A stretch of DNA of 64,000 bases from Streptomyces sp. NBC_01353. GTDB taxonomy: Bacteria; Actinomycetota; Actinomycetes; Streptomycetales; Streptomycetaceae. The stretch covers positions 5,332,001-5,396,000 of the forward strand of contig NZ_CP108352.1 of assembly GCF_036237275.1 (NCBI RefSeq), written 5' to 3'. Each line of letters begins with the position of its first letter. Position 1 is the stretch's first letter. The position numbers were made by a program, and so were the translations under genes. Positions 1 through 64,000 of this stretch are shown in pieces. The notes beneath the pieces are model-generated. The model did not search any database and had not been told where the DNA came from. It worked only from the letters and a program-made list of their open reading frames with translations.

Positions 1-1
1 G

Positions 2-2329
<2,328 letters not shown>

Positions 2330-2349
2330 GCAACCCCTGGTGGGGTAGG

Positions 2350-2382
2350 AGGGGCCGGCACCTGGTGAGGTGGTCGGCCCCT
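2350..2382 (+). terminator. Hairpin terminator after secA
   Basis: An 8-bp inverted repeat (AGGGGCCG at 2350-2357 with CGGCCCCT at 2375-2382) encloses a short CC/GG inner pairing. It lies between the secA stop and the convergent gene ending at 2386, so it can serve both strands. There is no T-run, which is usual in this G+C range. Confidence 0.6.
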
Positions 2383-2385
2383 TCG

Positions 2386-3027
2386 TCATGTCCGGGCCTG
2401 GGCGGGCACGCGGGGCTGAACCGGCACGCGGGGCTGGGCCGGCACACGGGGCTCGATGGGCACGGGCGACTGGGCCTCCACGCGCGCGTGGAGGCCGTCC
2501 AGCTCGACGGCGGCGCAGCGCCAGCGGCGGTCGGCGCCGCGTTCCAGACGGAAGGCCATGGCCCTGATCCGTTCGCCGGTGGCGACGGTCGCGCAGACCT
2601 CGACGGCATCCGTCCTGGGCGGGTGGAAGCGGCAGGTACGGAGCACGGGGCGGGCGCCCAGGGACCTGAAGGGGGTGTCCGGGGCGAGCTGGACGAGCTG
2701 TTCGTACGCCTCCCCGACGGTCATGCCGAGCATCCAGTGGACGGGCCGCTCGCCGCTGAGGACGGCGAGGAGGCGCTCGGCGAAGAGAGCGTGCGGCGGG
2801 AGTGCGCGAGGCGGCGTACGGACACGTGAGGGGGCTCCCGGGCGCGACCCGGGGCGGGGTCCGGCGGAGCCGCGGGGGCCGGTGCCGGCGGGGCCACGGG
2901 GAGCGGTGCGGGGGCGAGGGGTGCGCGGACGAGTGGTTGCGGTGGGAGTGGCGGCGGGTGCGGCAGCGGGAGCCGGCTCGGACGGGGGCGGCGGCGTGGT
3001 GGTGGGCGTCGTGGTGATGGCGTCCAT
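2386..3027 (-). CDS. Rv3235-family protein
   Basis: A 213-residue protein of unknown function that resembles the actinobacterial Rv3235 family found beside secA. The N-terminal ~110 residues are low-complexity Thr/Pro/Ala/Arg and probably disordered. The C-terminal ~100 residues form the conserved part, with a MLGMTVGEAYEQLVQLA helix, a RPVLRTCRFHPPR segment and a RRWRCAAVELDG strand. The start at 3027 (MDAITTTP) is chosen over an upstream ATG at 3156 because GGGGA precedes it and the upstream extension looks like translated leader. The extreme C-terminus holds short P-V-Q-P-R repeats. No enzymatic motif is visible. Location next to secA is conserved, but its role is not known to me. Confidence 0.75.
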   Translation of the reverse strand: MDAITTTPTTTPPPPSEPAPAAAPAATPTATTRPRTPRPRTAPRGPAGTGPRGSAGPRPGSRPGAPSRVRTPPRALPPHALFAERLLAVLSGERPVHWMLGMTVGEAYEQLVQLAPDTPFRSLGARPVLRTCRFHPPRTDAVEVCATVATGERIRAMAFRLERGADRRWRCAAVELDGLHARVEAQSPVPIEPRVPAQPRVPVQPRVPAQART

Positions 3028-3304
3028 GGGCGGTCCCCGTTCCGTACGGCCTCGGCGTTCTACCGGGCGGTAACTTCTGTTGGGGATCTTGTACGGGGGT
3101 ACTCGGCGCGCCCGCAAGGCTCCGTGGCTGCCCGCGTGGCCGTCCGCCGGCTTCACCTATCAGAGTGACGGGACGGTCTTCCCGGTCTGTCGGCACAGGG
3201 GTGGGGGATGCCTCGGGTGGACCCGCGAGACGGCGGCCTGGGGACCCCGAAGGGGGACTCCGCACGTATCCTGAGGGGGTTTCCGACTACGAAAGCGGCC
3301 AGCC

Positions 3305-3811
3305 ATGCGCGTGTACGTCCCCCTGACCCTCCCCGGTCTCGCACAGGCGCACAAGGCGGGCGAGCTGGGCCCCGGTCCGCTGACCGCGTACGCCGTCACC
3401 CCCGCCCTGCGCGAGTGGTACGTCTCCGACGACATCGAGGAGCTCGAGTACGCGGCGCTCAGCCGGGCCGCGTCGGCGTCCCTGCGGCTGCTCGCCGGGG
3501 ACCCTTCGGCGGCGCGCCGCCGGATCGTCGTCGCGGTCGACGTGCCGGACAAGGAGGCGGTGGTCGACCCCGACCGCGGCCTGGACGCCTCCTCGCTGGG
3601 CGAGGTCCGTATCGCCGGAGCCGTACCGCTGGCCAAGGCGGCGGCCGTGCACGCCGACGCGGACGACGCCGAGGCGGACGTCTCGGCGGCGGCGGACGCG
3701 CTGGGGGCGGCGGACCAGGGTGACGACGACGCGCAGTTCACGGTGGACGGGGCGGAGGACCACGAGCTGTTGTGGTTCGGGGTGCAGGAGCTTCCGGGGC
3801 TGCTGGGCTGA
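3305..3811 (+). CDS. DUF6912-type conserved protein
   Basis: A 168-residue acidic protein of unknown function. Its N-terminus MRVYVPLTLPGLAQ, the AYAVTPALREWY segment and the EELEYAALSRAA helix match a conserved Streptomyces family (DUF6912 as I recall). The middle is Ala/Asp-rich (ADADDAEADVSAAAD), and the end is HELLWFGVQELPGLLG. It has no signal peptide or membrane segment, so it is probably cytoplasmic. The ATG at 3305 lacks a clear Shine-Dalgarno, and the gene stands alone between the divergent Rv3235-like gene and the HAD gene. Function unknown. Confidence 0.75.
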   Translation: MRVYVPLTLPGLAQAHKAGELGPGPLTAYAVTPALREWYVSDDIEELEYAALSRAASASLRLLAGDPSAARRRIVVAVDVPDKEAVVDPDRGLDASSLGEVRIAGAVPLAKAAAVHADADDAEADVSAAADALGAADQGDDDAQFTVDGAEDHELLWFGVQELPGLLG

Positions 3812-3833
3812 CGGACGTCTGGCCGCCGACTCT

Positions 3834-3881
3834 GGGCTGACCGGTCGCTGGGCCGATGGGCTGACCGGTCCCTGGGCCGAC
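3834..3881 (+). repeat. 24-bp tandem duplication
   Basis: Two adjacent 24-bp units (3834-3857 and 3858-3881) differ at only two positions, and a degenerate third copy lies just upstream. The unit begins GGGCTGACCGGTC. They sit in the short spacer between the DUF6912 and HAD genes, outside any coding sequence I support. Confidence 0.8.
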
Positions 3882-3919
3882 CGATCTCGCCGTTCGGTGG
3901 GTGCCGGTACCGTCTTCGC

Positions 3920-4579
3920 ATGGGGAAGCACGGAAAGCACTTGGTCTGGGACTGGAACGGCACGCTGCTCGACGACATCGACGCGGTCATCGGGGCGACG
4001 AACGCGGCCTTCGCGGAGCTGGGCCTTGAGCCGATCACGCTCGCGCGCTACCGGGATCTGTACACGGTGCCGGTGCCGAAGTTCTACGAACGGCTGATGG
4101 GGCGGCTGCCCACGGACGCGGAGTGGGAGCTGATGGACGGCGCGTTCCATCGGCACTACTGGCAGCGGGCCGAGGACTGTGGTCTGACGATCGGGGCGGC
4201 GGAGCTGCTGGCCGCGCGGCAGGATTCCGGTTTCACGCAGTCGCTGCTCTCGCTGGCGCCGCACGCCGAGCTGATTCCGCTGGTGCGGAGGCACGGGATC
4301 GAGGAACGGTTCGTGCGGGTGGATGGGCGAGTGGGGGCCTCCACCGAGGGGAAGTCGGGGCATATGGTGCGGCATCTGGAGGCGCTCGGCGGTGTCGACC
4401 CAGTGCGGATCGTGGTGATCGGGGACGCAGCCGACGACGCGCGGGCGGCGGCGTACGTGGGGGCGCGTGCCGTTCTCTACACCGGAGGATCGCACAGCAG
4501 GGCGTCGCTGGAGGCGGTAGGAGTACCCGTGGTCGACTCGCTCGCGGAGGCGGTCGCCGTGGCTGAGGAGCTGGTCTAG
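3920..4579 (+). CDS. HAD-family phosphatase (phosphoglycolate-phosphatase-like)
   Basis: A 219-residue haloacid dehalogenase hydrolase, probably cytoplasmic and acting on a small phosphorylated metabolite. Motif I is DWNGTLLDD at residues ~11-19, with the nucleophilic Asp and Asn in place of the usual second Asp. A helical cap follows, then motif II in TQSLLSLAP, the motif III lysine in GKSGHM, and motif IV as VVIGDAADDARAA. The Asp-to-Asn change in DxDGT is uncommon and could alter the acid/base step. There is no visible Shine-Dalgarno. TACCGT lies six bases upstream of the ATG, which would fit a leaderless transcript. Substrate unknown. Confidence 0.85.
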   Translation: MGKHGKHLVWDWNGTLLDDIDAVIGATNAAFAELGLEPITLARYRDLYTVPVPKFYERLMGRLPTDAEWELMDGAFHRHYWQRAEDCGLTIGAAELLAARQDSGFTQSLLSLAPHAELIPLVRRHGIEERFVRVDGRVGASTEGKSGHMVRHLEALGGVDPVRIVVIGDAADDARAAAYVGARAVLYTGGSHSRASLEAVGVPVVDSLAEAVAVAEELV

Positions 4580-4675
4580 AGGAGCCGGTCCAAGGGCGGA
4601 GCCGGTCGGGACGCGAGCCCGGAACCGCGTCGGCCGTGCCGTCAAGACCCAGGTTTGACCAAACAGGCGCATGAC

Positions 4676-4756
4676 GCTGTCCACAGTGTCAAAGTTCGGC
4701 CCCCGCTTTTGTACACATACGGACCATGACGACTCCCCAGGTGGGACGGGTAGGCT
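4676..4756 (+). promoter_or_regulatory. Promoter with duplicated upstream element, copy 1
   Basis: An 81-bp block here is about 80% identical, without gaps, to 5979-6059, and the 30 bases 4706-4735 are identical. Its right end contains ATGACG (4726-4731) and TAGGCT (4751-4756), 19 bases apart, which fits a housekeeping promoter. The same hexamers and spacing are kept in copy 2. It faces the small gene at 5012. The identical part covers the -35 and about 20 bases upstream, where an activator would be expected to bind. No known operator is recognised. Confidence 0.65.
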
Positions 4757-5011
4757 CGTCACTGCTGACGGAAGGTCACACGGCTCAACGGGCATACGCC
4801 CAGGGCGTGTTGATCGGAGAAGGCCGATAACGACCCGGTCGTTTCTTACACCGGGTGAGAATCCTGTCGCGGATGCGGAGCGCATCCGACGGCCCCTGAA
4901 CGTGGCGAAGGGAGACCCCGGGAGAGGCCCTAGCTTGCCGGCCGGCCTCTCTTACGGATCTCCCCTCGCGCGCCGACGGGGGCACCCCCTGTTGCGAGGA
5001 GAGTGGTTCCC
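4757..5011 (+). other. Long structured 5' leader of the small membrane-protein gene
   Basis: About 250 bases lie between the predicted start of transcription and the TTG at 5012. Several stems can be drawn: ACCCGG (4831-) with CCGGGT (4851-), and a nested hairpin around 4911-4970 in which GGGAGA and GAGAGGC pair with GCCTCTC and TCTCCC. No open frame with a good start is evident and no known riboswitch class is recognised. Confidence 0.4.
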
Positions 5012-5221
5012 TTGGCGTCTCACGACGGTATCTCAGACAAGGCCCGGGGGGGCAGCCGTGCTCTGGCATGGTTCACGGCGTGCGTGGGCCTGCTGGCGCT
5101 GGTCGTCGCGGCGGTCCTGGCCGTAGGCGGGCATGGCGAGGCGGCCGTGGCCGTGGGTGCGGTCGGTGTGGCTGTCGCCAGTGGTGGTGGACTGCGGGTG
5201 ACGGTGAACGTCCGCCGGTGA
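5012..5221 (+). CDS. Small conserved membrane protein
   Basis: A 69-residue protein beginning (M)ASHDGISDKARGG. It has two hydrophobic stretches, roughly residues 15-37 (LAWFTACVGLLALVVAAVLAV) and 42-60 (EAAVAVGAVGVAVASGGG), and a short basic end VTVNVRR. The TTG at 5012 is preferred over the GTG at 5003 because GAGGAGAG lies 8 bases before it and the GTG falls inside that Shine-Dalgarno. It is probably an inner-membrane protein, conserved in Streptomyces next to gdhB. It is convergent with the DJ-1 gene and has the unusual duplicated promoter. Function unknown. Confidence 0.7.
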   Translation: MASHDGISDKARGGSRALAWFTACVGLLALVVAAVLAVGGHGEAAVAVGAVGVAVASGGGLRVTVNVRR

Positions 5222-5348
5222 GCGACGGCCGAGCGGGCGCGCGGAAGAGGTCGAGGGCAGGCCCCGCCCGCGCGGTCGCTCCGCGCCGAGCCCGGCGCGG
5301 GTCAGCCCGCCGCGCCGCCCCCGGGCGGATCGCCCCGCCGCCTGCGTG

Positions 5349-5903
5349 TCAGCCCGCCGCGCGCAGGACCTTCAGGAATTCTCGCATCCACGTCGGGTGG
5401 TCCGGCCAGGCCCTTGAGGAGACCAGGGTGCCGTCCACCACCGCTTCCGTGTCCTGGAAGCTGGCGCCTGCCGCCTGCATGTCGAGTTCCAGGGCCGGGT
5501 ACGCCGTGACCCTGCGGCCCTCCAGGCCGCCGATCGCCGCCGTCAGGAGCGGGCCGTGGCAGATCTGGGCCACCGGCTTGTCCGAGTCGAAGAACGACTT
5601 GAGGATCTTACGGAGCTCCGGGTCGTTGCGGAGGTACTCCGGAGCCCGGCCGCCCGGGATCACGACCGCGATGTAGTCGCCCGGATCCACCTCCGAGAAC
5701 GCCAGGTCGGCGGGCCAGCTGTAGCCCGGCTTCTCTGTGTACGTGTCGTAGCCCGGCTCGAAGTCGTGCACCACGAACCGCAGCTGCTTGCGGGCCGGAG
5801 CCGCGATGTGGACCTCGTACCCCTCTTCGAGCAGGCGCTGGTACGGGTACATGACCTCCAGTGATTCCGCCGCGTCCCCGGTCACGATCAAGATCTTCGC
5901 CAT
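5349..5903 (-). CDS. DJ-1/PfpI family protein
   Basis: A 184-residue cytoplasmic protein of the DJ-1/PfpI (class I glutamine amidotransferase-like) superfamily. Members include deglycases, glyoxalases and putative proteases. It starts with the Rossmann-like strand MAKILIVTGDAAESLE and contains VVIPGGRAPEYLR. It keeps the nucleophile elbow AQICHGPLLTAA, with the reactive Cys around residue 117 followed by His. The start at 5903 follows GGGAG by six bases; longer upstream frames are ignored for lack of homologous look. It is divergent from gdhB, and the 409-base spacer carries the second copy of the duplicated promoter. Chemistry and substrate cannot be deduced. Confidence 0.9.
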   Translation of the reverse strand: MAKILIVTGDAAESLEVMYPYQRLLEEGYEVHIAAPARKQLRFVVHDFEPGYDTYTEKPGYSWPADLAFSEVDPGDYIAVVIPGGRAPEYLRNDPELRKILKSFFDSDKPVAQICHGPLLTAAIGGLEGRRVTAYPALELDMQAAGASFQDTEAVVDGTLVSSRAWPDHPTWMREFLKVLRAAG

Positions 5904-5978
5904 GATGACTCCCAGATCGGTGGGTACCCCGCGTCCACGTTGCCCGCGGCGCCCCGCTTTGCCAAGAGGACATGTGTC

Positions 5979-6059
5979 GCTGTCCATAACGTCAAACTTC
6001 CACCCCCTCTTTTGTACACATACGGACCATGACGACTCCGGGGTGGAGAGCGATAGGCT
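5979..6059 (+). promoter_or_regulatory. Promoter with duplicated upstream element, copy 2 (gdhB)
   Basis: Gap-free counterpart of 4676-4756, offset exactly 1303 bp, with bases 6009-6038 identical. The -35-like ATGACG is at 6029-6034 and the -10-like TAGGCT at 6054-6059, 19 bases apart. Transcription would start near 6066 and run through about 250 bases of leader to gdhB. The sequence TTGTACACA just upstream of the -35 contains a short palindrome and may be part of the recognition site. Confidence 0.65.
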
Positions 6060-6312
6060 TTTCCCGTGATCAGCGCGATACGCCGAGGGGGCAGCGAAGC
6101 CCCCGGCTCTCGCCCGGTCCGCAACCGCGGCCGGGCCGACATGGCGTTCGCTGATCCCTTCCGTCCGGGCCTCCCGCCGACATTGGCCGATATCGGCTCG
6201 GACATCTCTCATCACGACATAACGTCGACCTCGACCGGTAACCCCGCGTCGTGGCGTTGTGTCATTTCTTCCACCGACGTCACGCAACGGCGCGCGACAG
6301 GAGCCAGAGGAC
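6060..6312 (+). other. Leader region of gdhB
   Basis: About 250 bases separate the predicted transcription start from the gdhB ATG, the same length as the leader downstream of copy 1. A GC-rich hairpin (GGGGGC at about 6089 with GCCCCC at about 6100) occurs early. No known riboswitch is recognised. A GTG-initiated frame runs through it but overlaps gdhB and has no family resemblance. Confidence 0.35.
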
Positions 6313-9300
6313 ATGCAGACCAAGCTGGACGAAGCCAAGGCCGAGCTGCTCGCACGGGCTGCCCGGGTAGCTGAGACCGGTCCGGTCGGGGGGCAACTTC
6401 CGACGGGGCCCGAGACGGGGAAGCGCCCGGACAGGGACACCCTGCTCGACTACCTCCAGCGCTACTACCTGCACACCGCGCCCGAGGACCTCACCGACCG
6501 AGACCCGGTGGACGTCTTCGGCGCCGCTCTCTCGCACTACCGGCTCGCGGAGAACCGCCCCCAGGGCACCGCGAACGTCCGCGTCCACACCCCGACGGTC
6601 GAGGAGAACGGCTGGACCTGCAGCCACTCCGTCGTCGAGGTCGTCACCGACGACATGCCCTTCCTCGTCGACTCGGTCACCAACGAGCTCTCCCGCCAGG
6701 GCCGCGGCATCCACGTCGTGATCCACCCGCAGGTCCGCGTCCGCCGGGACCTGACCGGCAAGCTCATCGAGGTCCTCGCCAACGGGCCCAAGGGCGAGCA
6801 GGCCCACGACGTGCTCACCGAGTCCTGGATCCACGTCGAGATCGACCGCGAGACCGACCGCGCCGACCTCAAGCAGATCACCACCGACCTGCTGCGTGTC
6901 CTGTCCGACGTCCGCGAGACCGTCGAGGACTGGGAGAAGATGCGCGACACCGCGCTGCGCATCGCCGAGAACCTGCCTGACGAGCCCACCGCCGACGATC
7001 TGCGCCCCACCGAGGTCGAAGAGGCCCGCGAGCTGCTGCGCTGGCTCTCGGACGACCACTTCACCTTCCTCGGCTACCGCGAGTACGAGCTGGTCAACGG
7101 AGACGCGCTGGCCGCCGTCCCCGGCACGGGCCTCGGCATCCTGCGCTCCGACCCGCACCACACCGGCGAGGACGACCACCACTCCCACCCCGTCTCGCCG
7201 TCCTTCAGCCGGCTGCCGGCCGACGCCCGCGCCAAGGCGCGCGAGCACAAGCTGCTGATCCTGACGAAGGCCAACAGCCGCTCCACCGTGCACCGGCCCT
7301 CGTACCTCGACTACGTGGGCGTCAAGAAGTTCGACGCCGAGGGCAACGTCATCGGGGAGCGCCGCTTCCTGGGCCTGTTCTCCTCCGCCGCGTACACCGA
7401 GTCCGTCCGCCGCGTCCCGGTCATCAAGCGCAAGGTCCAGGAGGTCTTGGAGGGCGCCGGCTTCTCGCCCAACAGCCACGACGGCCGCGACCTGCTCCAG
7501 ATCCTGGAGACGTACCCGCGCGACGAGCTCTTCCAGACCCCGGTCGACGAGCTGCGCTCCATCGTCACCTCCGTCCTCTACCTGCAGGAACGCCGCCGGC
7601 TGCGGCTGTACCTGCGCCAGGACGAGTACGGGCGCTACTACTCCGCCCTCGTCTACCTCCCGCGCGACCGCTTCAACACCACCGTCCGCGAGCGCCTGAC
7701 CGGCATCCTCATGGAGGAGCTCGACGGCACCAGCGTCGACTTCACCGCGTGGAACACCGAGTCGATCCTCTCCCGCCTCCACTTCGTCGTCCGTGTGGAG
7801 CCCGGCACCGAGCTGCCCCAGCTCTCCGACGCCGACAAGGACCGCATCGAGGCGCGGCTCGTCGAGGCCGCCCGCTCCTGGGCCGACGGCTTCGCCGAGG
7901 CCCTCAACGCCGAGACCGGGGAGGAGCGCGCCGCCGAGCTGCTGCGCAAGTACGGCAACGCCTTCCCCGAGGGCTACAAGGCCGACCACTCGCCGCGCTC
8001 CGCCGTGGCCGACCTGGTCCACCTCGAGCAGCTGACCCAGACCGGCAAGGAGTTCGCGCTCTCGCTGTACGAGCCGGTCGGTGCCCGTCCCGGCGAGCGC
8101 CGCTTCAAGATCTACAAGTCCGGCGACCAGATCTCCCTCTCCGCCGTGCTCCCGGTGCTCAACCGGCTCGGTGTCGAGGTCATCGACGAGCGTCCGTACG
8201 AGCTGCGCTGCGCCGACCGTACGCACGCCTGGGTCTACGACTTCGGTCTGCGGATGCCCACCCCGACCGCCAACGGCGCCTCCTTCAGCGACGACGCCCG
8301 TGAGCGGTTCCAGGAGGCGTTCGCCGCCACCTGGACCGGCCAGGCCGAGAACGACGGCTTCAACTCGCTGGTCCTGAGCGCCGGGCTGAACTGGCGCCAG
8401 GCGATGGTGCTGCGCGCCTACGCGAAGTACCTGCGCCAGGCCGGTTCGACGTTCAGCCAGGACTACATGGAGGACACCCTCCGCAACAACGTCCACACCA
8501 CCCGGCTGCTCGTCTCGCTCTTCGAGGCCCGGATGTCCCCGGAGCGCCAGCGTGCCGGCATCGAGCTGATCGACGCGCTGCTCGAGGAGCTGGACGCCGC
8601 CCTCGACCAGGTCGCGAGCCTGGACGAGGACCGCATCCTGCGCTCGTTCCTCACCGTCATCAAGGCGACCCTGCGCACGAACTTCTTCCAGAACTCGACG
8701 GACGGCGTCCCGCACTCCTACGTGTCGATGAAGTTCGACCCGCAGGCCATCCCCGACCTCCCCGCGCCCCGCCCGGCGTTCGAGATCTGGGTGTACTCGC
8801 CGCGCGTCGAGGGCGTCCACCTGCGCTTCGGCAAGGTCGCCCGAGGCGGTCTGCGCTGGTCCGACCGGCGTGAGGACTTCCGTACCGAGATCCTCGGCCT
8901 GGTCAAGGCGCAGATGGTGAAGAACACCGTCATCGTGCCCGTCGGCGCCAAGGGCGGCTTCGTCGCCAAGCAGCTCCCGGACCCGTCCGTGGACCGCGAC
9001 GCCTGGCTGGCCGAGGGCATCGCCAGCTACAAGACCTTCATCTCGGCGCTGCTCGACATCACCGACAACCTGGTCGCCGGCGAGGTCGTGCCCCCGGTCG
9101 ACGTGGTCCGCCACGACGAGGACGACACCTACCTCGTCGTCGCCGCCGACAAGGGCACCGCGACCTTCTCCGACATCGCCAACGAGGTCGCCGTCTCCTA
9201 CGGCTTCTGGCTCGGCGACGCCTTCGCCTCCGGCGGCTCGGCCGGCTACGACCACAAGGGCATGGGCATCACCGCCCGCGGCGCCTGGGAGTCCGTGAAG

Positions 9301-11271
9301 CGGCACTTCCGGGAGCTCGGTCACGACACCCAGACCCAGGACTTCACCGTCGTCGGTGTCGGCGACATGTCCGGCGACGTCTTCGGCAACGGAATGCTGC
9401 TCTCCGAGCACATCCGCCTGGTCGCGGCCTTCGACCACCGCCACATCTTCATCGACCCGACCCCGGACGCGGCCGTCTCGTACGCCGAGCGGCGCCGTCT
9501 CTTCGAGCTGCCCCGCAGCTCCTGGGCCGACTACAACACCGAGCTCCTCTCCGCGGGCGGCGGCATCCACCCCCGTACCGCCAAGTCGATTCCGGTCAAC
9601 GCGCAGATGCGGGCGGCACTCGGCATCGAGGCCGGTGTCACCAAGATGACCCCGGCCGAGCTGATGCAGACGATCCTCCACTCGCCGGTCGACCTGCTGT
9701 GGAACGGCGGCATCGGTACGTACGTCAAGTCGTCCGCCGAGTCGAACGCGGACGTCGGCGACAAGGCGAACGACGCCATCCGCGTCAACGGCGAGGCCCT
9801 GCGGGTCAAGGTCGTCGGCGAGGGCGGCAACCTCGGTCTCACCCAGCTCGGCCGTATCGAGTTCGCCCGCAAGGGCGGCCCCGACGGCGAGGGCGGCAAG
9901 GTCAACACCGACGCCATCGACAACAGCGCCGGCGTGGACACCTCCGACCACGAGGTCAACATCAAGATCCTGCTCAACGGGCTCGTCACCGAAGGCGACA
10001 TGACCGTGAAGCAGCGCAACAAGATCCTCGCCGAGATGACCGACGAGGTCGGCTCGCTCGTCCTGCGCAACAACTACGCGCAGAACGTCGCCCTGGGCAA
10101 CGCCGTGGCGCAGTCGCCGTCCCTCCTCCACGCCCACCAGCGGTTCATGCGCCGCCTGGGCCGGGACGGAGCCCTCGACCGCTCGCTGGAGTTCCTGCCG
10201 CACGACCGGCAGATCCGGGAGCTGCTCAACAACGCCAAGGGCCTGAGCCAGCCGGAGCTCGCCGTCCTCCTCGCGTACACCAAGATCACGGTGGCCGACG
10301 AGCTGATCGGCACCGAGCTGCCGGACGACCCGTACCTGCGCGGTCTGCTCCGCGCGTACTTCCCGACGCAGCTGCGCGAGAAGTTCGCCGACGCGGTCGA
10401 CACCCACCCGCTGCGCCGGGAGATCGTCACCACGGTCCTGGTCAACGACACCGTCAACACCGGTGGCTCGACCTTCCTGCACCGCCTTCGTGAGGAGACC
10501 GGCGCGTCGATCGAGGAGATCGTCCGCGCGCAGACCGCCGCCCGCGCCATCTTCCGGCTCGGCGAGGTCTGGGACGCCGTCGAGGCGCTCGACAACCGGG
10601 TCCCGGCCGATGTCCAGACCCGGATGCGGCTGCACTCCCGCCGTCTGGTCGAGCGCGGTACGCGCTGGCTGCTCGGCAACCGGCCGCAGCCGCTCCAGCT
10701 CGTCGAGACGATCGACTTCTTCGGTGAGCGCGTGGAGCAGGTCTGGGACGAGCTGCCGCAGCTGCTGCGCGGCGCGGACCTGGAGTGGTACCAGTCGATC
10801 CTGGAGGAGCTGACCGAGGTCGGCGTGCCGGAGGAGCTCGCCCTGCGGGTCGCCGGCTTCTCCTCCGCCTTCCCGACGCTCGACATCGTCGCGATCGCGG
10901 ACCGCACCGCCAAGGACCCGATGGCGGTCGCCGAGGTCTACTACGACCTGGCCGACCGGCTGCGGATCACCCAGCTCATGGACCGGATCATCGAACTGCC
11001 GCGCGCCGACCGGTGGCAGTCGATGGCCCGCGCCTCCATCCGCGAGGACCTGTTCGCCGCGCACGCCGCCCTCACGGCGGACGTGCTCTCGGCGGGCAAC
11101 GGCACCTCGACGCCGGAGGAGCGGTTCAAGGCCTGGGAGCAGAAGAACGCGGCGATCCTCGGCCGGGCGCGCACGACGCTGGAGGAGATCCAGGGCTCGG
11201 AGACCTTCGACCTGGCGAACCTGTCGGTGGCGATGCGGACCATGCGCCAGCTGCTGCGCGCGCACAGCTAG
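6313..11271 (+). CDS. gdhB: NAD-dependent glutamate dehydrogenase, large (180-kDa) type
   Basis: A 1652-residue enzyme that oxidatively deaminates glutamate to 2-oxoglutarate and ammonia with NAD, serving glutamate catabolism. It belongs to the very large GDH class known from Streptomyces and Pseudomonas. The N-terminal half carries ACT-like regulatory segments. The catalytic core lies around residues 820-1250, with the substrate lysine region RGGLRWSDRREDFRTEILGL, VPVGAKGGFV, and the nucleotide-binding stretch VVGVGDMSGDVFGNGML. The long helical C-terminus continues to MRTMRQLLRAHS. The ATG at 6313 follows AGAGGAC, while the earlier ATG at 6259 lacks a ribosome site. A strong hairpin follows the stop. 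Expression probably depends on the duplicated promoter at 5979-6059. Confidence 0.96.
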   Translation: MQTKLDEAKAELLARAARVAETGPVGGQLPTGPETGKRPDRDTLLDYLQRYYLHTAPEDLTDRDPVDVFGAALSHYRLAENRPQGTANVRVHTPTVEENGWTCSHSVVEVVTDDMPFLVDSVTNELSRQGRGIHVVIHPQVRVRRDLTGKLIEVLANGPKGEQAHDVLTESWIHVEIDRETDRADLKQITTDLLRVLSDVRETVEDWEKMRDTALRIAENLPDEPTADDLRPTEVEEARELLRWLSDDHFTFLGYREYELVNGDALAAVPGTGLGILRSDPHHTGEDDHHSHPVSPSFSRLPADARAKAREHKLLILTKANSRSTVHRPSYLDYVGVKKFDAEGNVIGERRFLGLFSSAAYTESVRRVPVIKRKVQEVLEGAGFSPNSHDGRDLLQILETYPRDELFQTPVDELRSIVTSVLYLQERRRLRLYLRQDEYGRYYSALVYLPRDRFNTTVRERLTGILMEELDGTSVDFTAWNTESILSRLHFVVRVEPGTELPQLSDADKDRIEARLVEAARSWADGFAEALNAETGEERAAELLRKYGNAFPEGYKADHSPRSAVADLVHLEQLTQTGKEFALSLYEPVGARPGERRFKIYKSGDQISLSAVLPVLNRLGVEVIDERPYELRCADRTHAWVYDFGLRMPTPTANGASFSDDARERFQEAFAATWTGQAENDGFNSLVLSAGLNWRQAMVLRAYAKYLRQAGSTFSQDYMEDTLRNNVHTTRLLVSLFEARMSPERQRAGIELIDALLEELDAALDQVASLDEDRILRSFLTVIKATLRTNFFQNSTDGVPHSYVSMKFDPQAIPDLPAPRPAFEIWVYSPRVEGVHLRFGKVARGGLRWSDRREDFRTEILGLVKAQMVKNTVIVPVGAKGGFVAKQLPDPSVDRDAWLAEGIASYKTFISALLDITDNLVAGEVVPPVDVVRHDEDDTYLVVAADKGTATFSDIANEVAVSYGFWLGDAFASGGSAGYDHKGMGITARGAWESVKRHFRELGHDTQTQDFTVVGVGDMSGDVFGNGMLLSEHIRLVAAFDHRHIFIDPTPDAAVSYAERRRLFELPRSSWADYNTELLSAGGGIHPRTAKSIPVNAQMRAALGIEAGVTKMTPAELMQTILHSPVDLLWNGGIGTYVKSSAESNADVGDKANDAIRVNGEALRVKVVGEGGNLGLTQLGRIEFARKGGPDGEGGKVNTDAIDNSAGVDTSDHEVNIKILLNGLVTEGDMTVKQRNKILAEMTDEVGSLVLRNNYAQNVALGNAVAQSPSLLHAHQRFMRRLGRDGALDRSLEFLPHDRQIRELLNNAKGLSQPELAVLLAYTKITVADELIGTELPDDPYLRGLLRAYFPTQLREKFADAVDTHPLRREIVTTVLVNDTVNTGGSTFLHRLREETGASIEEIVRAQTAARAIFRLGEVWDAVEALDNRVPADVQTRMRLHSRRLVERGTRWLLGNRPQPLQLVETIDFFGERVEQVWDELPQLLRGADLEWYQSILEELTEVGVPEELALRVAGFSSAFPTLDIVAIADRTAKDPMAVAEVYYDLADRLRITQLMDRIIELPRADRWQSMARASIREDLFAAHAALTADVLSAGNGTSTPEERFKAWEQKNAAILGRARTTLEEIQGSETFDLANLSVAMRTMRQLLRAHS

Positions 11272-11283
11272 TCGGTACGAGTG

Positions 11284-11323
11284 AAAGGGGCCCCGCCGGT
11301 ATCCGTACCGGCGGGGTCCCTTT
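11284..11323 (+). terminator. Terminator after gdhB
   Basis: Near-perfect 18-base inverted repeat: 11284-11301 pairs with 11306-11323, with TCCG as loop and one mismatch. It ends in TTTGT. It lies between convergent gdhB and the glycosyltransferase gene ending at 11325, so it probably works in both directions. Confidence 0.85.
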
Positions 11324-11324
11324 G

Positions 11325-12647
11325 TCATACGGCGGCGGTGACGGTCGAGGTCCACAGGCGCCGCGCGGCCAGCAGGGCCGCCGCGAGCAGCAGCCCGTTG
11401 CGGACCACCAAGACGGCCACACCCGGCCAGGAGCCGGCCAGCACGTCCTCGTAGAGCACCGGGTACGCGAGGGAGCTCAGCGCGGCCGCCGGCAGGAGCA
11501 GCAGCGCCACCGGTCGCATCACGGTCCGCCGCGAGGTCAGACAGACGGCGCTGAGACCGAGCAGCCAGATCATGTACTGCGGGCTGATCACCCGGCTGGT
11601 GACGGTGAAGAGCAGTACGGCGGCGAGCGCCGCGTCCAGCGGGGTCGCCTCGGTCCAGCCGCGGGCGCAGAGCCGCCACAGCACCAGCCAGACGAAGGCG
11701 AGGACCGTCAGCAGCAGCGCGAACCGGCCCACGCTGGAGACGTACGGGCCGACGTACTCGAAGGCGCCGTAGCGGTACTGGACGGTGCCCGGCCACACGC
11801 CCGTCGCCCTGCCCAGCGCGAGTGCGGTGCCGCCCAGCGACTCGATCTGGACGCCACGGTTGCCCTGCGGGCGAAGGAAGCCGAGCGAGTTCGAGAAGAG
11901 AAGGGTCAGAGTGGCGAGGAGGGCCGCGGCGGTGGTCGCGGCGGCGATCCAGGCGTCGCGGGTGGTACGGCCCCGGGGCGTGCCGATCAGGATGAGCACC
12001 GGCCACACCTTCACCAGCGTGCCGAGCGCGGCGAGCGCCCCGCCGAGCCGGTGCGCGACGGTCGGCCGGGACTTGAGCGCGAGCAGGGCGAGGACGGCGA
12101 GGGCGGTGACCTGGACGTCGTACCGGGCCAGCGGGATGTGCAGGAGCAGCGGGAGTCCGCCGACCCAGATCCAGGCGCCGTGCGTGACCCGGTCGCTGTC
12201 GGCCCGGGCGAGGGCCAGGGTGATCGCCGCGTCGGCGAGGAGGGTGAGGGCGACGAAGGCCTGGAAGTACGTGAGCCAGGGCAGCATCCCGGGGGACATG
12301 ATCACCAGACCCGCGCCGGGCGGGTACTGCCAGGTGATGTCGTTCACCGGGAACGTGCCGTGGGCGAACTCCCGGTACCAGTGCTGGTAGAGGACGTGCA
12401 CCTCGCGGCCGACACCGCCCACGCCCAGGGTGTCGCGCAGCAGGAGCAGCGCCATGCCGGCGCGGGTGACGACCCAGACGACGGCGAGGGCGAGGGCGGG
12501 GCCCCGGCCGACGTTGACGAACGTCGCCGAGGTGAAGGTGTCCGAGTCGAAGGGGGAGCCGGTGAGGCCGGGCGGCGCGGCGGCACACGTGTGTGTGTCG
12601 CCCGGTTCGGGCTCCGGCTCGGGAGTGTGGTTGCGATCCGTCGTCAT
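11325..12647 (-). CDS. Multi-pass glycosyltransferase (GT87/DUF2029-like)
   Basis: A 440-residue integral membrane protein resembling polyprenyl-phosphate-mannose-dependent mannosyltransferases (GT87/DUF2029), which act outside the membrane in cell-envelope glycan assembly. A short acidic N-terminal tail (EPEPEPGD) precedes about ten hydrophobic segments. The first loop holds HVLYQHWYREFAHGTFPVNDITWQYPPGAG, with the acidic residue and YPP motif typical of this family. A later ISPQYMIWLLG segment is also family-like. The start at 12647 (MTTDRNH) is 45 bases after the exporter ATPase stop. The gene is therefore likely the last of a permease-ATPase-glycosyltransferase operon. Acceptor unknown. 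Confidence 0.75.
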   Translation of the reverse strand: MTTDRNHTPEPEPEPGDTHTCAAAPPGLTGSPFDSDTFTSATFVNVGRGPALALAVVWVVTRAGMALLLLRDTLGVGGVGREVHVLYQHWYREFAHGTFPVNDITWQYPPGAGLVIMSPGMLPWLTYFQAFVALTLLADAAITLALARADSDRVTHGAWIWVGGLPLLLHIPLARYDVQVTALAVLALLALKSRPTVAHRLGGALAALGTLVKVWPVLILIGTPRGRTTRDAWIAAATTAAALLATLTLLFSNSLGFLRPQGNRGVQIESLGGTALALGRATGVWPGTVQYRYGAFEYVGPYVSSVGRFALLLTVLAFVWLVLWRLCARGWTEATPLDAALAAVLLFTVTSRVISPQYMIWLLGLSAVCLTSRRTVMRPVALLLLPAAALSSLAYPVLYEDVLAGSWPGVAVLVVRNGLLLAAALLAARRLWTSTVTAAV

Positions 12648-12691
12648 CGAACCGCACTCTATTGGGGTTTGGGTGGTTTGCTCGTGTTTTG

Positions 12692-13555
12692 TCAGCCCTT
12701 CTTGGTGAACGCCTCGTACGCCGCCACGACCTCCTCGGCCGGTCCGTCCATCCGCAGAGTGCCCGCCTCCAGCCACAGCGCGCGGTCGCAGGTCTCGGTG
12801 ATGGTGGAGTTGGAGTGGGAGACGAGGAAGACGGTGCCCGCCTCGGCGCGCAGCTCGTCGATGCGCTGCTGGCTGCGGCGGCGGAACTTCGCGTCGCCGG
12901 TGGAGAGCGCCTCGTCGATGAGCAGCACGTCGTGGCTCTTCGCCGCCGCGATGGAGAAGCGGAGGCGGGCGCCCATGCCGGAGGAGTACGTCCGCATGGG
13001 CAGCGAGATGAAGTCGCCCTTCTCGTTGATCCCGGAGAAGTCCACGATGTCGTCGTAGCGGGCGTCGACCTCCGCGCGGGTCATGCCCATGGCGAGTCCG
13101 CCGAGGATCACGTTGCGCTCGCCGGTCAGATCGTTCATCAGGGCTGCGTTGACACCGAGGAGGGAGGGCTGGCCGCGGGTGTAGATCCTGCCCTCGTTGA
13201 CGGGCAGCAGACCGGCCACGGCCTTGAGGAGGGTGGATTTGCCCGATCCGTTCGAACCGATCAGGCCAATTGCCTCGCCCCGGTACGCGACGAAGCTGAC
13301 GCCCTTGACCGCGTGCACCTTGCGGGCGCCGGGGGTGCCGCGCCTGGAGAGGACCCGGCTGAGGGCGGCGGTCGCGCTTCCCTTGCCGGTACGGGCGCCG
13401 TTGACGGTGTAGGTGATGTGGACGCCGTCGGCGACGACGGTGGGGGTGCGCTCCGAGGCCGGTTCCGGGGCCGAGGCCGGTTCCGGTTCCGGGGTCGGGG
13501 TCGGTGCCGGGATGGGGGTTGGTGTCGGGGTCTGCGTCAGGGTCTGCTCAGCCAC
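12692..13555 (-). CDS. ABC exporter ATPase (TagH/Wzt-like)
   Basis: A 287-residue ATPase for export of a polymer such as teichoic acid or polysaccharide, paired with the upstream ABC-2 permease. An N-terminal Pro/Thr/Glu-rich tail of ~45 residues is probably disordered. Walker A is GSNGSGKSTLLKA, the signature is the family variant YSSGMGARLRFS, and Walker B is VLLIDEAL followed by the H-loop LVSHS. VHAVKGVSFVAYRGEAIGLIG is characteristic of the TagH/Wzt branch. It lacks the long C-terminal carbohydrate-binding domain of some Wzt proteins. The GTG start at 13555 overlaps the permease stop by eight bases, implying translational coupling. Confidence 0.9.
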   Translation of the reverse strand: MAEQTLTQTPTPTPIPAPTPTPEPEPASAPEPASERTPTVVADGVHITYTVNGARTGKGSATAALSRVLSRRGTPGARKVHAVKGVSFVAYRGEAIGLIGSNGSGKSTLLKAVAGLLPVNEGRIYTRGQPSLLGVNAALMNDLTGERNVILGGLAMGMTRAEVDARYDDIVDFSGINEKGDFISLPMRTYSSGMGARLRFSIAAAKSHDVLLIDEALSTGDAKFRRRSQQRIDELRAEAGTVFLVSHSNSTITETCDRALWLEAGTLRMDGPAEEVVAAYEAFTKKG

Positions 13556-14486
13556 GGCCGTAGGTCTCCTCTGCCTTCCAGAAGTAGATGAATCCGCCGA
13601 CGAAGGCCACCAGCGCCCAGCCGGCGGCGAGCGCCCAGACGTGCGGCGGAAGCTGGTCGGCGGTGAAGCTCTCGATGAGCGCGAAGCGCATCAGGTCGAT
13701 GTAGACCGCCGCCGGATTGCCCTGGAGGACCGCGATCGCCGCGTCCGGGAGCCGGCCGCTCGCCGCCAGATGCTGGATGGACCACATGGCGCCGGAGACG
13801 TACATCCATGTCCGCAGCAGGAACGGCATCAGCTGGGCGATGTCAGGGGTACGGGCGGCCAGGCGGGCCATGACGAGCGCGACCCCGGAGTTGAAGAGCG
13901 CCTGGAGGAGCAGCGCGGGGACGGCCAGGAGCCAGCTCCAGCGGGGGAACTCGCCGAAGCAGAACAGGATCGCGACCAGCACGCCGAGCGAGAGGAGCAG
14001 CTGCTGGAGCTGCTGGAGCGCGAGGGCGAGCGGGAGGCTCGCGCGGGGGAAGTGCAGGGCGCGGACGAGGCCGAGGTTCCCGCTGATCGCCCGGGTGCCG
14101 GTCATGATCGACTGAGAGGTGAAGGTCCAGACGAAGATGCCCGTGATCAGGAACGGGACGTAGTCCGGGATGCCCTCCTGGACGTTCATCAGGACACCGA
14201 AGATCAGGTAGTACACCGCCGCGTTGAGCAGTGGGGTCACCACCTGCCAGACCTGGCCGAGCTTCGCCTGGCTGTACTGCGCGGTGAGCCGGGCGGTCGC
14301 GAACGCCCCGATGAAGTCGCGCCGCGACCAGAGCTGCCGGACGTACGCGGGAAGGGTGGGGCGGGCTCCGCTGACGGACAGGCCGTGGTGCTGGGCCAGC
14401 GCGCGCAGGTCCTGCGGGGCGTGGGGGCTGGGTTTCGTGAGCGTCCCGGTGGTCACGAGCTCGCTTTCGGCGCGGGTACAGGGCAT
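13548..14486 (-). CDS. ABC-2 type polysaccharide/teichoic-type export permease
   Basis: A 312-residue inner-membrane permease of the ABC-2 family (TagG/Wzm-like) with six hydrophobic segments. Family features are the amphipathic SRRDFIGAFATARLTAQYSQAKLGQVWQ stretch before the first membrane span, YYLIFGVLMN, and the conserved FWTF-type FVWTFTSQS. It should form the channel for the ATPase at 12692. The ATG at 14486 has no good ribosome site. A GTG at 14456 (giving VTTGTLTKPS) is an alternative start. It is the first gene of the operon and faces the divergent TetR gene across 115 bases holding repeated putative operators. Confidence 0.88.
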   Translation of the reverse strand: MPCTRAESELVTTGTLTKPSPHAPQDLRALAQHHGLSVSGARPTLPAYVRQLWSRRDFIGAFATARLTAQYSQAKLGQVWQVVTPLLNAAVYYLIFGVLMNVQEGIPDYVPFLITGIFVWTFTSQSIMTGTRAISGNLGLVRALHFPRASLPLALALQQLQQLLLSLGVLVAILFCFGEFPRWSWLLAVPALLLQALFNSGVALVMARLAARTPDIAQLMPFLLRTWMYVSGAMWSIQHLAASGRLPDAAIAVLQGNPAAVYIDLMRFALIESFTADQLPPHVWALAAGWALVAFVGGFIYFWKAEETYGRG

Positions 14487-14505
14487 CGCAGGCGATGGAA
14501 CGGGT

Positions 14506-14565
14506 CCGTATCGTCGCTACGGGGAGAGTAGGACGGTCTGGCGTCGCAACGCAACCGTATCGTCG
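14506..14565. promoter_or_regulatory. Putative TetR operators in the exporter/TetR divergent spacer
   Basis: The 11-mer CCGTATCGTCG occurs twice, at 14506-14516 and 14555-14565. The first copy extends into an inverted repeat CCGTA-N7-TACGG. On the minus strand TTGCGT-N18-TACTCT lies between and across them and would serve the exporter operon. Two equal sites flanking a promoter between divergent regulator and target genes suggest autorepression and exporter control. The assignment rests on position and repetition only. Confidence 0.45.
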
Positions 14566-14601
14566 TGACGTGGCCGTTCGCCGTTGGTTAGGATCCCGTT
14601 C

Positions 14602-15207
14602 ATGACGACACCCTCCGGAACCCCTCGCCGCGCCCCCGCGGGAGCCGCCGTGCTCCGTGAGGACGTCACGGAGGCCATTCGCACGGCCGTCTTCGAAGAG
14701 CTGGCCGCCGTCGGATTCGCCCGCATGTCCATCGAGGGCATCGCGCGCCGCGCGGGCGTCGGCAAGACCGCCGTCTACCGCCGCTGGAAGTCCAAGCTCT
14801 CCCTCGTCCTGGACCTCGTCGGCGTCTTCGCCACGCAGGGGCTGCCGGCGCCGTCGACCGGCTCGCTCATCGGCGACGTGCGCGCGCTCCTCGAAGTCGC
14901 CTCGCACGCCCTGCGCCACCCCGTGGCCTCGCAGGTCATCCCGGACCTGCTGGTGGAGGCCGCCCGGCAGCCGGAGATCGCCCAGGCGATCAAGGCGGCC
15001 CTGCTCGACAGCCAGCAGGGGGTCGTCGCACAGATCGTGCGCGAGGCGGTGGGGCGCGGCGAACTGCCCGAGGGGGCGGACCCGGACCGGGCCCTCGACG
15101 TGGTCGTGGGGCCGCTCTACTGGCGGCTCGTGGTGGTCCGCGGTGAACTGCCGAAGGGGTACCTGGACGACCTCGCCCGCTCGGCGGTGGCGGCGCTCAA
15201 GGCGTGA
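14602..15207 (+). CDS. TetR/AcrR-family transcriptional regulator
   Basis: A 201-residue dimeric repressor-type protein. The N-terminal helix-turn-helix spans about residues 18-65 (FEELAAVGFARMSIEGIARRAGVGKTAVYRRWKSK, typical of TetR). A helical ligand/dimer domain follows, containing GPLYWRLVVVRGELP. The start at 14602 (MTTPSG) has AGGAT about 8 bases upstream, better than the in-frame ATG at 14584. It is divergent from the polymer-export operon, so it probably controls that operon and itself. Inducer unknown. Confidence 0.9.
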   Translation: MTTPSGTPRRAPAGAAVLREDVTEAIRTAVFEELAAVGFARMSIEGIARRAGVGKTAVYRRWKSKLSLVLDLVGVFATQGLPAPSTGSLIGDVRALLEVASHALRHPVASQVIPDLLVEAARQPEIAQAIKAALLDSQQGVVAQIVREAVGRGELPEGADPDRALDVVVGPLYWRLVVVRGELPKGYLDDLARSAVAALKA

Positions 15208-15263
15208 GCGCGGACGGTGCGCGCCTGATGTGAAGGCGTAGGGCGTGGGGCGTGGGCGTAGGG

Positions 15264-15306
15264 CGTTACGGGTACGAGGGCGGGGGCGGGCCCCGTACCC
15301 GTAACG
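15264..15306 (+). terminator. Bidirectional terminator
   Basis: A perfect 13-bp inverted repeat, CGTTACGGGTACG at 15264-15276 with its complement at 15294-15306, lies between the convergent TetR gene and the sugar permease ending at 15319. Confidence 0.8.
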
Positions 15307-15318
15307 TCCGGTCCGGGA

Positions 15319-16278
15319 CTACTTCACCGCGCCCGCCATCACGCCCGAGACGAACTGCCGTTGGAACGCGAAGAACACCGCCAGCGGAATCACCATCGAC
15401 ACGAACGCGCCCGGCGCCAGCACGTCGATGTTGTTCCCGAACTGCCGGACCTGCTGCTGCAGCGCCACCGTGATCGGCGGGGACTCGGAGTCCGCGAAGA
15501 TCAGCGCGACCAGCATGTCGTTCCAGACCCACAGGAACTGGAAGATGCCGAGCGAGGCGATCGCCGGGCCGCCCAGCGGCATGACGACCCGGGTGAAGAG
15601 CCGGATCTCGCCCGCCCCGTCGAGGCGCGCCGCCTCCAGCAGTTCCCTGGGGATCTCCGCGAAGAAGTTCCGCAGCAGGAAGATCGCGAAGGGCAGCCCG
15701 AAGGCCGTGTGGAAGAGGACGACCCCGAGCGTCGTCTCGAAGATCCCGATCGTGCCGAAGAGCTTCGACACGGGGACGAGCGCCACCTGCACCGGGACCA
15801 CCAGAAGCACCACGACCACCAGGAACCACCAGTCGCGGCCGGGGAAGTCCAGCCAGGCGAAGGCGTACCCGGCGAGCGAACCGATGACGACGACCAGGAC
15901 GGTCGCCGGGACGGTGATCAGGACCGTGGACACGAGCGAACCCGTGATCGTGTCGTTGGCGAGGAGCGCGGAGTAGTTCTCCACCGTCAGCTGGGCGGGG
16001 GAGGCGAAGACCTGCCACCAGCCGCTCTCGCTGATGTCGGAGGGCGAGCGGAGCGAGGACAGCAGCAGCCCGACCGCCGGCATCAGCCAGAACAGGCCGA
16101 CGAGGATGAGGAAGATCCGCATTCCCCCGCCGGCGGCACGCGCGGCGAGCCGCGCGGCCGGACTCCTCCGGGCAGCCGGACCTCCCCCCGCGGCCGTACC
16201 CTTCCCTGCGGCCGACCCTTTCCGCGCAGCCGGAACCTTCTGTGCGGCCGGACTCTTCCGTGCGGCGGGACTGCTCAT
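15319..16278 (-). CDS. Sugar ABC importer permease (MalG/CUT1 type)
   Basis: A 319-residue inner-membrane permease for carbohydrate uptake with six hydrophobic segments. The cytoplasmic EAA loop is EAARLDGAGEIRLFTRVVMPLGGP, which docks the ATPase. It ends ERQFVSGVMAGAVK-like (FQRQFVSGVMAGAVK), typical of CUT1 MalG proteins. The start at 16278 overlaps the preceding permease stop by four bases (ATGA). The first ~50 residues are an unusual low-complexity Lys/Arg/Ala/Pro tail built from repeats such as SPAARK and VPAARK, absent from ordinary MalG proteins. No ATPase gene is in the operon. Streptomyces CUT1 importers commonly share MsiK, so that is inferred here. Confidence 0.9.
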   Translation of the reverse strand: MSSPAARKSPAAQKVPAARKGSAAGKGTAAGGGPAARRSPAARLAARAAGGGMRIFLILVGLFWLMPAVGLLLSSLRSPSDISESGWWQVFASPAQLTVENYSALLANDTITGSLVSTVLITVPATVLVVVIGSLAGYAFAWLDFPGRDWWFLVVVVLLVVPVQVALVPVSKLFGTIGIFETTLGVVLFHTAFGLPFAIFLLRNFFAEIPRELLEAARLDGAGEIRLFTRVVMPLGGPAIASLGIFQFLWVWNDMLVALIFADSESPPITVALQQQVRQFGNNIDVLAPGAFVSMVIPLAVFFAFQRQFVSGVMAGAVK

Positions 16279-17576
16279 CGGCGGGCCTCCCTTCGCATCC
16301 GGCGGATGTTGAACGCCATCACCGGGATCACCAGAAGCAGCAGCAGGACGGCGATGGCCGAGCCGACCCCGAGATCCGCGTCCGTACCGAAGGACGACCG
16401 GTACAGCTGGAGCGCCAGCACGTTCGCGTCGTCCTGGGCCGAACCCGGCGCGATGATGAACACCAGGTCGAAGACCTTCAGTACGTTGATCATCAGGGTG
16501 ACCAGGACGACGGCCAGGACCGGGGCGAGGAGCGGGACTGTGATCCGGCGGAACACCTGCCATTCGTTCGCACCGTCGACCCGGGCCGCTTCCAGGAGTT
16601 CACGGGGCACGCTCGCCAGACCGGCCGCGATCAGGACCATCGCGAACCCGGCCCACATCCACACGTAGCTGCCGATGACGGCGGGTGTGACGAGCGAGGG
16701 TCCCAGCCACTCCACCCCGTTGTACTGCTCGCGGAAGTTGCTCGCGGGCAGCCGCAGCAGGGATCCGTCGGCGGCGGCCGGGAGGCCGAACGTGCCGTCG
16801 GCGGCGACCGTCGTGGACGCGACGACCTTCCCGTCCTTCACGGCCTCCACGCGCAGCCCCTTCAGGCCGAGCTCCTTCGCGTCGACGACGTTCGGCTTCC
16901 CGCCGCCGCCCCGGGTGAAGTCCAGCCAGGCGGTGCCGGTGATCCGGCCCTCCGTCCGGTTCGGTTCGAGCGCCGGACGGGCGTCCTTCGGCATCTGTGC
17001 CGGCGCGACGCCGATCAGCGGAAGCCGCGCGATCTCACCCGTACGGACCGGGCTCTTGGTGATGTACGCGCCGCCACCCGCCGCCTCGAGCGGGTGGACG
17101 GGCAGCGGGCGCGCCCGCGGGAAGACGGACGACTCGGCGAACGTGTCGTGGACGCCGACCCAGACGGCGTTCGCGACCCCTCGGTCCGGATCCTGCTCGT
17201 AGACGAGCCGGAAGATGATCCCGGCGGCCAGCATCGAGATCGCCATCGGCATGAAGACGATCAGCTTGAACGCCGTGCCCCAGCGGACCCGTTCGGTCAG
17301 CACGGCGAAGATCAGGCCGAGCGCGGTGGCGACGGTCGGGGCGAGGACCACCCAGATCGCGTTGTTCTTGACGGCGGTGAGGATCGTGTCGTCCGTGAAG
17401 AGCTCGACGTAGTTGTCGAGTCCGGCGAAGGAGTCCCCGGACGAGTCGAAGAAGGAGCGGTAGACCGAGTACCCGATCGGGTAGACCACGAGCGCACCGA
17501 GCAGGACCAGCGCGGGGAGGAGGAACCCCACAGCGACGGACCTGCGCGTGCCGGTGACCTTGGAGGCGGACGCCAC
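16275..17576 (-). CDS. Sugar ABC importer permease (MalF/CUT1 type) with large extracytoplasmic insert
   Basis: A 433-residue permease, about 130 longer than most CUT1 MalF-type proteins. The membrane core is standard: LLPALVVLLG-like TM1, the IVFMPMAISMLAAGIIFRLVYEQ span, and the EAA loop EAARVDGANEWQVFRRITVPLLAP. Between about residues 125 and 270, after the third span, lies an extra soluble domain. It contains GLRVEAVKDGKVVASTTVAADGTF, which looks like a small beta-sandwich of the carboxypeptidase-regulatory type. E. coli MalF has an unrelated P2 domain in the same place. It sits four bases downstream of the binding-protein gene and overlaps the next permease. Confidence 0.88.
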   Translation of the reverse strand: MASASKVTGTRRSVAVGFLLPALVLLGALVVYPIGYSVYRSFFDSSGDSFAGLDNYVELFTDDTILTAVKNNAIWVVLAPTVATALGLIFAVLTERVRWGTAFKLIVFMPMAISMLAAGIIFRLVYEQDPDRGVANAVWVGVHDTFAESSVFPRARPLPVHPLEAAGGGAYITKSPVRTGEIARLPLIGVAPAQMPKDARPALEPNRTEGRITGTAWLDFTRGGGGKPNVVDAKELGLKGLRVEAVKDGKVVASTTVAADGTFGLPAAADGSLLRLPASNFREQYNGVEWLGPSLVTPAVIGSYVWMWAGFAMVLIAAGLASVPRELLEAARVDGANEWQVFRRITVPLLAPVLAVVLVTLMINVLKVFDLVFIIAPGSAQDDANVLALQLYRSSFGTDADLGVGSAIAVLLLLLVIPVMAFNIRRMRREARR

Positions 17577-17580
17577 GGCG

Positions 17581-18951
17581 TCAGCCCTTGTACGCCTTGG
17601 CCGCGTCGGCCTCCAGCCTCGCCTGGGTCCCCGCGATGTCCTTCGGGTTCTTCAGGAAGTCCTGGAGCGCCTTCCACTCGCCCTTGCCCGGCGTGCCGCC
17701 GAAGGACTGCGGCATCTGGTCCGACATGTCGAAGCGGAAATCGTCGCCCGCCTCCAGCATCGCCTTGGCGATCTCGCGCTGGACGTCGTTCGGGTACGCG
17801 GTCAGGTTCAGGTTCTTGTTGGGGGAGAGGAAGCCGCCGGCGCCCGCCCAGATCGCAGCCGCGTCCGGGGAGGCGAGGAAGGTCAGCAGCGCCTGGGCGC
17901 CCTTCGTGTCCTTCAGGGCCACCGCCGCGTCTCCGCCGGTGACGACCGGGGAGGCCGCACCCACCGCGGGGAACGGGAAGACCTTCGCGTCCGTCCCGAT
18001 CTTCGCGCTGGTCTGCGCGATGTTGACGGCGGAGAAGTCGCCCTCGAAGACCATCGCGCCCTTGGGCTGGTCGCCGCCCGTGAAGGTCTGGGTGACCGAG
18101 ACGGGGAACTCCGTCTGCAGCGCGCCGTCCGCGCCGCCCACGATCAGGTTCGGCTTGCCGAACAGCTCCGCGAGGGTCGTGAGCGCCTGCGTGACGGACG
18201 CGTCCGTCCACTTGATCTCGTGCTTGGCCAGCTGGTCGTACTTCGTCGGGCCCGCCTGGGAGAGGTAGATGTTCTCGAACCAGTCGGTCAGGGTCCAGCC
18301 GTCCGCGCCGCCGACGGAGACCGGGGTGACGCCGGAGGCCGAGATGGTCTCGGCGGTGGCGAGGAACTCCTTCCAGGTCTTGGGCTCGGTGGCGCCCGCG
18401 TTCTCGAAGGCGGCGTTGTTGTACCAGATCAGGGACTTGTTGGCGGCCTTGAAGTACACGCCGTACTGCTTGCCGTCGACGGCGCCGAGGTCCCGCCAGC
18501 CCTGTGAGTAGTTCTTGGCGAGCTGCGCCTCGGTCTCGGGGCCGACCGGCTTGAGCCACTTCTGGGCGGCGGCCTGCTGGATCGCGCCGACCTGCGGGAG
18601 CATCGCCACGTCGGGCGGGGAACCGCCGGCGATCTTCGTACCGAGGAAGTTCACGATCGGGTCCTGCGCGGGCACGAAGGTGACGGTGGCGCCGGTGCGC
18701 TTCTCGAACTCCTTCAGGACCTTGGTGAAGTTCTCCTGCTCGGGGCCGGTCCAGACGGCCGCGACCTCGATCTTCTCGCCCTTGAGGGAGGGCAGGGTCA
18801 CGGAGCTTCCGGAGGGTGCCGGTTGCCCGGGGTCCTTCTTGCCGCCACCGCCGCTGTCACCGTCGCCGCCGCAGCCGGCGAGGGCGAGGGTGAGTGCGGT
18901 GACCGTGGCGACGGTCCTTGCGGCCCTGCGTGTACGAAGAGTTGTGCGCAT
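17581..18951 (-). CDS. Sugar ABC importer substrate-binding lipoprotein
   Basis: A 456-residue family 1-type extracellular solute-binding protein, first gene of the importer operon. The signal peptide MRTTLRTRR...TALTLALAGCGG ends in a lipobox with the lipidated Cys near residue 27. A Gly/Ser/Asp-rich linker follows. Family features include the strand EKIEVAAVWTGPEQENFTKVLKEFE, the APDVAMLP-like PPDVAMLPQVGAIQ, and MVFEGDFSAVNI. It should capture an oligosaccharide outside the membrane and deliver it to the two permeases. Substrate cannot be inferred. The 123-base upstream spacer shows no operator I can name. Confidence 0.9.
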   Translation of the reverse strand: MRTTLRTRRAARTVATVTALTLALAGCGGDGDSGGGGKKDPGQPAPSGSSVTLPSLKGEKIEVAAVWTGPEQENFTKVLKEFEKRTGATVTFVPAQDPIVNFLGTKIAGGSPPDVAMLPQVGAIQQAAAQKWLKPVGPETEAQLAKNYSQGWRDLGAVDGKQYGVYFKAANKSLIWYNNAAFENAGATEPKTWKEFLATAETISASGVTPVSVGGADGWTLTDWFENIYLSQAGPTKYDQLAKHEIKWTDASVTQALTTLAELFGKPNLIVGGADGALQTEFPVSVTQTFTGGDQPKGAMVFEGDFSAVNIAQTSAKIGTDAKVFPFPAVGAASPVVTGGDAAVALKDTKGAQALLTFLASPDAAAIWAGAGGFLSPNKNLNLTAYPNDVQREIAKAMLEAGDDFRFDMSDQMPQSFGGTPGKGEWKALQDFLKNPKDIAGTQARLEADAAKAYKG

Positions 18952-19074
18952 GAATGCCCCGTCTCTCCTGTGCGCGTGCTCGTCCCGTTCGCTCAGGTCT
19001 ACGCCGGGGGCTCGGGGCCCGCAATACCGCCTTCCGTGCCAACCAGGGGATCGTGATGGGCTCGTGACGTCTTG

Positions 19075-22000
19075 TCAGGCGCGCGTCGCGGGCGTGAGGG
19101 GTGGTACGGGCGAGGCGTCGACCGAGCGGGCGGCGCGGTCGAGCGCGCTCGCGAGAAGCGCCAGATCGGTGGGGCCGTTGCCCAGCTCGCGGACCGGTCG
19201 GCGGGTGGGCGGGTCGCCCATCCGCTCCCACTCCAGCGGGACGACGGTCGGCCGGAGGGTCGCCGTGCGGGGGATGCGGCCGGTGACCCGGCCGGACTGG
19301 AACGGGGTCACTCGGCCGTCCGGGTGCCCGAGCCGCCCCCGACCGGGCGCGGGCTCGTCGGGACCGGCGGCGACGGGGGCCGGGTCGAGCACGACCCGCA
19401 GCCGGGCGCCGTGGGCCAGCTCGGTGTCCGCCGTACGGTCCGGCCGCGCCGAGGTCACGACCAGATGCACCCCGAGCCGCTCCCCGGACCGCGCCACGGC
19501 CTCGAGCGCCCGCACGACGGACCCGGCGGCAGGCCGCCCGGGCGACCCGAGCGCGGGCGCCACGAGCGCGTCGAAGTCGTCGACGAGGACGACGAGACGG
19601 GGGAGGGGGGTGGTGCCGGCGGGGTGGCCGGCCGTGTCGGCGGCCGCGGGCCGGTGGGCGGTGCTTCCGGCTGCCTCGGCCCGCACGCGCGGGGCCGCGC
19701 CGCCGTACGGGTCCGGCTCCCCGCCGGGCCGGGGGACGCGGGCGGACGCCCGGTCCACGAGGTCGGGGTCGGCGGCGGGGTGGGTGGTCCGTCCGCTGGG
19801 CCGGTCGCCGATCGCACCGTCGCCGGTGCGGGTCGTGCGGCCGCTGGGGTGGTAGGTGAGGTCCTCGGCCCCGGTCCCGGGGCCGGGCACCCGTCCGCTG
19901 GGGCGGTCGGCGATGTCGCCGTCGCCGCGACGCGGCAGCCTGCCGCTCGGACGGTCACCGAGATCGTCGCCACTGGTGCGCGGGTCGGGCACGCCTGGGT
20001 GGTCACCGCTGCGCGGCGTCCGCCCGCTGGGGTGGTACGTGAGGTCCTCGGCGCCGGTTCGGGTGGTCCGTCCGCTGGGCCGGTCGTCGATCCTGCCGTC
20101 GCCGGATTGGGCCGTCCGCCCGCTCGGCCGGTCGTCGATCCTGCCGTCACCGGCTCGGGCCGTCCGCCCGCTCGGGTGGTACGTGAGGTCGTTCGCGCCC
20201 GGGCTGGGGCGGGCGCCTACGGGGCCTTCTCCCGTGCGGAGTGTGCGGCCGCTCGCTGCGTCCTCCACGGGGGCCGTGGCCCGAGCGGCCGGGGACACCG
20301 ATTCCGCCGCACTCGGGGAGCGCTGGCCGATCAGGCGCCCCGTCGTCCGGCGGTCGGAGAAGTGAAGGTCGCCCAGGATCTCAGCGCGGCGCTTCAGCTC
20401 GGCGCCCAGCGCCTGGGCGAACTCCCGCATCCGGACCGGGTCCGAGGCGACCAGGTGCTCGGTGACGTGCGGCAGCTCCGTACACGCCGCCAGGCCCTCG
20501 CCGCGCTCACCTCCCGCGCCGTCGACAAGGAGCAGGCCCAGCCGGTCGGGCCGCCCGCCGGCCGCCAGCGAGGCGGCGATCGAGCGCAGCAGCTCCGTGC
20601 GTCCGCTGCCCGCGGGCCCTTCGATCAGCAGGTGCGGGCCTTCCTCGGTCAGGTCCACCGACACCGGCCCGCGCGGTCCGGCGCCCAGGACGGCCGTGCC
20701 CTCCCCGGCGGCGGCCCAGCGGGCCATCAGCGAGGCGGGCGTGGCCCGGGCGAGACCGAGCTCGTCGAGCAGCCGGGCGGACCGGGGCAGCGCGGCCGCG
20801 GCCGTCCGCCCGTGTGCGGCGGGGGCGTCGGTGCGCAGCGGAGCCACCGCCCGCCCGAAGCGCTCGGCCCAGGCGACCGAGACCGCGTCCACCACGCCGA
20901 CGGTCCCGTGGCCCGCGGCCCGGCCCCCCGCCGTACGCAGCAGCCGCAGCGCCGTCGCCACATCGCCGCTCAGCAGCGCCACGGCCCCGCACTCGCGGAA
21001 GGCGAGCGAGGCCGCGCAGGCGGTCTCGTACGTCGCGGCGACCGGGGAGACCGGCGAGGCGGCCGGCGCCTCGGCCAGGCAGAGCAGATGGATCCCCGCC
21101 GCCGCCCCCGCCCCGGCGAGCCGGGCCGTGGTCTCGCGCAGCGCCGCCGAACCGGGGTCGCCGTCCACGATCACGACCGTGGCCGGACCTTCGTAACGGG
21201 CCGCGGCCTCGGCGACGGTCGCCCGGTCGGCGCTCGGCCATCCCGGCCCGAGAGGTCCGTCGTCCAGCCTGCGGGTGAGCTCGGCGGTACGGGCATGAGC
21301 CTGATCGCGGTCGTACGCGAGGAGGAGCCGGCAGTCCTGGCCGTGCGCCGGGCGCAGATGCGGGAGCCAACCGAGCCAGCCCCAGGCACGGCGCCGCTCC
21401 TCCAGGGGACGGCTCCGGTCCGCGCTGATCAGCACGATCTCCAGGTCGGAGGGGGAGTGCAGGGCGGTCAGCTGGGCCACCACTGAGCGGGCGAGCCCGG
21501 CCAGCCGCTTGCCCGGGCCGGCGAGCCCGAGCGATCCGGCCTCGCGGAGCCCGACGGTGACGGGCACCCCGGACAGCTCGGCCCGGTCGGTCGTGCCGAG
21601 CCGGACGACGAGGGACTCCGGATGATCCGGGCCCCGCTCCCAGAGCCGCGGGCCGGGGCCGAGCGCGGTGAGCAGCACGGCGGCCGGGTCGGGCCAGGTC
21701 TCGGCGGCCTGCGGGTGATCCCCGGCCCGGTCCGTACCGGACGGGGCGCCGTCGTTCGCGCCGGCCTCGGCCCCGGGGACAGGCAGGTCCTCGCGGGGGC
21801 CGCTGAACCGTCGGGCCCAGGCCCCGATGCCGCGCTTGCCGCGCGGGGGCGTCGCCTGGCGCGGGGTCTGCCGGGTCCTGCTGTGCCCCTCGCCCGAGCC
21901 CTCGCCGTCCCCGGGCTCCTCGGCGCGCGCGTGCGTGGGGGAGGACGTGGAGGAAGGGGCGCCGCCATGGGTCGCGTCCTGGGACACGGAGGCGTACGGC

Positions 22001-22779
22001 CAGGTGTCACGCGCCTGCGAGTGCCCGTACACGCCGCCCTCCTGGCCCGCGCCGGGCAGTGCGGAGCCGCCGAGGGCCGCACCGCTTTCCGTGACCGAGC
22101 CCGCACCCGTCCCGTACCGTCCCGAGCCGTACGGGTCGACCCGCAGGTGCCCCTCGCCGTCCGGGGTCGTCGGCAGGGAGTCCGTACCGCAGCCGCCCGG
22201 TCCCGCAAGCCGCAGGGCGGACTCGCCGAGGCGCAGCAGGGCCCCGGGCAGCAGGCGGACGGGGCGGTCGCCGACCGCCGTGCCGTCCAGCGTCGTGCCG
22301 TTCGTGGAGCCGAGGTCCGCGACCGTGACCCGGCCGTCGGCCCCGACGGTCACCGTGCAGTGCACCCGGGAGACGTCTGGGTCGTCGAGCGGGACGTCCG
22401 CGTCCAGGGAGCGGCCGATCCTGATCGGGCCGCCGTGCAGCAGATGAACCCCACCCGCGTCCGGCCCCGCGACCACGTGGAGCCGGGCCGCGGCGCCTTC
22501 GCCGAGGCGGTCGTCCTCGCCGGGGACCTGGAGTGTGAGGACCGCGCCGTCGACGAGCGGGGGCTCGCCGAGCGCGCAGCGCCGGGCGTCGAGCCGCTCG
22601 CCGCCCGCGTAGAGCACGGTCGTGCCCGAGGTGGAGGTGTCCGGGCCGGAGAGGGCCGCGGCCAGACCGGAGGCCACGGCGGCCAGCGCCGTCCCCGCCG
22701 GGGCCGTGACGAGCACGTCGCACGCGCGCCCCGCGCCGTGGCCGGCGTGCGGCGCGAGGACGGTCAGCCGGATCTGCAT
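19075..22779 (-). CDS. FHA-FtsK/EssC-like ATPase with repeat insertion
   Basis: A 1234-residue cytosolic protein. Residues ~100-190 form an FHA phosphothreonine-binding domain (IRIGRSLDADVPLDDPDVSRVH, STNGT). A long disordered Ser/Pro/Gly linker follows, then a degenerate FtsK/EssC-like domain and a second one. The second has Walker A GPAGSGRTELL near residue 715, with Arg in place of the usual Lys, and a Walker B-like RLVVLVDDFDALV near 1065. Between them is a ~170-residue tandem PSGR repeat. No membrane spans are evident. The start at 22779 (MQIRLTV) has AAGGGA upstream; the in-frame ATG at 22962 would add an untypical tail. It is divergent from pkaA/pkaB, which may phosphorylate its FHA ligands (inference). 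Confidence 0.8.
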   Translation of the reverse strand: MQIRLTVLAPHAGHGAGRACDVLVTAPAGTALAAVASGLAAALSGPDTSTSGTTVLYAGGERLDARRCALGEPPLVDGAVLTLQVPGEDDRLGEGAAARLHVVAGPDAGGVHLLHGGPIRIGRSLDADVPLDDPDVSRVHCTVTVGADGRVTVADLGSTNGTTLDGTAVGDRPVRLLPGALLRLGESALRLAGPGGCGTDSLPTTPDGEGHLRVDPYGSGRYGTGAGSVTESGAALGGSALPGAGQEGGVYGHSQARDTWPYASVSQDATHGGAPSSTSSPTHARAEEPGDGEGSGEGHSRTRQTPRQATPPRGKRGIGAWARRFSGPREDLPVPGAEAGANDGAPSGTDRAGDHPQAAETWPDPAAVLLTALGPGPRLWERGPDHPESLVVRLGTTDRAELSGVPVTVGLREAGSLGLAGPGKRLAGLARSVVAQLTALHSPSDLEIVLISADRSRPLEERRRAWGWLGWLPHLRPAHGQDCRLLLAYDRDQAHARTAELTRRLDDGPLGPGWPSADRATVAEAAARYEGPATVVIVDGDPGSAALRETTARLAGAGAAAGIHLLCLAEAPAASPVSPVAATYETACAASLAFRECGAVALLSGDVATALRLLRTAGGRAAGHGTVGVVDAVSVAWAERFGRAVAPLRTDAPAAHGRTAAAALPRSARLLDELGLARATPASLMARWAAAGEGTAVLGAGPRGPVSVDLTEEGPHLLIEGPAGSGRTELLRSIAASLAAGGRPDRLGLLLVDGAGGERGEGLAACTELPHVTEHLVASDPVRMREFAQALGAELKRRAEILGDLHFSDRRTTGRLIGQRSPSAAESVSPAARATAPVEDAASGRTLRTGEGPVGARPSPGANDLTYHPSGRTARAGDGRIDDRPSGRTAQSGDGRIDDRPSGRTTRTGAEDLTYHPSGRTPRSGDHPGVPDPRTSGDDLGDRPSGRLPRRGDGDIADRPSGRVPGPGTGAEDLTYHPSGRTTRTGDGAIGDRPSGRTTHPAADPDLVDRASARVPRPGGEPDPYGGAAPRVRAEAAGSTAHRPAAADTAGHPAGTTPLPRLVVLVDDFDALVAPALGSPGRPAAGSVVRALEAVARSGERLGVHLVVTSARPDRTADTELAHGARLRVVLDPAPVAAGPDEPAPGRGRLGHPDGRVTPFQSGRVTGRIPRTATLRPTVVPLEWERMGDPPTRRPVRELGNGPTDLALLASALDRAARSVDASPVPPLTPATRA
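19720..20200 (-). repeat. Coding tandem repeat, PSGR units
   Basis: Inside the FHA-FtsK gene about nine imperfect units of roughly 14-27 residues follow one another, each centred on PSGR (one is ASAR). Typical units read DRPSGRTTRTGDG and TYHPSGRT. Near-identical nucleotide stretches recur, such as the codons for SGRTTRTG and for RIDDRPSGRT, so the array probably grew by slippage or unequal crossing over. Confidence 0.85.
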
Positions 22780-23219
22780 CGCCGTCAGCGGTCCCTTCCG
22801 CGTGATGCCCGGCAGGGGAACGCCCTGTGTCTCCCCCCACCCGGCACGGACGCGTCGTCCGGTACAGGTCGGCACGGCGCAGGGGCTCCCGACCCCTCGA
22901 TGCGACGTGCTGTGTGCATCCTCGCACCTGCCACTGACAACCCGCCCGCGGGTCGCCTCCAAGTGATCTTGAATGGTCGACTGTGGACGTAAAAGTGCCT
23001 GGTTGGGTACGCCTTACGACGGCCCCGGCAACCAGCGGTGCGACAAACGCGTCTTCTTTTCGGACAAGTCGGCACCCGGAATCAGCCGCCTCGGGGTCGA
23101 CCGTTGACCCGTTCGACGGCACTAAAGTGGGTCGGACACCCGGACGGGTCACAACAGATGTCACAACAGATGACAGGGACCCAGGGGCCCAGGACCACGA
23201 TCAGCAGGGAGCGCGTGAC
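22780..23219. other. Divergent intergenic region, FHA-FtsK / pkaA
   Basis: 440 bases with no supported gene. TTGACC at about 23104 and TAAAGT at about 23122 are promoter-like but too close together for a normal pair. A perfect 12-bp tandem repeat TCACAACAGATG is at 23149-23160 and 23161-23172, just upstream of the pkaA ribosome site, and could be an operator or a leader feature. Upstream frames of pkaA read into this region but lack a plausible start. Confidence 0.5.
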
Positions 23220-24899
23220 GTGCGGCCAATCGGCAGCAAGTACCTGCTCGAGGAGCCGCTCGGACGCGGCGCCACGGGCACCGTCTGGCGAGCCCGCCAG
23301 CGTGAGGCGGCGGGCGCCGAGGCGGCCGTGCAGGGCCAGCCCGGCGAGACCGTGGCGATCAAGGTCCTCAAGGAGGAGCTGGCCAACGACGCGGACATCG
23401 TGATGCGCTTCCTGCGCGAGCGGTCCGTGCTCCTGCGGCTCACCCACCCGAACATCGTGCGCACCCGCGACCTGGTCGTCGAGGGCGATGTCCTCGCCCT
23501 GGTCATGGACCTCGTCGAGGGCCCGGACCTGCACCGCTACATCCGCGACAACGGCCCGCTCACCCCGGTCGCCGCCGCCCTGCTCACCGCGCAGATCGCC
23601 GACGCGCTCGCCGCCAGCCACGCCGACGGCGTCGTCCACCGCGACCTCAAGCCCGCCAACGTGCTCCTCGCCGAGCAGGGTGGCCAGATGCACCCGATGC
23701 TCACGGACTTCGGCATCGCGCGCCTCGCGGACTCCCCGGGCCTGACCCGTACGCACGAATTCGTCGGCACGCCCGCGTACGTCGCGCCGGAGTCCGCCGA
23801 AGGCCGCCCCCAGACCTCCGCCGTCGACATCTACGGCGCGGGCATCCTGCTCTACGAGCTGGTCACCGGCCGGCCGCCGTTCGCCGGCGGCTCGGCCCTG
23901 GAGGTCCTGCACCGGCACCTCAGCGAGGAGCCGCGCCGTCCCTCGACCGTGCCCGGCCCGCTGTGGACGGTCATAGAGCGCTGCCTCAGCAAGAACCCGG
24001 ACTACCGGCCCAGCGCCGAGAACCTGGCCCGCGGACTGCGCGCGGTCGCCGCGGGCATCGGCGTGCACTCCACCCCCGCCCAGATCGAGGCGGCCGACGG
24101 CGTCGGAGCGCTGCTCGCCCCCGACCCGGCGCCGGCGCCGGTCCCGGAGACCCCGGGGGCCGCCGACCCGACCCAGGTGCTGCCCAGCGGGGCGGGCGAC
24201 CGCTTCGACCCCGCCGCGGCGACCAGCGTCATGCCGACCAGCGGCCCGGCGGGCGCCGGCGCCGACCCGACCGCGGTCATGCCGCCCGTACCGCCGCAGC
24301 CGCCGCAGGGCGGCACCGGCGAGGAGCCGCACCCCTGGCAGAACCAGCTGCGCGCGGCCCGTGACCGCAACGAGCAGACGCAGGTGCAGTACCTGGACCC
24401 GAGCCAGGACCCGCTGCGCCGCCGTCCGCAGCGCCAGCCGCAGCCGCCGCAGCACCAGCCGCAGCGTCAGCAGCCGTACGGGCAGCAGCCTCAGCAACCT
24501 CAGCCGTACCAGCAGCAGCCCCCGCGGCCCCCGCAGCGCCAGCAGTACGCCCCGCAGCCGCAGCAGTACGCGCCGCAGCCCCAGCAGCAGTACGCGCCCC
24601 CGCAGCCGCCGCCCCAGTCCCAGCCTCCGGCCCCGCGTGAGCCGCGTCCGCCGCGTCAGCGCAGCTCCAACCCGATGCGGATCCCGGGTCTGGGCTGTCT
24701 GAAGGGCTGCCTCTTCACGATCGTGCTCTTCGTCGTCGCGGGCTGGCTCATCTGGGAGCTGACCCCGCTCCAGGACTGGGTGGCCCAGGGCAAGGGCTAC
24801 TGGGAGGCCATCGGCGACATGATCTCGTCCGTCTCCACGTGGGTCTCCGAGCTCGGCGGCACGGAGGGTGGTACTACTACCGGCGGTACGGGGCAGTAG
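23220..24899 (+). CDS. pkaA: Serine/threonine protein kinase PkaA
   Basis: A 559-residue Hanks-type kinase. The kinase domain covers about residues 8-275: glycine loop EPLGRGATGTVW, VAIKVL lysine, catalytic HRDLKPANVLL, DFGIARL and the APE-like APESAEG. A Pro/Gln-rich linker (PQQ, QQYAPQP repeats) of ~150 residues leads to one membrane span (LFTIVLFVVAGWLIWELT) near residue 490 and a short Gly/Thr tail. There are no PASTA repeats. The GTG at 23220 (VRPIGSKY) has GGGAG upstream. Order and sizes match pkaA-pkaB of S. coelicolor as I recall them. Adjacent to pkaB and divergent from the FHA-FtsK gene. Confidence 0.9.
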   Translation: MRPIGSKYLLEEPLGRGATGTVWRARQREAAGAEAAVQGQPGETVAIKVLKEELANDADIVMRFLRERSVLLRLTHPNIVRTRDLVVEGDVLALVMDLVEGPDLHRYIRDNGPLTPVAAALLTAQIADALAASHADGVVHRDLKPANVLLAEQGGQMHPMLTDFGIARLADSPGLTRTHEFVGTPAYVAPESAEGRPQTSAVDIYGAGILLYELVTGRPPFAGGSALEVLHRHLSEEPRRPSTVPGPLWTVIERCLSKNPDYRPSAENLARGLRAVAAGIGVHSTPAQIEAADGVGALLAPDPAPAPVPETPGAADPTQVLPSGAGDRFDPAAATSVMPTSGPAGAGADPTAVMPPVPPQPPQGGTGEEPHPWQNQLRAARDRNEQTQVQYLDPSQDPLRRRPQRQPQPPQHQPQRQQPYGQQPQQPQPYQQQPPRPPQRQQYAPQPQQYAPQPQQQYAPPQPPPQSQPPAPREPRPPRQRSSNPMRIPGLGCLKGCLFTIVLFVVAGWLIWELTPLQDWVAQGKGYWEAIGDMISSVSTWVSELGGTEGGTTTGGTGQ

Positions 24900-24915
24900 T
24901 ACTGCCGATTTATCG

Positions 24916-24945
24916 ACTTCCGAGGGGTGATTTCCCCTCGGAAGT
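24916..24945. terminator. Perfect 12-bp inverted repeat between pkaA and pkaB
   Basis: ACTTCCGAGGGG at 24916-24927 and its exact complement at 24934-24945 flank a six-base loop TGATTT. It lies 17 bases past the pkaA stop and 60 before pkaB. It could terminate or attenuate transcription between the kinases, or stabilise the pkaA 3' end. No T-run follows, and an operator role cannot be excluded. Confidence 0.6.
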
Positions 24946-25006
24946 GACGACCAGCGGCTGTGGACGCGTAACTTTGTCGCGACCGCCAGCCGCTGAGGGA
25001 GCAGTC

Positions 25007-26278
25007 TTGGCACGGAATATCGGCAGCCGCTACACGGCCCACCAGATCCTCGGGCGGGGCAGCGCCGGCACGGTGTGGCTCGGCGAGGGCCCCGAGGGCC
25101 CCGTCGCCATCAAGCTGCTGCGCGAGGACCTGGCCTCGGACCAGGAGCTCGTCGGACGCTTCGTCCAGGAGCGCACCGCGCTGCTCGGTCTCGACCACCC
25201 CCGCGTGGTCGCCGTCCGCGATCTCGTCGTCGACGGCAACGACCTCGCGCTCGTCATGGACCTGGTCCGCGGCACCGACCTGCGCACCCGCCTCGACCGG
25301 GAGCGCAGGCTCGCCCCCGAGGCGGCCGTCGCGATCATCGCCGACGTCGCGGACGGGCTCGCCGCCGCGCACGCCGCCGGAGTCGTCCACCGCGACGTCA
25401 AGCCGGAGAACATCCTGCTCGACATGGAGGGCCCGCTCGGCCCCGGCGGGGCCCACCCGGCGCTCCTCACCGACTTCGGTGTCGCCAAGCTCATCGACAC
25501 CCCGGGCCGCACCAAGGCCACCCGGATCATCGGCACGCCGGACTACCTGGCCCCCGAGATCGTCGAGGGCCTGCCGCCGCGAGCAGCCGTCGACATCTAC
25601 GCCCTCGCGACCGTCCTGTACGAGCTCCTGGCCGGCTTCACGCCCTTCGGCGGCGGCCACCCGGGCGCCGTGCTGCGCCGCCACGTCACGGAGACGGTCG
25701 TCCCGCTGCCGGGCATCCCCGAGGAGCTGTGGCAGCTGATCGTCCAGTGTCTGGCCAAGGCCCCGGCCTCGCGGCTGCGCGCCTCGGAGCTGGCCAGCCG
25801 GCTCCGGGAGTGCCTGCCGCTCCTCGCCGGGCTGCCGCCGCTGGACGTCGACGAGCCGGACGACGCGGAACAGACGACGGAGGGGTACGAGGACGAGTCG
25901 TACGCGACCCGTTCCGGCCAGGGCGCGGGCTCCGGGCCCGGCTCGGGTCCGGGTGAGGGTGCGCCGCGCCGGGCCGCCGTCCCGCTGGTCCCCGGCGCCT
26001 CGCCCGACTCCAACCGGGACACCCACACCTCCATGCGCGTCCCCGCCCCCGACGAGCTGGCCGGCGGCCCCCTGGGCACCGCCCGGGCCCCCCGCCCGTC
26101 CGGCGCCAGGAGACCCGGCTCGGCCCGCCACAAGGCGGAGGCGGTCCGCAAGCGCCGCATCACCCTCTCGATCGTGGCAGTCGTGCTCCTGGGCGCCGTG
26201 GGGGCCGGCGGCTACCTGGCGACCGCCGAGGACTCCGACGTACCGCCGCAGGACTCCAAGACCTCCACGCAGCCGTAG
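25007..26278 (+). CDS. pkaB: Serine/threonine protein kinase PkaB
   Basis: A 423-residue Hanks-type kinase. Visible motifs are LGRGSAGTVWLG, VAIKLL, HRDVKPENILL, DFGVAKL and a C-lobe ending near residue 275. An acidic Gly/Ser-rich linker, a basic patch (RRPGSARHKAEAVRKRR) and one membrane span (ITLSIVAVVLLGAVGAGGYLA) near residue 390 follow, then a short extracellular tail. Start chosen is TTG at 25007 because GAGGGAG lies six bases before it and translation then begins ARNIGSRY, parallel to PkaA. It sits 107 bases after pkaA and shares its orientation. Confidence 0.9.
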   Translation: MARNIGSRYTAHQILGRGSAGTVWLGEGPEGPVAIKLLREDLASDQELVGRFVQERTALLGLDHPRVVAVRDLVVDGNDLALVMDLVRGTDLRTRLDRERRLAPEAAVAIIADVADGLAAAHAAGVVHRDVKPENILLDMEGPLGPGGAHPALLTDFGVAKLIDTPGRTKATRIIGTPDYLAPEIVEGLPPRAAVDIYALATVLYELLAGFTPFGGGHPGAVLRRHVTETVVPLPGIPEELWQLIVQCLAKAPASRLRASELASRLRECLPLLAGLPPLDVDEPDDAEQTTEGYEDESYATRSGQGAGSGPGSGPGEGAPRRAAVPLVPGASPDSNRDTHTSMRVPAPDELAGGPLGTARAPRPSGARRPGSARHKAEAVRKRRITLSIVAVVLLGAVGAGGYLATAEDSDVPPQDSKTSTQP

Positions 26279-26350
26279 GGCGACCTCCCGCAGCGCCAGG
26301 GTGCGGGCGGGCGGGTCCGGTCGCTTGCCACGAGCCGTTACGCTGGACGC

Positions 26351-27457
26351 GTGGCAGTCGTCGATGTATCCGAAGAGCTGAAGTCCCTCTCCTCGACCAT
26401 GGGGTCGATCGAGGCCGTCCTGGACCTCGAAAAGCTGAGGGCCGACATCGCCGTGCTCGAAGAGCAGGCCGCGGCCCCGTCCCTCTGGGACGACCCGGAG
26501 GCGGCGCAGAAGATCACCAGCAAGCTTTCGCACCTCCAGGCCGAGGTCCGCAAGGCCGAGGCCCTGCGCGGCCGGATCGACGACCTCGCGGTGCTCTTCG
26601 AGCTCGCCGAGGAGATGGACGACCCGGACACCCGCGTCGAGGCCGAGACGGAGCTCGTCTCCGTCCGCAAGGCGCTGGACGAGATGGAAGTCCGCACCCT
26701 GCTCTCCGGCGAGTACGACGAGCGCGAGGCGCTGGTCAACATCCGCGCCGAGGCGGGCGGCGTCGACGCCGCCGACTTCGCGGAGCAGCTCCAGCGCATG
26801 TACCTGCGCTGGGCCGAGCGCCACGGCTACGGCACGGAGGTCTACGAGACCTCGTACGCGGAAGAGGCCGGCATCAAGTCGACCACCTTCGTGGTCAAGA
26901 CGCCGTACGCCTATGGCACGCTCTCGGTCGAGCAGGGCACGCACCGTCTGGTCCGTATCTCGCCCTTCGACAACCAGGGTCGCCGCCAGACGTCGTTCGC
27001 GGGCGTCGAGATCCTCCCGGTCGTGGAGTCGTCCGACCATGTGGAGATCGACGAGTCCGAGCTGCGCGTGGACGTCTACCGCGCGTCGGGCCCGGGCGGC
27101 CAGGGTGTCAACACGACCGACTCGGCGGTGCGCATCACGCACATCCCGACCGGCATCGTGGTCTCCTGCCAGAACGAGCGCTCCCAGATCCAGAACAAGG
27201 CGAGCGCCATGAACGTCCTCCAGGCCAAGCTCCTCGAGCGCCAGCGCCAGGAGGAGCGCGCCAAGATGGACGCCCTGAAGGGCGACGGCGGCAGCTCCTG
27301 GGGCAACCAGATGCGCTCGTACGTCCTCCACCCGTACCAGATGGTCAAGGACCTCCGGACGGACTTCGAGGTCGGCAACCCCCAGTCGGTCCTGGACGGC
27401 GAGATCGACGGCTTCCTGGAGGCGGGCATCCGCTGGCGGAAGCAGCAGGAGAAGTAA
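26351..27457 (+). CDS. prfB: Peptide chain release factor 2
   Basis: A 368-residue class I release factor that reads UGA and UAA stop codons and triggers peptide release. It shows the SPF codon-recognition tripeptide ([12 protein letters not shown]), the GGQ catalytic loop ([16 protein letters not shown]) and the coiled N-terminal domain. The gene is one continuous frame with no in-frame UGA early on, so there is no programmed frameshift as in E. coli prfB. The start is GTG at 26351 with no Shine-Dalgarno. TACGCT ends six bases before it, suggesting a leaderless mRNA. A very strong terminator follows. Confidence 0.97.
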
Positions 27458-27486
27458 GCAGGCAGCCGATCGCCTCACGACTCCAC

Positions 27487-27526
27487 GGCGCCGGGCCCCG
27501 CACACAAGCGTGCGGGGCCCGGCGCC
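27487..27526 (+). terminator. Terminator after prfB
   Basis: Perfect 17-bp inverted repeat: 27487-27503 pairs with 27510-27526 across a six-base loop ACAAGC. No T-run. Confidence 0.85.
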
Positions 27527-28060
27527 GTTCGCTGTACCCCCGCGGCCGAGGTTGCCCGGGAAGCCGGCGGACTCCGGAACCGGGCCGACTCACATCGGGG
27601 CGCGGGAGAGCGACCTGAGGGACGGCCAGTTTCTCGGTGTGGAGCCCCTGCTGACGACGGATCAGCATCAGTCTCTGAACGGCCACGACCACGCGAACAA
27701 CAGCCCGGAGGCAGCCGGCGACCCGATGGGCTCGAAGGGGCCCGGGTCGTTCGCTTGCGCAAGCGGAACGGGCGTGAGCGGGCCGCTTTGTCGACAAGGG
27801 AACTGGCGTGGCGGGGCCCGAAGTTCAGCGTTTACGTCACAGTTGCATCCCCGCATGGCGGGCAACTGGTGATCTTTCGGGCATCGCACGCGCAACGTCC
27901 TTGACGCGTATGCGGAAACTCGGGAGGGTGGCCGATGGCATGCGTATCTCTGGGGCGCGTGTGAAACGGGGGCAGGCTCGGCGTTGTGAGAGAGCCCTCC
28001 GTGCCCGAGGCCCCGAGCGCTGCTCCACTGACGAGATTAGCTACTGGGGGTAGCAGCCAG
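27527..28060 (+). other. Intergenic region before the LAETG surface protein
   Basis: 534 bases with no supported gene. Inverted repeats include CGCTTGCGCAAGCG near 27753 and a two-part hairpin at 27841-27867 (AGTTG with CAACT outside, CCCGC with GCGGG inside). Short frames in this region show no family resemblance or ribosome site. Confidence 0.5.
27901..27929 (+). promoter_or_regulatory. Candidate promoter of the TTEG-repeat surface protein
   Basis: TTGACG at 27901-27906 and GAGGGT at 27924-27929 are separated by 17 bases, close to the housekeeping consensus. Transcription would begin near 27936, giving a leader of about 125 bases before the ATG at 28061. The hairpin at 27841-27867 lies upstream. 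Confidence 0.5.
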
Positions 28061-28966
28061 ATGACGAAGAAGACGCGGGTCCGCGTTGCACGTATAGCCG
28101 CCGGCACGGTGATCATCGCCGGTGCGTCCCTGACCGCGGCCGGTGCGGCGCAGGCGGTCGGTATCGAGGTCGCGGGCCTCAGCGCGTCCGCTGAGGTGAA
28201 CGACAAGGGTATCGAGGTCGCTGTCGGCGCCAATGACACCGAAGGCAACACCACCATCGGTACCACCGAGGGCACGACGGAGGGGACCACCGAGGGCACC
28301 ACCGAAGGGACCACGGAGGGCACCACCGAGGGCACCACCGAGGGCACGACGGAGGGGACCACCGAGGGCACCACGGAGGGCACCACCGAAGGCACGACGG
28401 AGGGGACCACCGAGGGCACGACGGAGGGGACCACCGAGGGCACGACGGAGGGGACCACCGAGGGCACCACGGAGGGGACCACCGAGGGCACCACGGAGGG
28501 GACCACCGAGGGCACCACGGAGGGGACCACCGAGGGCACGACGGAGGGCACCACCGAGGGCAACAACGGCAACGGTGGAAACGGCAACGGCGGCAACGGC
28601 AACGGTGGGAACGGCAACGGCGGCAACGGGAACGGTGGCAACGCCACCGGCGGTAGCAGCAACGGTGGCAACGCCACCGGCGGCTCCACCGCGACCGGTG
28701 GCTCCACCGACGGTGGTTCCTCCACCAACGGTGGCGGCAACACCTGCACCGTAGACCTCGACGGCGCCGAGTGCGTCGAGAACAACCCCGGCACCAACAA
28801 CGCCGGCTCGCAGCCCGTCGAGCAGGGCAAGGCCAAGGAGGAGCTGGCCGAGACCGGCGCCGCCGAGACCTCGTTCCTGATCATCGGTGCGGCCACCATG
28901 ATCGCCGGTGGCATCGGCTTCCGGATGCTCCCGCGTCTGGTCGGCGGTGGGCGCGCCGCCGTCTGA
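28061..28966 (+). CDS. Sortase-anchored surface protein with TTEG repeats
   Basis: A 301-residue secreted, wall-anchored protein. A signal peptide (residues 1-31, ending AAGAAQA) is followed by a short globular part (VGIEVAGLSASAEVNDKG). Residues 68-167 are exactly 25 consecutive TTEG tetrapeptides, then an Asn/Gly-rich stretch (NGNGG units) and a Cys-containing segment CTVDLDGAECVEN. The sorting signal is LAETG, the LAxTG form used by Streptomyces class E sortases, then a membrane span (FLIIGAATMIAGGIGF) and a basic end RLVGGGRAAV. The start at 28061 follows GGGGGT; an in-frame GTG at 27986 is less likely. Acidic stalk-like function is inferred; the binding partner is unknown. Confidence 0.85.
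   Translation: MTKKTRVRVARIAAGTVIIAGASLTAAGAAQAVGIEVAGLSASAEVNDKGIEVAVGANDTEGNTTIGTTEGTTEGTTEGTTEGTTEGTTEGTTEGTTEGTTEGTTEGTTEGTTEGTTEGTTEGTTEGTTEGTTEGTTEGTTEGTTEGTTEGTTEGTTEGTTEGTTEGNNGNGGNGNGGNGNGGNGNGGNGNGGNATGGSSNGGNATGGSTATGGSTDGGSSTNGGGNTCTVDLDGAECVENNPGTNNAGSQPVEQGKAKEELAETGAAETSFLIIGAATMIAGGIGFRMLPRLVGGGRAAV
28262..28561 (+). repeat. 12-bp minisatellite encoding 25 TTEG units
   Basis: 300 bases made of 25 in-frame 12-base units of the form ACC-ACC-GAG-GGC with synonymous variants (ACG, GGG, GAA). No unit breaks the frame. Longer blocks of two to three units recur identically, which points to slippage or unequal crossing over in multiples of 12. Confidence 0.97.
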
Positions 28967-29011
28967 GCGGATCGCCGAAGCAGTGAGGCCGTGAGGCCAC
29001 AGGCATGACGA

Positions 29012-29041
29012 AGAGGGCCGGGGGAGTACCCCCGGCCCTCT
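29012..29041. terminator. Bidirectional terminator
   Basis: Perfect 13-bp inverted repeat (29012-29024 with 29029-29041, loop AGTA) between the TTEG-repeat gene and the convergent zinc-ribbon gene. CTCTCT follows on the plus strand. Confidence 0.85.
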
Positions 29042-29068
29042 CTCGTGTCCGGCTCGTATGCGGAAGTG

Positions 29069-29254
29069 CTACGCGGTCTGCAGCGCCGCGAGCAGCGCCA
29101 CCATCGCCACCAGGGCGATCACCAGTGTCAGCAGCATCGCCGGGGTCAGGCCCGTCGACGGGTCCAGACGCTCCCGGTTCGCGCGGCAGACGGGGCAGCG
29201 GCCCTCTGCGACGGGGGCCGCGCAGTTGGCGCACACCAGTCGGTCGTAGGTCAT
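29069..29254 (-). CDS. Small zinc-ribbon membrane protein
   Basis: A 61-residue protein. The N-terminus carries two CxxC pairs (VCANCAAPVAEGRCPVCRAN), a zinc-ribbon arrangement. The C-terminal third is one hydrophobic span (AMLLTLVIALVAMVALLAAL) ending in QTA. It is therefore probably a tail-anchored protein with a cytoplasmic zinc knuckle. The start at 29254 has an excellent GGGAGGAGGAG upstream. It lies upstream of and divergent from ftsE and convergent with the surface-protein gene. Function unknown. Confidence 0.8.
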   Translation of the reverse strand: MTYDRLVCANCAAPVAEGRCPVCRANRERLDPSTGLTPAMLLTLVIALVAMVALLAALQTA

Positions 29255-29512
29255 GCGCTCTCCTCCTCCCGCACAGGGGTCCACACGGGGTCCACACCCA
29301 GCACAACGCTCGGCGGTACCCGAGCGTTCCTCCTACCACTGTGCCAGCTCCACGGCGTTTCGGCGCGCCCCGTCGGATTACACCCGGATCGCATCGCTTC
29401 CGCCCCGAAGGGCGAAAAGGATAAAGCACGCAAGCCGGGACCGCGACTGCGCAGGCCATCGCCGGTCGCGTAAGGTCGCGCACACCTACTCCCGGCCGAC
29501 CGTGGTGCATCC

Positions 29513-30202
29513 GTGATCCGATTCGACAACGTCTCCAAGTCCTATCCGAAGCAGAACCGCCCCGCGCTCCGGGATGTATCCCTGGAGATCGAGAAGGGGG
29601 AGTTCGTCTTCCTCGTCGGTTCCTCCGGCTCCGGAAAGTCGACTTTCCTCCGGCTGATCCTGCGCGAGGAGCGCTGCAGCCACGGCCAGGTGCACGTCCT
29701 CGGCAAGGACCTCGCCCGGCTGTCCAACTGGAAGGTGCCCCAGATGCGGCGCCAGCTCGGAACCGTCTTCCAGGACTTCCGGCTGCTGCCCAACAAGACC
29801 GTCGCCGAGAACGTCGCCTTCGCCCAGGAGGTCATCGGCAAGCCGCGCGGCGAGATCCGCAAGGCCGTGCCCCAGGTCCTCGACCTCGTCGGCCTCGGCG
29901 GCAAGGAGGACCGGATGCCCGGCGAGCTCTCCGGTGGTGAGCAGCAGCGCGTCGCCATCGCCCGGGCCTTCGTCAACCGGCCCATGCTGCTGATCGCCGA
30001 CGAGCCCACGGGCAACCTCGACCCGCAGACCTCCGTCGGCATCATGAAGCTGCTCGACCGCATCAACAGGACAGGGACCACCGTCGTCATGGCGACCCAC
30101 GACCAGAACATCGTCGACCAGATGCGCAAGCGCGTCATCGAGCTCGAAAAGGGCCGCCTCGTCCGCGACCAGGCGCGCGGCGTCTACGGATACCAGCACT
30201 GA
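29513..30202 (+). CDS. ftsE: Cell-division ABC ATPase FtsE
   Basis: A 229-residue ATPase that, with FtsX, transmits ATP-driven changes across the membrane to activate peptidoglycan hydrolases at the division site. It shows Walker [15 protein letters not shown], signature [15 protein letters not shown], Walker [13 protein letters not shown] and the H-loop MATHD. The GTG at 29513 gives the usual [12 protein letters not shown] beginning. No convincing Shine-Dalgarno precedes it. ftsX follows after 21 bases. Confidence 0.96.
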
Positions 30203-30223
30203 GCAGGTAGGGGATAGATCACC

Positions 30224-31141
30224 ATGCGCGCTCAGTTCGTGCTCTCCGAGATCGGCGTCGGTCTCCGGCGCAATCTCACGATGACCTTCGCCGTCATCGT
30301 CTCCGTGGCCCTCTCGCTCGCCCTGTTCGGCGGCGCGCTGCTCATGCGCGAGCAGGTCAGCACGATGAAGGACTACTGGTACGACAAGGTCAACGTCTCC
30401 ATCTTCCTCTGCAACAAGAACGACGCGGCCACCTCTCCCAAGTGCGCCAAGGGTGCGGTGACCACCGAGCAGAAGGAGCAGATCGAGGCCGATCTGCAGA
30501 AGATGGACATCGTCGAGACCGTGCACCACGAGTCGACCGACGACGCCTACAAGCACTACAAGGAGCAGTACAGCGACACCGCCATCGCGTCGGTCATCAC
30601 GCCCGACCAGATGCAGGAGTCGTTCCGGGTCAAGCTGCATGACCCGGAGAAGTACAAGGTCGTCGCCACCGCCTTCGCGGGGCGGGACGGGGTGGAGTCC
30701 ATCCAGGACCAGCGCAACATCCTGCAGAACCTCTTCGACCTGATGAACGGCATGAACATCGCCGCTCTCGGCATCATGGGTCTGATGCTGATCATCGCGC
30801 TGATGCTGATCGTCAACACGGTGCGCGTCTCCGCCTTCAGCCGACGGCGTGAGACCGGCATCATGCGGCTGGTCGGCGCATCCAGCTTCTACATCCAGAT
30901 GCCGTTCATCATGGAAGCGGCCTTCGCCGGCCTCCTCGGCGGCGCCGTCGCCTGCATCATGCTCCTGGTCGGCCGGTACTTCCTGATCGACCACGGCATC
31001 GCGCTCGCCGAGAAGATGCAGCTCGTCAACTTCATCGGCTGGGACGCCGTCCTCGCCAAGCTGCCGCTCGTCATCGCCATCGGCCTGCTGATGCCGGCCC
31101 TGGCCGCCTTCGTGGCGCTGCGCAAGTACCTCAAGGTGTGA
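30224..31141 (+). CDS. ftsX: Cell-division protein FtsX
   Basis: A 305-residue membrane partner of FtsE. The first span (LTMTFAVIVSVALSLALFGGALL) is followed by an extracytoplasmic domain of ~130 residues (VNVSIFLCNKND to the loop before residue 170). This domain contains a Cys pair and contacts cell-wall hydrolases or their adaptors. Three further spans form the FtsX domain (NIAALGIMGLMLIIALMLIVNTVRVSAFSRRRETGIMRLVGA, then two near the C-terminus). The start ATG at 30224 has GTAGGGG upstream. A strong terminator follows. Confidence 0.96.
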   Translation: MRAQFVLSEIGVGLRRNLTMTFAVIVSVALSLALFGGALLMREQVSTMKDYWYDKVNVSIFLCNKNDAATSPKCAKGAVTTEQKEQIEADLQKMDIVETVHHESTDDAYKHYKEQYSDTAIASVITPDQMQESFRVKLHDPEKYKVVATAFAGRDGVESIQDQRNILQNLFDLMNGMNIAALGIMGLMLIIALMLIVNTVRVSAFSRRRETGIMRLVGASSFYIQMPFIMEAAFAGLLGGAVACIMLLVGRYFLIDHGIALAEKMQLVNFIGWDAVLAKLPLVIAIGLLMPALAAFVALRKYLKV

Positions 31142-31163
31142 GAAGCGCCCCTTGGGCACCCCG

Positions 31164-31194
31164 GGCGCCGTACGGTCAACCACCGTACGGCGCC
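31164..31194 (+). terminator. Terminator after ftsX
   Basis: Perfect 13-bp inverted repeat GGCGCCGTACGGT (31164-31176) with its complement at 31182-31194 and a CAACC loop, followed by TTTCGCTT. It separates ftsEX from the protease gene. Confidence 0.85.
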
Positions 31195-31219
31195 TTTCGC
31201 TTGTCCTAGAGTGGGCGCC

Positions 31220-32410
31220 ATGCCGGTGGGCCCCGGGTCCCGACCCGACCTCTGTCTCCGGCCCCGCGGAGTCCTCCGTGGGGCCGCTTTGACGTTGGTC
31301 TTCGCCGGGGTCCTCGCCACCGCCGCGGCCACCGGCGCCCTGCCCCGGCAGGAGACCGCCTCCGTGAAGCGCGAGCAGTCGGCGCCGCCGCGCGACACCG
31401 TCGACCGGACCGCCCTCGCCCGCGCCGCCGCCGACGCCATGGCCGACGGCAAGTCGGGCAAGAAGGCCGCCGAGGAGTTCGTCAGCCGCAGCGGCGACCG
31501 CTGGGGCGCGGTGTACGACCGGGCGGAGTTCGAGGAGTTCGAGCAGGCCCTGGACGGCTCGTACACCGGCGTCGGCATCTCCGCGCGGAAGGCGGCGCAG
31601 GGCCGTATCGAGATCTCCCGCGTCCAGGCCGGCGGGCCCGCCGCCAAGGCCGGGCTCCGGGCCGGCGACCGCCTCGTCGCCGTCGACGGGCGCGACATCG
31701 GTGCCCTCTCCGTCTCCGAGGTCGTCGCCCTGCTGCGTGGCGCCGGCGTCGCGGGCTCCACGGTCGCCCTCCGCGTCGAGCGCGGCGGCTCGGCCTGGAC
31801 CGAGACCCTGCGCCGGGCCCGGCTGGCCACCGAGGACGTCACCGTGCGCCGCCTGGACGACGGCGCGGTGCTGATCAAGGTGGTCGCCTTCACCAAGGGC
31901 GCGGGCGAGCGGGTACGGGACGCGGTACGGGACGCCCCGGCCGGCGCCGGAGTCCTCCTGGACCTGCGCGGCAACGCGGGCGGCCTGGTCGCCGAGGCCG
32001 CCGTCGCCGCCTCCGCCTTCCTCGACGGCGGTCTGGTCGCCACGTACGACGTCGACGGCGTACAGCGCGCGCTGTACGCCCAGAGCGGCGGGGACACCGC
32101 CCGGCCCGTGGTGGCGCTGGTCGACGGCGGCACCATGAGCGCCGCCGAGCTCCTCACCGGCGCCCTGCAGGACCGCGGCCGGGCGATCACCGTCGGCGCG
32201 CGCACCTTCGGCAAGGGCTCGGTGCAGATGCCGAGCACCCTGCCCGACGGCTCCGTCGCCGAGCTCACCGTCGGCCACTACCGCACCCCCGCAGGGCACG
32301 GCGTCGACGGTCAGGGCATCATCCCCGACCTGATCGTCGGCGATGCCACCGGCAAGAGGGCCGAGGAGCGGGCCAGAACAGTATTGAGTGGCCTCGGAGG
32401 GGGCTCGTAG
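31220..32410 (+). CDS. S41-family C-terminal processing peptidase (CtpA-like)
   Basis: A 396-residue secreted or membrane-anchored serine protease. An N-terminal hydrophobic segment (VLRGAALTLVFAGVLATAAATGAL) follows a basic start. A PDZ domain covers about residues 115-200 (GVGISARKAAQGRIEISRVQAGGPAAKAGLRAGDRLVAVDG). The peptidase domain holds the Ser in GGTMSAAELLTGAL and the Lys in TFGKGSVQ, the Ser-Lys dyad of tail-specific proteases. The ATG at 31220 lacks a Shine-Dalgarno, and TAGAGT lies seven bases upstream, suggesting a leaderless mRNA. The gene lies between ftsX and smpB. Substrate unknown. Confidence 0.9.
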   Translation: MPVGPGSRPDLCLRPRGVLRGAALTLVFAGVLATAAATGALPRQETASVKREQSAPPRDTVDRTALARAAADAMADGKSGKKAAEEFVSRSGDRWGAVYDRAEFEEFEQALDGSYTGVGISARKAAQGRIEISRVQAGGPAAKAGLRAGDRLVAVDGRDIGALSVSEVVALLRGAGVAGSTVALRVERGGSAWTETLRRARLATEDVTVRRLDDGAVLIKVVAFTKGAGERVRDAVRDAPAGAGVLLDLRGNAGGLVAEAAVAASAFLDGGLVATYDVDGVQRALYAQSGGDTARPVVALVDGGTMSAAELLTGALQDRGRAITVGARTFGKGSVQMPSTLPDGSVAELTVGHYRTPAGHGVDGQGIIPDLIVGDATGKRAEERARTVLSGLGGGS

Positions 32411-32428
32411 TGCGAAAATGGCCGCACT

Positions 32429-32968
32429 ATGGCAAAGGGACTCGTGAACGTGCAGGGCAAGCCTGCCAAGAAGAAGGACCCGGAGAAGGGTCCTGAGCGC
32501 AAGATCATCGCGCAGAACAAGAAGGCGCGCCACGACTACCACATCATCGACACCTACGAGTGCGGTGTGGTGCTCATGGGCACCGAGGTGAAGTCGCTCC
32601 GGATGGGCCGGGCGTCGCTGGCCGACGGCTTCGTGCAGATCGACGGGCACGAGGCGTGGCTGCACAACATCCATGTGCCCGAGTACACGCAGGGCAGCTG
32701 GACCAACCACTCGGCGAAGCGGAAGCGCAAGCTGCTCCTGCACCGCGCCGAGATCGACAAGCTGGAGGCGAAGTCCCAGGAGACGGGTCACACGATCGTG
32801 CCCCTCGCCCTGTACTTCGTGAAGGGCCGCGTCAAGGTCGAGATCGCGCTCGCCAAGGGCAAGAAGGAGTACGACAAGCGGCAGACGCTGCGGGAGAAGC
32901 AGGACACGCGCGAGACGAACCGCGCGATCGCGGCGGCGAAGCGTCGCCAGCGGGCCGCGGCCGTCTAG
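32429..32968 (+). CDS. smpB: SsrA-binding protein SmpB
   Basis: A 179-residue RNA-binding protein that delivers tmRNA to stalled ribosomes in trans-translation. The core is typical: [40 protein letters not shown]-like [12 protein letters not shown], and [12 protein letters not shown]. The basic C-terminal tail ([14 protein letters not shown]) enters the decoding centre in other bacteria. The first ~20 residues ([18 protein letters not shown]) are a longer Lys/Pro-rich N-terminus than usual. The tmRNA gene follows 105 bases downstream. Confidence 0.97.
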
Positions 32969-32997
32969 GCTCCCTGCGGCCGCCTCGCCTTAATGCG

Positions 32998-33028
32998 CTG
33001 GCAACCGTGCGCGGTCGTCACGTACGAT
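32998..33028 (+). promoter_or_regulatory. Candidate ssrA promoter
   Basis: CTGGCA at 32998-33003 and TACGAT at 33023-33028 with 19 bases between. Transcription would start near 33035, leaving a ~40-base 5' extension to be trimmed from pre-tmRNA. The TGCACG/CGTGCA-type pairing (tgcacc..gggtgca, 33035-33055) could form a leader hairpin. Confidence 0.45.
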
Positions 33029-33073
33029 GGGGCCTGCACCTCACAGCGGGTGCACGCTTTGAAAAATCAACAT

Positions 33074-33464
33074 GGGGATGATCGGTTTCGACAGCGGATT
33101 GTCGAAGCAGGGGAAGCGTGTCGAGGAAGCGGCAATGATCTCGTAAACCATATGTCGCAACCAATAATCGCCAACTCCAAGAGCGATAACTCCCGCTTCG
33201 CCCTCGCTGCCTAATTTTAGGTAACGACTAGAAGCCTCTGTGAGGAGCGTCAGCCCGGGGATGGTCCCGACCCGGATCCTGGCGTCATTTAGGGATCTAA
33301 ACCTCTAGCCCCGGTCACGGGGGCCTGAGGGAAATCAAACAGTGACTGAGCCCGTCGGAGACTTGTCCGCGTGATCTCCGGGGCTGAGAAACTCCTAGCG
33401 GACTGCACACGGAGAAGCCCTGATTCTGCACCGTTGGACGCGGGTTCGATTCCCGCCATCTCCA
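33074..33464 (+). ncRNA. ssrA: Transfer-messenger RNA
   Basis: tmRNA rescues stalled ribosomes and tags the unfinished peptide. The tRNA-like ends pair as GGGGATG (33074-33080) with CATCTCC (33457-33463), with discriminator A at 33464. The T arm GCGGGTTCGATTCCCGCC precedes it. The 3' CCA is not encoded (CTC follows). The tag frame runs 33170-33214 and reads ANSKSDNSRFALAA then TAA. The ALAA end is the usual protease signal, while the 14-residue tag is shorter than the S. coelicolor tag as I remember it. The 3' end is estimated from acceptor-stem pairing. Confidence 0.95.
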
Positions 33465-33480
33465 CTCATCCCATGTGGGC

Positions 33481-33519
33481 ACAGGCCCGGCAGTCGTCAC
33501 GACGACCGCCGGGCCTGTG
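33481..33519 (+). terminator. tmRNA terminator overlapping the convergent MFS gene end
   Basis: Long interrupted stem: ACAGGCCCGGC (33481-33491) pairs with GCCGGGCCTGT (33509-33519), and inside GTCGT pairs with ACGAC. TGTCATTT follows. The stop codon of the convergent MFS gene (33497-33499) lies within the hairpin, so the same DNA is coding on one strand and a terminator on the other. Confidence 0.8.
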
Positions 33520-34870
33520 TCATTTCCCGAGCCGTCTGCCGGGTCGGCGCCGGCGTCGTCTTCCGGGTCCCCGTCTTCCGTGTCGTCGTCTTCCGGGTCG
33601 TCGTCCGGGTCGTCTCCCGAACGAGGGCCAGAGCCGCCGCGGCCGCCGGGACCAGGAAGGCGTACACCGTCGACGGGGCGTTCTCGGCCGTCCAGCCGCC
33701 GGTGGCGGAGCCGACCGCGATGCCGGCGAGGAGGGCGGTCACGGCGAGGGTCATGCCCTCGTTGAGCCGGCCCTGCGGGGTCAGGCGCTGGATCAGGGCC
33801 ATGCCCGTGACCATCGTCGGCGCGGTCGCCATGCCGGCCACCAGCAGACCGGCCGCCAGGGCGAGCAGGGAGCCGGTCGAGGCGCCCAGGAACGGCAGCG
33901 TCATCAGGCAGGTCATCGCGACGAGGCAGGTGCGCAGCCGGACCGCGCGGCCCGTACGGCCGTAAACCAGACCGGCCACGCAGGAGCCCGCGGCCTGCAG
34001 GGCGAGGATCGGACCGGCGAGCGGGCCGTCCACGTGCGCCAGCGTCACGACCTCCATCGCGCCGAAGACCGCGCCCGTCGCCAGGAAGACGCCGAGCAGA
34101 GGTGCCGTGCCCGGCACGCGCAGGAGAGAGCCGGGCGCAGTGGCGGAGCGGGGTGTGACCGGGGGTTCGGTGGAGCGCTGGGCCGCGAAGACCAGGACGC
34201 CGGTGAGCAGCAGGATCGCGCCGATCAGCGTGCCCGCCTCCGGGAACAGCGCCGCGCACAGGAACGCCGCCAGGACCGGGCCCAGCATGAAGCACAGCTC
34301 GTCGACGGCCTGCTCGAAGGCGTTGGCCGTGTGCAACGCCGCAGGGTCGCCCCGGTACAGATGGGCCCAGCGGGCGCGGGACATGCCGCCGGTGTTGGGG
34401 CAGGTCGCCGTCGCGGCGTACGCGGCGAACAGTGTCCAGACCGGCGCCCGGTGGTGCACGCACAGCAGCAGGGCCAGCGAGCCGAGCGCGGCCAGCGCCG
34501 TGGCCGGGACGGCGACCCGGGCCTGCCCGTGCCGGTCGACGAGCCGCGCGGTCCAGGGCGCGACCACGGCGGTGGCGGCCATACCCGTCGCCGTGACGGC
34601 GCCGGCGAGCGCGTACGAGCCGTACGCCCCGGCGATCATGATCACCGCGCTGACGCCGAACATGCCCATGGGCAGCCGGGCGATCAGATTGCCGAAGGCG
34701 AAGGCGCGGGCGCCGGGGGTGGCCAAGAGCCGCCGGTAGGGGTTGGTGGGGACAGTGGTGCGGGTGCGGGTGCGGGTGCGGGTGCGGGAGTGGGAGTGGG
34801 TGTGCGGTTCGCGGTAGCGGGGAGCGAGCGCCGGGCCCGCCGGGGTGAGCGTGAGATCGTGGTGCGGCAT
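33497..34870 (-). CDS. MFS transporter
   Basis: A 457-residue major-facilitator protein with about twelve hydrophobic segments and the YGRTGRAVRLRT-type loop between domains, consistent with a drug or metabolite exporter. Both ends are odd. The N-terminus carries an HTHSHSRTRTRTRTRT dipeptide run encoded by GTGCGG repeats, and the C-terminus carries TTRKT/GTRKT repeats after the last span. Start at 34870 (MPHHDLTL) has GGAGG nine bases upstream. It is divergent from a LysR regulator across 82 bases, which suggests regulation by that protein. Substrate unknown. Confidence 0.88.
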   Translation of the reverse strand: MPHHDLTLTPAGPALAPRYREPHTHSHSRTRTRTRTRTTVPTNPYRRLLATPGARAFAFGNLIARLPMGMFGVSAVIMIAGAYGSYALAGAVTATGMAATAVVAPWTARLVDRHGQARVAVPATALAALGSLALLLCVHHRAPVWTLFAAYAATATCPNTGGMSRARWAHLYRGDPAALHTANAFEQAVDELCFMLGPVLAAFLCAALFPEAGTLIGAILLLTGVLVFAAQRSTEPPVTPRSATAPGSLLRVPGTAPLLGVFLATGAVFGAMEVVTLAHVDGPLAGPILALQAAGSCVAGLVYGRTGRAVRLRTCLVAMTCLMTLPFLGASTGSLLALAAGLLVAGMATAPTMVTGMALIQRLTPQGRLNEGMTLAVTALLAGIAVGSATGGWTAENAPSTVYAFLVPAAAAALALVRETTRTTTRKTTTRKTGTRKTTPAPTRQTAREMTQARRSS

Positions 34871-34952
34871 GGGCCAAGCCTCCGGGGAGCCCTCGGTCGC
34901 GGTCCAACACCTGATCCGTGGCCATTCACGCGCCCGTGTTGTTAAATGCCGG

Positions 34953-36062
34953 GTGGCCACTTCGTACGACATCGAACCGCGGCTCCTGCGAGCCTTCACC
35001 GCCGTCGCCGACGAGCTGCACTTCACCCGTGCCGCCGCCCGCCTGTACGTCGCTCAGCAGGCCCTCAGCCGCGACATCCGGCGGCTGGAACGGGACCTGG
35101 GCACGGATCTGTTCGTCCGGACCACCCGTCAGGTGACGCTCACCCCGGACGGTGTGCGACTCCTGCCGTATGCCCGCAGGGTGCTGGCCGCCTGCGACGA
35201 ACTCGCCGACGCCTTCAGGGCAGCCGCCAGGCCCCTGCTCGTCGACCTCAACAGCACCGGTCTCCCCGCCCAGGGCCGTGTCCTGGAGCGGGCCCGCGAA
35301 CTCGCCCCGGAGCAGGAGCTCATGGCCCGCTACGAGAACGGACTGGCCGGGGCCGCCGCCGAGATCCTCGCCGGGCGCCTCGACGCCTCCTTCGGACGGT
35401 ACGGCGGGCTCGACGCGGCCACGCGCGGGCGGCTCGCCTCGCAGTTCGTCCGGTACGAGCCGATGGCGGTGGTGCTCCCCGACGACCACCGGCTCGCGGA
35501 CCTGGCGGAGGTACCGCTGGCCGCGCTGGAGGGCGAGAGCGTCTACGCGGGCGCCGGGAACGACCGCACCCCGGAGTGGACCGACCTGGCCGCCCGGCTC
35601 TTCGCGGGGCGCGGCATCGCCGTCGCGCCGCCCGCGCCGATGGCGGTGGGGAAGGAGGAGTTCCAGCGGATCATGGCCAAACTCCGCACACCCGTCCTCG
35701 CGGTCGTCGACTTCCCGCCGATGCCGGGCTGCGTGCTGCGGCCGCTCGTCGACCCCGTACCGCTCTCCCCGGTGAGCCTGGTGTGGCGCAAGGGGTTGCG
35801 TCACCCCGGCCTGGACGCGCTGCGCACCGCCGCGGCCGAGATCGGCCGGCGGGAGGGCTGGCTGGACCGCCCCGCGGACTCCTGGATCCCGGACGGGGAG
35901 CCCGGGATCCCGGGGGAGCGGCCGGCGCGGCGTGTGGCGGGCCCCGGGGGAGCGACGTCCCCGAACACGTACTCACACCCCGCCCCCGCTCCGGGTGAGA
36001 GCAAGGTTCCGTACCCGTCACTTCCTGCCACCGGGCTGAAACGCGGCCTCCCTAACGTCTGA
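34953..36062 (+). CDS. LysR-family transcriptional regulator
   Basis: A 369-residue regulator. The winged helix-turn-helix covers residues ~5-65 (PRLLRAFTAVADELHFTRAAARLYVAQQALSRDIRRLERDLG), followed by the effector-binding domain to about residue 300. A Pro/Gly-rich C-terminal tail of ~60 residues (ending TGLKRGLPNV) is longer than usual. The start is GTG at 34953, with no Shine-Dalgarno and TTAAAT about ten bases upstream, so probably leaderless. Divergent from the MFS gene, its likely target. Confidence 0.9.
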   Translation: MATSYDIEPRLLRAFTAVADELHFTRAAARLYVAQQALSRDIRRLERDLGTDLFVRTTRQVTLTPDGVRLLPYARRVLAACDELADAFRAAARPLLVDLNSTGLPAQGRVLERARELAPEQELMARYENGLAGAAAEILAGRLDASFGRYGGLDAATRGRLASQFVRYEPMAVVLPDDHRLADLAEVPLAALEGESVYAGAGNDRTPEWTDLAARLFAGRGIAVAPPAPMAVGKEEFQRIMAKLRTPVLAVVDFPPMPGCVLRPLVDPVPLSPVSLVWRKGLRHPGLDALRTAAAEIGRREGWLDRPADSWIPDGEPGIPGERPARRVAGPGGATSPNTYSHPAPAPGESKVPYPSLPATGLKRGLPNV

Positions 36063-36117
36063 CTCAAGAGAACCAGGGCGTCTGGACGCTCGGGACCCGA
36101 CACCGTGGAGGTACGTG

Positions 36118-37485
36118 ATGGGCGGCCGATGGATCGAACGGTGGGAGCCGGAGGACGAGACCTTCTGGCGTGAACAAGGAGAGCGGATCGCCCGGCGCAA
36201 TCTGGCCTTCTCCGTGCTCTCCGAGCACATCGGATTCTCCATTTGGAGCCTGTGGTCGGTCATGGTCCTTTTCATGGGACCGCAGTACGGCATCGACCCG
36301 GCGGGGAAGTTCTTCCTGATCGCGACGGCGACCTTCGTCGGCGCTCTGATCCGGATCCCGTACACCTTCGCCGTCGCCCGCTTCGGCGGCCGGAACTGGA
36401 CCATCTTCAGCGCGCTGCTGCTCCTCGTGCCGACGGGCGTCGCCTACGCGGTGATGGAGCCGGGCACCTCGTACAACACCTTCCTCCTGGTGGCGGCGCT
36501 GACCGGCGTCGGCGGCGGCAACTTCGCCTCCTCCATGACCAACATCAACGCCTTCTTCCCACTGCGGAAGAAGGGCTGGGCGCTCGGCCTGAACGCGGGC
36601 GGCGGCAACATCGGCGTCCCCGTGGTCCAGCTCATCGGACTGCTCGTCATCGGCACCGCCGGCGCCATGCACCCGCGGATCGTCCTCGGCGTCTACATCC
36701 CGCTCATCCTGATCGCGACGGTGTGCTCCGCGCTCTTCATGGACAACCTCGCGCCGGTGAAGAACGACACCGGCGCCGTCAAGGAGGCCGTGGGGGCCAA
36801 GCACACCTGGATCATGGCCTTCCTCTACATCGGCACCTTCGGTTCCTTCATCGGCTACAGCTTCGCCTTCGGCCTGGTCCTCCAGACCCAGTTCGGCCGC
36901 ACCCCGCTCCAGGCCGCCTCGCTCACCTTCATCGGCCCGCTGCTCGGCTCGCTGATTCGGCCCGTCGGCGGCTCGCTCGCCGACAAGTACGGCGGCGCCC
37001 GCATCACCCTGTGGACCTTCGCGGCCATGGGGCTCGCGACGGCAGTCGTCGTCTACGCCTCCGTCATCGAGTCCCTCGCCGTCTTCCTCGTCGGCTTCAT
37101 CGGACTCTTCGTCCTCAGCGGCCTCGGCAACGGCTCCACCTACAAGATGATCCCCGCGATCTTCCTCGCACAGGGCCACCGCAAGGGCCTGTCCGGCGAG
37201 GAGGCGGAGTCGTACGGCCGCAGGCTCTCCGGAGCCTCCATGGGGCTGATCGGCGCGGTGGGCGCGCTCGGCGGGCTCGGCATCAACCTCGCCTTCCGGC
37301 AGTCCTTCCAGACGGCCGGCACCGGCACCTCGGCCTTCGTCGCCTTCCTCGTCTTCTACGCCGCGTGCATGGTCGTGACCTGGGCGGTATACCTTCGCCG
37401 CCCGGCCGCCGTGCCGGACACGGCGGAGGGCGCGGCAGGTGCCTCGGGCGAGACGTCGCCGCAGCGCGGTTACGCCGAGGTGTGA
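36118..37485 (+). CDS. narK: Nitrate/nitrite transporter NarK
   Basis: A 455-residue MFS protein of the nitrate/nitrite porter family with twelve hydrophobic segments. The family signatures are visible: GVGGGNFASSMTNINAFFP in the first half and LNAGGGNIGVPVVQL. The cytoplasmic N-terminus WIERWEPEDETFWREQGERIARRN is typical. It moves nitrate and/or nitrite across the inner membrane. ATG 36118 is preferred to GTG 36115 because GGAGG ends six bases before it. nnaR, encoding a nitrate-assimilation regulator, follows 75 bases later. Confidence 0.93.
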   Translation: MGGRWIERWEPEDETFWREQGERIARRNLAFSVLSEHIGFSIWSLWSVMVLFMGPQYGIDPAGKFFLIATATFVGALIRIPYTFAVARFGGRNWTIFSALLLLVPTGVAYAVMEPGTSYNTFLLVAALTGVGGGNFASSMTNINAFFPLRKKGWALGLNAGGGNIGVPVVQLIGLLVIGTAGAMHPRIVLGVYIPLILIATVCSALFMDNLAPVKNDTGAVKEAVGAKHTWIMAFLYIGTFGSFIGYSFAFGLVLQTQFGRTPLQAASLTFIGPLLGSLIRPVGGSLADKYGGARITLWTFAAMGLATAVVVYASVIESLAVFLVGFIGLFVLSGLGNGSTYKMIPAIFLAQGHRKGLSGEEAESYGRRLSGASMGLIGAVGALGGLGINLAFRQSFQTAGTGTSAFVAFLVFYAACMVVTWAVYLRRPAAVPDTAEGAAGASGETSPQRGYAEV

Positions 37486-37498
37486 TCCGGAGTGGTCC

Positions 37499-37514
37499 GT
37501 AACGGCCAGGAAAT
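37499..37514 (+). promoter_or_regulatory. GlnR-like box upstream of nnaR
   Basis: GTAAC-GGCCAG-GAAAT (37499-37514) matches the GlnR half-box GTnAC-N6-GAAAC in nine of ten fixed positions (last base differs). It lies 46 bases before the ATG at 37561. GlnR is the actinobacterial nitrogen regulator, and NnaR is reported to work with it on nitrate genes. A good second half-box is not seen. Confidence 0.5.
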
Positions 37515-37560
37515 ACCGGCGAACCGAGTCTGTGACGAATCGCCGTCAGGCTCGGTCGGT

Positions 37561-38697
37561 ATGTACGAGCAAGAGCATGGTCCCCTCGCGGGGTTCACCG
37601 TCGGCGTCACGGCGGCACGGCGCGCGGACGAGCTGGGCGCGCTCCTTCGCCGCCGGGGCGCGGCCGTGGTCCACGGCCCGGCGCTGAGGATCGTGCCGCT
37701 CGCGGACGACACGGAACTGCTCGCCGCCACCAAGGAACTCATCGACCACGCCCCGGACGTCGTCGTCGCCACCACGGCGATCGGCTTCCGGGGCTGGGTC
37801 GAGGCGGCGGACGGCTGGGGCTACGGCGAGGAACTTCTCGACTGCCTGCGGGGCGTCGAACTCCTCGCCCGCGGACCCAAGGTCAAGGGAGCGGTACGGG
37901 CGGCGGGGCTCACGGAGTCGTGGTCGCCGTCGTCCGAATCCATGGCCGAGGTGCTCGACCGGCTCCTCACCGAGGGGGTGGACGGGCGGAGGATCGCGCT
38001 GCAGCTGCACGGGGAGCCTCTGCCCGGGTTCGTGGAATCGCTGAAGGCGGGCGGCGCCGAGGTTGTCGGCGTACCGGTGTACCGGTGGATGCCGCCGGAG
38101 GACATCGGCCCGCTGGACCGGCTTCTGGACGGGGTGCTGAGCGGCTCCCTGGACGCCGTCACCTTCACCAGCGCGCCGGCCGCCGCCTCGCTGCTGACGC
38201 GGGCGGAGGACCGGGGCGTGCTGCCGGAGTTCCTCGCGGCGCTGCGGAACGAGGTGCTCGCGGTGTGCGTGGGGCCGGTGACGGCGCTGCCGCTGCAGGC
38301 CCACGGCGTCGAGACGCTCCAGCCGGAGCGCTTCCGGCTCGGGCCGCTGGTGCAGCTGCTCGGCCAGGAACTGCCCTCCCGGGCCCGCACGCTCCCGGTG
38401 GCGGGCCGCCGCATCGAGATCCGGGGGCACGCGGTCCTCGTCGACGGCTGTCTGCGCCCGGTGCCGCCGGCCGGGATGGCGCTGCTCGACACGCTGGCCC
38501 GGCGACCCGGCTGGGTCGTCTCCCGCGCCGACCTGCTGCGCGCCCTGCCGGGAGCGGGGCGCGACGAGCACGCCGTGGAGACGGCGATGGCCCGGCTGCG
38601 GACGGCGCTGGGGGCGCCGAAGCTCATCCAGACGGTGGTCAAGCGGGGGTACCGGCTTGCGCTCGACCCGGTGGCGGAGACCAAGTACGACGAGTAG
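37561..38697 (+). CDS. nnaR: NnaR: HemD-like/winged-helix nitrate assimilation regulator
   Basis: A 378-residue fusion of an N-terminal uroporphyrinogen-III-synthase-like domain (residues ~10-265, GFTVGVTAARRADELGALLRRRGA, VTFTSAPAA) and a C-terminal winged-helix DNA-binding domain. The latter (residues ~275-370) contains LLDTLARRPGWVVSRADLLRALPGAGRDEHAVETAMARLRTAL and VKRGYRL. This architecture, next to narK, matches NnaR of S. coelicolor, which with GlnR activates nitrate and nitrite genes. The ATG at 37561 is chosen because a GlnR-like box lies just upstream of it. An in-frame GTG at 37492 would add 23 residues. Confidence 0.85.
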   Translation: MYEQEHGPLAGFTVGVTAARRADELGALLRRRGAAVVHGPALRIVPLADDTELLAATKELIDHAPDVVVATTAIGFRGWVEAADGWGYGEELLDCLRGVELLARGPKVKGAVRAAGLTESWSPSSESMAEVLDRLLTEGVDGRRIALQLHGEPLPGFVESLKAGGAEVVGVPVYRWMPPEDIGPLDRLLDGVLSGSLDAVTFTSAPAAASLLTRAEDRGVLPEFLAALRNEVLAVCVGPVTALPLQAHGVETLQPERFRLGPLVQLLGQELPSRARTLPVAGRRIEIRGHAVLVDGCLRPVPPAGMALLDTLARRPGWVVSRADLLRALPGAGRDEHAVETAMARLRTALGAPKLIQTVVKRGYRLALDPVAETKYDE

Positions 38698-38731
38698 GGG
38701 GTACGGGCTCTCGCCCGTACCCCCGACGCCG

Positions 38732-39214
38732 TCACCGCCCTCGGCGTACCGACAGCGCCCGCAGGAGGCAGGCGAAGCCCACTGTCGTCAGGACCGCACG
38801 GACGACGTTCCAGGCCACCCACGGGGTCTCGAAGTCCGCGCGGGCCCGTACCGGGTCCGTCGCCGCCGCGAGGGCGTCGTTGAGCGGGACGTTCACCGCC
38901 GAGGTGACCACGAAGACGGCCACGTACAAGGCCAGCGCCGCGAGCGCCCAGACCTTCGCCGGTGTGCCCCGCAGCTGCCATGCGGCGACCGCCGTCAGGA
39001 TCAGCGCCCCGAAGAAGGGCGTGAAGAAGACCGGGTTCTGGATCACGTCGTTGATGTTCCGCATCACCTCGACGAAGACCCGGTCGTCGCTGCGTGCCAG
39101 CGCCGGCATCGCCGAGCACACGTACGCGAACCACACTCCGGCGATCAGTCCCGTCGCCACCGTCGCCGCGCCCAGTACCGCGCCGGCCGCCGTCCCACCC
39201 CTGTTGTTCGTCAT
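38732..39214 (-). CDS. DUF1772 (anthrone-oxygenase-like) membrane protein
   Basis: A 160-residue membrane protein with four hydrophobic segments. It resembles the DUF1772 family, some members of which are called anthrone oxygenases. Recognisable parts are ATGLIAGVWFAYVCSAMPALAR, FVEVMRNINDVIQNPVFF and VNVPLNDALAA. The ATG at 39214 follows GGGG. It is divergent from the CGNR gene and convergent with nnaR. No catalytic residues can be assigned. Function unknown. Confidence 0.8.
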   Translation of the reverse strand: MTNNRGGTAAGAVLGAATVATGLIAGVWFAYVCSAMPALARSDDRVFVEVMRNINDVIQNPVFFTPFFGALILTAVAAWQLRGTPAKVWALAALALYVAVFVVTSAVNVPLNDALAAATDPVRARADFETPWVAWNVVRAVLTTVGFACLLRALSVRRGR

Positions 39215-39467
39215 GGCCCCAGTCAAGCCCGCCGGGGGCGGGCGGAACCATGGGTGTGCGTCCACGTTCCATACGCGGGCGTCCACGGTGGCGGGATGAT
39301 CCCCATCCGCCCCCTTGCGAGGAGAGGCAGGCACAGGCGCGCCGCGACACCCTCCGGGCACGAACCGCGACGTGCCCCCTAGCGGGGGCCGCCCGGGGTG
39401 GGCACTCTGGTCGCAGCGCCCCGCCGGTTCCCCGCCGGCCCCACGACCGCGAGGTGGTGACAGGGTC

Positions 39468-40019
39468 ATGACCGTACGGTTCGACTCCGGGCGGATCTGC
39501 CTGGATCTGGCCGCCCAGGCGCTCGACCGCGCCGACGCGCTCGACGAGTTCCTCCGCGCCACCGAACTCGTCCCGGCCGCCACCCCGCTGAGCGCGCTCG
39601 ACGCCCACTGGGTCGTACGCTTTCGCGAACTGCGCGACTGTGTCCGTGAACTGGTGGGCGCCCAGCTCGACGGGCGGCGCGCCGATCCCGCACTGGAGCG
39701 GCTCAACGAGTTCGCCGCCGCCTCCGCCCCACCCGCGCCCCGCGCCGTCCGCACGGAAGCCGGCGGGCTCGTACGGGCGTTGAGCGACGAACCCGACTGC
39801 CGCGCCCTGCTCGCCGCCGTCGCCCGGGACGCCGTCGATCTGCTCACCGACCCGGCCGCCCGCGCCCTGCTCCGACGGTGCGAGGGCGACAACTGCCGCC
39901 GCTGCTACCTCGATACTTCGCGAGGACGCCGCCGGCGCTGGTGCTCCAGTGAGACCTGCGGTAACCGCGAGCGAGTTGCCCGGCATCGGGCAGCCCGAAG
40001 GGGAATCGTGCCCGTGTGA
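39468..40019 (+). CDS. CGNR zinc-finger protein
   Basis: A 183-residue cytoplasmic protein of the ABATE/CGNR type, likely a transcriptional regulator. The N-terminal ~120 residues are helical. The C-terminus has the zinc finger RCEGDNCRRCYLDTSRGRRRRWCSSETCGNRERVARHR with the CGNR tetrapeptide and four Cys ligands. The start ATG at 39468 has GAGGTGGTGA upstream. It lies just before sigU in the same direction, with an 82-base gap, and opposite the DUF1772 gene. DNA target unknown. Confidence 0.85.
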   Translation: MTVRFDSGRICLDLAAQALDRADALDEFLRATELVPAATPLSALDAHWVVRFRELRDCVRELVGAQLDGRRADPALERLNEFAAASAPPAPRAVRTEAGGLVRALSDEPDCRALLAAVARDAVDLLTDPAARALLRRCEGDNCRRCYLDTSRGRRRRWCSSETCGNRERVARHRAARRGIVPV

Positions 40020-40101
40020 AAAAATCTCGAGCGACGTTGAGTCGAACCCGCTCCGGCTCCGTACCTCTCGACGACAACAGGGTCTCGACCGGGAGGTTCA
40101 G

Positions 40102-40689
40102 GTGCGCAAGGATGCGGCCGTGGCCGATGACCGTCCGCATCGGGCCCGGCATCGCAGTGAGGTCCCACGCTCTCGACCCGACGTCCCTGACGAGGAGTTG
40201 ATGCGTGCTCTCTACCGCGAACATGCCGGGCCCCTGCTCGCCTATGTACTACGCCTCGTCGCCGGCGATCGCCAGCGTGCCGAGGACGTCGTGCAGGAGA
40301 CGCTCATCCGTGCCTGGAAGAACGCCGGCCAGCTCAACAGGGCTACCGGCTCCGTCAGACCTTGGCTGGTGACGGTTGCCCGGCGCATCGTCATCGACGG
40401 CCACCGCAGCCGGCAGGCCCGGCCTCAGGAGGTCGATCCGTCACCGCTCGAGGTCCTGCCCGCGGAGGACGAGATCGACAAGGCGCTGTGGCTGATGACG
40501 CTCTCTGATGCGCTCGAAGATTTGACGCCCGCCCACCGGGAAGTGTTGGTCGAGACCTACTTCAAGGGGCGTACGGTCAACGAGGCGGCCGAGACCCTCG
40601 GCATACCCGCCGGGACCGTGCGTTCCCGGGTGTTCTACGCACTCCGTTCGATGAAGCTCGCGCTGGAGGAGAGGGGGGTATCGGCATGA
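40102..40689 (+). CDS. sigU: ECF sigma factor SigU
   Basis: A 195-residue extracytoplasmic-function sigma factor. Region 2 is DEELMRALYREHAGPLLAYVLRLVAGDRQRAEDVVQETLIRAWK and region 4 is LTPAHREVLVETYFKGRTVNEAAETLGIPAGTVRSRVFYALRSMKLAL. The GTG at 40102 has a near-perfect GGGAGG five bases before it; longer upstream frames are rejected. Its stop overlaps the start of the zinc-finger anti-sigma gene by four bases (ATGA). Gene order next to helD and malic enzyme matches sigU of S. coelicolor as I recall it. It is expected to be held inactive by RsuA. Confidence 0.88.
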   Translation: MRKDAAVADDRPHRARHRSEVPRSRPDVPDEELMRALYREHAGPLLAYVLRLVAGDRQRAEDVVQETLIRAWKNAGQLNRATGSVRPWLVTVARRIVIDGHRSRQARPQEVDPSPLEVLPAEDEIDKALWLMTLSDALEDLTPAHREVLVETYFKGRTVNEAAETLGIPAGTVRSRVFYALRSMKLALEERGVSA

Positions 40690-41600
40690 CACCGCCGCAC
40701 GACGCCGCGGGTGCGTACGTACTCGGCATCCTGGACGACGTCGACGCCGCCGCCTTCGAGGCGCACCTGGTGGACTGCGACCTCTGCGCCGCGCACGTGG
40801 AGGAGTTCGCCGGGATGGAGCCGATGCTGGCCATGCTGGCGGACGGCGACACCGCCCCCGCCGCCACGGACCCGTACACCGGCCTGTACGCCGCCCCCGA
40901 CCCGTACACCGGCCCGGTCGGCTCCATGGGGCCGGTGGGTCGCGCCGCCGATCCGTACGCCGACGCGGCCTTCGACGACTTCGCGCCCCGGCCGCCGGCC
41001 CCGCCCGGTCCTCGGCGCATCCCCTCCGCTGCCGTCTCCCTCGACGCCACGCCCGGGCCGCAGCTCCTCGGCCGGCTCATGGACGAGGTGGGCGCCAAGC
41101 GGGCCCGCTCCCGGCGCCGCACCTTCTACCTCGTCGCGGCCGCCGCGATCCTCGTCATCGGCGGCCCCGCCGTCGCCGTGGTCGCCACCTCCGAGGGAGG
41201 CAAGGAGAACCGGGCGATCGAACCCCACCCCACCAGTCCCGCCGAGGACGCCTTCTTCCACCACATGGAGGAGAAGATCCAGGCCACCGACCCGACGACC
41301 AAGATCAGCGCCACCGTCGGCATGGAGAAGAAGGGCTGGGGCACCCACACCGTCCTCGAACTCAAGAACGTCAAGGGCCCGCTCAAGTGCCGGCTCGTCG
41401 CCGTCTCCAAGAGCGGCGAGGAGGAGGTCGTCACTTCCTGGGCCGTGCCGAAATGGGGATACGGCATCCCCGGAGCCACCCAGGAGAGCGCCAAGAACCC
41501 GCTGTACGTGCACGGCGGGGCGGCCATGGACCGCAACGACATCGACCACTTCGAGGTCCGGACCTTCGACGGCGAACGCCTCGTGGAGGTAGAGGCCTGA
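40686..41600 (+). CDS. rsuA: Membrane anti-sigma factor RsuA
   Basis: A 304-residue anti-sigma factor. The N-terminal zf-HC2 domain has FEAHLVDCDLCAAHVEEF (His-x3-Cys-x2-Cys) near residues 25-40. A linker with DPYTG repeats (DPYTGLYAAPDPYTGPV) follows, then a basic KRARSRRR patch and one membrane span (TFYLVAAAAILVIGGPAVAVVAT) near residue 150. The extracytoplasmic part of ~130 residues ends VRTFDGERLVEVEA. It should bind SigU at the membrane and release it on an envelope signal. Translationally coupled to sigU. Confidence 0.88.
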   Translation: MTPPHDAAGAYVLGILDDVDAAAFEAHLVDCDLCAAHVEEFAGMEPMLAMLADGDTAPAATDPYTGLYAAPDPYTGPVGSMGPVGRAADPYADAAFDDFAPRPPAPPGPRRIPSAAVSLDATPGPQLLGRLMDEVGAKRARSRRRTFYLVAAAAILVIGGPAVAVVATSEGGKENRAIEPHPTSPAEDAFFHHMEEKIQATDPTTKISATVGMEKKGWGTHTVLELKNVKGPLKCRLVAVSKSGEEEVVTSWAVPKWGYGIPGATQESAKNPLYVHGGAAMDRNDIDHFEVRTFDGERLVEVEA

Positions 41601-41626
41601 CATTTTGGCCCCCTGTGGCGTACGCT
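41597..41626 (+). promoter_or_regulatory. Promoter of the HelD gene
   Basis: CTGACA (41597-41602) and TACGCT (41621-41626) with an 18-base spacer fit a housekeeping promoter. The -35 overlaps the rsuA stop codon. Transcription would start near 41633. An 8-bp inverted repeat, GGCCCCCT (41607-41614) and AGGGGGCC (41652-41659), spans this promoter and the HelD Shine-Dalgarno. It could form only in transcripts reading through from sigU-rsuA. Confidence 0.55.
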
Positions 41627-41662
41627 CGACGGCTGCCCAGTGCACGTCAGAAGGGGGCCTTA

Positions 41663-44041
41663 GTGGCCGCGCAGGAAGCCGTGGACACCGTGGACACGGT
41701 CCGGGACCGTGAGATCGGTGTCGAGCAAGAACATCTGGATCAGGTCTACCGCCGCCTCGAGGAGAAGATCCGCGAGGCGGAGTTCCTGATGAACGACGCC
41801 GCCAAGCGGGGTCAGGTCGGCACGCCCGGCGCGCTCGCCGAGCGAGACGCCCAGGTGTTCCGGGCCGGTATCCACCTCAACCGGCTCAACAACGAGTTCG
41901 AGGACTTCCTCTTCGGCCGGATCGACCTGCTCTACGGCAAGGACGGCAAGAAGGGCCCCGACGGCGCGTACACCTCCGTCGAGCCCGCCGAGGACGCCGT
42001 ACGCGCCGACAACACGGCCGACATCGGCGAGACCCTCCACATCGGCCGGATCGGCGTCCTCGACTCCGACTACGCGCCGCTCGTCATCGACTGGCGCGCA
42101 CCCGCCGCCGCCCCCTTCTACCGCTCCACCCCGGTCGACCCCGGCCGCGTGGTGCGGCGCCGCGTCATCCGCTCCAAGGGCCGCAAGGTCCTCGGCGTCG
42201 AGGACGACCTGATGCGCCCCGAGCTGACGGCGACCCTGGAGGGGCGCGAGCTGCCGGTGATCGGCGACGGCGCCCTGATGGCCGCGCTCGGCCAGGCCCG
42301 CAGCCACACCATGCGCGACATCGTCTCCTCCATCCAGGCCGAGCAGGACCTGGTCATCCGCGCGCCCGCCGCCTCCGTCACGTACGTCGAGGGCGGCCCG
42401 GGCACCGGGAAGACGGCGGTGGCCCTGCACCGGGCGGCCTATCTGCTGTACCAGGACCGTCGGCGGTACGCGGGCGGCATCCTGATCGTCTCCCCGACCC
42501 CGCTGCTCGTCTCGTACACCGAGGGAGTGCTGCCCTCGCTCGGCGAGGAGGGCCAGGTCGCCATCCGCGCTCTCGGCTCGCTCGTGGACGGCGTGGAGGC
42601 CACCACGTACGACGAGCCGGCCGTGGCCCGGGTCAAGGGCTCCTCCCGGATGCTCGCCGTCCTGCGCAAGGCGGCCCGCGGCGCCCTGGAGACCCCGGCT
42701 CCGAGATCCGCCCCCGGCGACCAGCTCTCCTTCGGAGAGGAGGACGTCGCGCCTGCCCCCGCCGGCACGCCCACGCGCCTGCGGGTCGTCGCCTTCGGCC
42801 GCCGTCTCGAGCTGGAGGCCGACGACCTCCAGCGCATCCGGCACAACGTCCTGGGCGGCTCCGCGCCCGTCAACCTGCTGCGCCCCCGCGCCCGCAGGCT
42901 GCTGCTCGACGCGCTGTACGCCAAGTCCGGCGCCGTCGGCCGGCACAGCGACCCCGAACTCGCCGCCGAGCTGCGCTCCTCCTTCGACGAGGACGTCTCC
43001 ACCGAGGACTCCTTCCTCCACTTCCTCGACGCCTGGTGGCCCGAGCTCACCCCCCGCCAGGTCCTCGACGCGATGGCCGACGAGAGGCGCCTCGGCCGCT
43101 GGGCCCGGCGCATCCTCAACCCGGGCGAGGTCCGCCGCCTCGCCCGCTCCCTGCGCCGTGACGGGCTCTCCGTGCACGACGTGGCACTCCTCGACGAGCT
43201 GAACACCCTCCTCGGCGCCCCGGCCCGGCCCCGCAGGAAGCGGGAGTACGACCCGCTGGACCAGCTGACGGGGCTGGAGGAGCTGATGCCCGTACGGGAG
43301 GAGACGCAGCGGGAGCGGGCCGAACGGCTCGCCGCCGAGCGTGTCGAGTACGCCCACGTCATCGTCGACGAGGCCCAGGACCTCACGCCCATGCAATGGC
43401 GGATGGTCGGGCGGCGCGGCCGGCACGCGACCTGGACCGTCGTCGGCGACCCGGCGCAGTCGTCCTGGTCGACCCCGGACGAGGCCGCCGAGGCCCGCGA
43501 CGAGGCGCTCGGCAGCCGCCCGCGCCGCCGCTTCGAGCTGACCGTGAACTACCGCAACCCCGCCGAGATCGCCGAGCTGGCCGCCAAGGTGCTCGCCCTC
43601 GCCATGCCCGGCAGCACCTCACCGCGCGCGGTGCGCTCCACGGGTGTGGAACCGCGCTTCGTGGCCGTGGGGGAGCCCGCGGCGGGGGAGAAGGCGGGGA
43701 CGGAGCGGTTGGCCGAAATCGTACGGAGCGAGGCGCGCCGTCTCCTGGAGCGGGTGGACGGCACCGTCGGCGTGGTGGTCGCCATGAACCGGCGCGAGCA
43801 GGCCGCGCGCTGGCTGGCCGACCTCGGCGACCGGGTGGTGGCGCTGGGCTCCCTGGAGGCCAAGGGCCTGGAGTACGACGCCACGGTGGTGGTCTCGCCC
43901 GCGGAGATCGCGGACGAGTCCCCGGCCGGTCTGCGGGTGCTGTACGTGGCGCTGACGCGCGCGACGCAGCAGCTCACCGTGGTCTCGGGCGCCCGGGACG
44001 TGCCGGACGCGGAGGGAGTCCCCGACCTGCTCAGGGACTGA
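41663..44041 (+). CDS. HelD/HelR-family RNA polymerase-recycling ATPase
   Basis: A 792-residue UvrD-like motor protein. Proteins of the HelD family bind RNA polymerase and use ATP to clear stalled complexes. HelR members protect against rifamycins. The N-terminal coiled segment (REIGVEQEHLDQVYRRLEEKIREAEFL) corresponds to the arm that enters the secondary channel. VIDWRAPAAAPFYR, Walker A VEGGPGTGKTAVALHRAAYLLY, Walker B VIVDEAQDLTPMQWRMV, GDPAQSSW and LYVALTRATQQL are visible. The GTG at 41663 has AAGGGGG five bases upstream. The gene has its own promoter after rsuA. HelR identity is plausible, but no rifamycin-associated element was seen. Confidence 0.85.
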   Translation: MAAQEAVDTVDTVRDREIGVEQEHLDQVYRRLEEKIREAEFLMNDAAKRGQVGTPGALAERDAQVFRAGIHLNRLNNEFEDFLFGRIDLLYGKDGKKGPDGAYTSVEPAEDAVRADNTADIGETLHIGRIGVLDSDYAPLVIDWRAPAAAPFYRSTPVDPGRVVRRRVIRSKGRKVLGVEDDLMRPELTATLEGRELPVIGDGALMAALGQARSHTMRDIVSSIQAEQDLVIRAPAASVTYVEGGPGTGKTAVALHRAAYLLYQDRRRYAGGILIVSPTPLLVSYTEGVLPSLGEEGQVAIRALGSLVDGVEATTYDEPAVARVKGSSRMLAVLRKAARGALETPAPRSAPGDQLSFGEEDVAPAPAGTPTRLRVVAFGRRLELEADDLQRIRHNVLGGSAPVNLLRPRARRLLLDALYAKSGAVGRHSDPELAAELRSSFDEDVSTEDSFLHFLDAWWPELTPRQVLDAMADERRLGRWARRILNPGEVRRLARSLRRDGLSVHDVALLDELNTLLGAPARPRRKREYDPLDQLTGLEELMPVREETQRERAERLAAERVEYAHVIVDEAQDLTPMQWRMVGRRGRHATWTVVGDPAQSSWSTPDEAAEARDEALGSRPRRRFELTVNYRNPAEIAELAAKVLALAMPGSTSPRAVRSTGVEPRFVAVGEPAAGEKAGTERLAEIVRSEARRLLERVDGTVGVVVAMNRREQAARWLADLGDRVVALGSLEAKGLEYDATVVVSPAEIADESPAGLRVLYVALTRATQQLTVVSGARDVPDAEGVPDLLRD

Positions 44042-44063
44042 TTTCCGGTCAACCTGCGTCGCA

Positions 44064-44089
44064 GGAATCACTTACCAGAGTGGTTTGTT
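44064..44089 (+). promoter_or_regulatory. Sigma-R-type promoter
   Basis: GGAAT (44064-44068), 18 bases, then GTT (44087-44089) is an exact match to the promoter consensus of the thiol-oxidative-stress sigma factor SigR. It lies 22 bases after the HelD stop. Transcription would start within a few bases of 44099, the A of the short leader ORF. Confidence 0.65.
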
Positions 44090-44098
44090 AGCCTGTCT

Positions 44099-44200
44099 AT
44101 GGCACCGGCTCGATCCAAGCCCCCGGGCCCAACCTTCGTCCCTCAGAGGGACCTCTTGCCGCGAGGCGAGCATGGCGGGTCGGTGCCACTTAGTGCATAG
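44099..44200 (+). CDS. Leaderless 33-codon leader peptide
   Basis: ATG at 44099 opens a 33-residue frame ending TAG at 44200. It begins nine bases after the sigma-R -10 GTT, so the message would be leaderless. The peptide starts MAPARSKPPGPTFVPQ and ends GSVPLSA; it is Pro- and Arg-rich, with no membrane span or Cys. Codons 17-19 (AGG GAC CTC) double as the antiterminator strand described in the next entry. A stop 10 bases before the terminator stem is typical of attenuation leader peptides. It could instead be a functional small protein. Confidence 0.5.
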   Translation: MAPARSKPPGPTFVPQRDLLPRGEHGGSVPLSA

Positions 44201-44250
44201 CTACGAAGTTGAGGTCCCTGTCACCCCTGGTGACAGGGACCTCTTCTGTT
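44147..44250 (+). promoter_or_regulatory. Transcription attenuator upstream of malic enzyme
   Basis: A perfect 15-bp stem, 44211-44225 with 44229-44243 (loop CCT), is followed by TTCTGTTT, the best intrinsic terminator tail in the window. The left arm GAGGTCCCT (44211-44219) can also pair with AGGGACCTC at 44147-44155, inside the leader ORF. The two pairings exclude each other. A ribosome on the leader ORF would therefore choose between termination and read-through into the malic-enzyme gene 158 bases further on. Confidence 0.6.
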
Positions 44251-44407
44251 TCCCCAAGGGTTCTCGTATGGTGGAAACTGCTTTCCGAAAACAAAATGAC
44301 CGCATTACCTGCTACCGGCAGGTAGGTGCGACGATCGGAGGGCGCCGCCGGGCAACCAGCCAAGGCGGCGTAGCAACGAAGCTCAGGGAAAGCAGAGGAA
44401 CCCGGCC

Positions 44408-45844
44408 ATGGCAACGGCGCCCAGCGTCTCGTACTCGATGACGGTCAGGCTGGAGGTTCCCGCCAGCGGAACCGCGGTCTCCCAGCTCACCACGGCGGTG
44501 GAGTCCCACGGCGGTTCCGTCACCGGCCTCGACGTGACCGCCTCCGGTCACGAGAAGCTGCGGATCGACGTGACCATCGCGGCCACCTCGACCGCACACG
44601 CCGACGAGATCGTCGAGCAGCTGCGCACCATCGAGGGTGTCGTCCTCGGCAAGGTCTCCGACCGTACGTTCCTGATGCACCTCGGCGGCAAGATCGAGAT
44701 GGCGTCCAAGCACCCCATCCGCAACCGTGACGACCTCTCCATGATCTACACCCCGGGCGTGGCCCGGGTGTGCATGGCGATCGCCGAGAACCCCGAGGAC
44801 GCCCGCCGCCTCACCATCAAGCGCAACACCGTCGCAGTCGTGACGGACGGTTCCGCCGTCCTCGGCCTCGGCAACATCGGCCCGATGGCCGCGATGCCGG
44901 TCATGGAGGGCAAGGCGGCGCTGTTCAAGCGCTTCGCCGACATCGATGCCTGGCCGCTCTGCCTGGACACCCAGGACACCGACGAGATCGTCGCGATCGT
45001 CAAGGCGATCGCCCCCGGCTTCGCGGGCATCAACCTCGAGGACATCTCCGCCCCCCGCTGCTTCGAGATCGAGGCCCGCCTGCGCGAGGCCCTCGACATC
45101 CCCGTCTTCCACGACGACCAGCACGGCACCGCCATCGTCGTCCTCGCCGCCCTCACCAACGCACTGCGCGTGGTGGGCAAGGGAATCGGCGACGTACGGG
45201 TCGTCATGTCCGGCGCGGGCGCGGCCGGTACGGCCATCCTCAAGCTGCTCATCGCGGCGGGCGTCAAGCACGCCGTCGTCGCCGACATCCACGGTGTCGT
45301 GCACGCCGGCCGCGAGGACCTCGTCGAGGCCGAGAAGGACTCGCCGCTGCGCTGGATCGCCGACAACACCAACCCCGAGGGCGTCACCGGCACCCTCAAG
45401 CAGGCCGTCGCCGGCGCGGACGTCTTCATCGGCGTCTCGGCCCCGAACCTGCTCGGCGCGGACGACGTCGCCGCGATGGCGGACGGCGCGATCGTGTTCG
45501 CGCTCGCGAACCCGGACCCCGAGGTCGACCCGGCGATCGCCCGCCAGACCGCGGCCGTTGTGGCCACCGGCCGCTCGGACTTCCCGAACCAGATCAACAA
45601 CGTGCTGGTCTTCCCGGGTGTCTTCCGCGGTCTGCTGGACGCTCAGTCCCGCACGGTCAACACGGAGATGATGCTGGCGGCCGCCTCGGCCCTCGCCGAC
45701 GTCGTCACCGAGGACGAGCTGAACCCGAACTACATCATCCCGTCGGTCTTCAACGACAAGGTCGCCGGCGCCGTCGCGGGCGCCGTCCGCACCGCCGCGA
45801 AGGCGGCGGGCGCGGGTGCCGACAACGGGACGAACGGGCTCTGA
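44408..45844 (+). CDS. NAD(P)-dependent malic enzyme with N-terminal ACT-like domain
   Basis: A 478-residue enzyme that converts malate to pyruvate and CO2 while reducing NAD or NADP. An N-terminal ACT-like regulatory domain (residues ~8-80) precedes the malic core: YTPGVARVCMAIAENP, NTVAVVTDGSAVLGLGNIGP, the catalytic Lys region KAALFKRFADIDAWPLCLD, the metal-site EDISAPRCFEIE, PVFHDDQHGTAIV, and the nucleotide fold GAGAAGTAILKLLIAAG. ATG 44408 has AGAGGA upstream. A GC-rich leader hairpin (GCCGCC with GGCGGC, 44344-44371) lies between the attenuator and the start. A terminator follows the gene. Confidence 0.93.
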   Translation: MATAPSVSYSMTVRLEVPASGTAVSQLTTAVESHGGSVTGLDVTASGHEKLRIDVTIAATSTAHADEIVEQLRTIEGVVLGKVSDRTFLMHLGGKIEMASKHPIRNRDDLSMIYTPGVARVCMAIAENPEDARRLTIKRNTVAVVTDGSAVLGLGNIGPMAAMPVMEGKAALFKRFADIDAWPLCLDTQDTDEIVAIVKAIAPGFAGINLEDISAPRCFEIEARLREALDIPVFHDDQHGTAIVVLAALTNALRVVGKGIGDVRVVMSGAGAAGTAILKLLIAAGVKHAVVADIHGVVHAGREDLVEAEKDSPLRWIADNTNPEGVTGTLKQAVAGADVFIGVSAPNLLGADDVAAMADGAIVFALANPDPEVDPAIARQTAAVVATGRSDFPNQINNVLVFPGVFRGLLDAQSRTVNTEMMLAAASALADVVTEDELNPNYIIPSVFNDKVAGAVAGAVRTAAKAAGAGADNGTNGL

Positions 45845-45865
45845 GAGAGTTCGTCCATGACGTAC

Positions 45866-45905
45866 GGCGGGCCGGAACGGGGCTGTGAAAGGCCCCGGGC
45901 CCGCC
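45866..45905 (+). terminator. Terminator after malic enzyme
   Basis: Stem GGCGGGCC (45866-45873) with GGCCCGCC (45898-45905), extended inside by GGGGC with GCCCC. No T-run. Confidence 0.75.
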
Positions 45906-46223
45906 GTCGGAACGGCGCGTCGCCGGGCGCCGCGCCGTAGATCCGCCGTAGGGTGGCGCTTCGGCTCCAAAGAGTTTCGGCGGAGTCGACGGAACGTCAC
46001 CACGCCAGAGCCCGTGGCGCTTTTCGTGTGACCCCAGAGGGTGCCGGATTGGCGTTCCCGCCGCTGGTGGGGGCAGGATGCCTATTCGGGCGCGAGGGTC
46101 TGTCACCAGACCCGGGTCCGGGGACTGTCCGAGGGCCCTGGCAGCATCGGCTTCGCTGTGCCCATACATGCGGCTCCGCCGCGTGGCACGCCTCACAGGC
46201 AAGAAGAACACGGGAGTAACAAC
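45906..46223 (+). other. Upstream region of hupA
   Basis: 318 bases without a supported gene. TTGGCG (46049-46054) and CAGGAT (46074-46079), 19 bases apart, are a possible promoter. TAGGGT at 45949 is another -10-like hexamer without a -35. A small CGCCA/TGGCG hairpin followed by CTTTTCG occurs near 46002-46025. A short frame that enters hupA in phase has no ribosome site and is not called. Confidence 0.4.
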
Positions 46224-46505
46224 ATGAACCGCAGTGAGCTGGTGGCCGCCCTGGCCGACCGCGCCGAGGTGACCCGCAAGGACGCCGACGCCGTGCTGGC
46301 CGCTCTCGCCGAGACCGTCGGCGAGATCGTCGCCAAGGGCGACGAGAAGGTCACCATCCCCGGCTTCCTGACCTTCGAGCGCACCCACCGTGCCGCTCGC
46401 ACCGCTCGTAACCCGCAGACCGGCGACCCGATCAACATCCCGGCCGGCTACAGCGTGAAGGTCTCCGCGGGCTCCAAGCTCAAGGAAGCCGCCAAGGGCA
46501 AGTAA
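46224..46505 (+). CDS. hupA: Nucleoid protein HU (short form)
   Basis: A 93-residue histone-like HU protein that binds and bends DNA without sequence specificity as a dimer. The N-terminal helices MNRSELVAALADRAEVTRKDADAVLAALAETVGEIVAKGDEKVTIPGF are typical. The DNA-binding arm reads RTHRAARTARNPQTGDPINIPAGYSVKVSAGSKLKEA. It lacks the long Lys/Ala C-terminal tail of the second Streptomyces HU (HupS), so it is the HupA form. ATG 46224 follows GGGAGT. A very strong terminator follows. Confidence 0.95.
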   Translation: MNRSELVAALADRAEVTRKDADAVLAALAETVGEIVAKGDEKVTIPGFLTFERTHRAARTARNPQTGDPINIPAGYSVKVSAGSKLKEAAKGK

Positions 46506-46546
46506 GCCTGTAGGCACACCGCCGAAGGCGCCCACATGGGCCTCCA

Positions 46547-46599
46547 GGCGAACGAAAGGGCGGCCACCCTGTCAGGGGGTGGCCGCCCTTTCGTTCGCC
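46547..46599. terminator. Strong bidirectional terminator after hupA
   Basis: A perfect 23-bp inverted repeat: 46547-46569 pairs with 46577-46599 around a 7-base loop. The right arm contains CCCTTTCGTTCG, and the mirror T-rich run serves the minus strand. Confidence 0.9.
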
Positions 46600-46607
46600 C
46601 GCCAAGA

Positions 46608-46651
46608 GGGCCCCTCGGGCCTCAGGCGGGTGCCTGAGGCCCGAGGGGCCC
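46608..46651. terminator. Second perfect hairpin, at the murA end
   Basis: A perfect 20-bp inverted repeat: 46608-46627 pairs with 46632-46651 across a GGGT loop. It lies 50 bases past the murA stop on the minus strand. A partial copy of the right arm (GCGCCTGAGGC) follows at 46659-46668. Confidence 0.85.
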
Positions 46652-46700
46652 GGGCGGGCGCCTGAGGCTGTCGTGCCCCGGGCGGTCGCCTTGTGGCGCC

Positions 46701-48041
46701 TTATACGAGCGCGCTGCCCGGGAGCTCGACCTTCGCGCCCAGCTCCACGAGCTTGTCCATGAAGTTCTCGTAGCCGCGGTTGATCAGGTCGATGCCGTGG
46801 ACGCGGGACGTGCCCTGCGCCGCCAGCGCCGCGATCAGGTACGAGAAGCCGCCCCGGAGGTCCGGGATGACCAGGTCGGCGCCCTGGAGCTTCGTGGGGC
46901 CGGACACGACCGCCGAGTGGAGGAAGTTCCGCTGACCGAAGCGGCAGTCCGAACCGCCCAGGCACTCGCCGTACAGCTGGATGTGGGCACCCATCTGGTT
47001 CAGCGCGGAGGTGAAACCGAGCCGCGACTCGTACACCGTCTCGTGGACGATGGAGAGGCCCGCCGCCTGCGTCAGGGCCACCACCAGCGGCTGCTGCCAG
47101 TCGGTCTGGAAACCGGGGTGCACGTCCGTCTCCAGGGCGATCGCGTTGAGCGAGCCGCCCGGGTGCCAGAAGCGGATGCCCTCGTCGTCGATCTCGAAGG
47201 CGCCACCCACCTTCCGGTAGGTGTTGAGGAACGTCATCATCGAGCGCTGCTGCGCGCCGCGGACGTAGATGTTGCCCTCGGTCGCCAGCGCCGCCGACGC
47301 CCACGAAGCCGCCTCCAGGCGGTCCGGGAGCGCGCGGTGCGTGTAACCGTCGAGCTTGTCGACACCGGTGATGCGGATGGTGCGGTCGGTGTCCATGGAG
47401 ATGATCGCGCCCATTTTCTGCAGGACGCAGATCAGGTCCTCGATCTCCGGCTCCACGGCGGCGTTGGAGAGCTCGGTGACGCCCTCCGCCAGCACGGCCG
47501 TGAGCAGCACCTGCTCGGTCGACCCGACCGAGGGGTACGGCAGCCGGATCTTGGTGCCGCGCAGTCGCTGCGGGGCCTCCAGGTACTGGCCGTCCGCCCG
47601 CTTCTCGATCGTCGCGCCGAACTGACGCAGCACGTCGAAGTGGAAGTCGATCGGCCGGCCACCGATGTCGCAGCCGCCCAGACCCGGGATGAAGGCGTGA
47701 CCGAGGCGGTGCAGCAGCGGCCCGCAGAAGAGGATCGGAATGCGCGACGAACCGGCGTGGGCATCGATGTCGGCCACGTTGGCGGATTCGACGTGCGTCG
47801 GGTCGAGAACCAGCTCGCCCGGCTCCTCACCGGGGCGGACCGTCACTCCGTGCAGCTGCAGCAGCCCGCGGACCACACGGACGTCACGGATGTCGGGCAC
47901 GTTGCGCAGTCGGCTCGGCCCGCTGCCGAGGAGAGCGGCGACCATCGCCTTGGGCACGAGGTTCTTCGCGCCGCGGACACGGATCTCGCCCTCCAGCGGG
48001 GTTCCGCCGTGGACAAGCAGTACATCGTCTGTGCCGGTCAT
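46701..48041 (-). CDS. murA: UDP-N-acetylglucosamine 1-carboxyvinyltransferase MurA
   Basis: A 446-residue enzyme for the first committed step of peptidoglycan synthesis, adding enolpyruvate from phosphoenolpyruvate to UDP-GlcNAc. It shows the paired EPSP-synthase-like folds: LVHGGTPLEGEIRVRGAKNLVPKAMVAALL, SSRIPILFCGPLL, and the loop PGLGGCDIGGRPIDFH. That loop keeps the Cys targeted by fosfomycin, unlike mycobacterial MurA, which carries Asp. The ATG at 48041 (MTGTDDVLLVHGG) is preferred to an upstream in-frame ATG at 48152. It is divergent from the YqgE gene. Confidence 0.96.
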   Translation of the reverse strand: MTGTDDVLLVHGGTPLEGEIRVRGAKNLVPKAMVAALLGSGPSRLRNVPDIRDVRVVRGLLQLHGVTVRPGEEPGELVLDPTHVESANVADIDAHAGSSRIPILFCGPLLHRLGHAFIPGLGGCDIGGRPIDFHFDVLRQFGATIEKRADGQYLEAPQRLRGTKIRLPYPSVGSTEQVLLTAVLAEGVTELSNAAVEPEIEDLICVLQKMGAIISMDTDRTIRITGVDKLDGYTHRALPDRLEAASWASAALATEGNIYVRGAQQRSMMTFLNTYRKVGGAFEIDDEGIRFWHPGGSLNAIALETDVHPGFQTDWQQPLVVALTQAAGLSIVHETVYESRLGFTSALNQMGAHIQLYGECLGGSDCRFGQRNFLHSAVVSGPTKLQGADLVIPDLRGGFSYLIAALAAQGTSRVHGIDLINRGYENFMDKLVELGAKVELPGSALV

Positions 48042-48307
48042 GAATCTCGCGTTCCGGTGGGGGTCGGGCAGGGGGCCAGGGAAAAGGGTAAGGGGCGGGG
48101 GCACCCCCCTAGGAAGCCTTGGGGGGCCTGTCAGATGTAATGAATTCGGCACAACACTCTCTGTTCACCCAATCTTGCGGAGCGTCACGGTCCGTTTGTG
48201 TCCGGAGAGTGCCGCGCGGATCCGCCCTGAACTGCGTATGCGTCCCGCGTGTGTCCACTCCACCGGACGACCTTCCTAATCGCCGAAGATGCGGGATCAT
48301 GTGTCGC

Positions 48308-48868
48308 ATGACCGAGGTGTCCTCGCTCACAGGACGGCTGCTCGTCGCCACCCCCGCCCTGGCCGACCCCAATTTCGACCGCGCGGTGGTACTGCTCCTC
48401 GACCACGACGACGAGGGCTCGCTCGGCGTGGTTCTCAACCGGCCGACGCCCGTGACGGTCGGCGACATCCTCGCGCCCTGGGCCGACCTCGCCGGCGAGC
48501 CGGGCGTGGTCTTCCAGGGCGGCCCGGTCTCCCTGGACGCGGCGCTCGGCGTCGCGGTGATTCCAGGCGACGAGGGCCCGCTGGGCTGGCGCCGGGTGTT
48601 CGGAGCGATCGGCCTGGTCGACCTCGAGACCCCGCCGGAACTCCTCGGCCCGGCGCTGGGCTCCCTCCGGATCTTCGCCGGCTACGCGGGCTGGGGCCCG
48701 GGCCAACTGGAGTCGGAGCTCGGCGAGGGCGCGTGGTACGTGGTCGAATCCGAACCGGGCGACGTGTCCTCCCCCCGCCCGGAAACCCTGTGGCGAGAGG
48801 TCCTGCGCCGCCAGCGGAGCGACCTCGCGATGGTGGCGACGTACCCGGACGATCCCACGCTCAACTGA
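48308..48868 (+). CDS. YqgE/AlgH family protein
   Basis: A 186-residue cytoplasmic protein of the YqgE/AlgH (DUF179) family, whose molecular role is unclear. It shows SSLTGRLLVATPALADPNFDRAVVLLLDHD, the LGVVLNRPTP segment, VFQGGPVSLDAAL and IFAGYAGWGPGQLESELGEGAWYVV. The start at 48308 (MTEVSS) gives the usual family N-terminus; an ATG at 48299 would add three residues. No Shine-Dalgarno is seen. It is divergent from murA, and the DUF3039 gene follows 29 bases later. Confidence 0.92.
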   Translation: MTEVSSLTGRLLVATPALADPNFDRAVVLLLDHDDEGSLGVVLNRPTPVTVGDILAPWADLAGEPGVVFQGGPVSLDAALGVAVIPGDEGPLGWRRVFGAIGLVDLETPPELLGPALGSLRIFAGYAGWGPGQLESELGEGAWYVVESEPGDVSSPRPETLWREVLRRQRSDLAMVATYPDDPTLN

Positions 48869-48897
48869 ACCCGGGCTTTTCAGTACCCTTGGGTCCC

Positions 48898-49191
48898 ATG
48901 AGCACTCTCGAGCCCGAGCGCGGGGCAGGTACGGGAACCCTCGTGGAGCCGACGCCGCAGGTGTCCCACGGTGACGGCGACCACGAGCGCTACGCCCACT
49001 ACGTCCAGAAGGACAAGATCATGGCGAGTGCCCTCGACGGCACTCCCGTGGTGGCACTGTGCGGCAAGGTCTGGGTACCGGGGCGCGATCCCAAGAAGTA
49101 CCCCGTCTGTCCGATGTGCAAGGAGATCTACGAGTCCATGGGTCCCGGTGGGGACAAGGGCAAGGACGGCAAGGGCGGCGACAAGAAGTAG
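48898..49191 (+). CDS. DUF3039 zinc-site protein
   Basis: A 97-residue actinobacterial protein of unknown function. The core HYVQKDKIMASALDGTPVVALCGKVWVPGRDPKKYPVCPMCKEIYES contains one Cys plus a CPMC pair and a His, a likely zinc site. The C-terminus is a Lys/Gly tail (GGDKGKDGKGGDKK). ATG 48898 has no Shine-Dalgarno, and TACCCT lies eight bases before it, suggesting leaderless translation. It follows yqgE closely and is followed by a strong terminator. Confidence 0.85.
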   Translation: MSTLEPERGAGTGTLVEPTPQVSHGDGDHERYAHYVQKDKIMASALDGTPVVALCGKVWVPGRDPKKYPVCPMCKEIYESMGPGGDKGKDGKGGDKK

Positions 49192-49210
49192 CCCGCTCTC
49201 TCGCCGCGGG

Positions 49211-49256
49211 GACGGCCCCCGGTGTGCGTACTTCGGTACGCACACCGGGGGCCGTC
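49211..49256 (+). terminator. UUCG-loop terminator
   Basis: Perfect 21-bp inverted repeat, 49211-49231 with 49236-49256, closed by a TTCG tetraloop. It separates the DUF3039 gene from the sugar-import operon. Confidence 0.9.
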
Positions 49257-49289
49257 TCGCGTTGCAGAGGGTGCTTCCGCCGGTCACAG

Positions 49290-49333
49290 AGTGGTTGAGA
49301 CCACTTGTCGGGGAGTTGGTCCGGCCCTAACCT
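49290..49333 (+). promoter_or_regulatory. DasR-type operator and promoter of the sugar importer
   Basis: AGTGGTTGAGACCACT at 49290-49305 is a 16-base palindrome with 6-bp arms matching the dre site of the GlcNAc-6-P-sensing repressor DasR (outer bases of the A(C/G)TGGTCTAGACCA(G/C)T form). It abuts TTGTCG (49305-49310), 17 bases, TAACCT (49328-49333), a good promoter. A further inverted repeat CGTTGC-N7-GCAACG is at 49361-49379, before the ribosome site. Confidence 0.7.
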
Positions 49334-49400
49334 CTCGCGTGTTGTGCAGCACGAAACGCCCGTTGCGTATGCTGCAACGCCGATTGGTGGGAGCCCCCGT

Positions 49401-50708
49401 ATGAAGCTTTCTGCCCGTATCGCCGCCCCGGTCACCGCACTTGTGCTCGCCGGCCTCACCGCCACCGCCTGTGCCCCGCAGACCTCCGACGGCAAGGCCG
49501 CGACGGACGAGAAGAGCGGCACCCTGCGCGTCTGGCTCTTCCAGGAGGTCAGCAACGCGCCCAAGAAGCAGGTCGTCGACGCGGCCGTCGCCGCCTTCGA
49601 GCAGCAGCACAAGGGGGCGAAGGTCGAGGTCGAGTACATCCCCGTCGACACCCGTGCCCAGCGCATCAAGGCCGCCTTCAACGACCCCAAGTCCGCGCCC
49701 GACCTCATCGAGTACGGCAACACCGACACCGCCGGCTACGTGAAGGACGGCGGACTCGCCGACATCAGCGCCGAGTTCGGCGCCTGGGCGGACGCCAAGG
49801 ACACCGACCCCACCGCCAAGGCCTCCGTCACCGTGGACGGCAAGATCTACGGCGCCCCGCTCTTCGTCGGCGTACGCGCGCTCTACTACCGCACCGACGT
49901 CTTCAAGGACCTCGGCCTCTCCGCGCCCAAGACGCAGGACGAGCTCGTCTCCACCGCCAAGAAGATCCACAAGGCCAAGCCGGACCTCTACGGCATCGCC
50001 GTCGGAGGCGCCTACACCTACGGCGCGATGCCGTTCATCTGGGCCAACGGCGGCGAACTCGCCACGGAGGAAGGCGGGTCGCACAAGGCCGCCGTCAACA
50101 GCGGGGCCGCGCGCAAGGGCATCGCCTCCTACACCTCCCTCTTCGGCGACGACAACTGCCCCGCCGCCAAGTGCGCGCAGATGGGCGGCAACGCGACCGT
50201 CACCGCCTTCGCCTCCGGCAAGGCCGCCATGGCCATCGGCGGCGACTTCAGCCACGCGGCCGTCGAGGCGGGCTCGGTGAAGGGCAAGTACGCCGTCGTA
50301 CCGCTCCCGGGCGTCACCGCCGGCTCGATCGCGCCCGCCTTCGCCGGCGGCAACAACATCGGCGTGATGAAGAGCAGTTCGCACCGCACCCTCGCCGTCG
50401 ACCTGATGAAGTCCCTGGCCGGGAAGGAGACGCAGGGCAAGCTCTTCGACGCGATGGGCTTCCTGCCGACCTACACCGACGTACGGGCCGAGGCGGCGCG
50501 GAAGGAGCCCTTCGTGAAGCCCTTCATCGACTCCCTCGGCGCCGGCGCCAAGTTCGTGCCCGCGTCCCCGGGCTGGGGCAAGATCGACTCCTCGCTGGTG
50601 CTGCCGACGATGTTCCAGGAGGTCGTCAGCGGCCGTAAGGACGTGAACGCCGCCTCGGACGATGCCGCCGAGAAGATGGACGAGGCCTTCGCGTCCGCGG
50701 GCCGATGA
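49401..50708 (+). CDS. Sugar ABC importer substrate-binding lipoprotein
   Basis: A 435-residue extracellular solute-binding protein. The signal peptide MKLSARIAAPVTALVLAGLTATAC ends in a lipobox with Cys at residue 24. Visible folds include LRVWLFQEVSNAPKKQVVDAAVAAFEQQH, APDLIEYGNTDTAGYV and AMAIGGDFSHAAV. With the downstream GH20 hexosaminidase and the DasR-type operator, the ligand is probably a GlcNAc-containing sugar such as chitobiose. Sequence alone cannot prove it. ATG 49401 follows GGGAG. The next gene overlaps by four bases. Confidence 0.9.
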   Translation: MKLSARIAAPVTALVLAGLTATACAPQTSDGKAATDEKSGTLRVWLFQEVSNAPKKQVVDAAVAAFEQQHKGAKVEVEYIPVDTRAQRIKAAFNDPKSAPDLIEYGNTDTAGYVKDGGLADISAEFGAWADAKDTDPTAKASVTVDGKIYGAPLFVGVRALYYRTDVFKDLGLSAPKTQDELVSTAKKIHKAKPDLYGIAVGGAYTYGAMPFIWANGGELATEEGGSHKAAVNSGAARKGIASYTSLFGDDNCPAAKCAQMGGNATVTAFASGKAAMAIGGDFSHAAVEAGSVKGKYAVVPLPGVTAGSIAPAFAGGNNIGVMKSSSHRTLAVDLMKSLAGKETQGKLFDAMGFLPTYTDVRAEAARKEPFVKPFIDSLGAGAKFVPASPGWGKIDSSLVLPTMFQEVVSGRKDVNAASDDAAEKMDEAFASAGR

Positions 50709-51748
50709 CGATGACGGCCCGTACGAATTCCAGCGGTACGAAGACGGACGGTACGGCCGGTACGAAGACGGACGGCACGCACACCGTCGCGGGCGCCCCC
50801 GCCGCCGGGGGCCGCGTGCCCGGTCCCCGGAAGGCCCCCGGTGGCCCGGCGGCCCGGCCCCGTAAGGGGCCCGGCCGCTCCGGGTGGACGCCCTGGCTCT
50901 ACCTCCTGCCCGCGCTCGTCGTCCTCGGCGGGCTCCTGCTCTACCCCATCTACCAGCTCGGGCTCATCTCCTTCCTGGAGTACACCCAGGCCCAGGTCAG
51001 CGGCGGCGAGCCGACCTCCTTCCGGGGCTTCGGCAACTACACCGCGCTCTTCTCCGACCCGCAGTTCTGGCAGGTTCTCCTCGCCACGGTCCTGTTCGCC
51101 GCCGCCTGCGTCGTCACCACCCTCGCGGTGGGCTGCGCGCTCGCGGTCCTGCTGACTCGCATACGGGCCCTGCCGCGCCTCGCGCTCATGCTCGCCGCGC
51201 TCGGCGCCTGGGCCACCCCCGCCGTCACCGGTTCCACCGTCTGGGTCTTCCTCTTCGACCCCGACTTCGGTCCGGTGAACCGGCTGCTGGGCCTCGGTGA
51301 CTACTCGTGGACGTACGGCCGCCTCAGCGCCTTCGCGCTCGTCCTCTTCGAGGTCGTCTGGTGCTCGTTCCCGTTCGTGATGGTGACGGTGTACGCGGGC
51401 ATCAAGGCCATCCCGTCGGAGGTCCTGGAGGCCGCGTCCCTCGACGGCGCCTCGCAGTGGCGGATCTGGCGCTCGGTCACGGCGCCGATGCTGCGGCCCA
51501 TCCTGGTCGTCGTCACGATCCAGTCGATCATCTGGGACTTCAAGGTCTTCACCCAGATCTATGTGATGACGAACGGCGGCGGCATCGCCGGCCAGAACCT
51601 CGTCCTCAACGTGTACGCCTACCAGAAGGCGTTCGCCTCGTCCGAGTACAGCCTGGGCTCGGCGATCGGTGTCGTCATGCTGCTGATCCTGCTGGCGGTC
51701 ACGCTGGTGTACCTCCGTCTGCTGCGCCGCCAGGGAGAAGAACTGTGA
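50705..51748 (+). CDS. Sugar ABC importer permease (MalF/CUT1 type)
   Basis: A 347-residue permease with six hydrophobic segments after a ~55-residue disordered Thr/Gly/Pro tail containing GTKTDGT repeats. Core features are LYLLPALVVLGGLLLYPIYQL, the EAA loop EAASLDGASQWRIWRSVTAPMLRP, and the end LVYLRLLRRQGEEL. The ATG at 50705 overlaps the binding-protein stop (ATGA). It would form the channel with the next permease. Confidence 0.9.
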   Translation: MTMTARTNSSGTKTDGTAGTKTDGTHTVAGAPAAGGRVPGPRKAPGGPAARPRKGPGRSGWTPWLYLLPALVVLGGLLLYPIYQLGLISFLEYTQAQVSGGEPTSFRGFGNYTALFSDPQFWQVLLATVLFAAACVVTTLAVGCALAVLLTRIRALPRLALMLAALGAWATPAVTGSTVWVFLFDPDFGPVNRLLGLGDYSWTYGRLSAFALVLFEVVWCSFPFVMVTVYAGIKAIPSEVLEAASLDGASQWRIWRSVTAPMLRPILVVVTIQSIIWDFKVFTQIYVMTNGGGIAGQNLVLNVYAYQKAFASSEYSLGSAIGVVMLLILLAVTLVYLRLLRRQGEEL

Positions 51749-52584
51749 GCGCGTTCCGCATCCGGCGCCCCGGGCGCCTCGCGGCGGAGGCCGCCGCCCT
51801 GCTCGTCGCGGCCGTCGTCGCCTTCCCGCTGTACTGGATGGTCCTCTCCGCCTTCAAACCGGCCGGCGAGATCCAGTCGACCGACCCGCGGCCGTGGACG
51901 CTGTCCCCGTCCCTCGACTCGTTCCGGCGTGTCTTCGAACAGCAGGAGTTCGGCCGGTACTTCCTCAACTCGCTGATCGTGGCCGGTACGGTCGTCCTCG
52001 CCTCCGCGCTGATCGCGTTCCTCGCGGCGACAGCGGTGACCCGGTTCCGGTTCCGCTTCCGGACGACGCTGCTCATCATGTTCCTGGTCGCCCAGATGGT
52101 GCCGATCGAGGCGCTGACGATCCCGCTCTTCTTCCTGATGCGGGACTTCGGCCAGCTCAACACGCTGGGCTCGCTGATCCTGCCGCACATCGCCTTCTCG
52201 CTCCCGTTCGCGATCTGGATGCTGCGCGGATTCGTGAAGGCGGTCCCGGAGGCGCTGGAGGAACAGGCCCAGATCGACGGCGCGAGCCGTACGCGATTCC
52301 TGTGGCAGATCCTTTTCCCGCTGGTCTTCCCCGGGCTCGTGGCGACCAGCGTCTTCTCGTTCATCTCGACCTGGAACGACTTCCTCTTCGCGAAGTCCTT
52401 CCTCATCAGCGACACCTCGCAGTCGACGCTCCCGATGGCGCTGCTGGTCTTCTTCAAGCCGGACGAGAACGACTGGGGAGGAATCATGGCGGGGTCGACC
52501 GTGATGACGATCCCGGTGCTCGTCTTCTTCGTACTCGTACAGCGCCGCCTGGTCTCGGGACTGGGCGGGGCGGTGAAGGACTGA
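51745..52584 (+). CDS. Sugar ABC importer permease (MalG/CUT1 type)
   Basis: A 279-residue permease with six hydrophobic segments. It has VVAFPLYWMVLSAFKP, LPFAIWMLRGFVKAVP, the EAA-type loop EEQAQIDGASRTRFLWQILFPLVFPG and the terminal QRRLVSGLGGAVKD, all standard for CUT1 MalG. The GTG start at 51745 overlaps the previous stop (GTGA). The operon has no ATPase gene, so a shared MsiK-type ATPase is inferred. Confidence 0.92.
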   Translation: MSAFRIRRPGRLAAEAAALLVAAVVAFPLYWMVLSAFKPAGEIQSTDPRPWTLSPSLDSFRRVFEQQEFGRYFLNSLIVAGTVVLASALIAFLAATAVTRFRFRFRTTLLIMFLVAQMVPIEALTIPLFFLMRDFGQLNTLGSLILPHIAFSLPFAIWMLRGFVKAVPEALEEQAQIDGASRTRFLWQILFPLVFPGLVATSVFSFISTWNDFLFAKSFLISDTSQSTLPMALLVFFKPDENDWGGIMAGSTVMTIPVLVFFVLVQRRLVSGLGGAVKD

Positions 52585-52688
52585 AGGGGGCTGCCCTCGC
52601 GCGCCCGCGTGTGCCCGTGCCCGCCCCCGTGCCCCCGAGGCCGTTGCACGCCTGTGTGCGACGACCTCCGCTTCGAAAGGCCGATGCC

Positions 52689-54413
52689 ATGCATGACGAC
52701 CTCGACCGTCACGAGTCGCTGATCCCCGCGCCCGGCAGGGTCGAGGCGCGAGGGGACGCTCCCGGCCACATCTCGCTGGACGCGGACACCACCCTCGACG
52801 CCGGGCCCGGCACCGAGGGCGTGGCGGGCTGGTTGCGGGCCGCGCTCGGCGCCGCCACCGGGCTGCCGTTCGCGCCGGCAGGCGGCGATCCGGCCCCGAG
52901 GGCCGGCGATCCGCGCGGGATCCGGCTGCGTATCAGCCCCGCGATCGAGGAGGCGTACGGCCCTGAGGGCTACCGTCTCTCGACCGACGGCTCCGTCGAC
53001 GACGTCGCCGTCCTCGTCGAGGGCGGCAGCGCGGCGGGCGTCTTCTGGGGCGCCCAGACGCTCCGTCAGCTGCTGGGCCCCGATGCGTACCGGAAGGCGC
53101 CGGTCGGTCGGGTCGACCGTGGTGGGGACCTCCCCCTGCTCACCGTCACCGACAGCCCCCGCTTCCGCTGGCGCGGGCTCATGCTCGACGTCTCACGGCA
53201 CTTCATGCCCAAGGACGACGTCCTGCGTCAGCTGGACCTGATGGCCGCTCACAAACTCAACGTCTTCCACTTCCACCTCACCGACGACCAGGGCTGGCGC
53301 ATCGAGATCGAGCGCCATCCCCGGCTCACCGAGGTCGGCGCCTGGCGCGCCCGTACCAAATGGGGGCACCGGGCCTCGCCGCTCTGGAACGAGACGCCGC
53401 ACGGCGGGTTCTACACCCAGGACGACATCCGCGAGATCGTCGCGTACGCCGCCGAACGGCACATCACCGTCGTCCCCGAGATCGACATCCCGGGCCACTC
53501 GCAGGCCGCCATCGCCGCGTACCCCGAGCTCGGCAACACCGACGTCGTCGACACCGCCGCCCTCACCGTCTGGGACACCTGGGGCGTCAACCCGAACGTC
53601 CTCGCCCCCACCGACGCCACCCTCCGCTTCTACGAGGGGGTCTTCGAGGAGGTCCTGGACCTCTTCCCGTCCACCTTCGTGCACGTCGGCGGCGACGAGT
53701 GTCCCAAGGGCCAGTGGAAGGAGTCCGCGACGGCCCAGGCCCGCATCAAGGAGCTGGGGCTCGCCGACGAGAACGAGCTGCAGTCCTGGTTCATCCGGCA
53801 CTTCGACCGCTGGCTCGCCGACCGCGGACGCCGGCTGATCGGCTGGGACGAGATCCTGGAGGGTGGGAGTCGAGCCGGAGGCGAGACGACGGAGTTGGGC
53901 CTCGCGCCCGGCGCCGCCGTCTCCTCCTGGCGGGGGTACGCGGGCGGGATCACCGCGGCCGAGGCCGGCCACGACGTCGTCATGTGCCCCGAGCAGCAGG
54001 TGTATCTGGACCACCGTCAGGCGCCGGGCGAGGACGAACCGGTGCCCATCGGCTACGTACGGACCCTGGAGGACGTCTACCGCTTCGAACCCGTGCCGCC
54101 GGGCCTGCCCCCGGAAGCCGCCGCCCATGTCATCGGCACGCAGGCCAACGTCTGGACCGAGGTCATGGAGAACCGCGCCCGGGTCGACTACCAGGTCTTC
54201 CCGCGCCTCGCCGCCTTCGCGGAGGTCGCCTGGTCGGCACTCCCCGCGCCCGCGGAGCGGGACTTCGCGGAGTTCGAGCGCCGGATGGCGGCCCACTACC
54301 GGCGTCTGGACGCCCTCGGCGTCGGCTACCGGCCGCCGACCGGACCGCTGCCGTGGCAGCAGCGCCCGGGCGTCCTGGGAAGGCCCGTCGAGGGGCTGCC
54401 CCCGAACGTGTGA
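52689..54413 (+). CDS. Beta-N-acetylhexosaminidase (GH20), cytoplasmic
   Basis: A 574-residue GH20 enzyme that removes terminal GlcNAc or GalNAc by substrate-assisted catalysis. An N-terminal GH20b domain (residues ~1-150) precedes the barrel: RGLMLDVSRHFMPKDDVLRQLDLMAAHKLNVFHFHLTDDQGWRIEI, the PEIDIPGHSQAA segment and the catalytic Asp-Glu pair in HVGGDECPKGQW. Substrate-site Trp-rich stretches GWDEILEGG and TQANVWTEVM follow. No signal peptide is present, so it should act inside the cell on imported chitobiose-type sugars. ATG 52689 follows GAAAGG; it lies 104 bases after the importer genes. Confidence 0.92.
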   Translation: MHDDLDRHESLIPAPGRVEARGDAPGHISLDADTTLDAGPGTEGVAGWLRAALGAATGLPFAPAGGDPAPRAGDPRGIRLRISPAIEEAYGPEGYRLSTDGSVDDVAVLVEGGSAAGVFWGAQTLRQLLGPDAYRKAPVGRVDRGGDLPLLTVTDSPRFRWRGLMLDVSRHFMPKDDVLRQLDLMAAHKLNVFHFHLTDDQGWRIEIERHPRLTEVGAWRARTKWGHRASPLWNETPHGGFYTQDDIREIVAYAAERHITVVPEIDIPGHSQAAIAAYPELGNTDVVDTAALTVWDTWGVNPNVLAPTDATLRFYEGVFEEVLDLFPSTFVHVGGDECPKGQWKESATAQARIKELGLADENELQSWFIRHFDRWLADRGRRLIGWDEILEGGSRAGGETTELGLAPGAAVSSWRGYAGGITAAEAGHDVVMCPEQQVYLDHRQAPGEDEPVPIGYVRTLEDVYRFEPVPPGLPPEAAAHVIGTQANVWTEVMENRARVDYQVFPRLAAFAEVAWSALPAPAERDFAEFERRMAAHYRRLDALGVGYRPPTGPLPWQQRPGVLGRPVEGLPPNV

Positions 54414-54637
54414 GTAACCTCGCGCCCCCGTGTCACCCAAGAGCGGCAAACCGGAAGTTACCGTCACCGGTGGGATGTCCTGGACGGAACCGTCCTTCGC
54501 GGACCCTCGCGTCGGACGGCTCGGAAGATGTGCCAGAGTTGCCACGTCCGGGCTGTGAGCACGTACGGTACGGCCACACAGGCGTCACAGCCGGGGACAG
54601 TCGGGGACCGCCGGGGACACCGGGAAGGGGCAGCGGG

Positions 54638-55513
54638 TTGACCACGCACGCACCACAGACGGCGCAGTCCGTGACGCTGCCCGCCTCGCTCGACGAGGCC
54701 GTGGCGGCGCTCACCGCCATGCCCGCCGCCGTGCCCGTCGCGGGCGGCACCGATCTCATGGCCGCCGTCAACAAGGGCCAGCTCAGGCCCGCCGCGCTCG
54801 TCGGCCTCGGCCGGATCAACGAGATCCGCGGCTGGCAGTACCAGGACGGCCACGCGCTCCTCGGCGCCGGCCTCACCCACTCCCGGATGGGCCGCCCCGA
54901 CTTCGCGGCCCTCATCCCCGCCCTCGCCGCCGCCGCCCGCGCAGCCGGACCGCCCCAGATCCGTAACGCGGGCACGCTCGGCGGCAACATCGTCACCGCG
55001 GCGCCCACGGGTGACTCCCTGCCCGTCCTGGCGGCCCTGGAGGCCGACCTGGTCGTCATGAGCCCGCTCGGCACCCGCGAGATCCCCGTCTCCCACCTGC
55101 TGGCGGGTCGCGACCTGCTGGCGCCCGGCGAGCTGGTCGCGTTCGTCCGGGTCCCCCTCCTGCACGCCCCCCAGGTCTTCCTCAAGGCCACGGGCCGGAC
55201 GGGCCCGGCCCGCGCCTCGGCCTCCGTCGCCGTCGTCCTCGACCCGGCCAGGCGCGGTGTGCGCTGTGCGGTGGGCGCCATCGCGCCGATGCCGCTGCGC
55301 CCGCTGGAGGCGGAGCACTGGATCGCCTCCCTGGTGGACTGGGACGGGGAGCGGGGCCTCGCACCGGAGGCGCTGACGGCGTTCGGCGAGTACGTGGCCG
55401 CCGCCTGTATCCCGGACCCGCCGGGCGACGAGCAGCTGCCACCGGCCGTACTGCACCTGCGGCGCACGGTCGCCGCGCTGGCCCGACGGGCACTGGGGAG
55501 GGCGCTGTCGTGA
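54638..55513 (+). CDS. FAD-binding subunit of a xanthine-dehydrogenase-like complex
   Basis: A 291-residue medium subunit of a molybdenum hydroxylase-type complex, passing electrons between Fe-S clusters and FAD. The FAD-binding loops are PVAGGTDLMAAVNKG and QIRNAGTLGGNIVTAAPTGDSLPVL, followed by the CO-dehydrogenase flavoprotein C-terminal fold. TTG 54638 is chosen as start because AAGGGG lies seven bases before it and no ATG or GTG fits. It is first of a three-gene operon, and its stop overlaps the next start (GTGA). Confidence 0.88.
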   Translation: MTTHAPQTAQSVTLPASLDEAVAALTAMPAAVPVAGGTDLMAAVNKGQLRPAALVGLGRINEIRGWQYQDGHALLGAGLTHSRMGRPDFAALIPALAAAARAAGPPQIRNAGTLGGNIVTAAPTGDSLPVLAALEADLVVMSPLGTREIPVSHLLAGRDLLAPGELVAFVRVPLLHAPQVFLKATGRTGPARASASVAVVLDPARRGVRCAVGAIAPMPLRPLEAEHWIASLVDWDGERGLAPEALTAFGEYVAAACIPDPPGDEQLPPAVLHLRRTVAALARRALGRALS

Positions 55514-56769
55514 GCAACGAGAACCATGGTCACGGGCAGGGGGGCGGCTGGGAGCCGATCCCACAGAGCGAGGGCTACGACGGCGATGCCACCGCCTTCG
55601 TACAGCTGCCGCCCGAGTTCATGCTGGACGGCGTCCCGCTGGAGGCACCGGGGCACGGCTACGTACCGCCGATGATCACTCCGCTCACCCCGCTGGCCCC
55701 GATGACGCCCGAGGCGGCGACGGATCCGGCGGCGACCGGTTCGTGGGTGGTGCAGACGCCGGCGGCGGCGGAGGTCGTGGAGCCGGAGTTCCTGTCGGAG
55801 CCGGATCCCCATGCGACGGGCCAGTGGAGCTTCGAGGCGGCGTCGGACCCGGACCCGGCCGCCACGGGCCAGTGGACGATTCCGGTCGTGTCGGACGGTG
55901 CGGACTCGTCGGATGAATCGGGCGAGTTCACGACGTCGATGCTGGCGCAGTACGCGAGCAGCGCGCCGGCGACGCTGCCGGGCGGCGCGCCGGCGCCGTG
56001 GGCGGTACAGGAGCCGGAGGCCGTCCAGGCGGTGGAGGCCGTCGAGGCTGCTGAGGCGGGGGAGGTCGTCGACGAGGCCGCTTCGGACGCCACCGAGCCC
56101 ACCGAGGTGGCCACAGAGGCACCTGTCGACGGGGCCTCGGACCTGTCGTCCCCCCTGGCGGACGACCCGGAGCCCCCGCCGGCGCTCTCCACGGGCAACA
56201 GCGCGGACAGCGACGAGCACCCGCACACCTCGTACGTCCTTCGTGTGAACGGCGCCGACCGACCCGTCACGGACTCCTGGATCGGCGAGTCGCTGCTCTA
56301 CGTGCTGCGCGAGCGGCTCGGCCTCGCCGGCGCCAAGGACGGCTGCTCGCAGGGCGAATGCGGCGCATGCAACGTCCAGGTCGACGGCCGGCTCGTCGCC
56401 TCCTGCCTGGTGCCCGCGGCGACGGCCGCCGGGAGCGAGGTGCGTACGGTCGAGGGCCTCGCGACCGACGGCGAACCCTCGGACGTCCAGCGCGCCCTCG
56501 CCCGCTGCGGAGCCGTTCAGTGCGGCTTCTGCGTCCCGGGCATGGCCATGACCGTGCACGACCTGCTCGAGGGCAACCACGCACCGACCGAGCTGGAGAC
56601 CCGCCAGGCGCTCTGCGGCAACCTGTGCCGGTGCTCGGGCTACCGGGGCGTCCTCGACGCCGTACGGGAGGTCGTCGCCGAGCGCGAGGCGAGCGCGGCG
56701 TCGGACCGCGCCGACGAGGCGCGCATCCCGCACCAGATCCCCCACCCGCACGACGGAGGCATGGCGTGA
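55510..56769 (+). CDS. 2Fe-2S subunit with long acidic N-terminal extension
   Basis: A 419-residue protein. Its last ~170 residues are a normal two-cluster Fe-S subunit: plant-type GCSQGECGACNVQVDG...SC and the second cluster QCGFCVPGM...CGNLCRCSGYRGVLDAV, with all eight Cys present. The first ~240 residues are not part of the family. They are acidic, Ala/Pro/Glu-rich and probably disordered, with three DPxATGxW-type repeats (DPAATGSW, DPHATGQW, DPAATGQW). Ordinary subunits of this type are 150-180 residues. GTG 55510 overlaps the FAD-subunit stop. The role of the extension is unknown. Confidence 0.85.
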   Translation: MSNENHGHGQGGGWEPIPQSEGYDGDATAFVQLPPEFMLDGVPLEAPGHGYVPPMITPLTPLAPMTPEAATDPAATGSWVVQTPAAAEVVEPEFLSEPDPHATGQWSFEAASDPDPAATGQWTIPVVSDGADSSDESGEFTTSMLAQYASSAPATLPGGAPAPWAVQEPEAVQAVEAVEAAEAGEVVDEAASDATEPTEVATEAPVDGASDLSSPLADDPEPPPALSTGNSADSDEHPHTSYVLRVNGADRPVTDSWIGESLLYVLRERLGLAGAKDGCSQGECGACNVQVDGRLVASCLVPAATAAGSEVRTVEGLATDGEPSDVQRALARCGAVQCGFCVPGMAMTVHDLLEGNHAPTELETRQALCGNLCRCSGYRGVLDAVREVVAEREASAASDRADEARIPHQIPHPHDGGMA

Positions 56770-59090
56770 GCAGCGACGCGACCACCGCCACCACCCATCC
56801 GGCATCGCCGGAGCTCGACGGCGTCGAGGAGGAGGCAGTCGCCCACGGCCTGGGCTCGTCCCTCCCGCCGGCCGACGCGCGGGCCAAGACCGAGGGCACG
56901 TTCCCGTACGCCTCCGACCTGTGGGCCGAGGGCCTGCTGTGGGCCGCCCTGCTGCGCTCGCCGCACCCGCACGCCCGGATCGTCTCCATCGACACGACGG
57001 CCGCGGCGGACATGCCCGGCGTACGGGCCGTGGTGACGCACGCCGACGTGCCGGGGGAGGCGACGTACGGCCGTACCGTCGCCGACCGTCCGGTCTTCGC
57101 CTCCGAGCTGGTCCGCCACCACGGCGAGGCGATCGCGGCCGTGGCCGCCGACCACCCGGACACGGCCCGGCTCGCGGCGGCGGCGATCGCCGTCGAGTAC
57201 GAGATCCTGGAACCGGTCACGGACCCGGAGAAGGCCTTCGCGGCCGAGCCGCTGCACCCGGACGGCAACCTGATCCGCCACATCCCGCTGCGCTTCGGCG
57301 ACGCGGAGGCGGCGGGCGAGATCGTGGCCGAGGGCCTGTACCGGATCGGCCGGCAGGACCCGGCCCCCATCGGTGCGGAGGCCGGCCTGGCCGTGCCCCG
57401 CCCGGACGGCGGGGTCGAGATCTACACGGCCTCGACCGACCCGCACACGGACCGGGACCTGGCGGCGGCCTGCTTCGGCCTGTCGCCGGACCAGGTGAAG
57501 GTCGTGGTGACGGGCGTCCCGGGTGCGACGGGCGACCGCGAGGACCCGGGCTTCCAGATTCCCCTGGGCCTCCTCGCACTCCGTACCGGCTGCCCGGTCA
57601 AACTGGCAGCTACGCGCGAGGAGTCCTTCCTCGGCCACGCCCACCGCCACCCGACCCTGCTGCGCTACCGCCACCACGCGGACGCGGAGGGCCGGCTGGT
57701 GAAGGTGGAGGCCCAGATCCTCCTCGACGCCGGCGCCTACGCGGACGCCTCGTCGGAGTCGCTGGCCGCGGCCGTGGCCTTCGCCTGCGGCCCGTACGTC
57801 GTCCCGCACGCCTTCATCGAGGGCTGGGCGGTCCGTACGAACAACCCGCCCTCCGGCCATGTGCGGGGCGAGGGCGCGATGCAGGTGTGCGCGGCGTACG
57901 AGGCGCAGATGGACAAGCTGGCTCTGAAGTTGGGCATGGACCCGGCGGAGCTGCGCCTGCGCAACGTCCTCGCGACGGGCGACATCCTGCCGACGGGCCA
58001 GACGGTGACCTGCCCGGCACCGGTGGCCGAACTCCTCGCCGCCGTACGCGACTTCCCCCTCCCCGCTCTCCCCCTGGACTCCCCGGAGGAGGACTGGCTG
58101 CTCCCGGGCGGCCTGGAGGGCGCGGGCGAGCCGGGCGCGGTGCGGCGGGGCGTCGGCTACGCGCTCGGCATGGTGCACATGCTCGGCGCCGAGGGCGCGG
58201 ACGAGGTCTCGACGGCGACGGTACGGGTCCAGGACGGCGTGGCGACGGTCATCTGCTCGGCCGTGGACACGGGTTCGGGCTTCAGCACGCTGGCGCGCCA
58301 GATCGTCCAGGAGACCTTGGGCCTGGAGGAGGTCCATGTCGCCTCGGTCGACACGGACCAGCCCCCGGCGGGTCCGGCGACGCACGGCCGCCACACGTGG
58401 GTGTCGGGCGGTGCGGTGGAGCGCGCGGCGAAGATGGTCCGTACGCAACTACTGCAGCCCCTGGCCCACAAGTTCGGGATGTCGACGGAGCTGCTGCAGA
58501 TCACGGACGGCAAGATCACGTCGTACGACGGCGTCCTGTCGACCACGGTCACCGAGGCCATGGACGGCAAGGAACTCTGGGCCACGGCCCAGTGCCGCCC
58601 CCACCCCACGGAGCCCCTGGACGAGTCGGGCCAGGGCGACGCCTTCGTGGGCCTGGCGTTCTGCGCGATCCGCGCGGTGGTGGACGTGGACATCGAACTG
58701 GGCGCGATCCGCGTGGTGGAGATGGCCGTGGCCCAGGACGTCGGCCGCATCCTCAACCCGGCCCAGCTCGCAACCCGCATCGAGGCCGGCATCACCCAGG
58801 GCGTCGGCGCGGCCCTCACGGAGAACCTCCGCACGGCCCGAGGCCTGATCCGCCACCCGGACCTGACGGGCTACGCCCTCCCGACATCCCTGGACGCCCC
58901 GGACATTCGCATCGTGAAACTCGTCGAAGAACGCGACGTGGTGGCCCCGTTCGGCGCCAAGCCGGCAAGCGCGGTCCCGGTGGTCACGGCCCCGGCGGCA
59001 GTGGCGTCAGCGGTACGCGCAGCGACCGGACGACCCGTCAACCGACTGCCGATCAGGGCGCAGGCGGCGGTCGGGGTGCCCAATTCGTAA
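56766..59090 (+). CDS. Molybdopterin-binding subunit homologue with degenerate active-site motifs
   Basis: A 774-residue homologue of the large xanthine dehydrogenase subunit; the a/b-hammerhead and molybdopterin domains are recognisable (EGTFPYASDLWAEGLLWAALLRSPHPHARI at the start). The usual GGxFGxK loop reads GATGDREDPGFQIPLG (~251). The cofactor-contact RG loop reads HVRGEGAMQVCAAYE (~365). The GQG loop reads DTGSGFST (~500). The catalytic GAKGxGE segment reads GAKPASAVPVV (~730), with Ala where Glu is expected. It may act on an unusual substrate or be non-catalytic. GTG start overlaps the Fe-S gene stop. Confidence 0.85.
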   Translation: MSSDATTATTHPASPELDGVEEEAVAHGLGSSLPPADARAKTEGTFPYASDLWAEGLLWAALLRSPHPHARIVSIDTTAAADMPGVRAVVTHADVPGEATYGRTVADRPVFASELVRHHGEAIAAVAADHPDTARLAAAAIAVEYEILEPVTDPEKAFAAEPLHPDGNLIRHIPLRFGDAEAAGEIVAEGLYRIGRQDPAPIGAEAGLAVPRPDGGVEIYTASTDPHTDRDLAAACFGLSPDQVKVVVTGVPGATGDREDPGFQIPLGLLALRTGCPVKLAATREESFLGHAHRHPTLLRYRHHADAEGRLVKVEAQILLDAGAYADASSESLAAAVAFACGPYVVPHAFIEGWAVRTNNPPSGHVRGEGAMQVCAAYEAQMDKLALKLGMDPAELRLRNVLATGDILPTGQTVTCPAPVAELLAAVRDFPLPALPLDSPEEDWLLPGGLEGAGEPGAVRRGVGYALGMVHMLGAEGADEVSTATVRVQDGVATVICSAVDTGSGFSTLARQIVQETLGLEEVHVASVDTDQPPAGPATHGRHTWVSGGAVERAAKMVRTQLLQPLAHKFGMSTELLQITDGKITSYDGVLSTTVTEAMDGKELWATAQCRPHPTEPLDESGQGDAFVGLAFCAIRAVVDVDIELGAIRVVEMAVAQDVGRILNPAQLATRIEAGITQGVGAALTENLRTARGLIRHPDLTGYALPTSLDAPDIRIVKLVEERDVVAPFGAKPASAVPVVTAPAAVASAVRAATGRPVNRLPIRAQAAVGVPNS

Positions 59091-59291
59091 CCGTGTGATC
59101 GGCATGACGGCGGCATAGGCGGGGGCCTCGCCTCCCTGCGGAGCTGCGGTTCCGTTCGCACCATGAAAAGCATCACAGGGCCGGGTCGTCCGGGTCCGGT
59201 CTTCCACGGAGGTAGGGATCCTGCCCTCCAGGGCCTGGCAGTACGGCTCTTGGCCCAGCCGGCCGCGGGCCTCCGTGCCCAATTCGTAACC
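59076..59291 (+). repeat. 17-bp direct repeat flanking ~180 bp, at the end of the molybdopterin gene
   Basis: GTGCCCAATTCGTAACC occurs at 59076-59092 and again at 59275-59291. The first copy supplies the last codons and stop of the molybdopterin-subunit gene. The 182 bases between hold no gene I can support, and the type VII-like module begins 95 bases after the second copy. This could be a duplication scar, an att-type site pair, or the trace of an excised element. Confidence 0.75.
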
Positions 59292-59385
59292 ACGGGATCT
59301 GCGTTGCGCGTGCAACCCAGAGGTGCGCGTTGTCAGTCCTCCTCGGTACAGTGAACTCCTTGACTTGTTAAACGGGGAGGCGTCG

Positions 59386-59934
59386 ATGGCGGAGGCGATG
59401 GATGGCGGCGGGGGAGCGATCAGCCCCCTGTCGACGATGTCGATGTTCGGTGGAGTCGTGGGGGCGGCTGCGGCGGCGGCCAGTCTGGCCGTCGAGGTAA
59501 ACGAGTTGGCCAACCTCAAGAACCGCGTGGACCAGCTGCTCAAGGACTTCCAGGGCTCCCACGCGGGCCCGGGCAAGATCGCCGCCGATTGGTTGGACAA
59601 GGGCGCGCTCGCGGGTGAGGGGTTCAAGGAGGCCGAGTTCCTCTTCTCCTCGTACGACGTCGTGCGCGAGGAGCTGCTCAAGTTCTCCAAGGTCCTCGGA
59701 CTTCAGATGGAGAGCATGAAGATCGCGATCGATTTCTCGAAGACCGGGTACGAGAACATCGACGACGACATCCGCGCGCGCATGAGGTCGCTCAACACGC
59801 AGATCACGGACCTGCAGAAGCGCGAGGGCGACGACGGCGGGGATCGGCGTGCCATGGGTGGTGCGTCGCAGACGGAGGTCCCGCAGACGGCCGCACCCAC
59901 GGACGGCGGCGACGGTACGCAGGGCGGCCTCTAG
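59386..59934 (+). CDS. Helical protein of a type VII-like module
   Basis: A 182-residue protein of unknown function. An Ala/Gly-rich hydrophobic stretch (MFGGVVGAAAAAASLAVEVNEL) is followed by amphipathic helices with heptad-like spacing (LKNRVDQLLKDFQ, REELLKFSKVLGLQMESMKIAIDF, IRARMRSLNTQITDLQKRE). The C-terminus is a disordered acidic Gly/Thr tail. Size and helical make-up resemble partners of secreted WXG-type proteins. ATG 59386 has GGGGAGG five bases upstream. The WXG-like gene starts 33 bases later. Assignment to a T7SS is by neighbourhood only. Confidence 0.6.
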   Translation: MAEAMDGGGGAISPLSTMSMFGGVVGAAAAAASLAVEVNELANLKNRVDQLLKDFQGSHAGPGKIAADWLDKGALAGEGFKEAEFLFSSYDVVREELLKFSKVLGLQMESMKIAIDFSKTGYENIDDDIRARMRSLNTQITDLQKREGDDGGDRRAMGGASQTEVPQTAAPTDGGDGTQGGL

Positions 59935-59967
59935 TGAACTACACGACGGAAACGGGGGAAGAGTCGC

Positions 59968-61509
59968 ATGGGTGACACGCCCAAGACGCCACAGGCCGCA
60001 TCGACGCCACTCGATGGGCTGACCAACGAGCAGCTGCTGGCCATGCTCACTCCGATCCAGAAGGAGCGGGCCGAGGCGCTTTCGATCAAGCTCGCAACAG
60101 CGGCGACGGAGATCACGAAGATCGCCGAGTACCTGCGCGCTCGCGCCTCCGGGGGCCTCAACTGGAAGGGCGCGGCGTCGGAGTCGTTCGTCGAGTGGAC
60201 GAGCGCCACGGCAAGCGCCACGTTCTACCTCGCGGGGTACACCGAGCTGGCCAGCAAGTGCCTGGCCGAGTCGGCCCAGGCCATGGTCGAGGCGAAGAGC
60301 GGCGTGGAAGACCTCGCCAAGACGAGCGCGGACGCGAAGGCGAACTACGCGAGCGCTGAGCGCGTGAAGTACGCGGCCATCCACGACCCCGGCGCGCCCA
60401 AGACCGAGGTGAAGACCGCGACCGACAACATGAACGCGGCGGCGACCGCTCGTGAGCGGGCGCGCATCGAAGCGATGATGAAGCTTCGGTCGCTGGGGCA
60501 GACGTACACCCACAACGGCCAGCGGGTGAACAGCGCGCCGAGGCCGGAGTTCCCGGCGCCCTCCAGCATGAACGATGAGTGGATCGCTCCGAAGGGCTAC
60601 ATGCAGGTCCCCGGTAGCTCGTCGAGCGGCCGAGTGTCCTCGACCACCGGTGGTTACGAGACTGCCGGGCGGACGAAGTCAACAGGTAGCAGTGACGGCT
60701 CCGTTGTAGGCGAGACCGACGGCGGCGTTGTTCGTCCCGGTGATCCGACTCCGACGAAGCCCGGCACGGTCGTCCCCGACCGTAACGTGGACATGGAGAT
60801 CGACGGCGGTCTGGTGCTCCCCGACCCGACCATTCCCTCCGGGCCTCCCGGCACCACGACGCCGCACCGGCCGGACACCCCCATCACCTACCCCGACGGC
60901 AGGACCATGGTTCCGCCGTCACTCACCGGCGGCTCGGGCAACACGTATCCGTCGGGACCTGGGGGCGGCAAGGTCTCGCCGATCACGCGAGGCCTGCCGG
61001 GCCCTGGGACCGCCGGTCCCACGAACCCCACCTCCCGTATGCCGCGGGACGGCATTTCCGGTGGCCGACAGGTGCCGCAGAGCGGACGTTCGCAGACCGG
61101 GCTTCCGCGGAGCACGGTGATCGGTCAGGAGAACACCCACGGCCGCGGTCCCATGGGCACCGGTCCGCAGATGGGCCACGGCCCTGGACAGGGCAACGGC
61201 TACTCGGGCGGGCGTCGACTGGCGACGGAGTCGGGCGGCGTGGTCGGTGGTCGGGCTCAGCAGTCGGGCCAGGCCAGTGCGCGTCCCTTCACTCCGGGCG
61301 GCTCCGGCCTCGTCCGGGGTGGCCAGCCGGGTACGGGCGCGGGTGCGGCGCAGGGCCGTGCGGTGGGAGCGCCGCTCCACGGTGCGGGCGCCCGGACCGG
61401 AGACTCTCGTTCCGACGAGCGGAACGGTGAGCGCCCGGACTACCTGACCGAGGACGAGGAGACGTGGCAGCAGGACGCCCGTCGCATCGTCCCCCCGGTC
61501 GTCGACTGA
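59968..61509 (+). CDS. WXG-like secreted protein with long Gly/Pro-rich tail
   Basis: A 513-residue protein. Residues ~15-190 are helical and contain a W-x-G turn (LNWKGAASESFVEW, near residue 66) between two helices, as in WXG100/PPE-like type VII substrates. It has no Sec signal. The remaining ~300 residues are low-complexity Gly/Pro/Ser/Thr/Arg and include short IDGGLVLPDPT- and DGGVVRPGDPT-type repeats. It ends in an acidic EDEETWQQDARRIVPPVVD. ATG 59968 has GGGGGAAG upstream. It lies between the helical protein and the mycosin. Probable secreted substrate; function unknown. Confidence 0.65.
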   Translation: MGDTPKTPQAASTPLDGLTNEQLLAMLTPIQKERAEALSIKLATAATEITKIAEYLRARASGGLNWKGAASESFVEWTSATASATFYLAGYTELASKCLAESAQAMVEAKSGVEDLAKTSADAKANYASAERVKYAAIHDPGAPKTEVKTATDNMNAAATARERARIEAMMKLRSLGQTYTHNGQRVNSAPRPEFPAPSSMNDEWIAPKGYMQVPGSSSSGRVSSTTGGYETAGRTKSTGSSDGSVVGETDGGVVRPGDPTPTKPGTVVPDRNVDMEIDGGLVLPDPTIPSGPPGTTTPHRPDTPITYPDGRTMVPPSLTGGSGNTYPSGPGGGKVSPITRGLPGPGTAGPTNPTSRMPRDGISGGRQVPQSGRSQTGLPRSTVIGQENTHGRGPMGTGPQMGHGPGQGNGYSGGRRLATESGGVVGGRAQQSGQASARPFTPGGSGLVRGGQPGTGAGAAQGRAVGAPLHGAGARTGDSRSDERNGERPDYLTEDEETWQQDARRIVPPVVD

Positions 61510-61537
61510 TCTCGTAACAAAGGACACGGAGAAGCGC

Positions 61538-62905
61538 ATGCGGACCAGCAGTGGACGGGCCATCGGTTCAGGCTCCCTTGTGGCGGCGACCATGGCCCTG
61601 ACACTGCTGGGTATCGGCGCGACGCCGGCTCACGCGGAAACCGTCCGTCAGCAGCAATGGCATTTGGATGCCATGAAGGCCGACGAGATGTGGAAGATCA
61701 CCAAGGGCGCCGGCGTCACCGTCGCGGTCATCGACTCCGGCGTTGACGACTCCGTCGCCGACCTTCGAGGCCAGGTGCTCCCTGGCAAGGACTATTCGTC
61801 CCGTGCCGGTGACGAGAACAAAGACATCGACAATCACGGCACGAGCATGGCTGCCTTGATTGCCGCTACAGGGGCACGGGGCGCGGCTGCGGGCTCGTAC
61901 GGACTGGCGCCGAAGGCGAAGATTCTGCCCATTCGCGTTGCTAGCAACACAGAGCGCCTGCAGGGCAAGGTCACGGCGACGTACGCGCAAGGGATGGCGA
62001 CGGCCATTCGGTTCGCGGCCGACTCCGATGCGAAGATCATCAACATCTCTGCGGCCAGCCCTGTGACACCCCAACCTGTACTCGCCGAAGCGGTCCGGTA
62101 CGCACTGTCAAAGAACAAGCTGATCTTTGCGGGAGTGGGCAACAGCGCTGACGAGGGGAACGCTATCCAGTACCCGGCCGGGACTCCCGGTGTCGTCGGT
62201 GTGGGCGGGCTGAACAGGAAGGCGGCTTGGTGGTCGAAGTCGCAGACCGGCCCGCAGGTTGACCTGGCAGCCCCTGCCGAAGACATCGTCAGTGCCTGCG
62301 CCGGCGGTACGCAGCTGTGTGGGGGTGACGGAACGAGTAACGCCACCGCCCTCGCCTCCGCCTCCGCCGCCCTCATCTGGTCCAAGCACCCGGACTGGAC
62401 CAACAACCAGGTCCTTCGGGTCATGCTCAACACGGCGGGCAAGCCCACGACCGGCGAAGAGCGCAGCGATTACATCGGGTACGGAGGTGTCCGGCCCCGA
62501 ATCGCCCTGACCAACCCCGGTGACCCCGGCCCCGCCGACGTCTACCCGCTGCCCGACCTCGCCGCCGCCGAGTCCGCGTCGCCTTCGGCGAGTGCCTCGT
62601 CCGCGCCGTCGGCCGCGCCCAGCGAGAAGCCGGCCACGGCCGCGCCCGCGCCCGCCGCGTCGGAGGGCGACAGCAACTCCGGTCTGTGGATCGCCTTGGG
62701 GGTCGGCGCGGCTGTCCTGATCGGTGGGGCCGTCGCAGCCGTTGTCGTGCGGTCCCGGCGACGCAGTGCGACGCCTCCGGTTCCGGCCATGGCGCCTGCC
62801 GCACCGCCGTACCCGCCCTACGGCCCCCCGCAGCAGCAGCCCAACCCGTACCAGCAGCAGAGCACCCAGTACGGCCCGCCGCCCGGGCCCGGGCAGCCCG
62901 GCTGA
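61538..62905 (+). CDS. Mycosin-type subtilisin protease of a type VII-like system
   Basis: A 455-residue membrane-anchored S8 serine protease like the MycP proteins of type VII secretion. A signal peptide ends PAHAE near residue 35. The catalytic Asp is in VAVIDSGVDD, His in DNHGTSMAALIA and Ser in GDGTSNATALASASAALIW. The domain ends DYIGYGGVRPRIALTNP. A Ser/Ala/Pro linker, one membrane span (LWIALGVGAAVLIGGAVAAVVV) near residue 395 and a Pro/Gln-rich cytoplasmic tail follow. The ATG at 61538 has GGAGAAG upstream. Confidence 0.9.
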   Translation: MRTSSGRAIGSGSLVAATMALTLLGIGATPAHAETVRQQQWHLDAMKADEMWKITKGAGVTVAVIDSGVDDSVADLRGQVLPGKDYSSRAGDENKDIDNHGTSMAALIAATGARGAAAGSYGLAPKAKILPIRVASNTERLQGKVTATYAQGMATAIRFAADSDAKIINISAASPVTPQPVLAEAVRYALSKNKLIFAGVGNSADEGNAIQYPAGTPGVVGVGGLNRKAAWWSKSQTGPQVDLAAPAEDIVSACAGGTQLCGGDGTSNATALASASAALIWSKHPDWTNNQVLRVMLNTAGKPTTGEERSDYIGYGGVRPRIALTNPGDPGPADVYPLPDLAAAESASPSASASSAPSAAPSEKPATAAPAPAASEGDSNSGLWIALGVGAAVLIGGAVAAVVVRSRRRSATPPVPAMAPAAPPYPPYGPPQQQPNPYQQQSTQYGPPPGPGQPG

Positions 62906-62910
62906 CGCGG

Positions 62911-63417
62911 ATGCAGCTCGGACCAGCAGTACACGAGCTGTCGGTTATCGGGTACGACGCCGGCAGGCCCCGGATCGCGTTGACTACCCCGTCCGGCTCG
63001 CCGCCCGCACCGTCGGCGGAGTGGGTCAAGTTCGGAGTGGGAGCGGTCGTCGCAGGAGGCGTCGTTGCGCTGACCGGTGGCGCCGGCGGTGTCCTCGTAC
63101 CGCTGGCAGCGGAGACCGTGGGCGGTGCTGTGGTGACCATCATCGGCAGGGAGGCCGACGCCATCGCGGAGAAGTACGAGGGGGACGAGCTTCTCAAGAA
63201 GAAGTCGGACGACCTGAAGAACGAGGCGCTGGCCAGGGGCAAGGAAAATTCGCTCAGGCAGGGCATTGCCTACGCGAACGCCCCCGGCTGGAGCGAGTGG
63301 GACAGCAACTACCTGGACGAGGAACTGGTCAACTACGTCCGGGGCGCCCGCGTGCAGTCCCGTGTCAACTCGCTGCCCGACCCGTACGACGAGAAGAAGC
63401 ACGGGAAGGTGGCGTGA
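62911..63417 (+). CDS. Small membrane protein sharing the mycosin domain-end motif
   Basis: A 168-residue protein of unknown function. Its N-terminus, VIGYDAGRPRIALTTPSG, closely repeats the end of the neighbouring mycosin's catalytic domain (YIGYGGVRPRIALTNPGD). It then has a hydrophobic Gly/Val/Ala stretch (residues ~38-78) and a charged helical part with DEELVNYVRGARVQSRVN. It begins five bases after the mycosin stop without a clear ribosome site, so translation is probably coupled. It may derive from a second mycosin gene that lost its catalytic part. No protease residues remain. Confidence 0.6.
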   Translation: MQLGPAVHELSVIGYDAGRPRIALTTPSGSPPAPSAEWVKFGVGAVVAGGVVALTGGAGGVLVPLAAETVGGAVVTIIGREADAIAEKYEGDELLKKKSDDLKNEALARGKENSLRQGIAYANAPGWSEWDSNYLDEELVNYVRGARVQSRVNSLPDPYDEKKHGKVA

Positions 63418-64000
63418 TAGCGGTGTTCGGTCGGCGTACCGTGGCCGCGTTGGCGTTCCTGTCCCTATCGGCAGCGGCTTGTTCCTCCGGCAGCGACGAA
63501 GGCGGGGACAAGGGGGTGGTGGCGTCGGAGGTCTGCGGCGGATTCGCGAAGGGGGTGCCCTCGGGTGCCGCCCTCGAGGTCGTCATGGGCGCCGAGCGCT
63601 TCACCAGCGATCTGTCGGAACCGGACAAGGCCCTCGACGCTCTGCGCGAGGCCGCCCTCATCGACCAGAGTTCGAAGTCGGGCAAGCCTCGAATGCAAGG
63701 CATTCCCTTCTGCTGGCTGCTATCGGCAGAGGACGGGGAGCGTGCTCTTCGTGTCGCGCTTCGCGAGGAGTCGGGTGTTCCTGATCGAGATGCCCGATTT
63801 GGTGACTCCGTCACGTACTTTTCCACCGGGGGGAGGGCCTACGCGTCCGACAGTCTTGCCTCGGTGTTCTTCACATGCCGCATAAAGGCACCCGCTCACG
63901 AGATCGTCATCGCGACGAAGCTGGAAGGCCCGGACGGCAGCGGGACCCCGCAGAAGGATGCCCGGGCGCACTTGATCACGATCGCGAACGCTGCCGCGCG
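63414..64000 (+). CDS. Lipoprotein of the type VII-like module (3' end outside window)
   Basis: An open frame begins at GTG 63414, overlapping the preceding stop by four bases (GTGA), with GGGAAGG upstream, and runs off the window after 195 codons. The N-terminus VIAVFGRRTVAALAFLSLSAAACSSG is a signal peptide with a lipobox, Cys near residue 24. An acidic Gly/Ser linker follows, then a globular part with further Cys (SEVCGGFAKGVPSG, IPFCWLLSAEDGER, VFFTCRIKAP). It should be anchored to the outer face of the membrane. No family is recognised. Several TTG, CTA and ATA codons make its codon use less biased than the core genes. Confidence 0.7.
   Translation, partial: MIAVFGRRTVAALAFLSLSAAACSSGSDEGGDKGVVASEVCGGFAKGVPSGAALEVVMGAERFTSDLSEPDKALDALREAALIDQSSKSGKPRMQGIPFCWLLSAEDGERALRVALREESGVPDRDARFGDSVTYFSTGGRAYASDSLASVFFTCRIKAPAHEIVIATKLEGPDGSGTPQKDARAHLITIANAAA

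Follow-up and report, generated by a model that had tools for sequence, protein, structure and literature searches.

Stress regulons of many bacteria use a conserved small RNA (sRNA) as a repressive or fine-tuning arm, and we know of no single conserved RNA of the sigma-R/sigma-H response that runs through the class to which Streptomyces belongs. Sigma-R of Streptomyces has the promoter consensus GGAAT-N18-19-GTT (PMC9205884), and sigma-H of Mycobacterium and Corynebacterium has GGAA(T/C) with GTT (PMC10012870). The locus described here shares this consensus, but the excerpts of those accounts treat protein-coding targets, whereas here the product would be an RNA. In Corynebacterium glutamicum, 44 sRNA starts, 33 of which fall in unannotated regions, matched SigH promoters, and 14 transcripts had both SigA and SigH promoters (PMC4046766), so sRNAs of the sigma-R/sigma-H regulon type have already been reported. 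In the excerpts of that paper they are not stated to be one conserved structured family.

Two transcripts described in Streptomyces bear on the locus itself. In S. coelicolor, scr2952 is among the sRNAs with confirmed expression (Vockenhuber et al., cited in PMC8388888), and by its name it adjoins SCO2952, as the element described here adjoins a helicase gene. Since SCO2952 is HelD (PMC8655204) and SCO2951 is malic enzyme (PMC7494193), scr2952 may be this RNA, matched by name and neighbouring gene rather than by coordinates or sequence. It is said to be in Rfam (PMC8388888), yet no Rfam family matches the element, and the excerpts of the literature on scr2952 describe no class-wide family, fold or sigma-R promoter. 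In S. clavuligerus, a premature transcript of CRV15_07890, an NADP-dependent malic enzyme gene, was suggested to reflect a metabolite-responsive riboregulator (PMC8269248). The likeness lies in a short transcript ending before a malic enzyme gene; CRV15_07890 may be this gene or a second malic enzyme, and the excerpts of that paper give no structure or conservation.

Elsewhere in the literature, the main text of a comparative study of Streptomyces sRNAs (PMC3765725) names neither SCO2951 nor 2952. No RNA is named at the locus in excerpts of PMC6344877, PMC9205884, PMC2375139 and PMC10771440 (in the last, the string 2951 belongs to the DOI or number of a reference), and those of PMC13340314 mention small RNA only in the methods. 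Across excerpts of the openly licensed literature, a body that leaves aside the main SigR regulon paper (PMC4546429), nothing names this RNA.

Two broader classes invite comparison. The 6C RNA of actinobacteria (RF01066; PMC8079986) is likewise an actinobacterial sRNA with conserved C-rich stretches (PMC8388888), but it has two stem-loops, each with at least six Cs, and Rfam scans did not report it at the locus. Ribosome-mediated attenuators resemble the locus in the order of short open reading frame (ORF), stem-loop and terminator, and differ in that here the ORF and the antiterminator are not conserved.

Scanned with Rfam 15 at gathering score, the element had no match, either in the window or at the 17 diverse loci (of 82) that were covered, and the reading of the element as a riboswitch or other known RNA was rejected on these scans. 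Three short Rfam scans up to E 5 produced only matches far below gathering scores, which were taken as chance. In the scan of the window element these were sX11, two microRNA families and, at the terminator hairpin, the ClpQY promoter (E 0.028); at locus L161 it was Guanidine-III (E 1). RF02829, tried as a possible scr2952 model, proved to be the Scr4115 family, which has its match at another place in the genome. Within the window, a tmRNA at 33074-33467 was the sole Rfam match to reach gathering score.

Here we describe an 87-nt structured RNA element which, judged by its fold, conservation, promoter association and genomic contexts, is likely to be the core of a stand-alone, stress-inducible and probably trans-acting sRNA family.

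The element and its surroundings in Streptomyces

The window is the whole 64-kb stretch of the Streptomyces sp. NBC_01353 genome that was analysed. In it the element lies between a helicase gene, presumably the orthologue of S. coelicolor SCO2952, and a malic enzyme gene, mae (Table 1). For comparison we assembled a Streptomyces set of 81 loci, comprising the window and the best 80 of 471 malic enzyme relatives (all named Streptomyces), and a further, more diverse set of 81 loci outside it (L109-L190 minus L179), eight of them in the window's family.

Table 1. Features of the helicase-malic enzyme interval, in window coordinates
Feature	Position	Strand	Basis or remarks
HelD/HelR-type superfamily I helicase gene	41480..44041	+	Pfam UvrD-type domains; start uncertain
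Putative sigma-R-type promoter, GGAAT-N18-GTT	44064..44089	+	Sequence, comparison across loci
Overlapping extended -10 TGTTAGCCT (TGnTAnnnT), candidate housekeeping-sigma promoter	44086..44094	+	Shares GTT with the preceding promoter
33-codon ORF of the initial annotation	44099..44200	+	Judged not to be a functional unit
Conserved structured RNA element, 87 nt, proposed sRNA core	44101..44187	+	Alignment A1, covariation, class-wide model matches
Outer helix P1, 5' strand	44101..44112	+	Pairs with 44176-44187; covariation
Outer helix P1, 3' strand	44176..44187	+	Covariation
Inner helix P1b, 5' strand	44115..44119	+	CCA with 44173-44175; G44119 perhaps with C44171
Joining strand with nearly invariant CCCCGG	44120..44134	+	Proposed seed or binding site
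Hairpin P3	44138..44152	+	3' strand is the antiterminator strand supposed initially
Hairpin P4, GNGA tetraloop (GCGA in the window)	44155..44170	+	
Intrinsic terminator, 15-bp stem (44211-44243) followed by TTCTGTTT	44211..44251	+	Proposed sRNA end
Candidate malic enzyme promoter and operator (TATGGT, GGAAA-N4-TTTCC)	44264..44286	+	3' of the terminator; by eye
Malic enzyme gene	44408..45844	+	Pfam PF00390, PF03949

The element was present upstream of malic enzyme at every one of the 81 loci of the Streptomyces set. Its 22-nt core was identical in 80 and carried one mismatch in the remaining locus, and mean column identity reached 96% over the 44 distinct element sequences (alignment A1), all of which kept CCCCCGGGC in the joining strand. 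The outer-helix pair 2-86 was seen as G-C, G-U and A-U, and in hairpin P3 a G-C pair was swapped to C-G in 13 of the 44 distinct sequences. Loci L106-L108, assigned to the same genus by genome search, had a 1-nt deletion within the element.

The terminator was the only terminator-like site in 43500-45000, where 0.5 would be expected. The 15-bp stem and the TTCTGTTT tract reported initially are present, and a hairpin of at least 9 bp followed the RNA within 130 nt in 76 of the 81 Streptomyces loci; the next eight bases held at least four T in 40 of these 76, and 36 were without a T-rich tail. Of the 81 further loci, only 19 had a hairpin of at least 12 bp within the 85 nt that follow the RNA, against 16 of 1471 control windows. 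In Streptomyces, the sRNA would be about 150 nt long; in the window it would run from about 44099-44101 to the terminator near 44251.

The initial annotation had read the same interval differently, as a leaderless leader peptide controlling malic enzyme by ribosome-mediated attenuation in redox or translation stress. All four pieces of that reading (promoter, 33-codon ORF, terminator stem and pairing strand) do exist in the window. A start codon stood at the ORF position in 65 of the 81 Streptomyces loci (61 GTG, 2 ATG and 2 TTG), which speaks somewhat for attenuation, but the nearly invariant RNA keeps the frame open by itself. The start was lost in the other 16 loci and frame length was not conserved: the frame stopped after 15 codons in nine loci, took other lengths of up to 136 codons, and had no stop within the cut in 12. 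With the start kept in 65 of 81, a leaderless ORF may be translated in the Streptomyces set. As a coding unit, we rejected it on the grounds of start loss, length variation and the fact that the variation follows base pairing.

The supposed antiterminator fared similarly. The strand at 44147-44155 can pair with the left arm of the terminator, in a run of 9 bp, but this pairing was not conserved: the run reached at most 6 bp in the other 75 of the 76 hairpin loci, and control segments of the same RNA reached 7-8 bp with the terminator arm. Positions 44147-44152 are the 3' strand of hairpin P3 within the conserved RNA. Checked across Streptomyces, conservation of the two alternative stems was lacking, and the antiterminator was rejected as a pairing confined to the window. 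Considering also that the RNA is inverted relative to mae in other genera (below), we regard attenuation as very improbable.

Fold and distribution across the class

Covariation was assessed in 91 sequences from across the class, namely one copy from each of the 81 diverse loci, the second copy at L132, the window and eight close relatives. The proposed pairs were standard in 97.9% of cells, compared with 84.3% in shuffles; 239 cells were changed on both sides versus 61 in shuffles, and the covariation score was 0.447 versus 0.167, all of these counts leaning towards the model because the alignment was fitted to it. None of 500 shuffles equalled the paired fraction, the double changes or the covariation score, and sliding the partner by one to three columns destroyed the covariation signal. 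RNAalifold, run on a 55-sequence alignment that had itself been fitted to our covariance model of the element, R1, recovered 21 pairs, of which 15 were changed on both sides. Single-sequence folding energy was only moderately better than that of shuffles (z -1.8 to -3.5, five copies).

The helices did not contribute equally. In the outer helix P1, all 12 pairs were changed on both sides and 97.1% of cells were paired. Each of the three P1b pairs was changed on both sides, with 92.2% paired where both letters exist, and these pairs were gapped in 16-17 of 55 sequences. P3 had both-sided changes at two of its five (alignment A4) or six (alignment A3) pairs. P4 gives little covariation evidence of its own because it changes little; CCGNGAGG, which is P4 with its GNGA loop, occurred in 80 of the 81 diverse loci, as did CCCCGG. 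A small hairpin, P2, was poorly supported, with one of its three pairs unpaired in 23 of 55 sequences.

Further pairing emerged from a parse made outside the model, which covered 76 of the 81 diverse copies (47 with four Cs and 29 with five). In all 47 four-C copies, the base before CCCCGG was Watson-Crick complementary to the second base after P4 (29 G-C, 16 A-U and 2 U-A), and nothing of the kind was seen at five neighbouring positions. The 29 five-C copies, the type to which the window belongs, do not form this inner pair in that register; the register given for the window in Table 1, next to P1b, is a presumed one. On the comparative evidence as a whole, the structure of the RNA is maintained by covariation.

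We mapped the distribution of the RNA with R1 and with R2, a model based on 55 diverse copies. By R1 the window's own genome held one copy, and of 296 genomes sampled across the class 146 had a full-length match. R2 found the RNA in 149 of 150 genomes and 16 of 17 genera of the window's family, and in 176 of the 296 class genomes and 63 of 114 genera, with no match in the other 120 class genomes. In a phylum sample of 296 genomes the RNA occurred in 22, all from the window's own class; the other classes of the phylum (about 270 genomes by their handles) gave no match. Stricter filters were applied in these searches, at the cost of some weak matches. Plasmid and phage records held no copy at blastn sensitivity.

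Copy number and form varied in places. Locus L132 carried two tandem copies (1990-2075 and 2172-2257) about 100 nt apart, and genomes G079 and G266 had three copies each. L166, L167 and L175 carried a divergent subtype in which P3 is much longer and the RNA measures 110-112 nt; with R2 it scored only 40-53 bits. Copies from family f19 (L149, L151-L154 and L188) had an apparent extra 5' hairpin, GCGACAGCC..UUCG..GGGCCCUCGC, located by eye between the promoter and the outer helix.

The promoter

As a bare motif, GGAAT-N18-GTT is not rare: 0.35 occurrences are expected in the window and it was present in 28 of 100 shuffles. It is therefore unremarkable there, and its weight must come from comparison. 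The strict motif, GGAAT-N17-20-GTT, was kept in 62 of the 81 Streptomyces loci, and the extended -10 form TGnTAnnnT, which we take to be recognised by HrdB, in 80 of 81.

The motif recurred upstream of the RNA in other families, which bears out the promoter assignment of the initial annotation. It lay within 70 nt upstream of the RNA in 29 of the 81 further loci, compared with 11 of 14431 control windows taken at those loci, or about 470 times the control rate; since many of the loci are related, neither these counts nor those that follow represent independent events. Of the 29 matches, 22 began 32-37 nt before the RNA and seven lay 47-65 nt before it. A looser motif, GGAA(T/C) with GTT, GTA or CTT, occurred in 44 of the 81 loci versus 63 of 14431 controls, and a composite GTTAnnnT in 25 of 81 versus 39 of 34964 control windows. 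The 29 strict matches include L173 and L176, where mae points away from the RNA. The strict motif was missing in 52 of the 81 further loci, and the loose form in 37.

The promoter could instead be the housekeeping extended -10 only, with the GGAAT match incidental. This would fit the better conservation of TGnTAnnnT than of the strict GGAAT motif in the Streptomyces set, and the observation that several further loci without the loose motif, and several families, show the housekeeping-type TAnnnT -10 alone (TAnnnT occurs in 40 of the 81). Such a reading leaves the enrichment of correctly spaced GGAAT and GTT in the further loci as coincidence, and we consider it unlikely.

RsrA-type regulators (TIGR03988, E 1e-5) were present in 288 of the 296 class genomes, the window's own included, 241 of them over the cut-off. 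Being near-universal, RsrA does not discriminate by its co-occurrence with the RNA. From the promoter comparison we strongly infer that many members of the family depend on sigma-R. Transcription would start from a sigma-R/sigma-H-type promoter overlapping a housekeeping-type -10, and because of this overlap we would expect basal synthesis with a rise in thiol or oxidative stress.

Genomic contexts and mode of action

In the Streptomyces set, the RNA was co-directional with mae in 81 of 81 loci, with the hairpin between them in 76. Both facts would suit a role specific to Streptomyces, in which the RNA was recruited as a cis leader, a riboswitch-like aptamer whose ligand or fold gates read-through at the terminator into mae, as would the premature malic enzyme transcript of S. 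clavuligerus if it does not come from a second gene (PMC8269248). Outside the set, however, the arrangement breaks down. L176 and L177 come from two further genera of the window's family; there the RNA is inverted between the same two genes, helD and mae, with mae before it and the helicase gene after it, both on the minus strand. Divergence of mae from the RNA was seen at L171-L174 as well. L178, counted as the window's genus, has the gene order of the window. Where mae points away (L171-L174, L176 and L177), R2 scores were 81-96 bits, about as good as the 88 bits of the window.

The neighbours of the RNA differ between families, altogether so in places. By mechanical gene calls at the 81 further loci, 52 have their next downstream gene on the strand opposite to the RNA and 28 on that of the RNA; at one, no such gene was found. 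The position of the RNA is thus independent of any particular co-directional gene. In addition, mae has a promoter-like site of its own, CTCGTATGGTGGAA, 3' of the terminator: of the 81 loci, 15 were inspected by eye and 12 of these showed it. The alternative pairing proposed for a leader is not conserved. These observations make the cis leader improbable even within Streptomyces, and the class-wide contexts and the inversion at L176 and L177 contradict the coupling to malic enzyme proposed initially. By its contexts, the RNA is most likely not a malic enzyme leader and sits beside mae in Streptomyces by chance.

Two stretches between the terminator and mae were noted on inspection. In the window at 44264-44286, a conserved CTCGTATGGTGGAAA...TTTCCGAAA resembles a mae promoter with an overlapping inverted-repeat operator, and at 44305-44345 a recurring mae leader stretch, GCTACC...GGTAGGTGCGACSATCGG, could by eye form a small hairpin.

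Other neighbours of the RNA were noted elsewhere. A protein family of about 200 aa adjoins it in 24 loci from 11 families; in 22 its gene lies upstream and points the same way as the RNA, and in two it is downstream and convergent (examples are L116, L118, L119, L121, L131, L135, L136, L140, L148 and L152). This protein had no Pfam match (two members scanned), no NCBIfam match (one scanned) and no match in the window's genome. By translated sequence only, a Fur-like regulator gene lies upstream beside the RNA at L162, and a WhiB-like gene beside it at L161, with a homologue at L165. At L138 (2387-2577) and L144 (2204-2394), the Rfam sRNA Ms_IGR-5 lay some 110-260 nt past the RNA, encoded by the opposite strand.

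The contexts of the RNA point to action in trans, and a stand-alone sRNA would be transcribed, presumably induced by stress, and act on targets away from its own locus. The 87-nt core folds into an outer helix enclosing two hairpins and the nearly invariant C-rich joining strand, and in the proposed mechanism this rigid core would present CCCCGG to G-rich targets, for example translation start regions, or to a protein. Under the second option the RNA would work through a protein or a large complex, as do 6S RNA, sponges of the CsrB type and ribosome-bound RNAs, and would not pair with mRNAs. Its most conserved positions are those of a compact fold, a GNGA tetraloop and the nearly invariant joining strand, as protein binding would predict, but one would expect a pairing seed just as much to be a conserved single strand. 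We treat protein binding as possible though somewhat doubtful, and think that pairing with G-rich mRNA sites is somewhat likelier.

Taking the sRNA reading a step further, we tentatively suggest, as a serious possibility that falls short of likely, that this class-wide RNA family, absent from Rfam, serves the sigma-R/sigma-H response to thiol stress as a conserved non-coding arm: one RNA that has taken its stress promoter along through many genomic settings and reprogrammes translation or a core machine via CCCCGG. If so, its reach would compare with that of 6S RNA or of a regulon sRNA of the Fur-RyhB type. Should expression confirm the RNA, it would form a new family for Rfam and would explain transcripts that are otherwise read as leaders of whichever gene follows.
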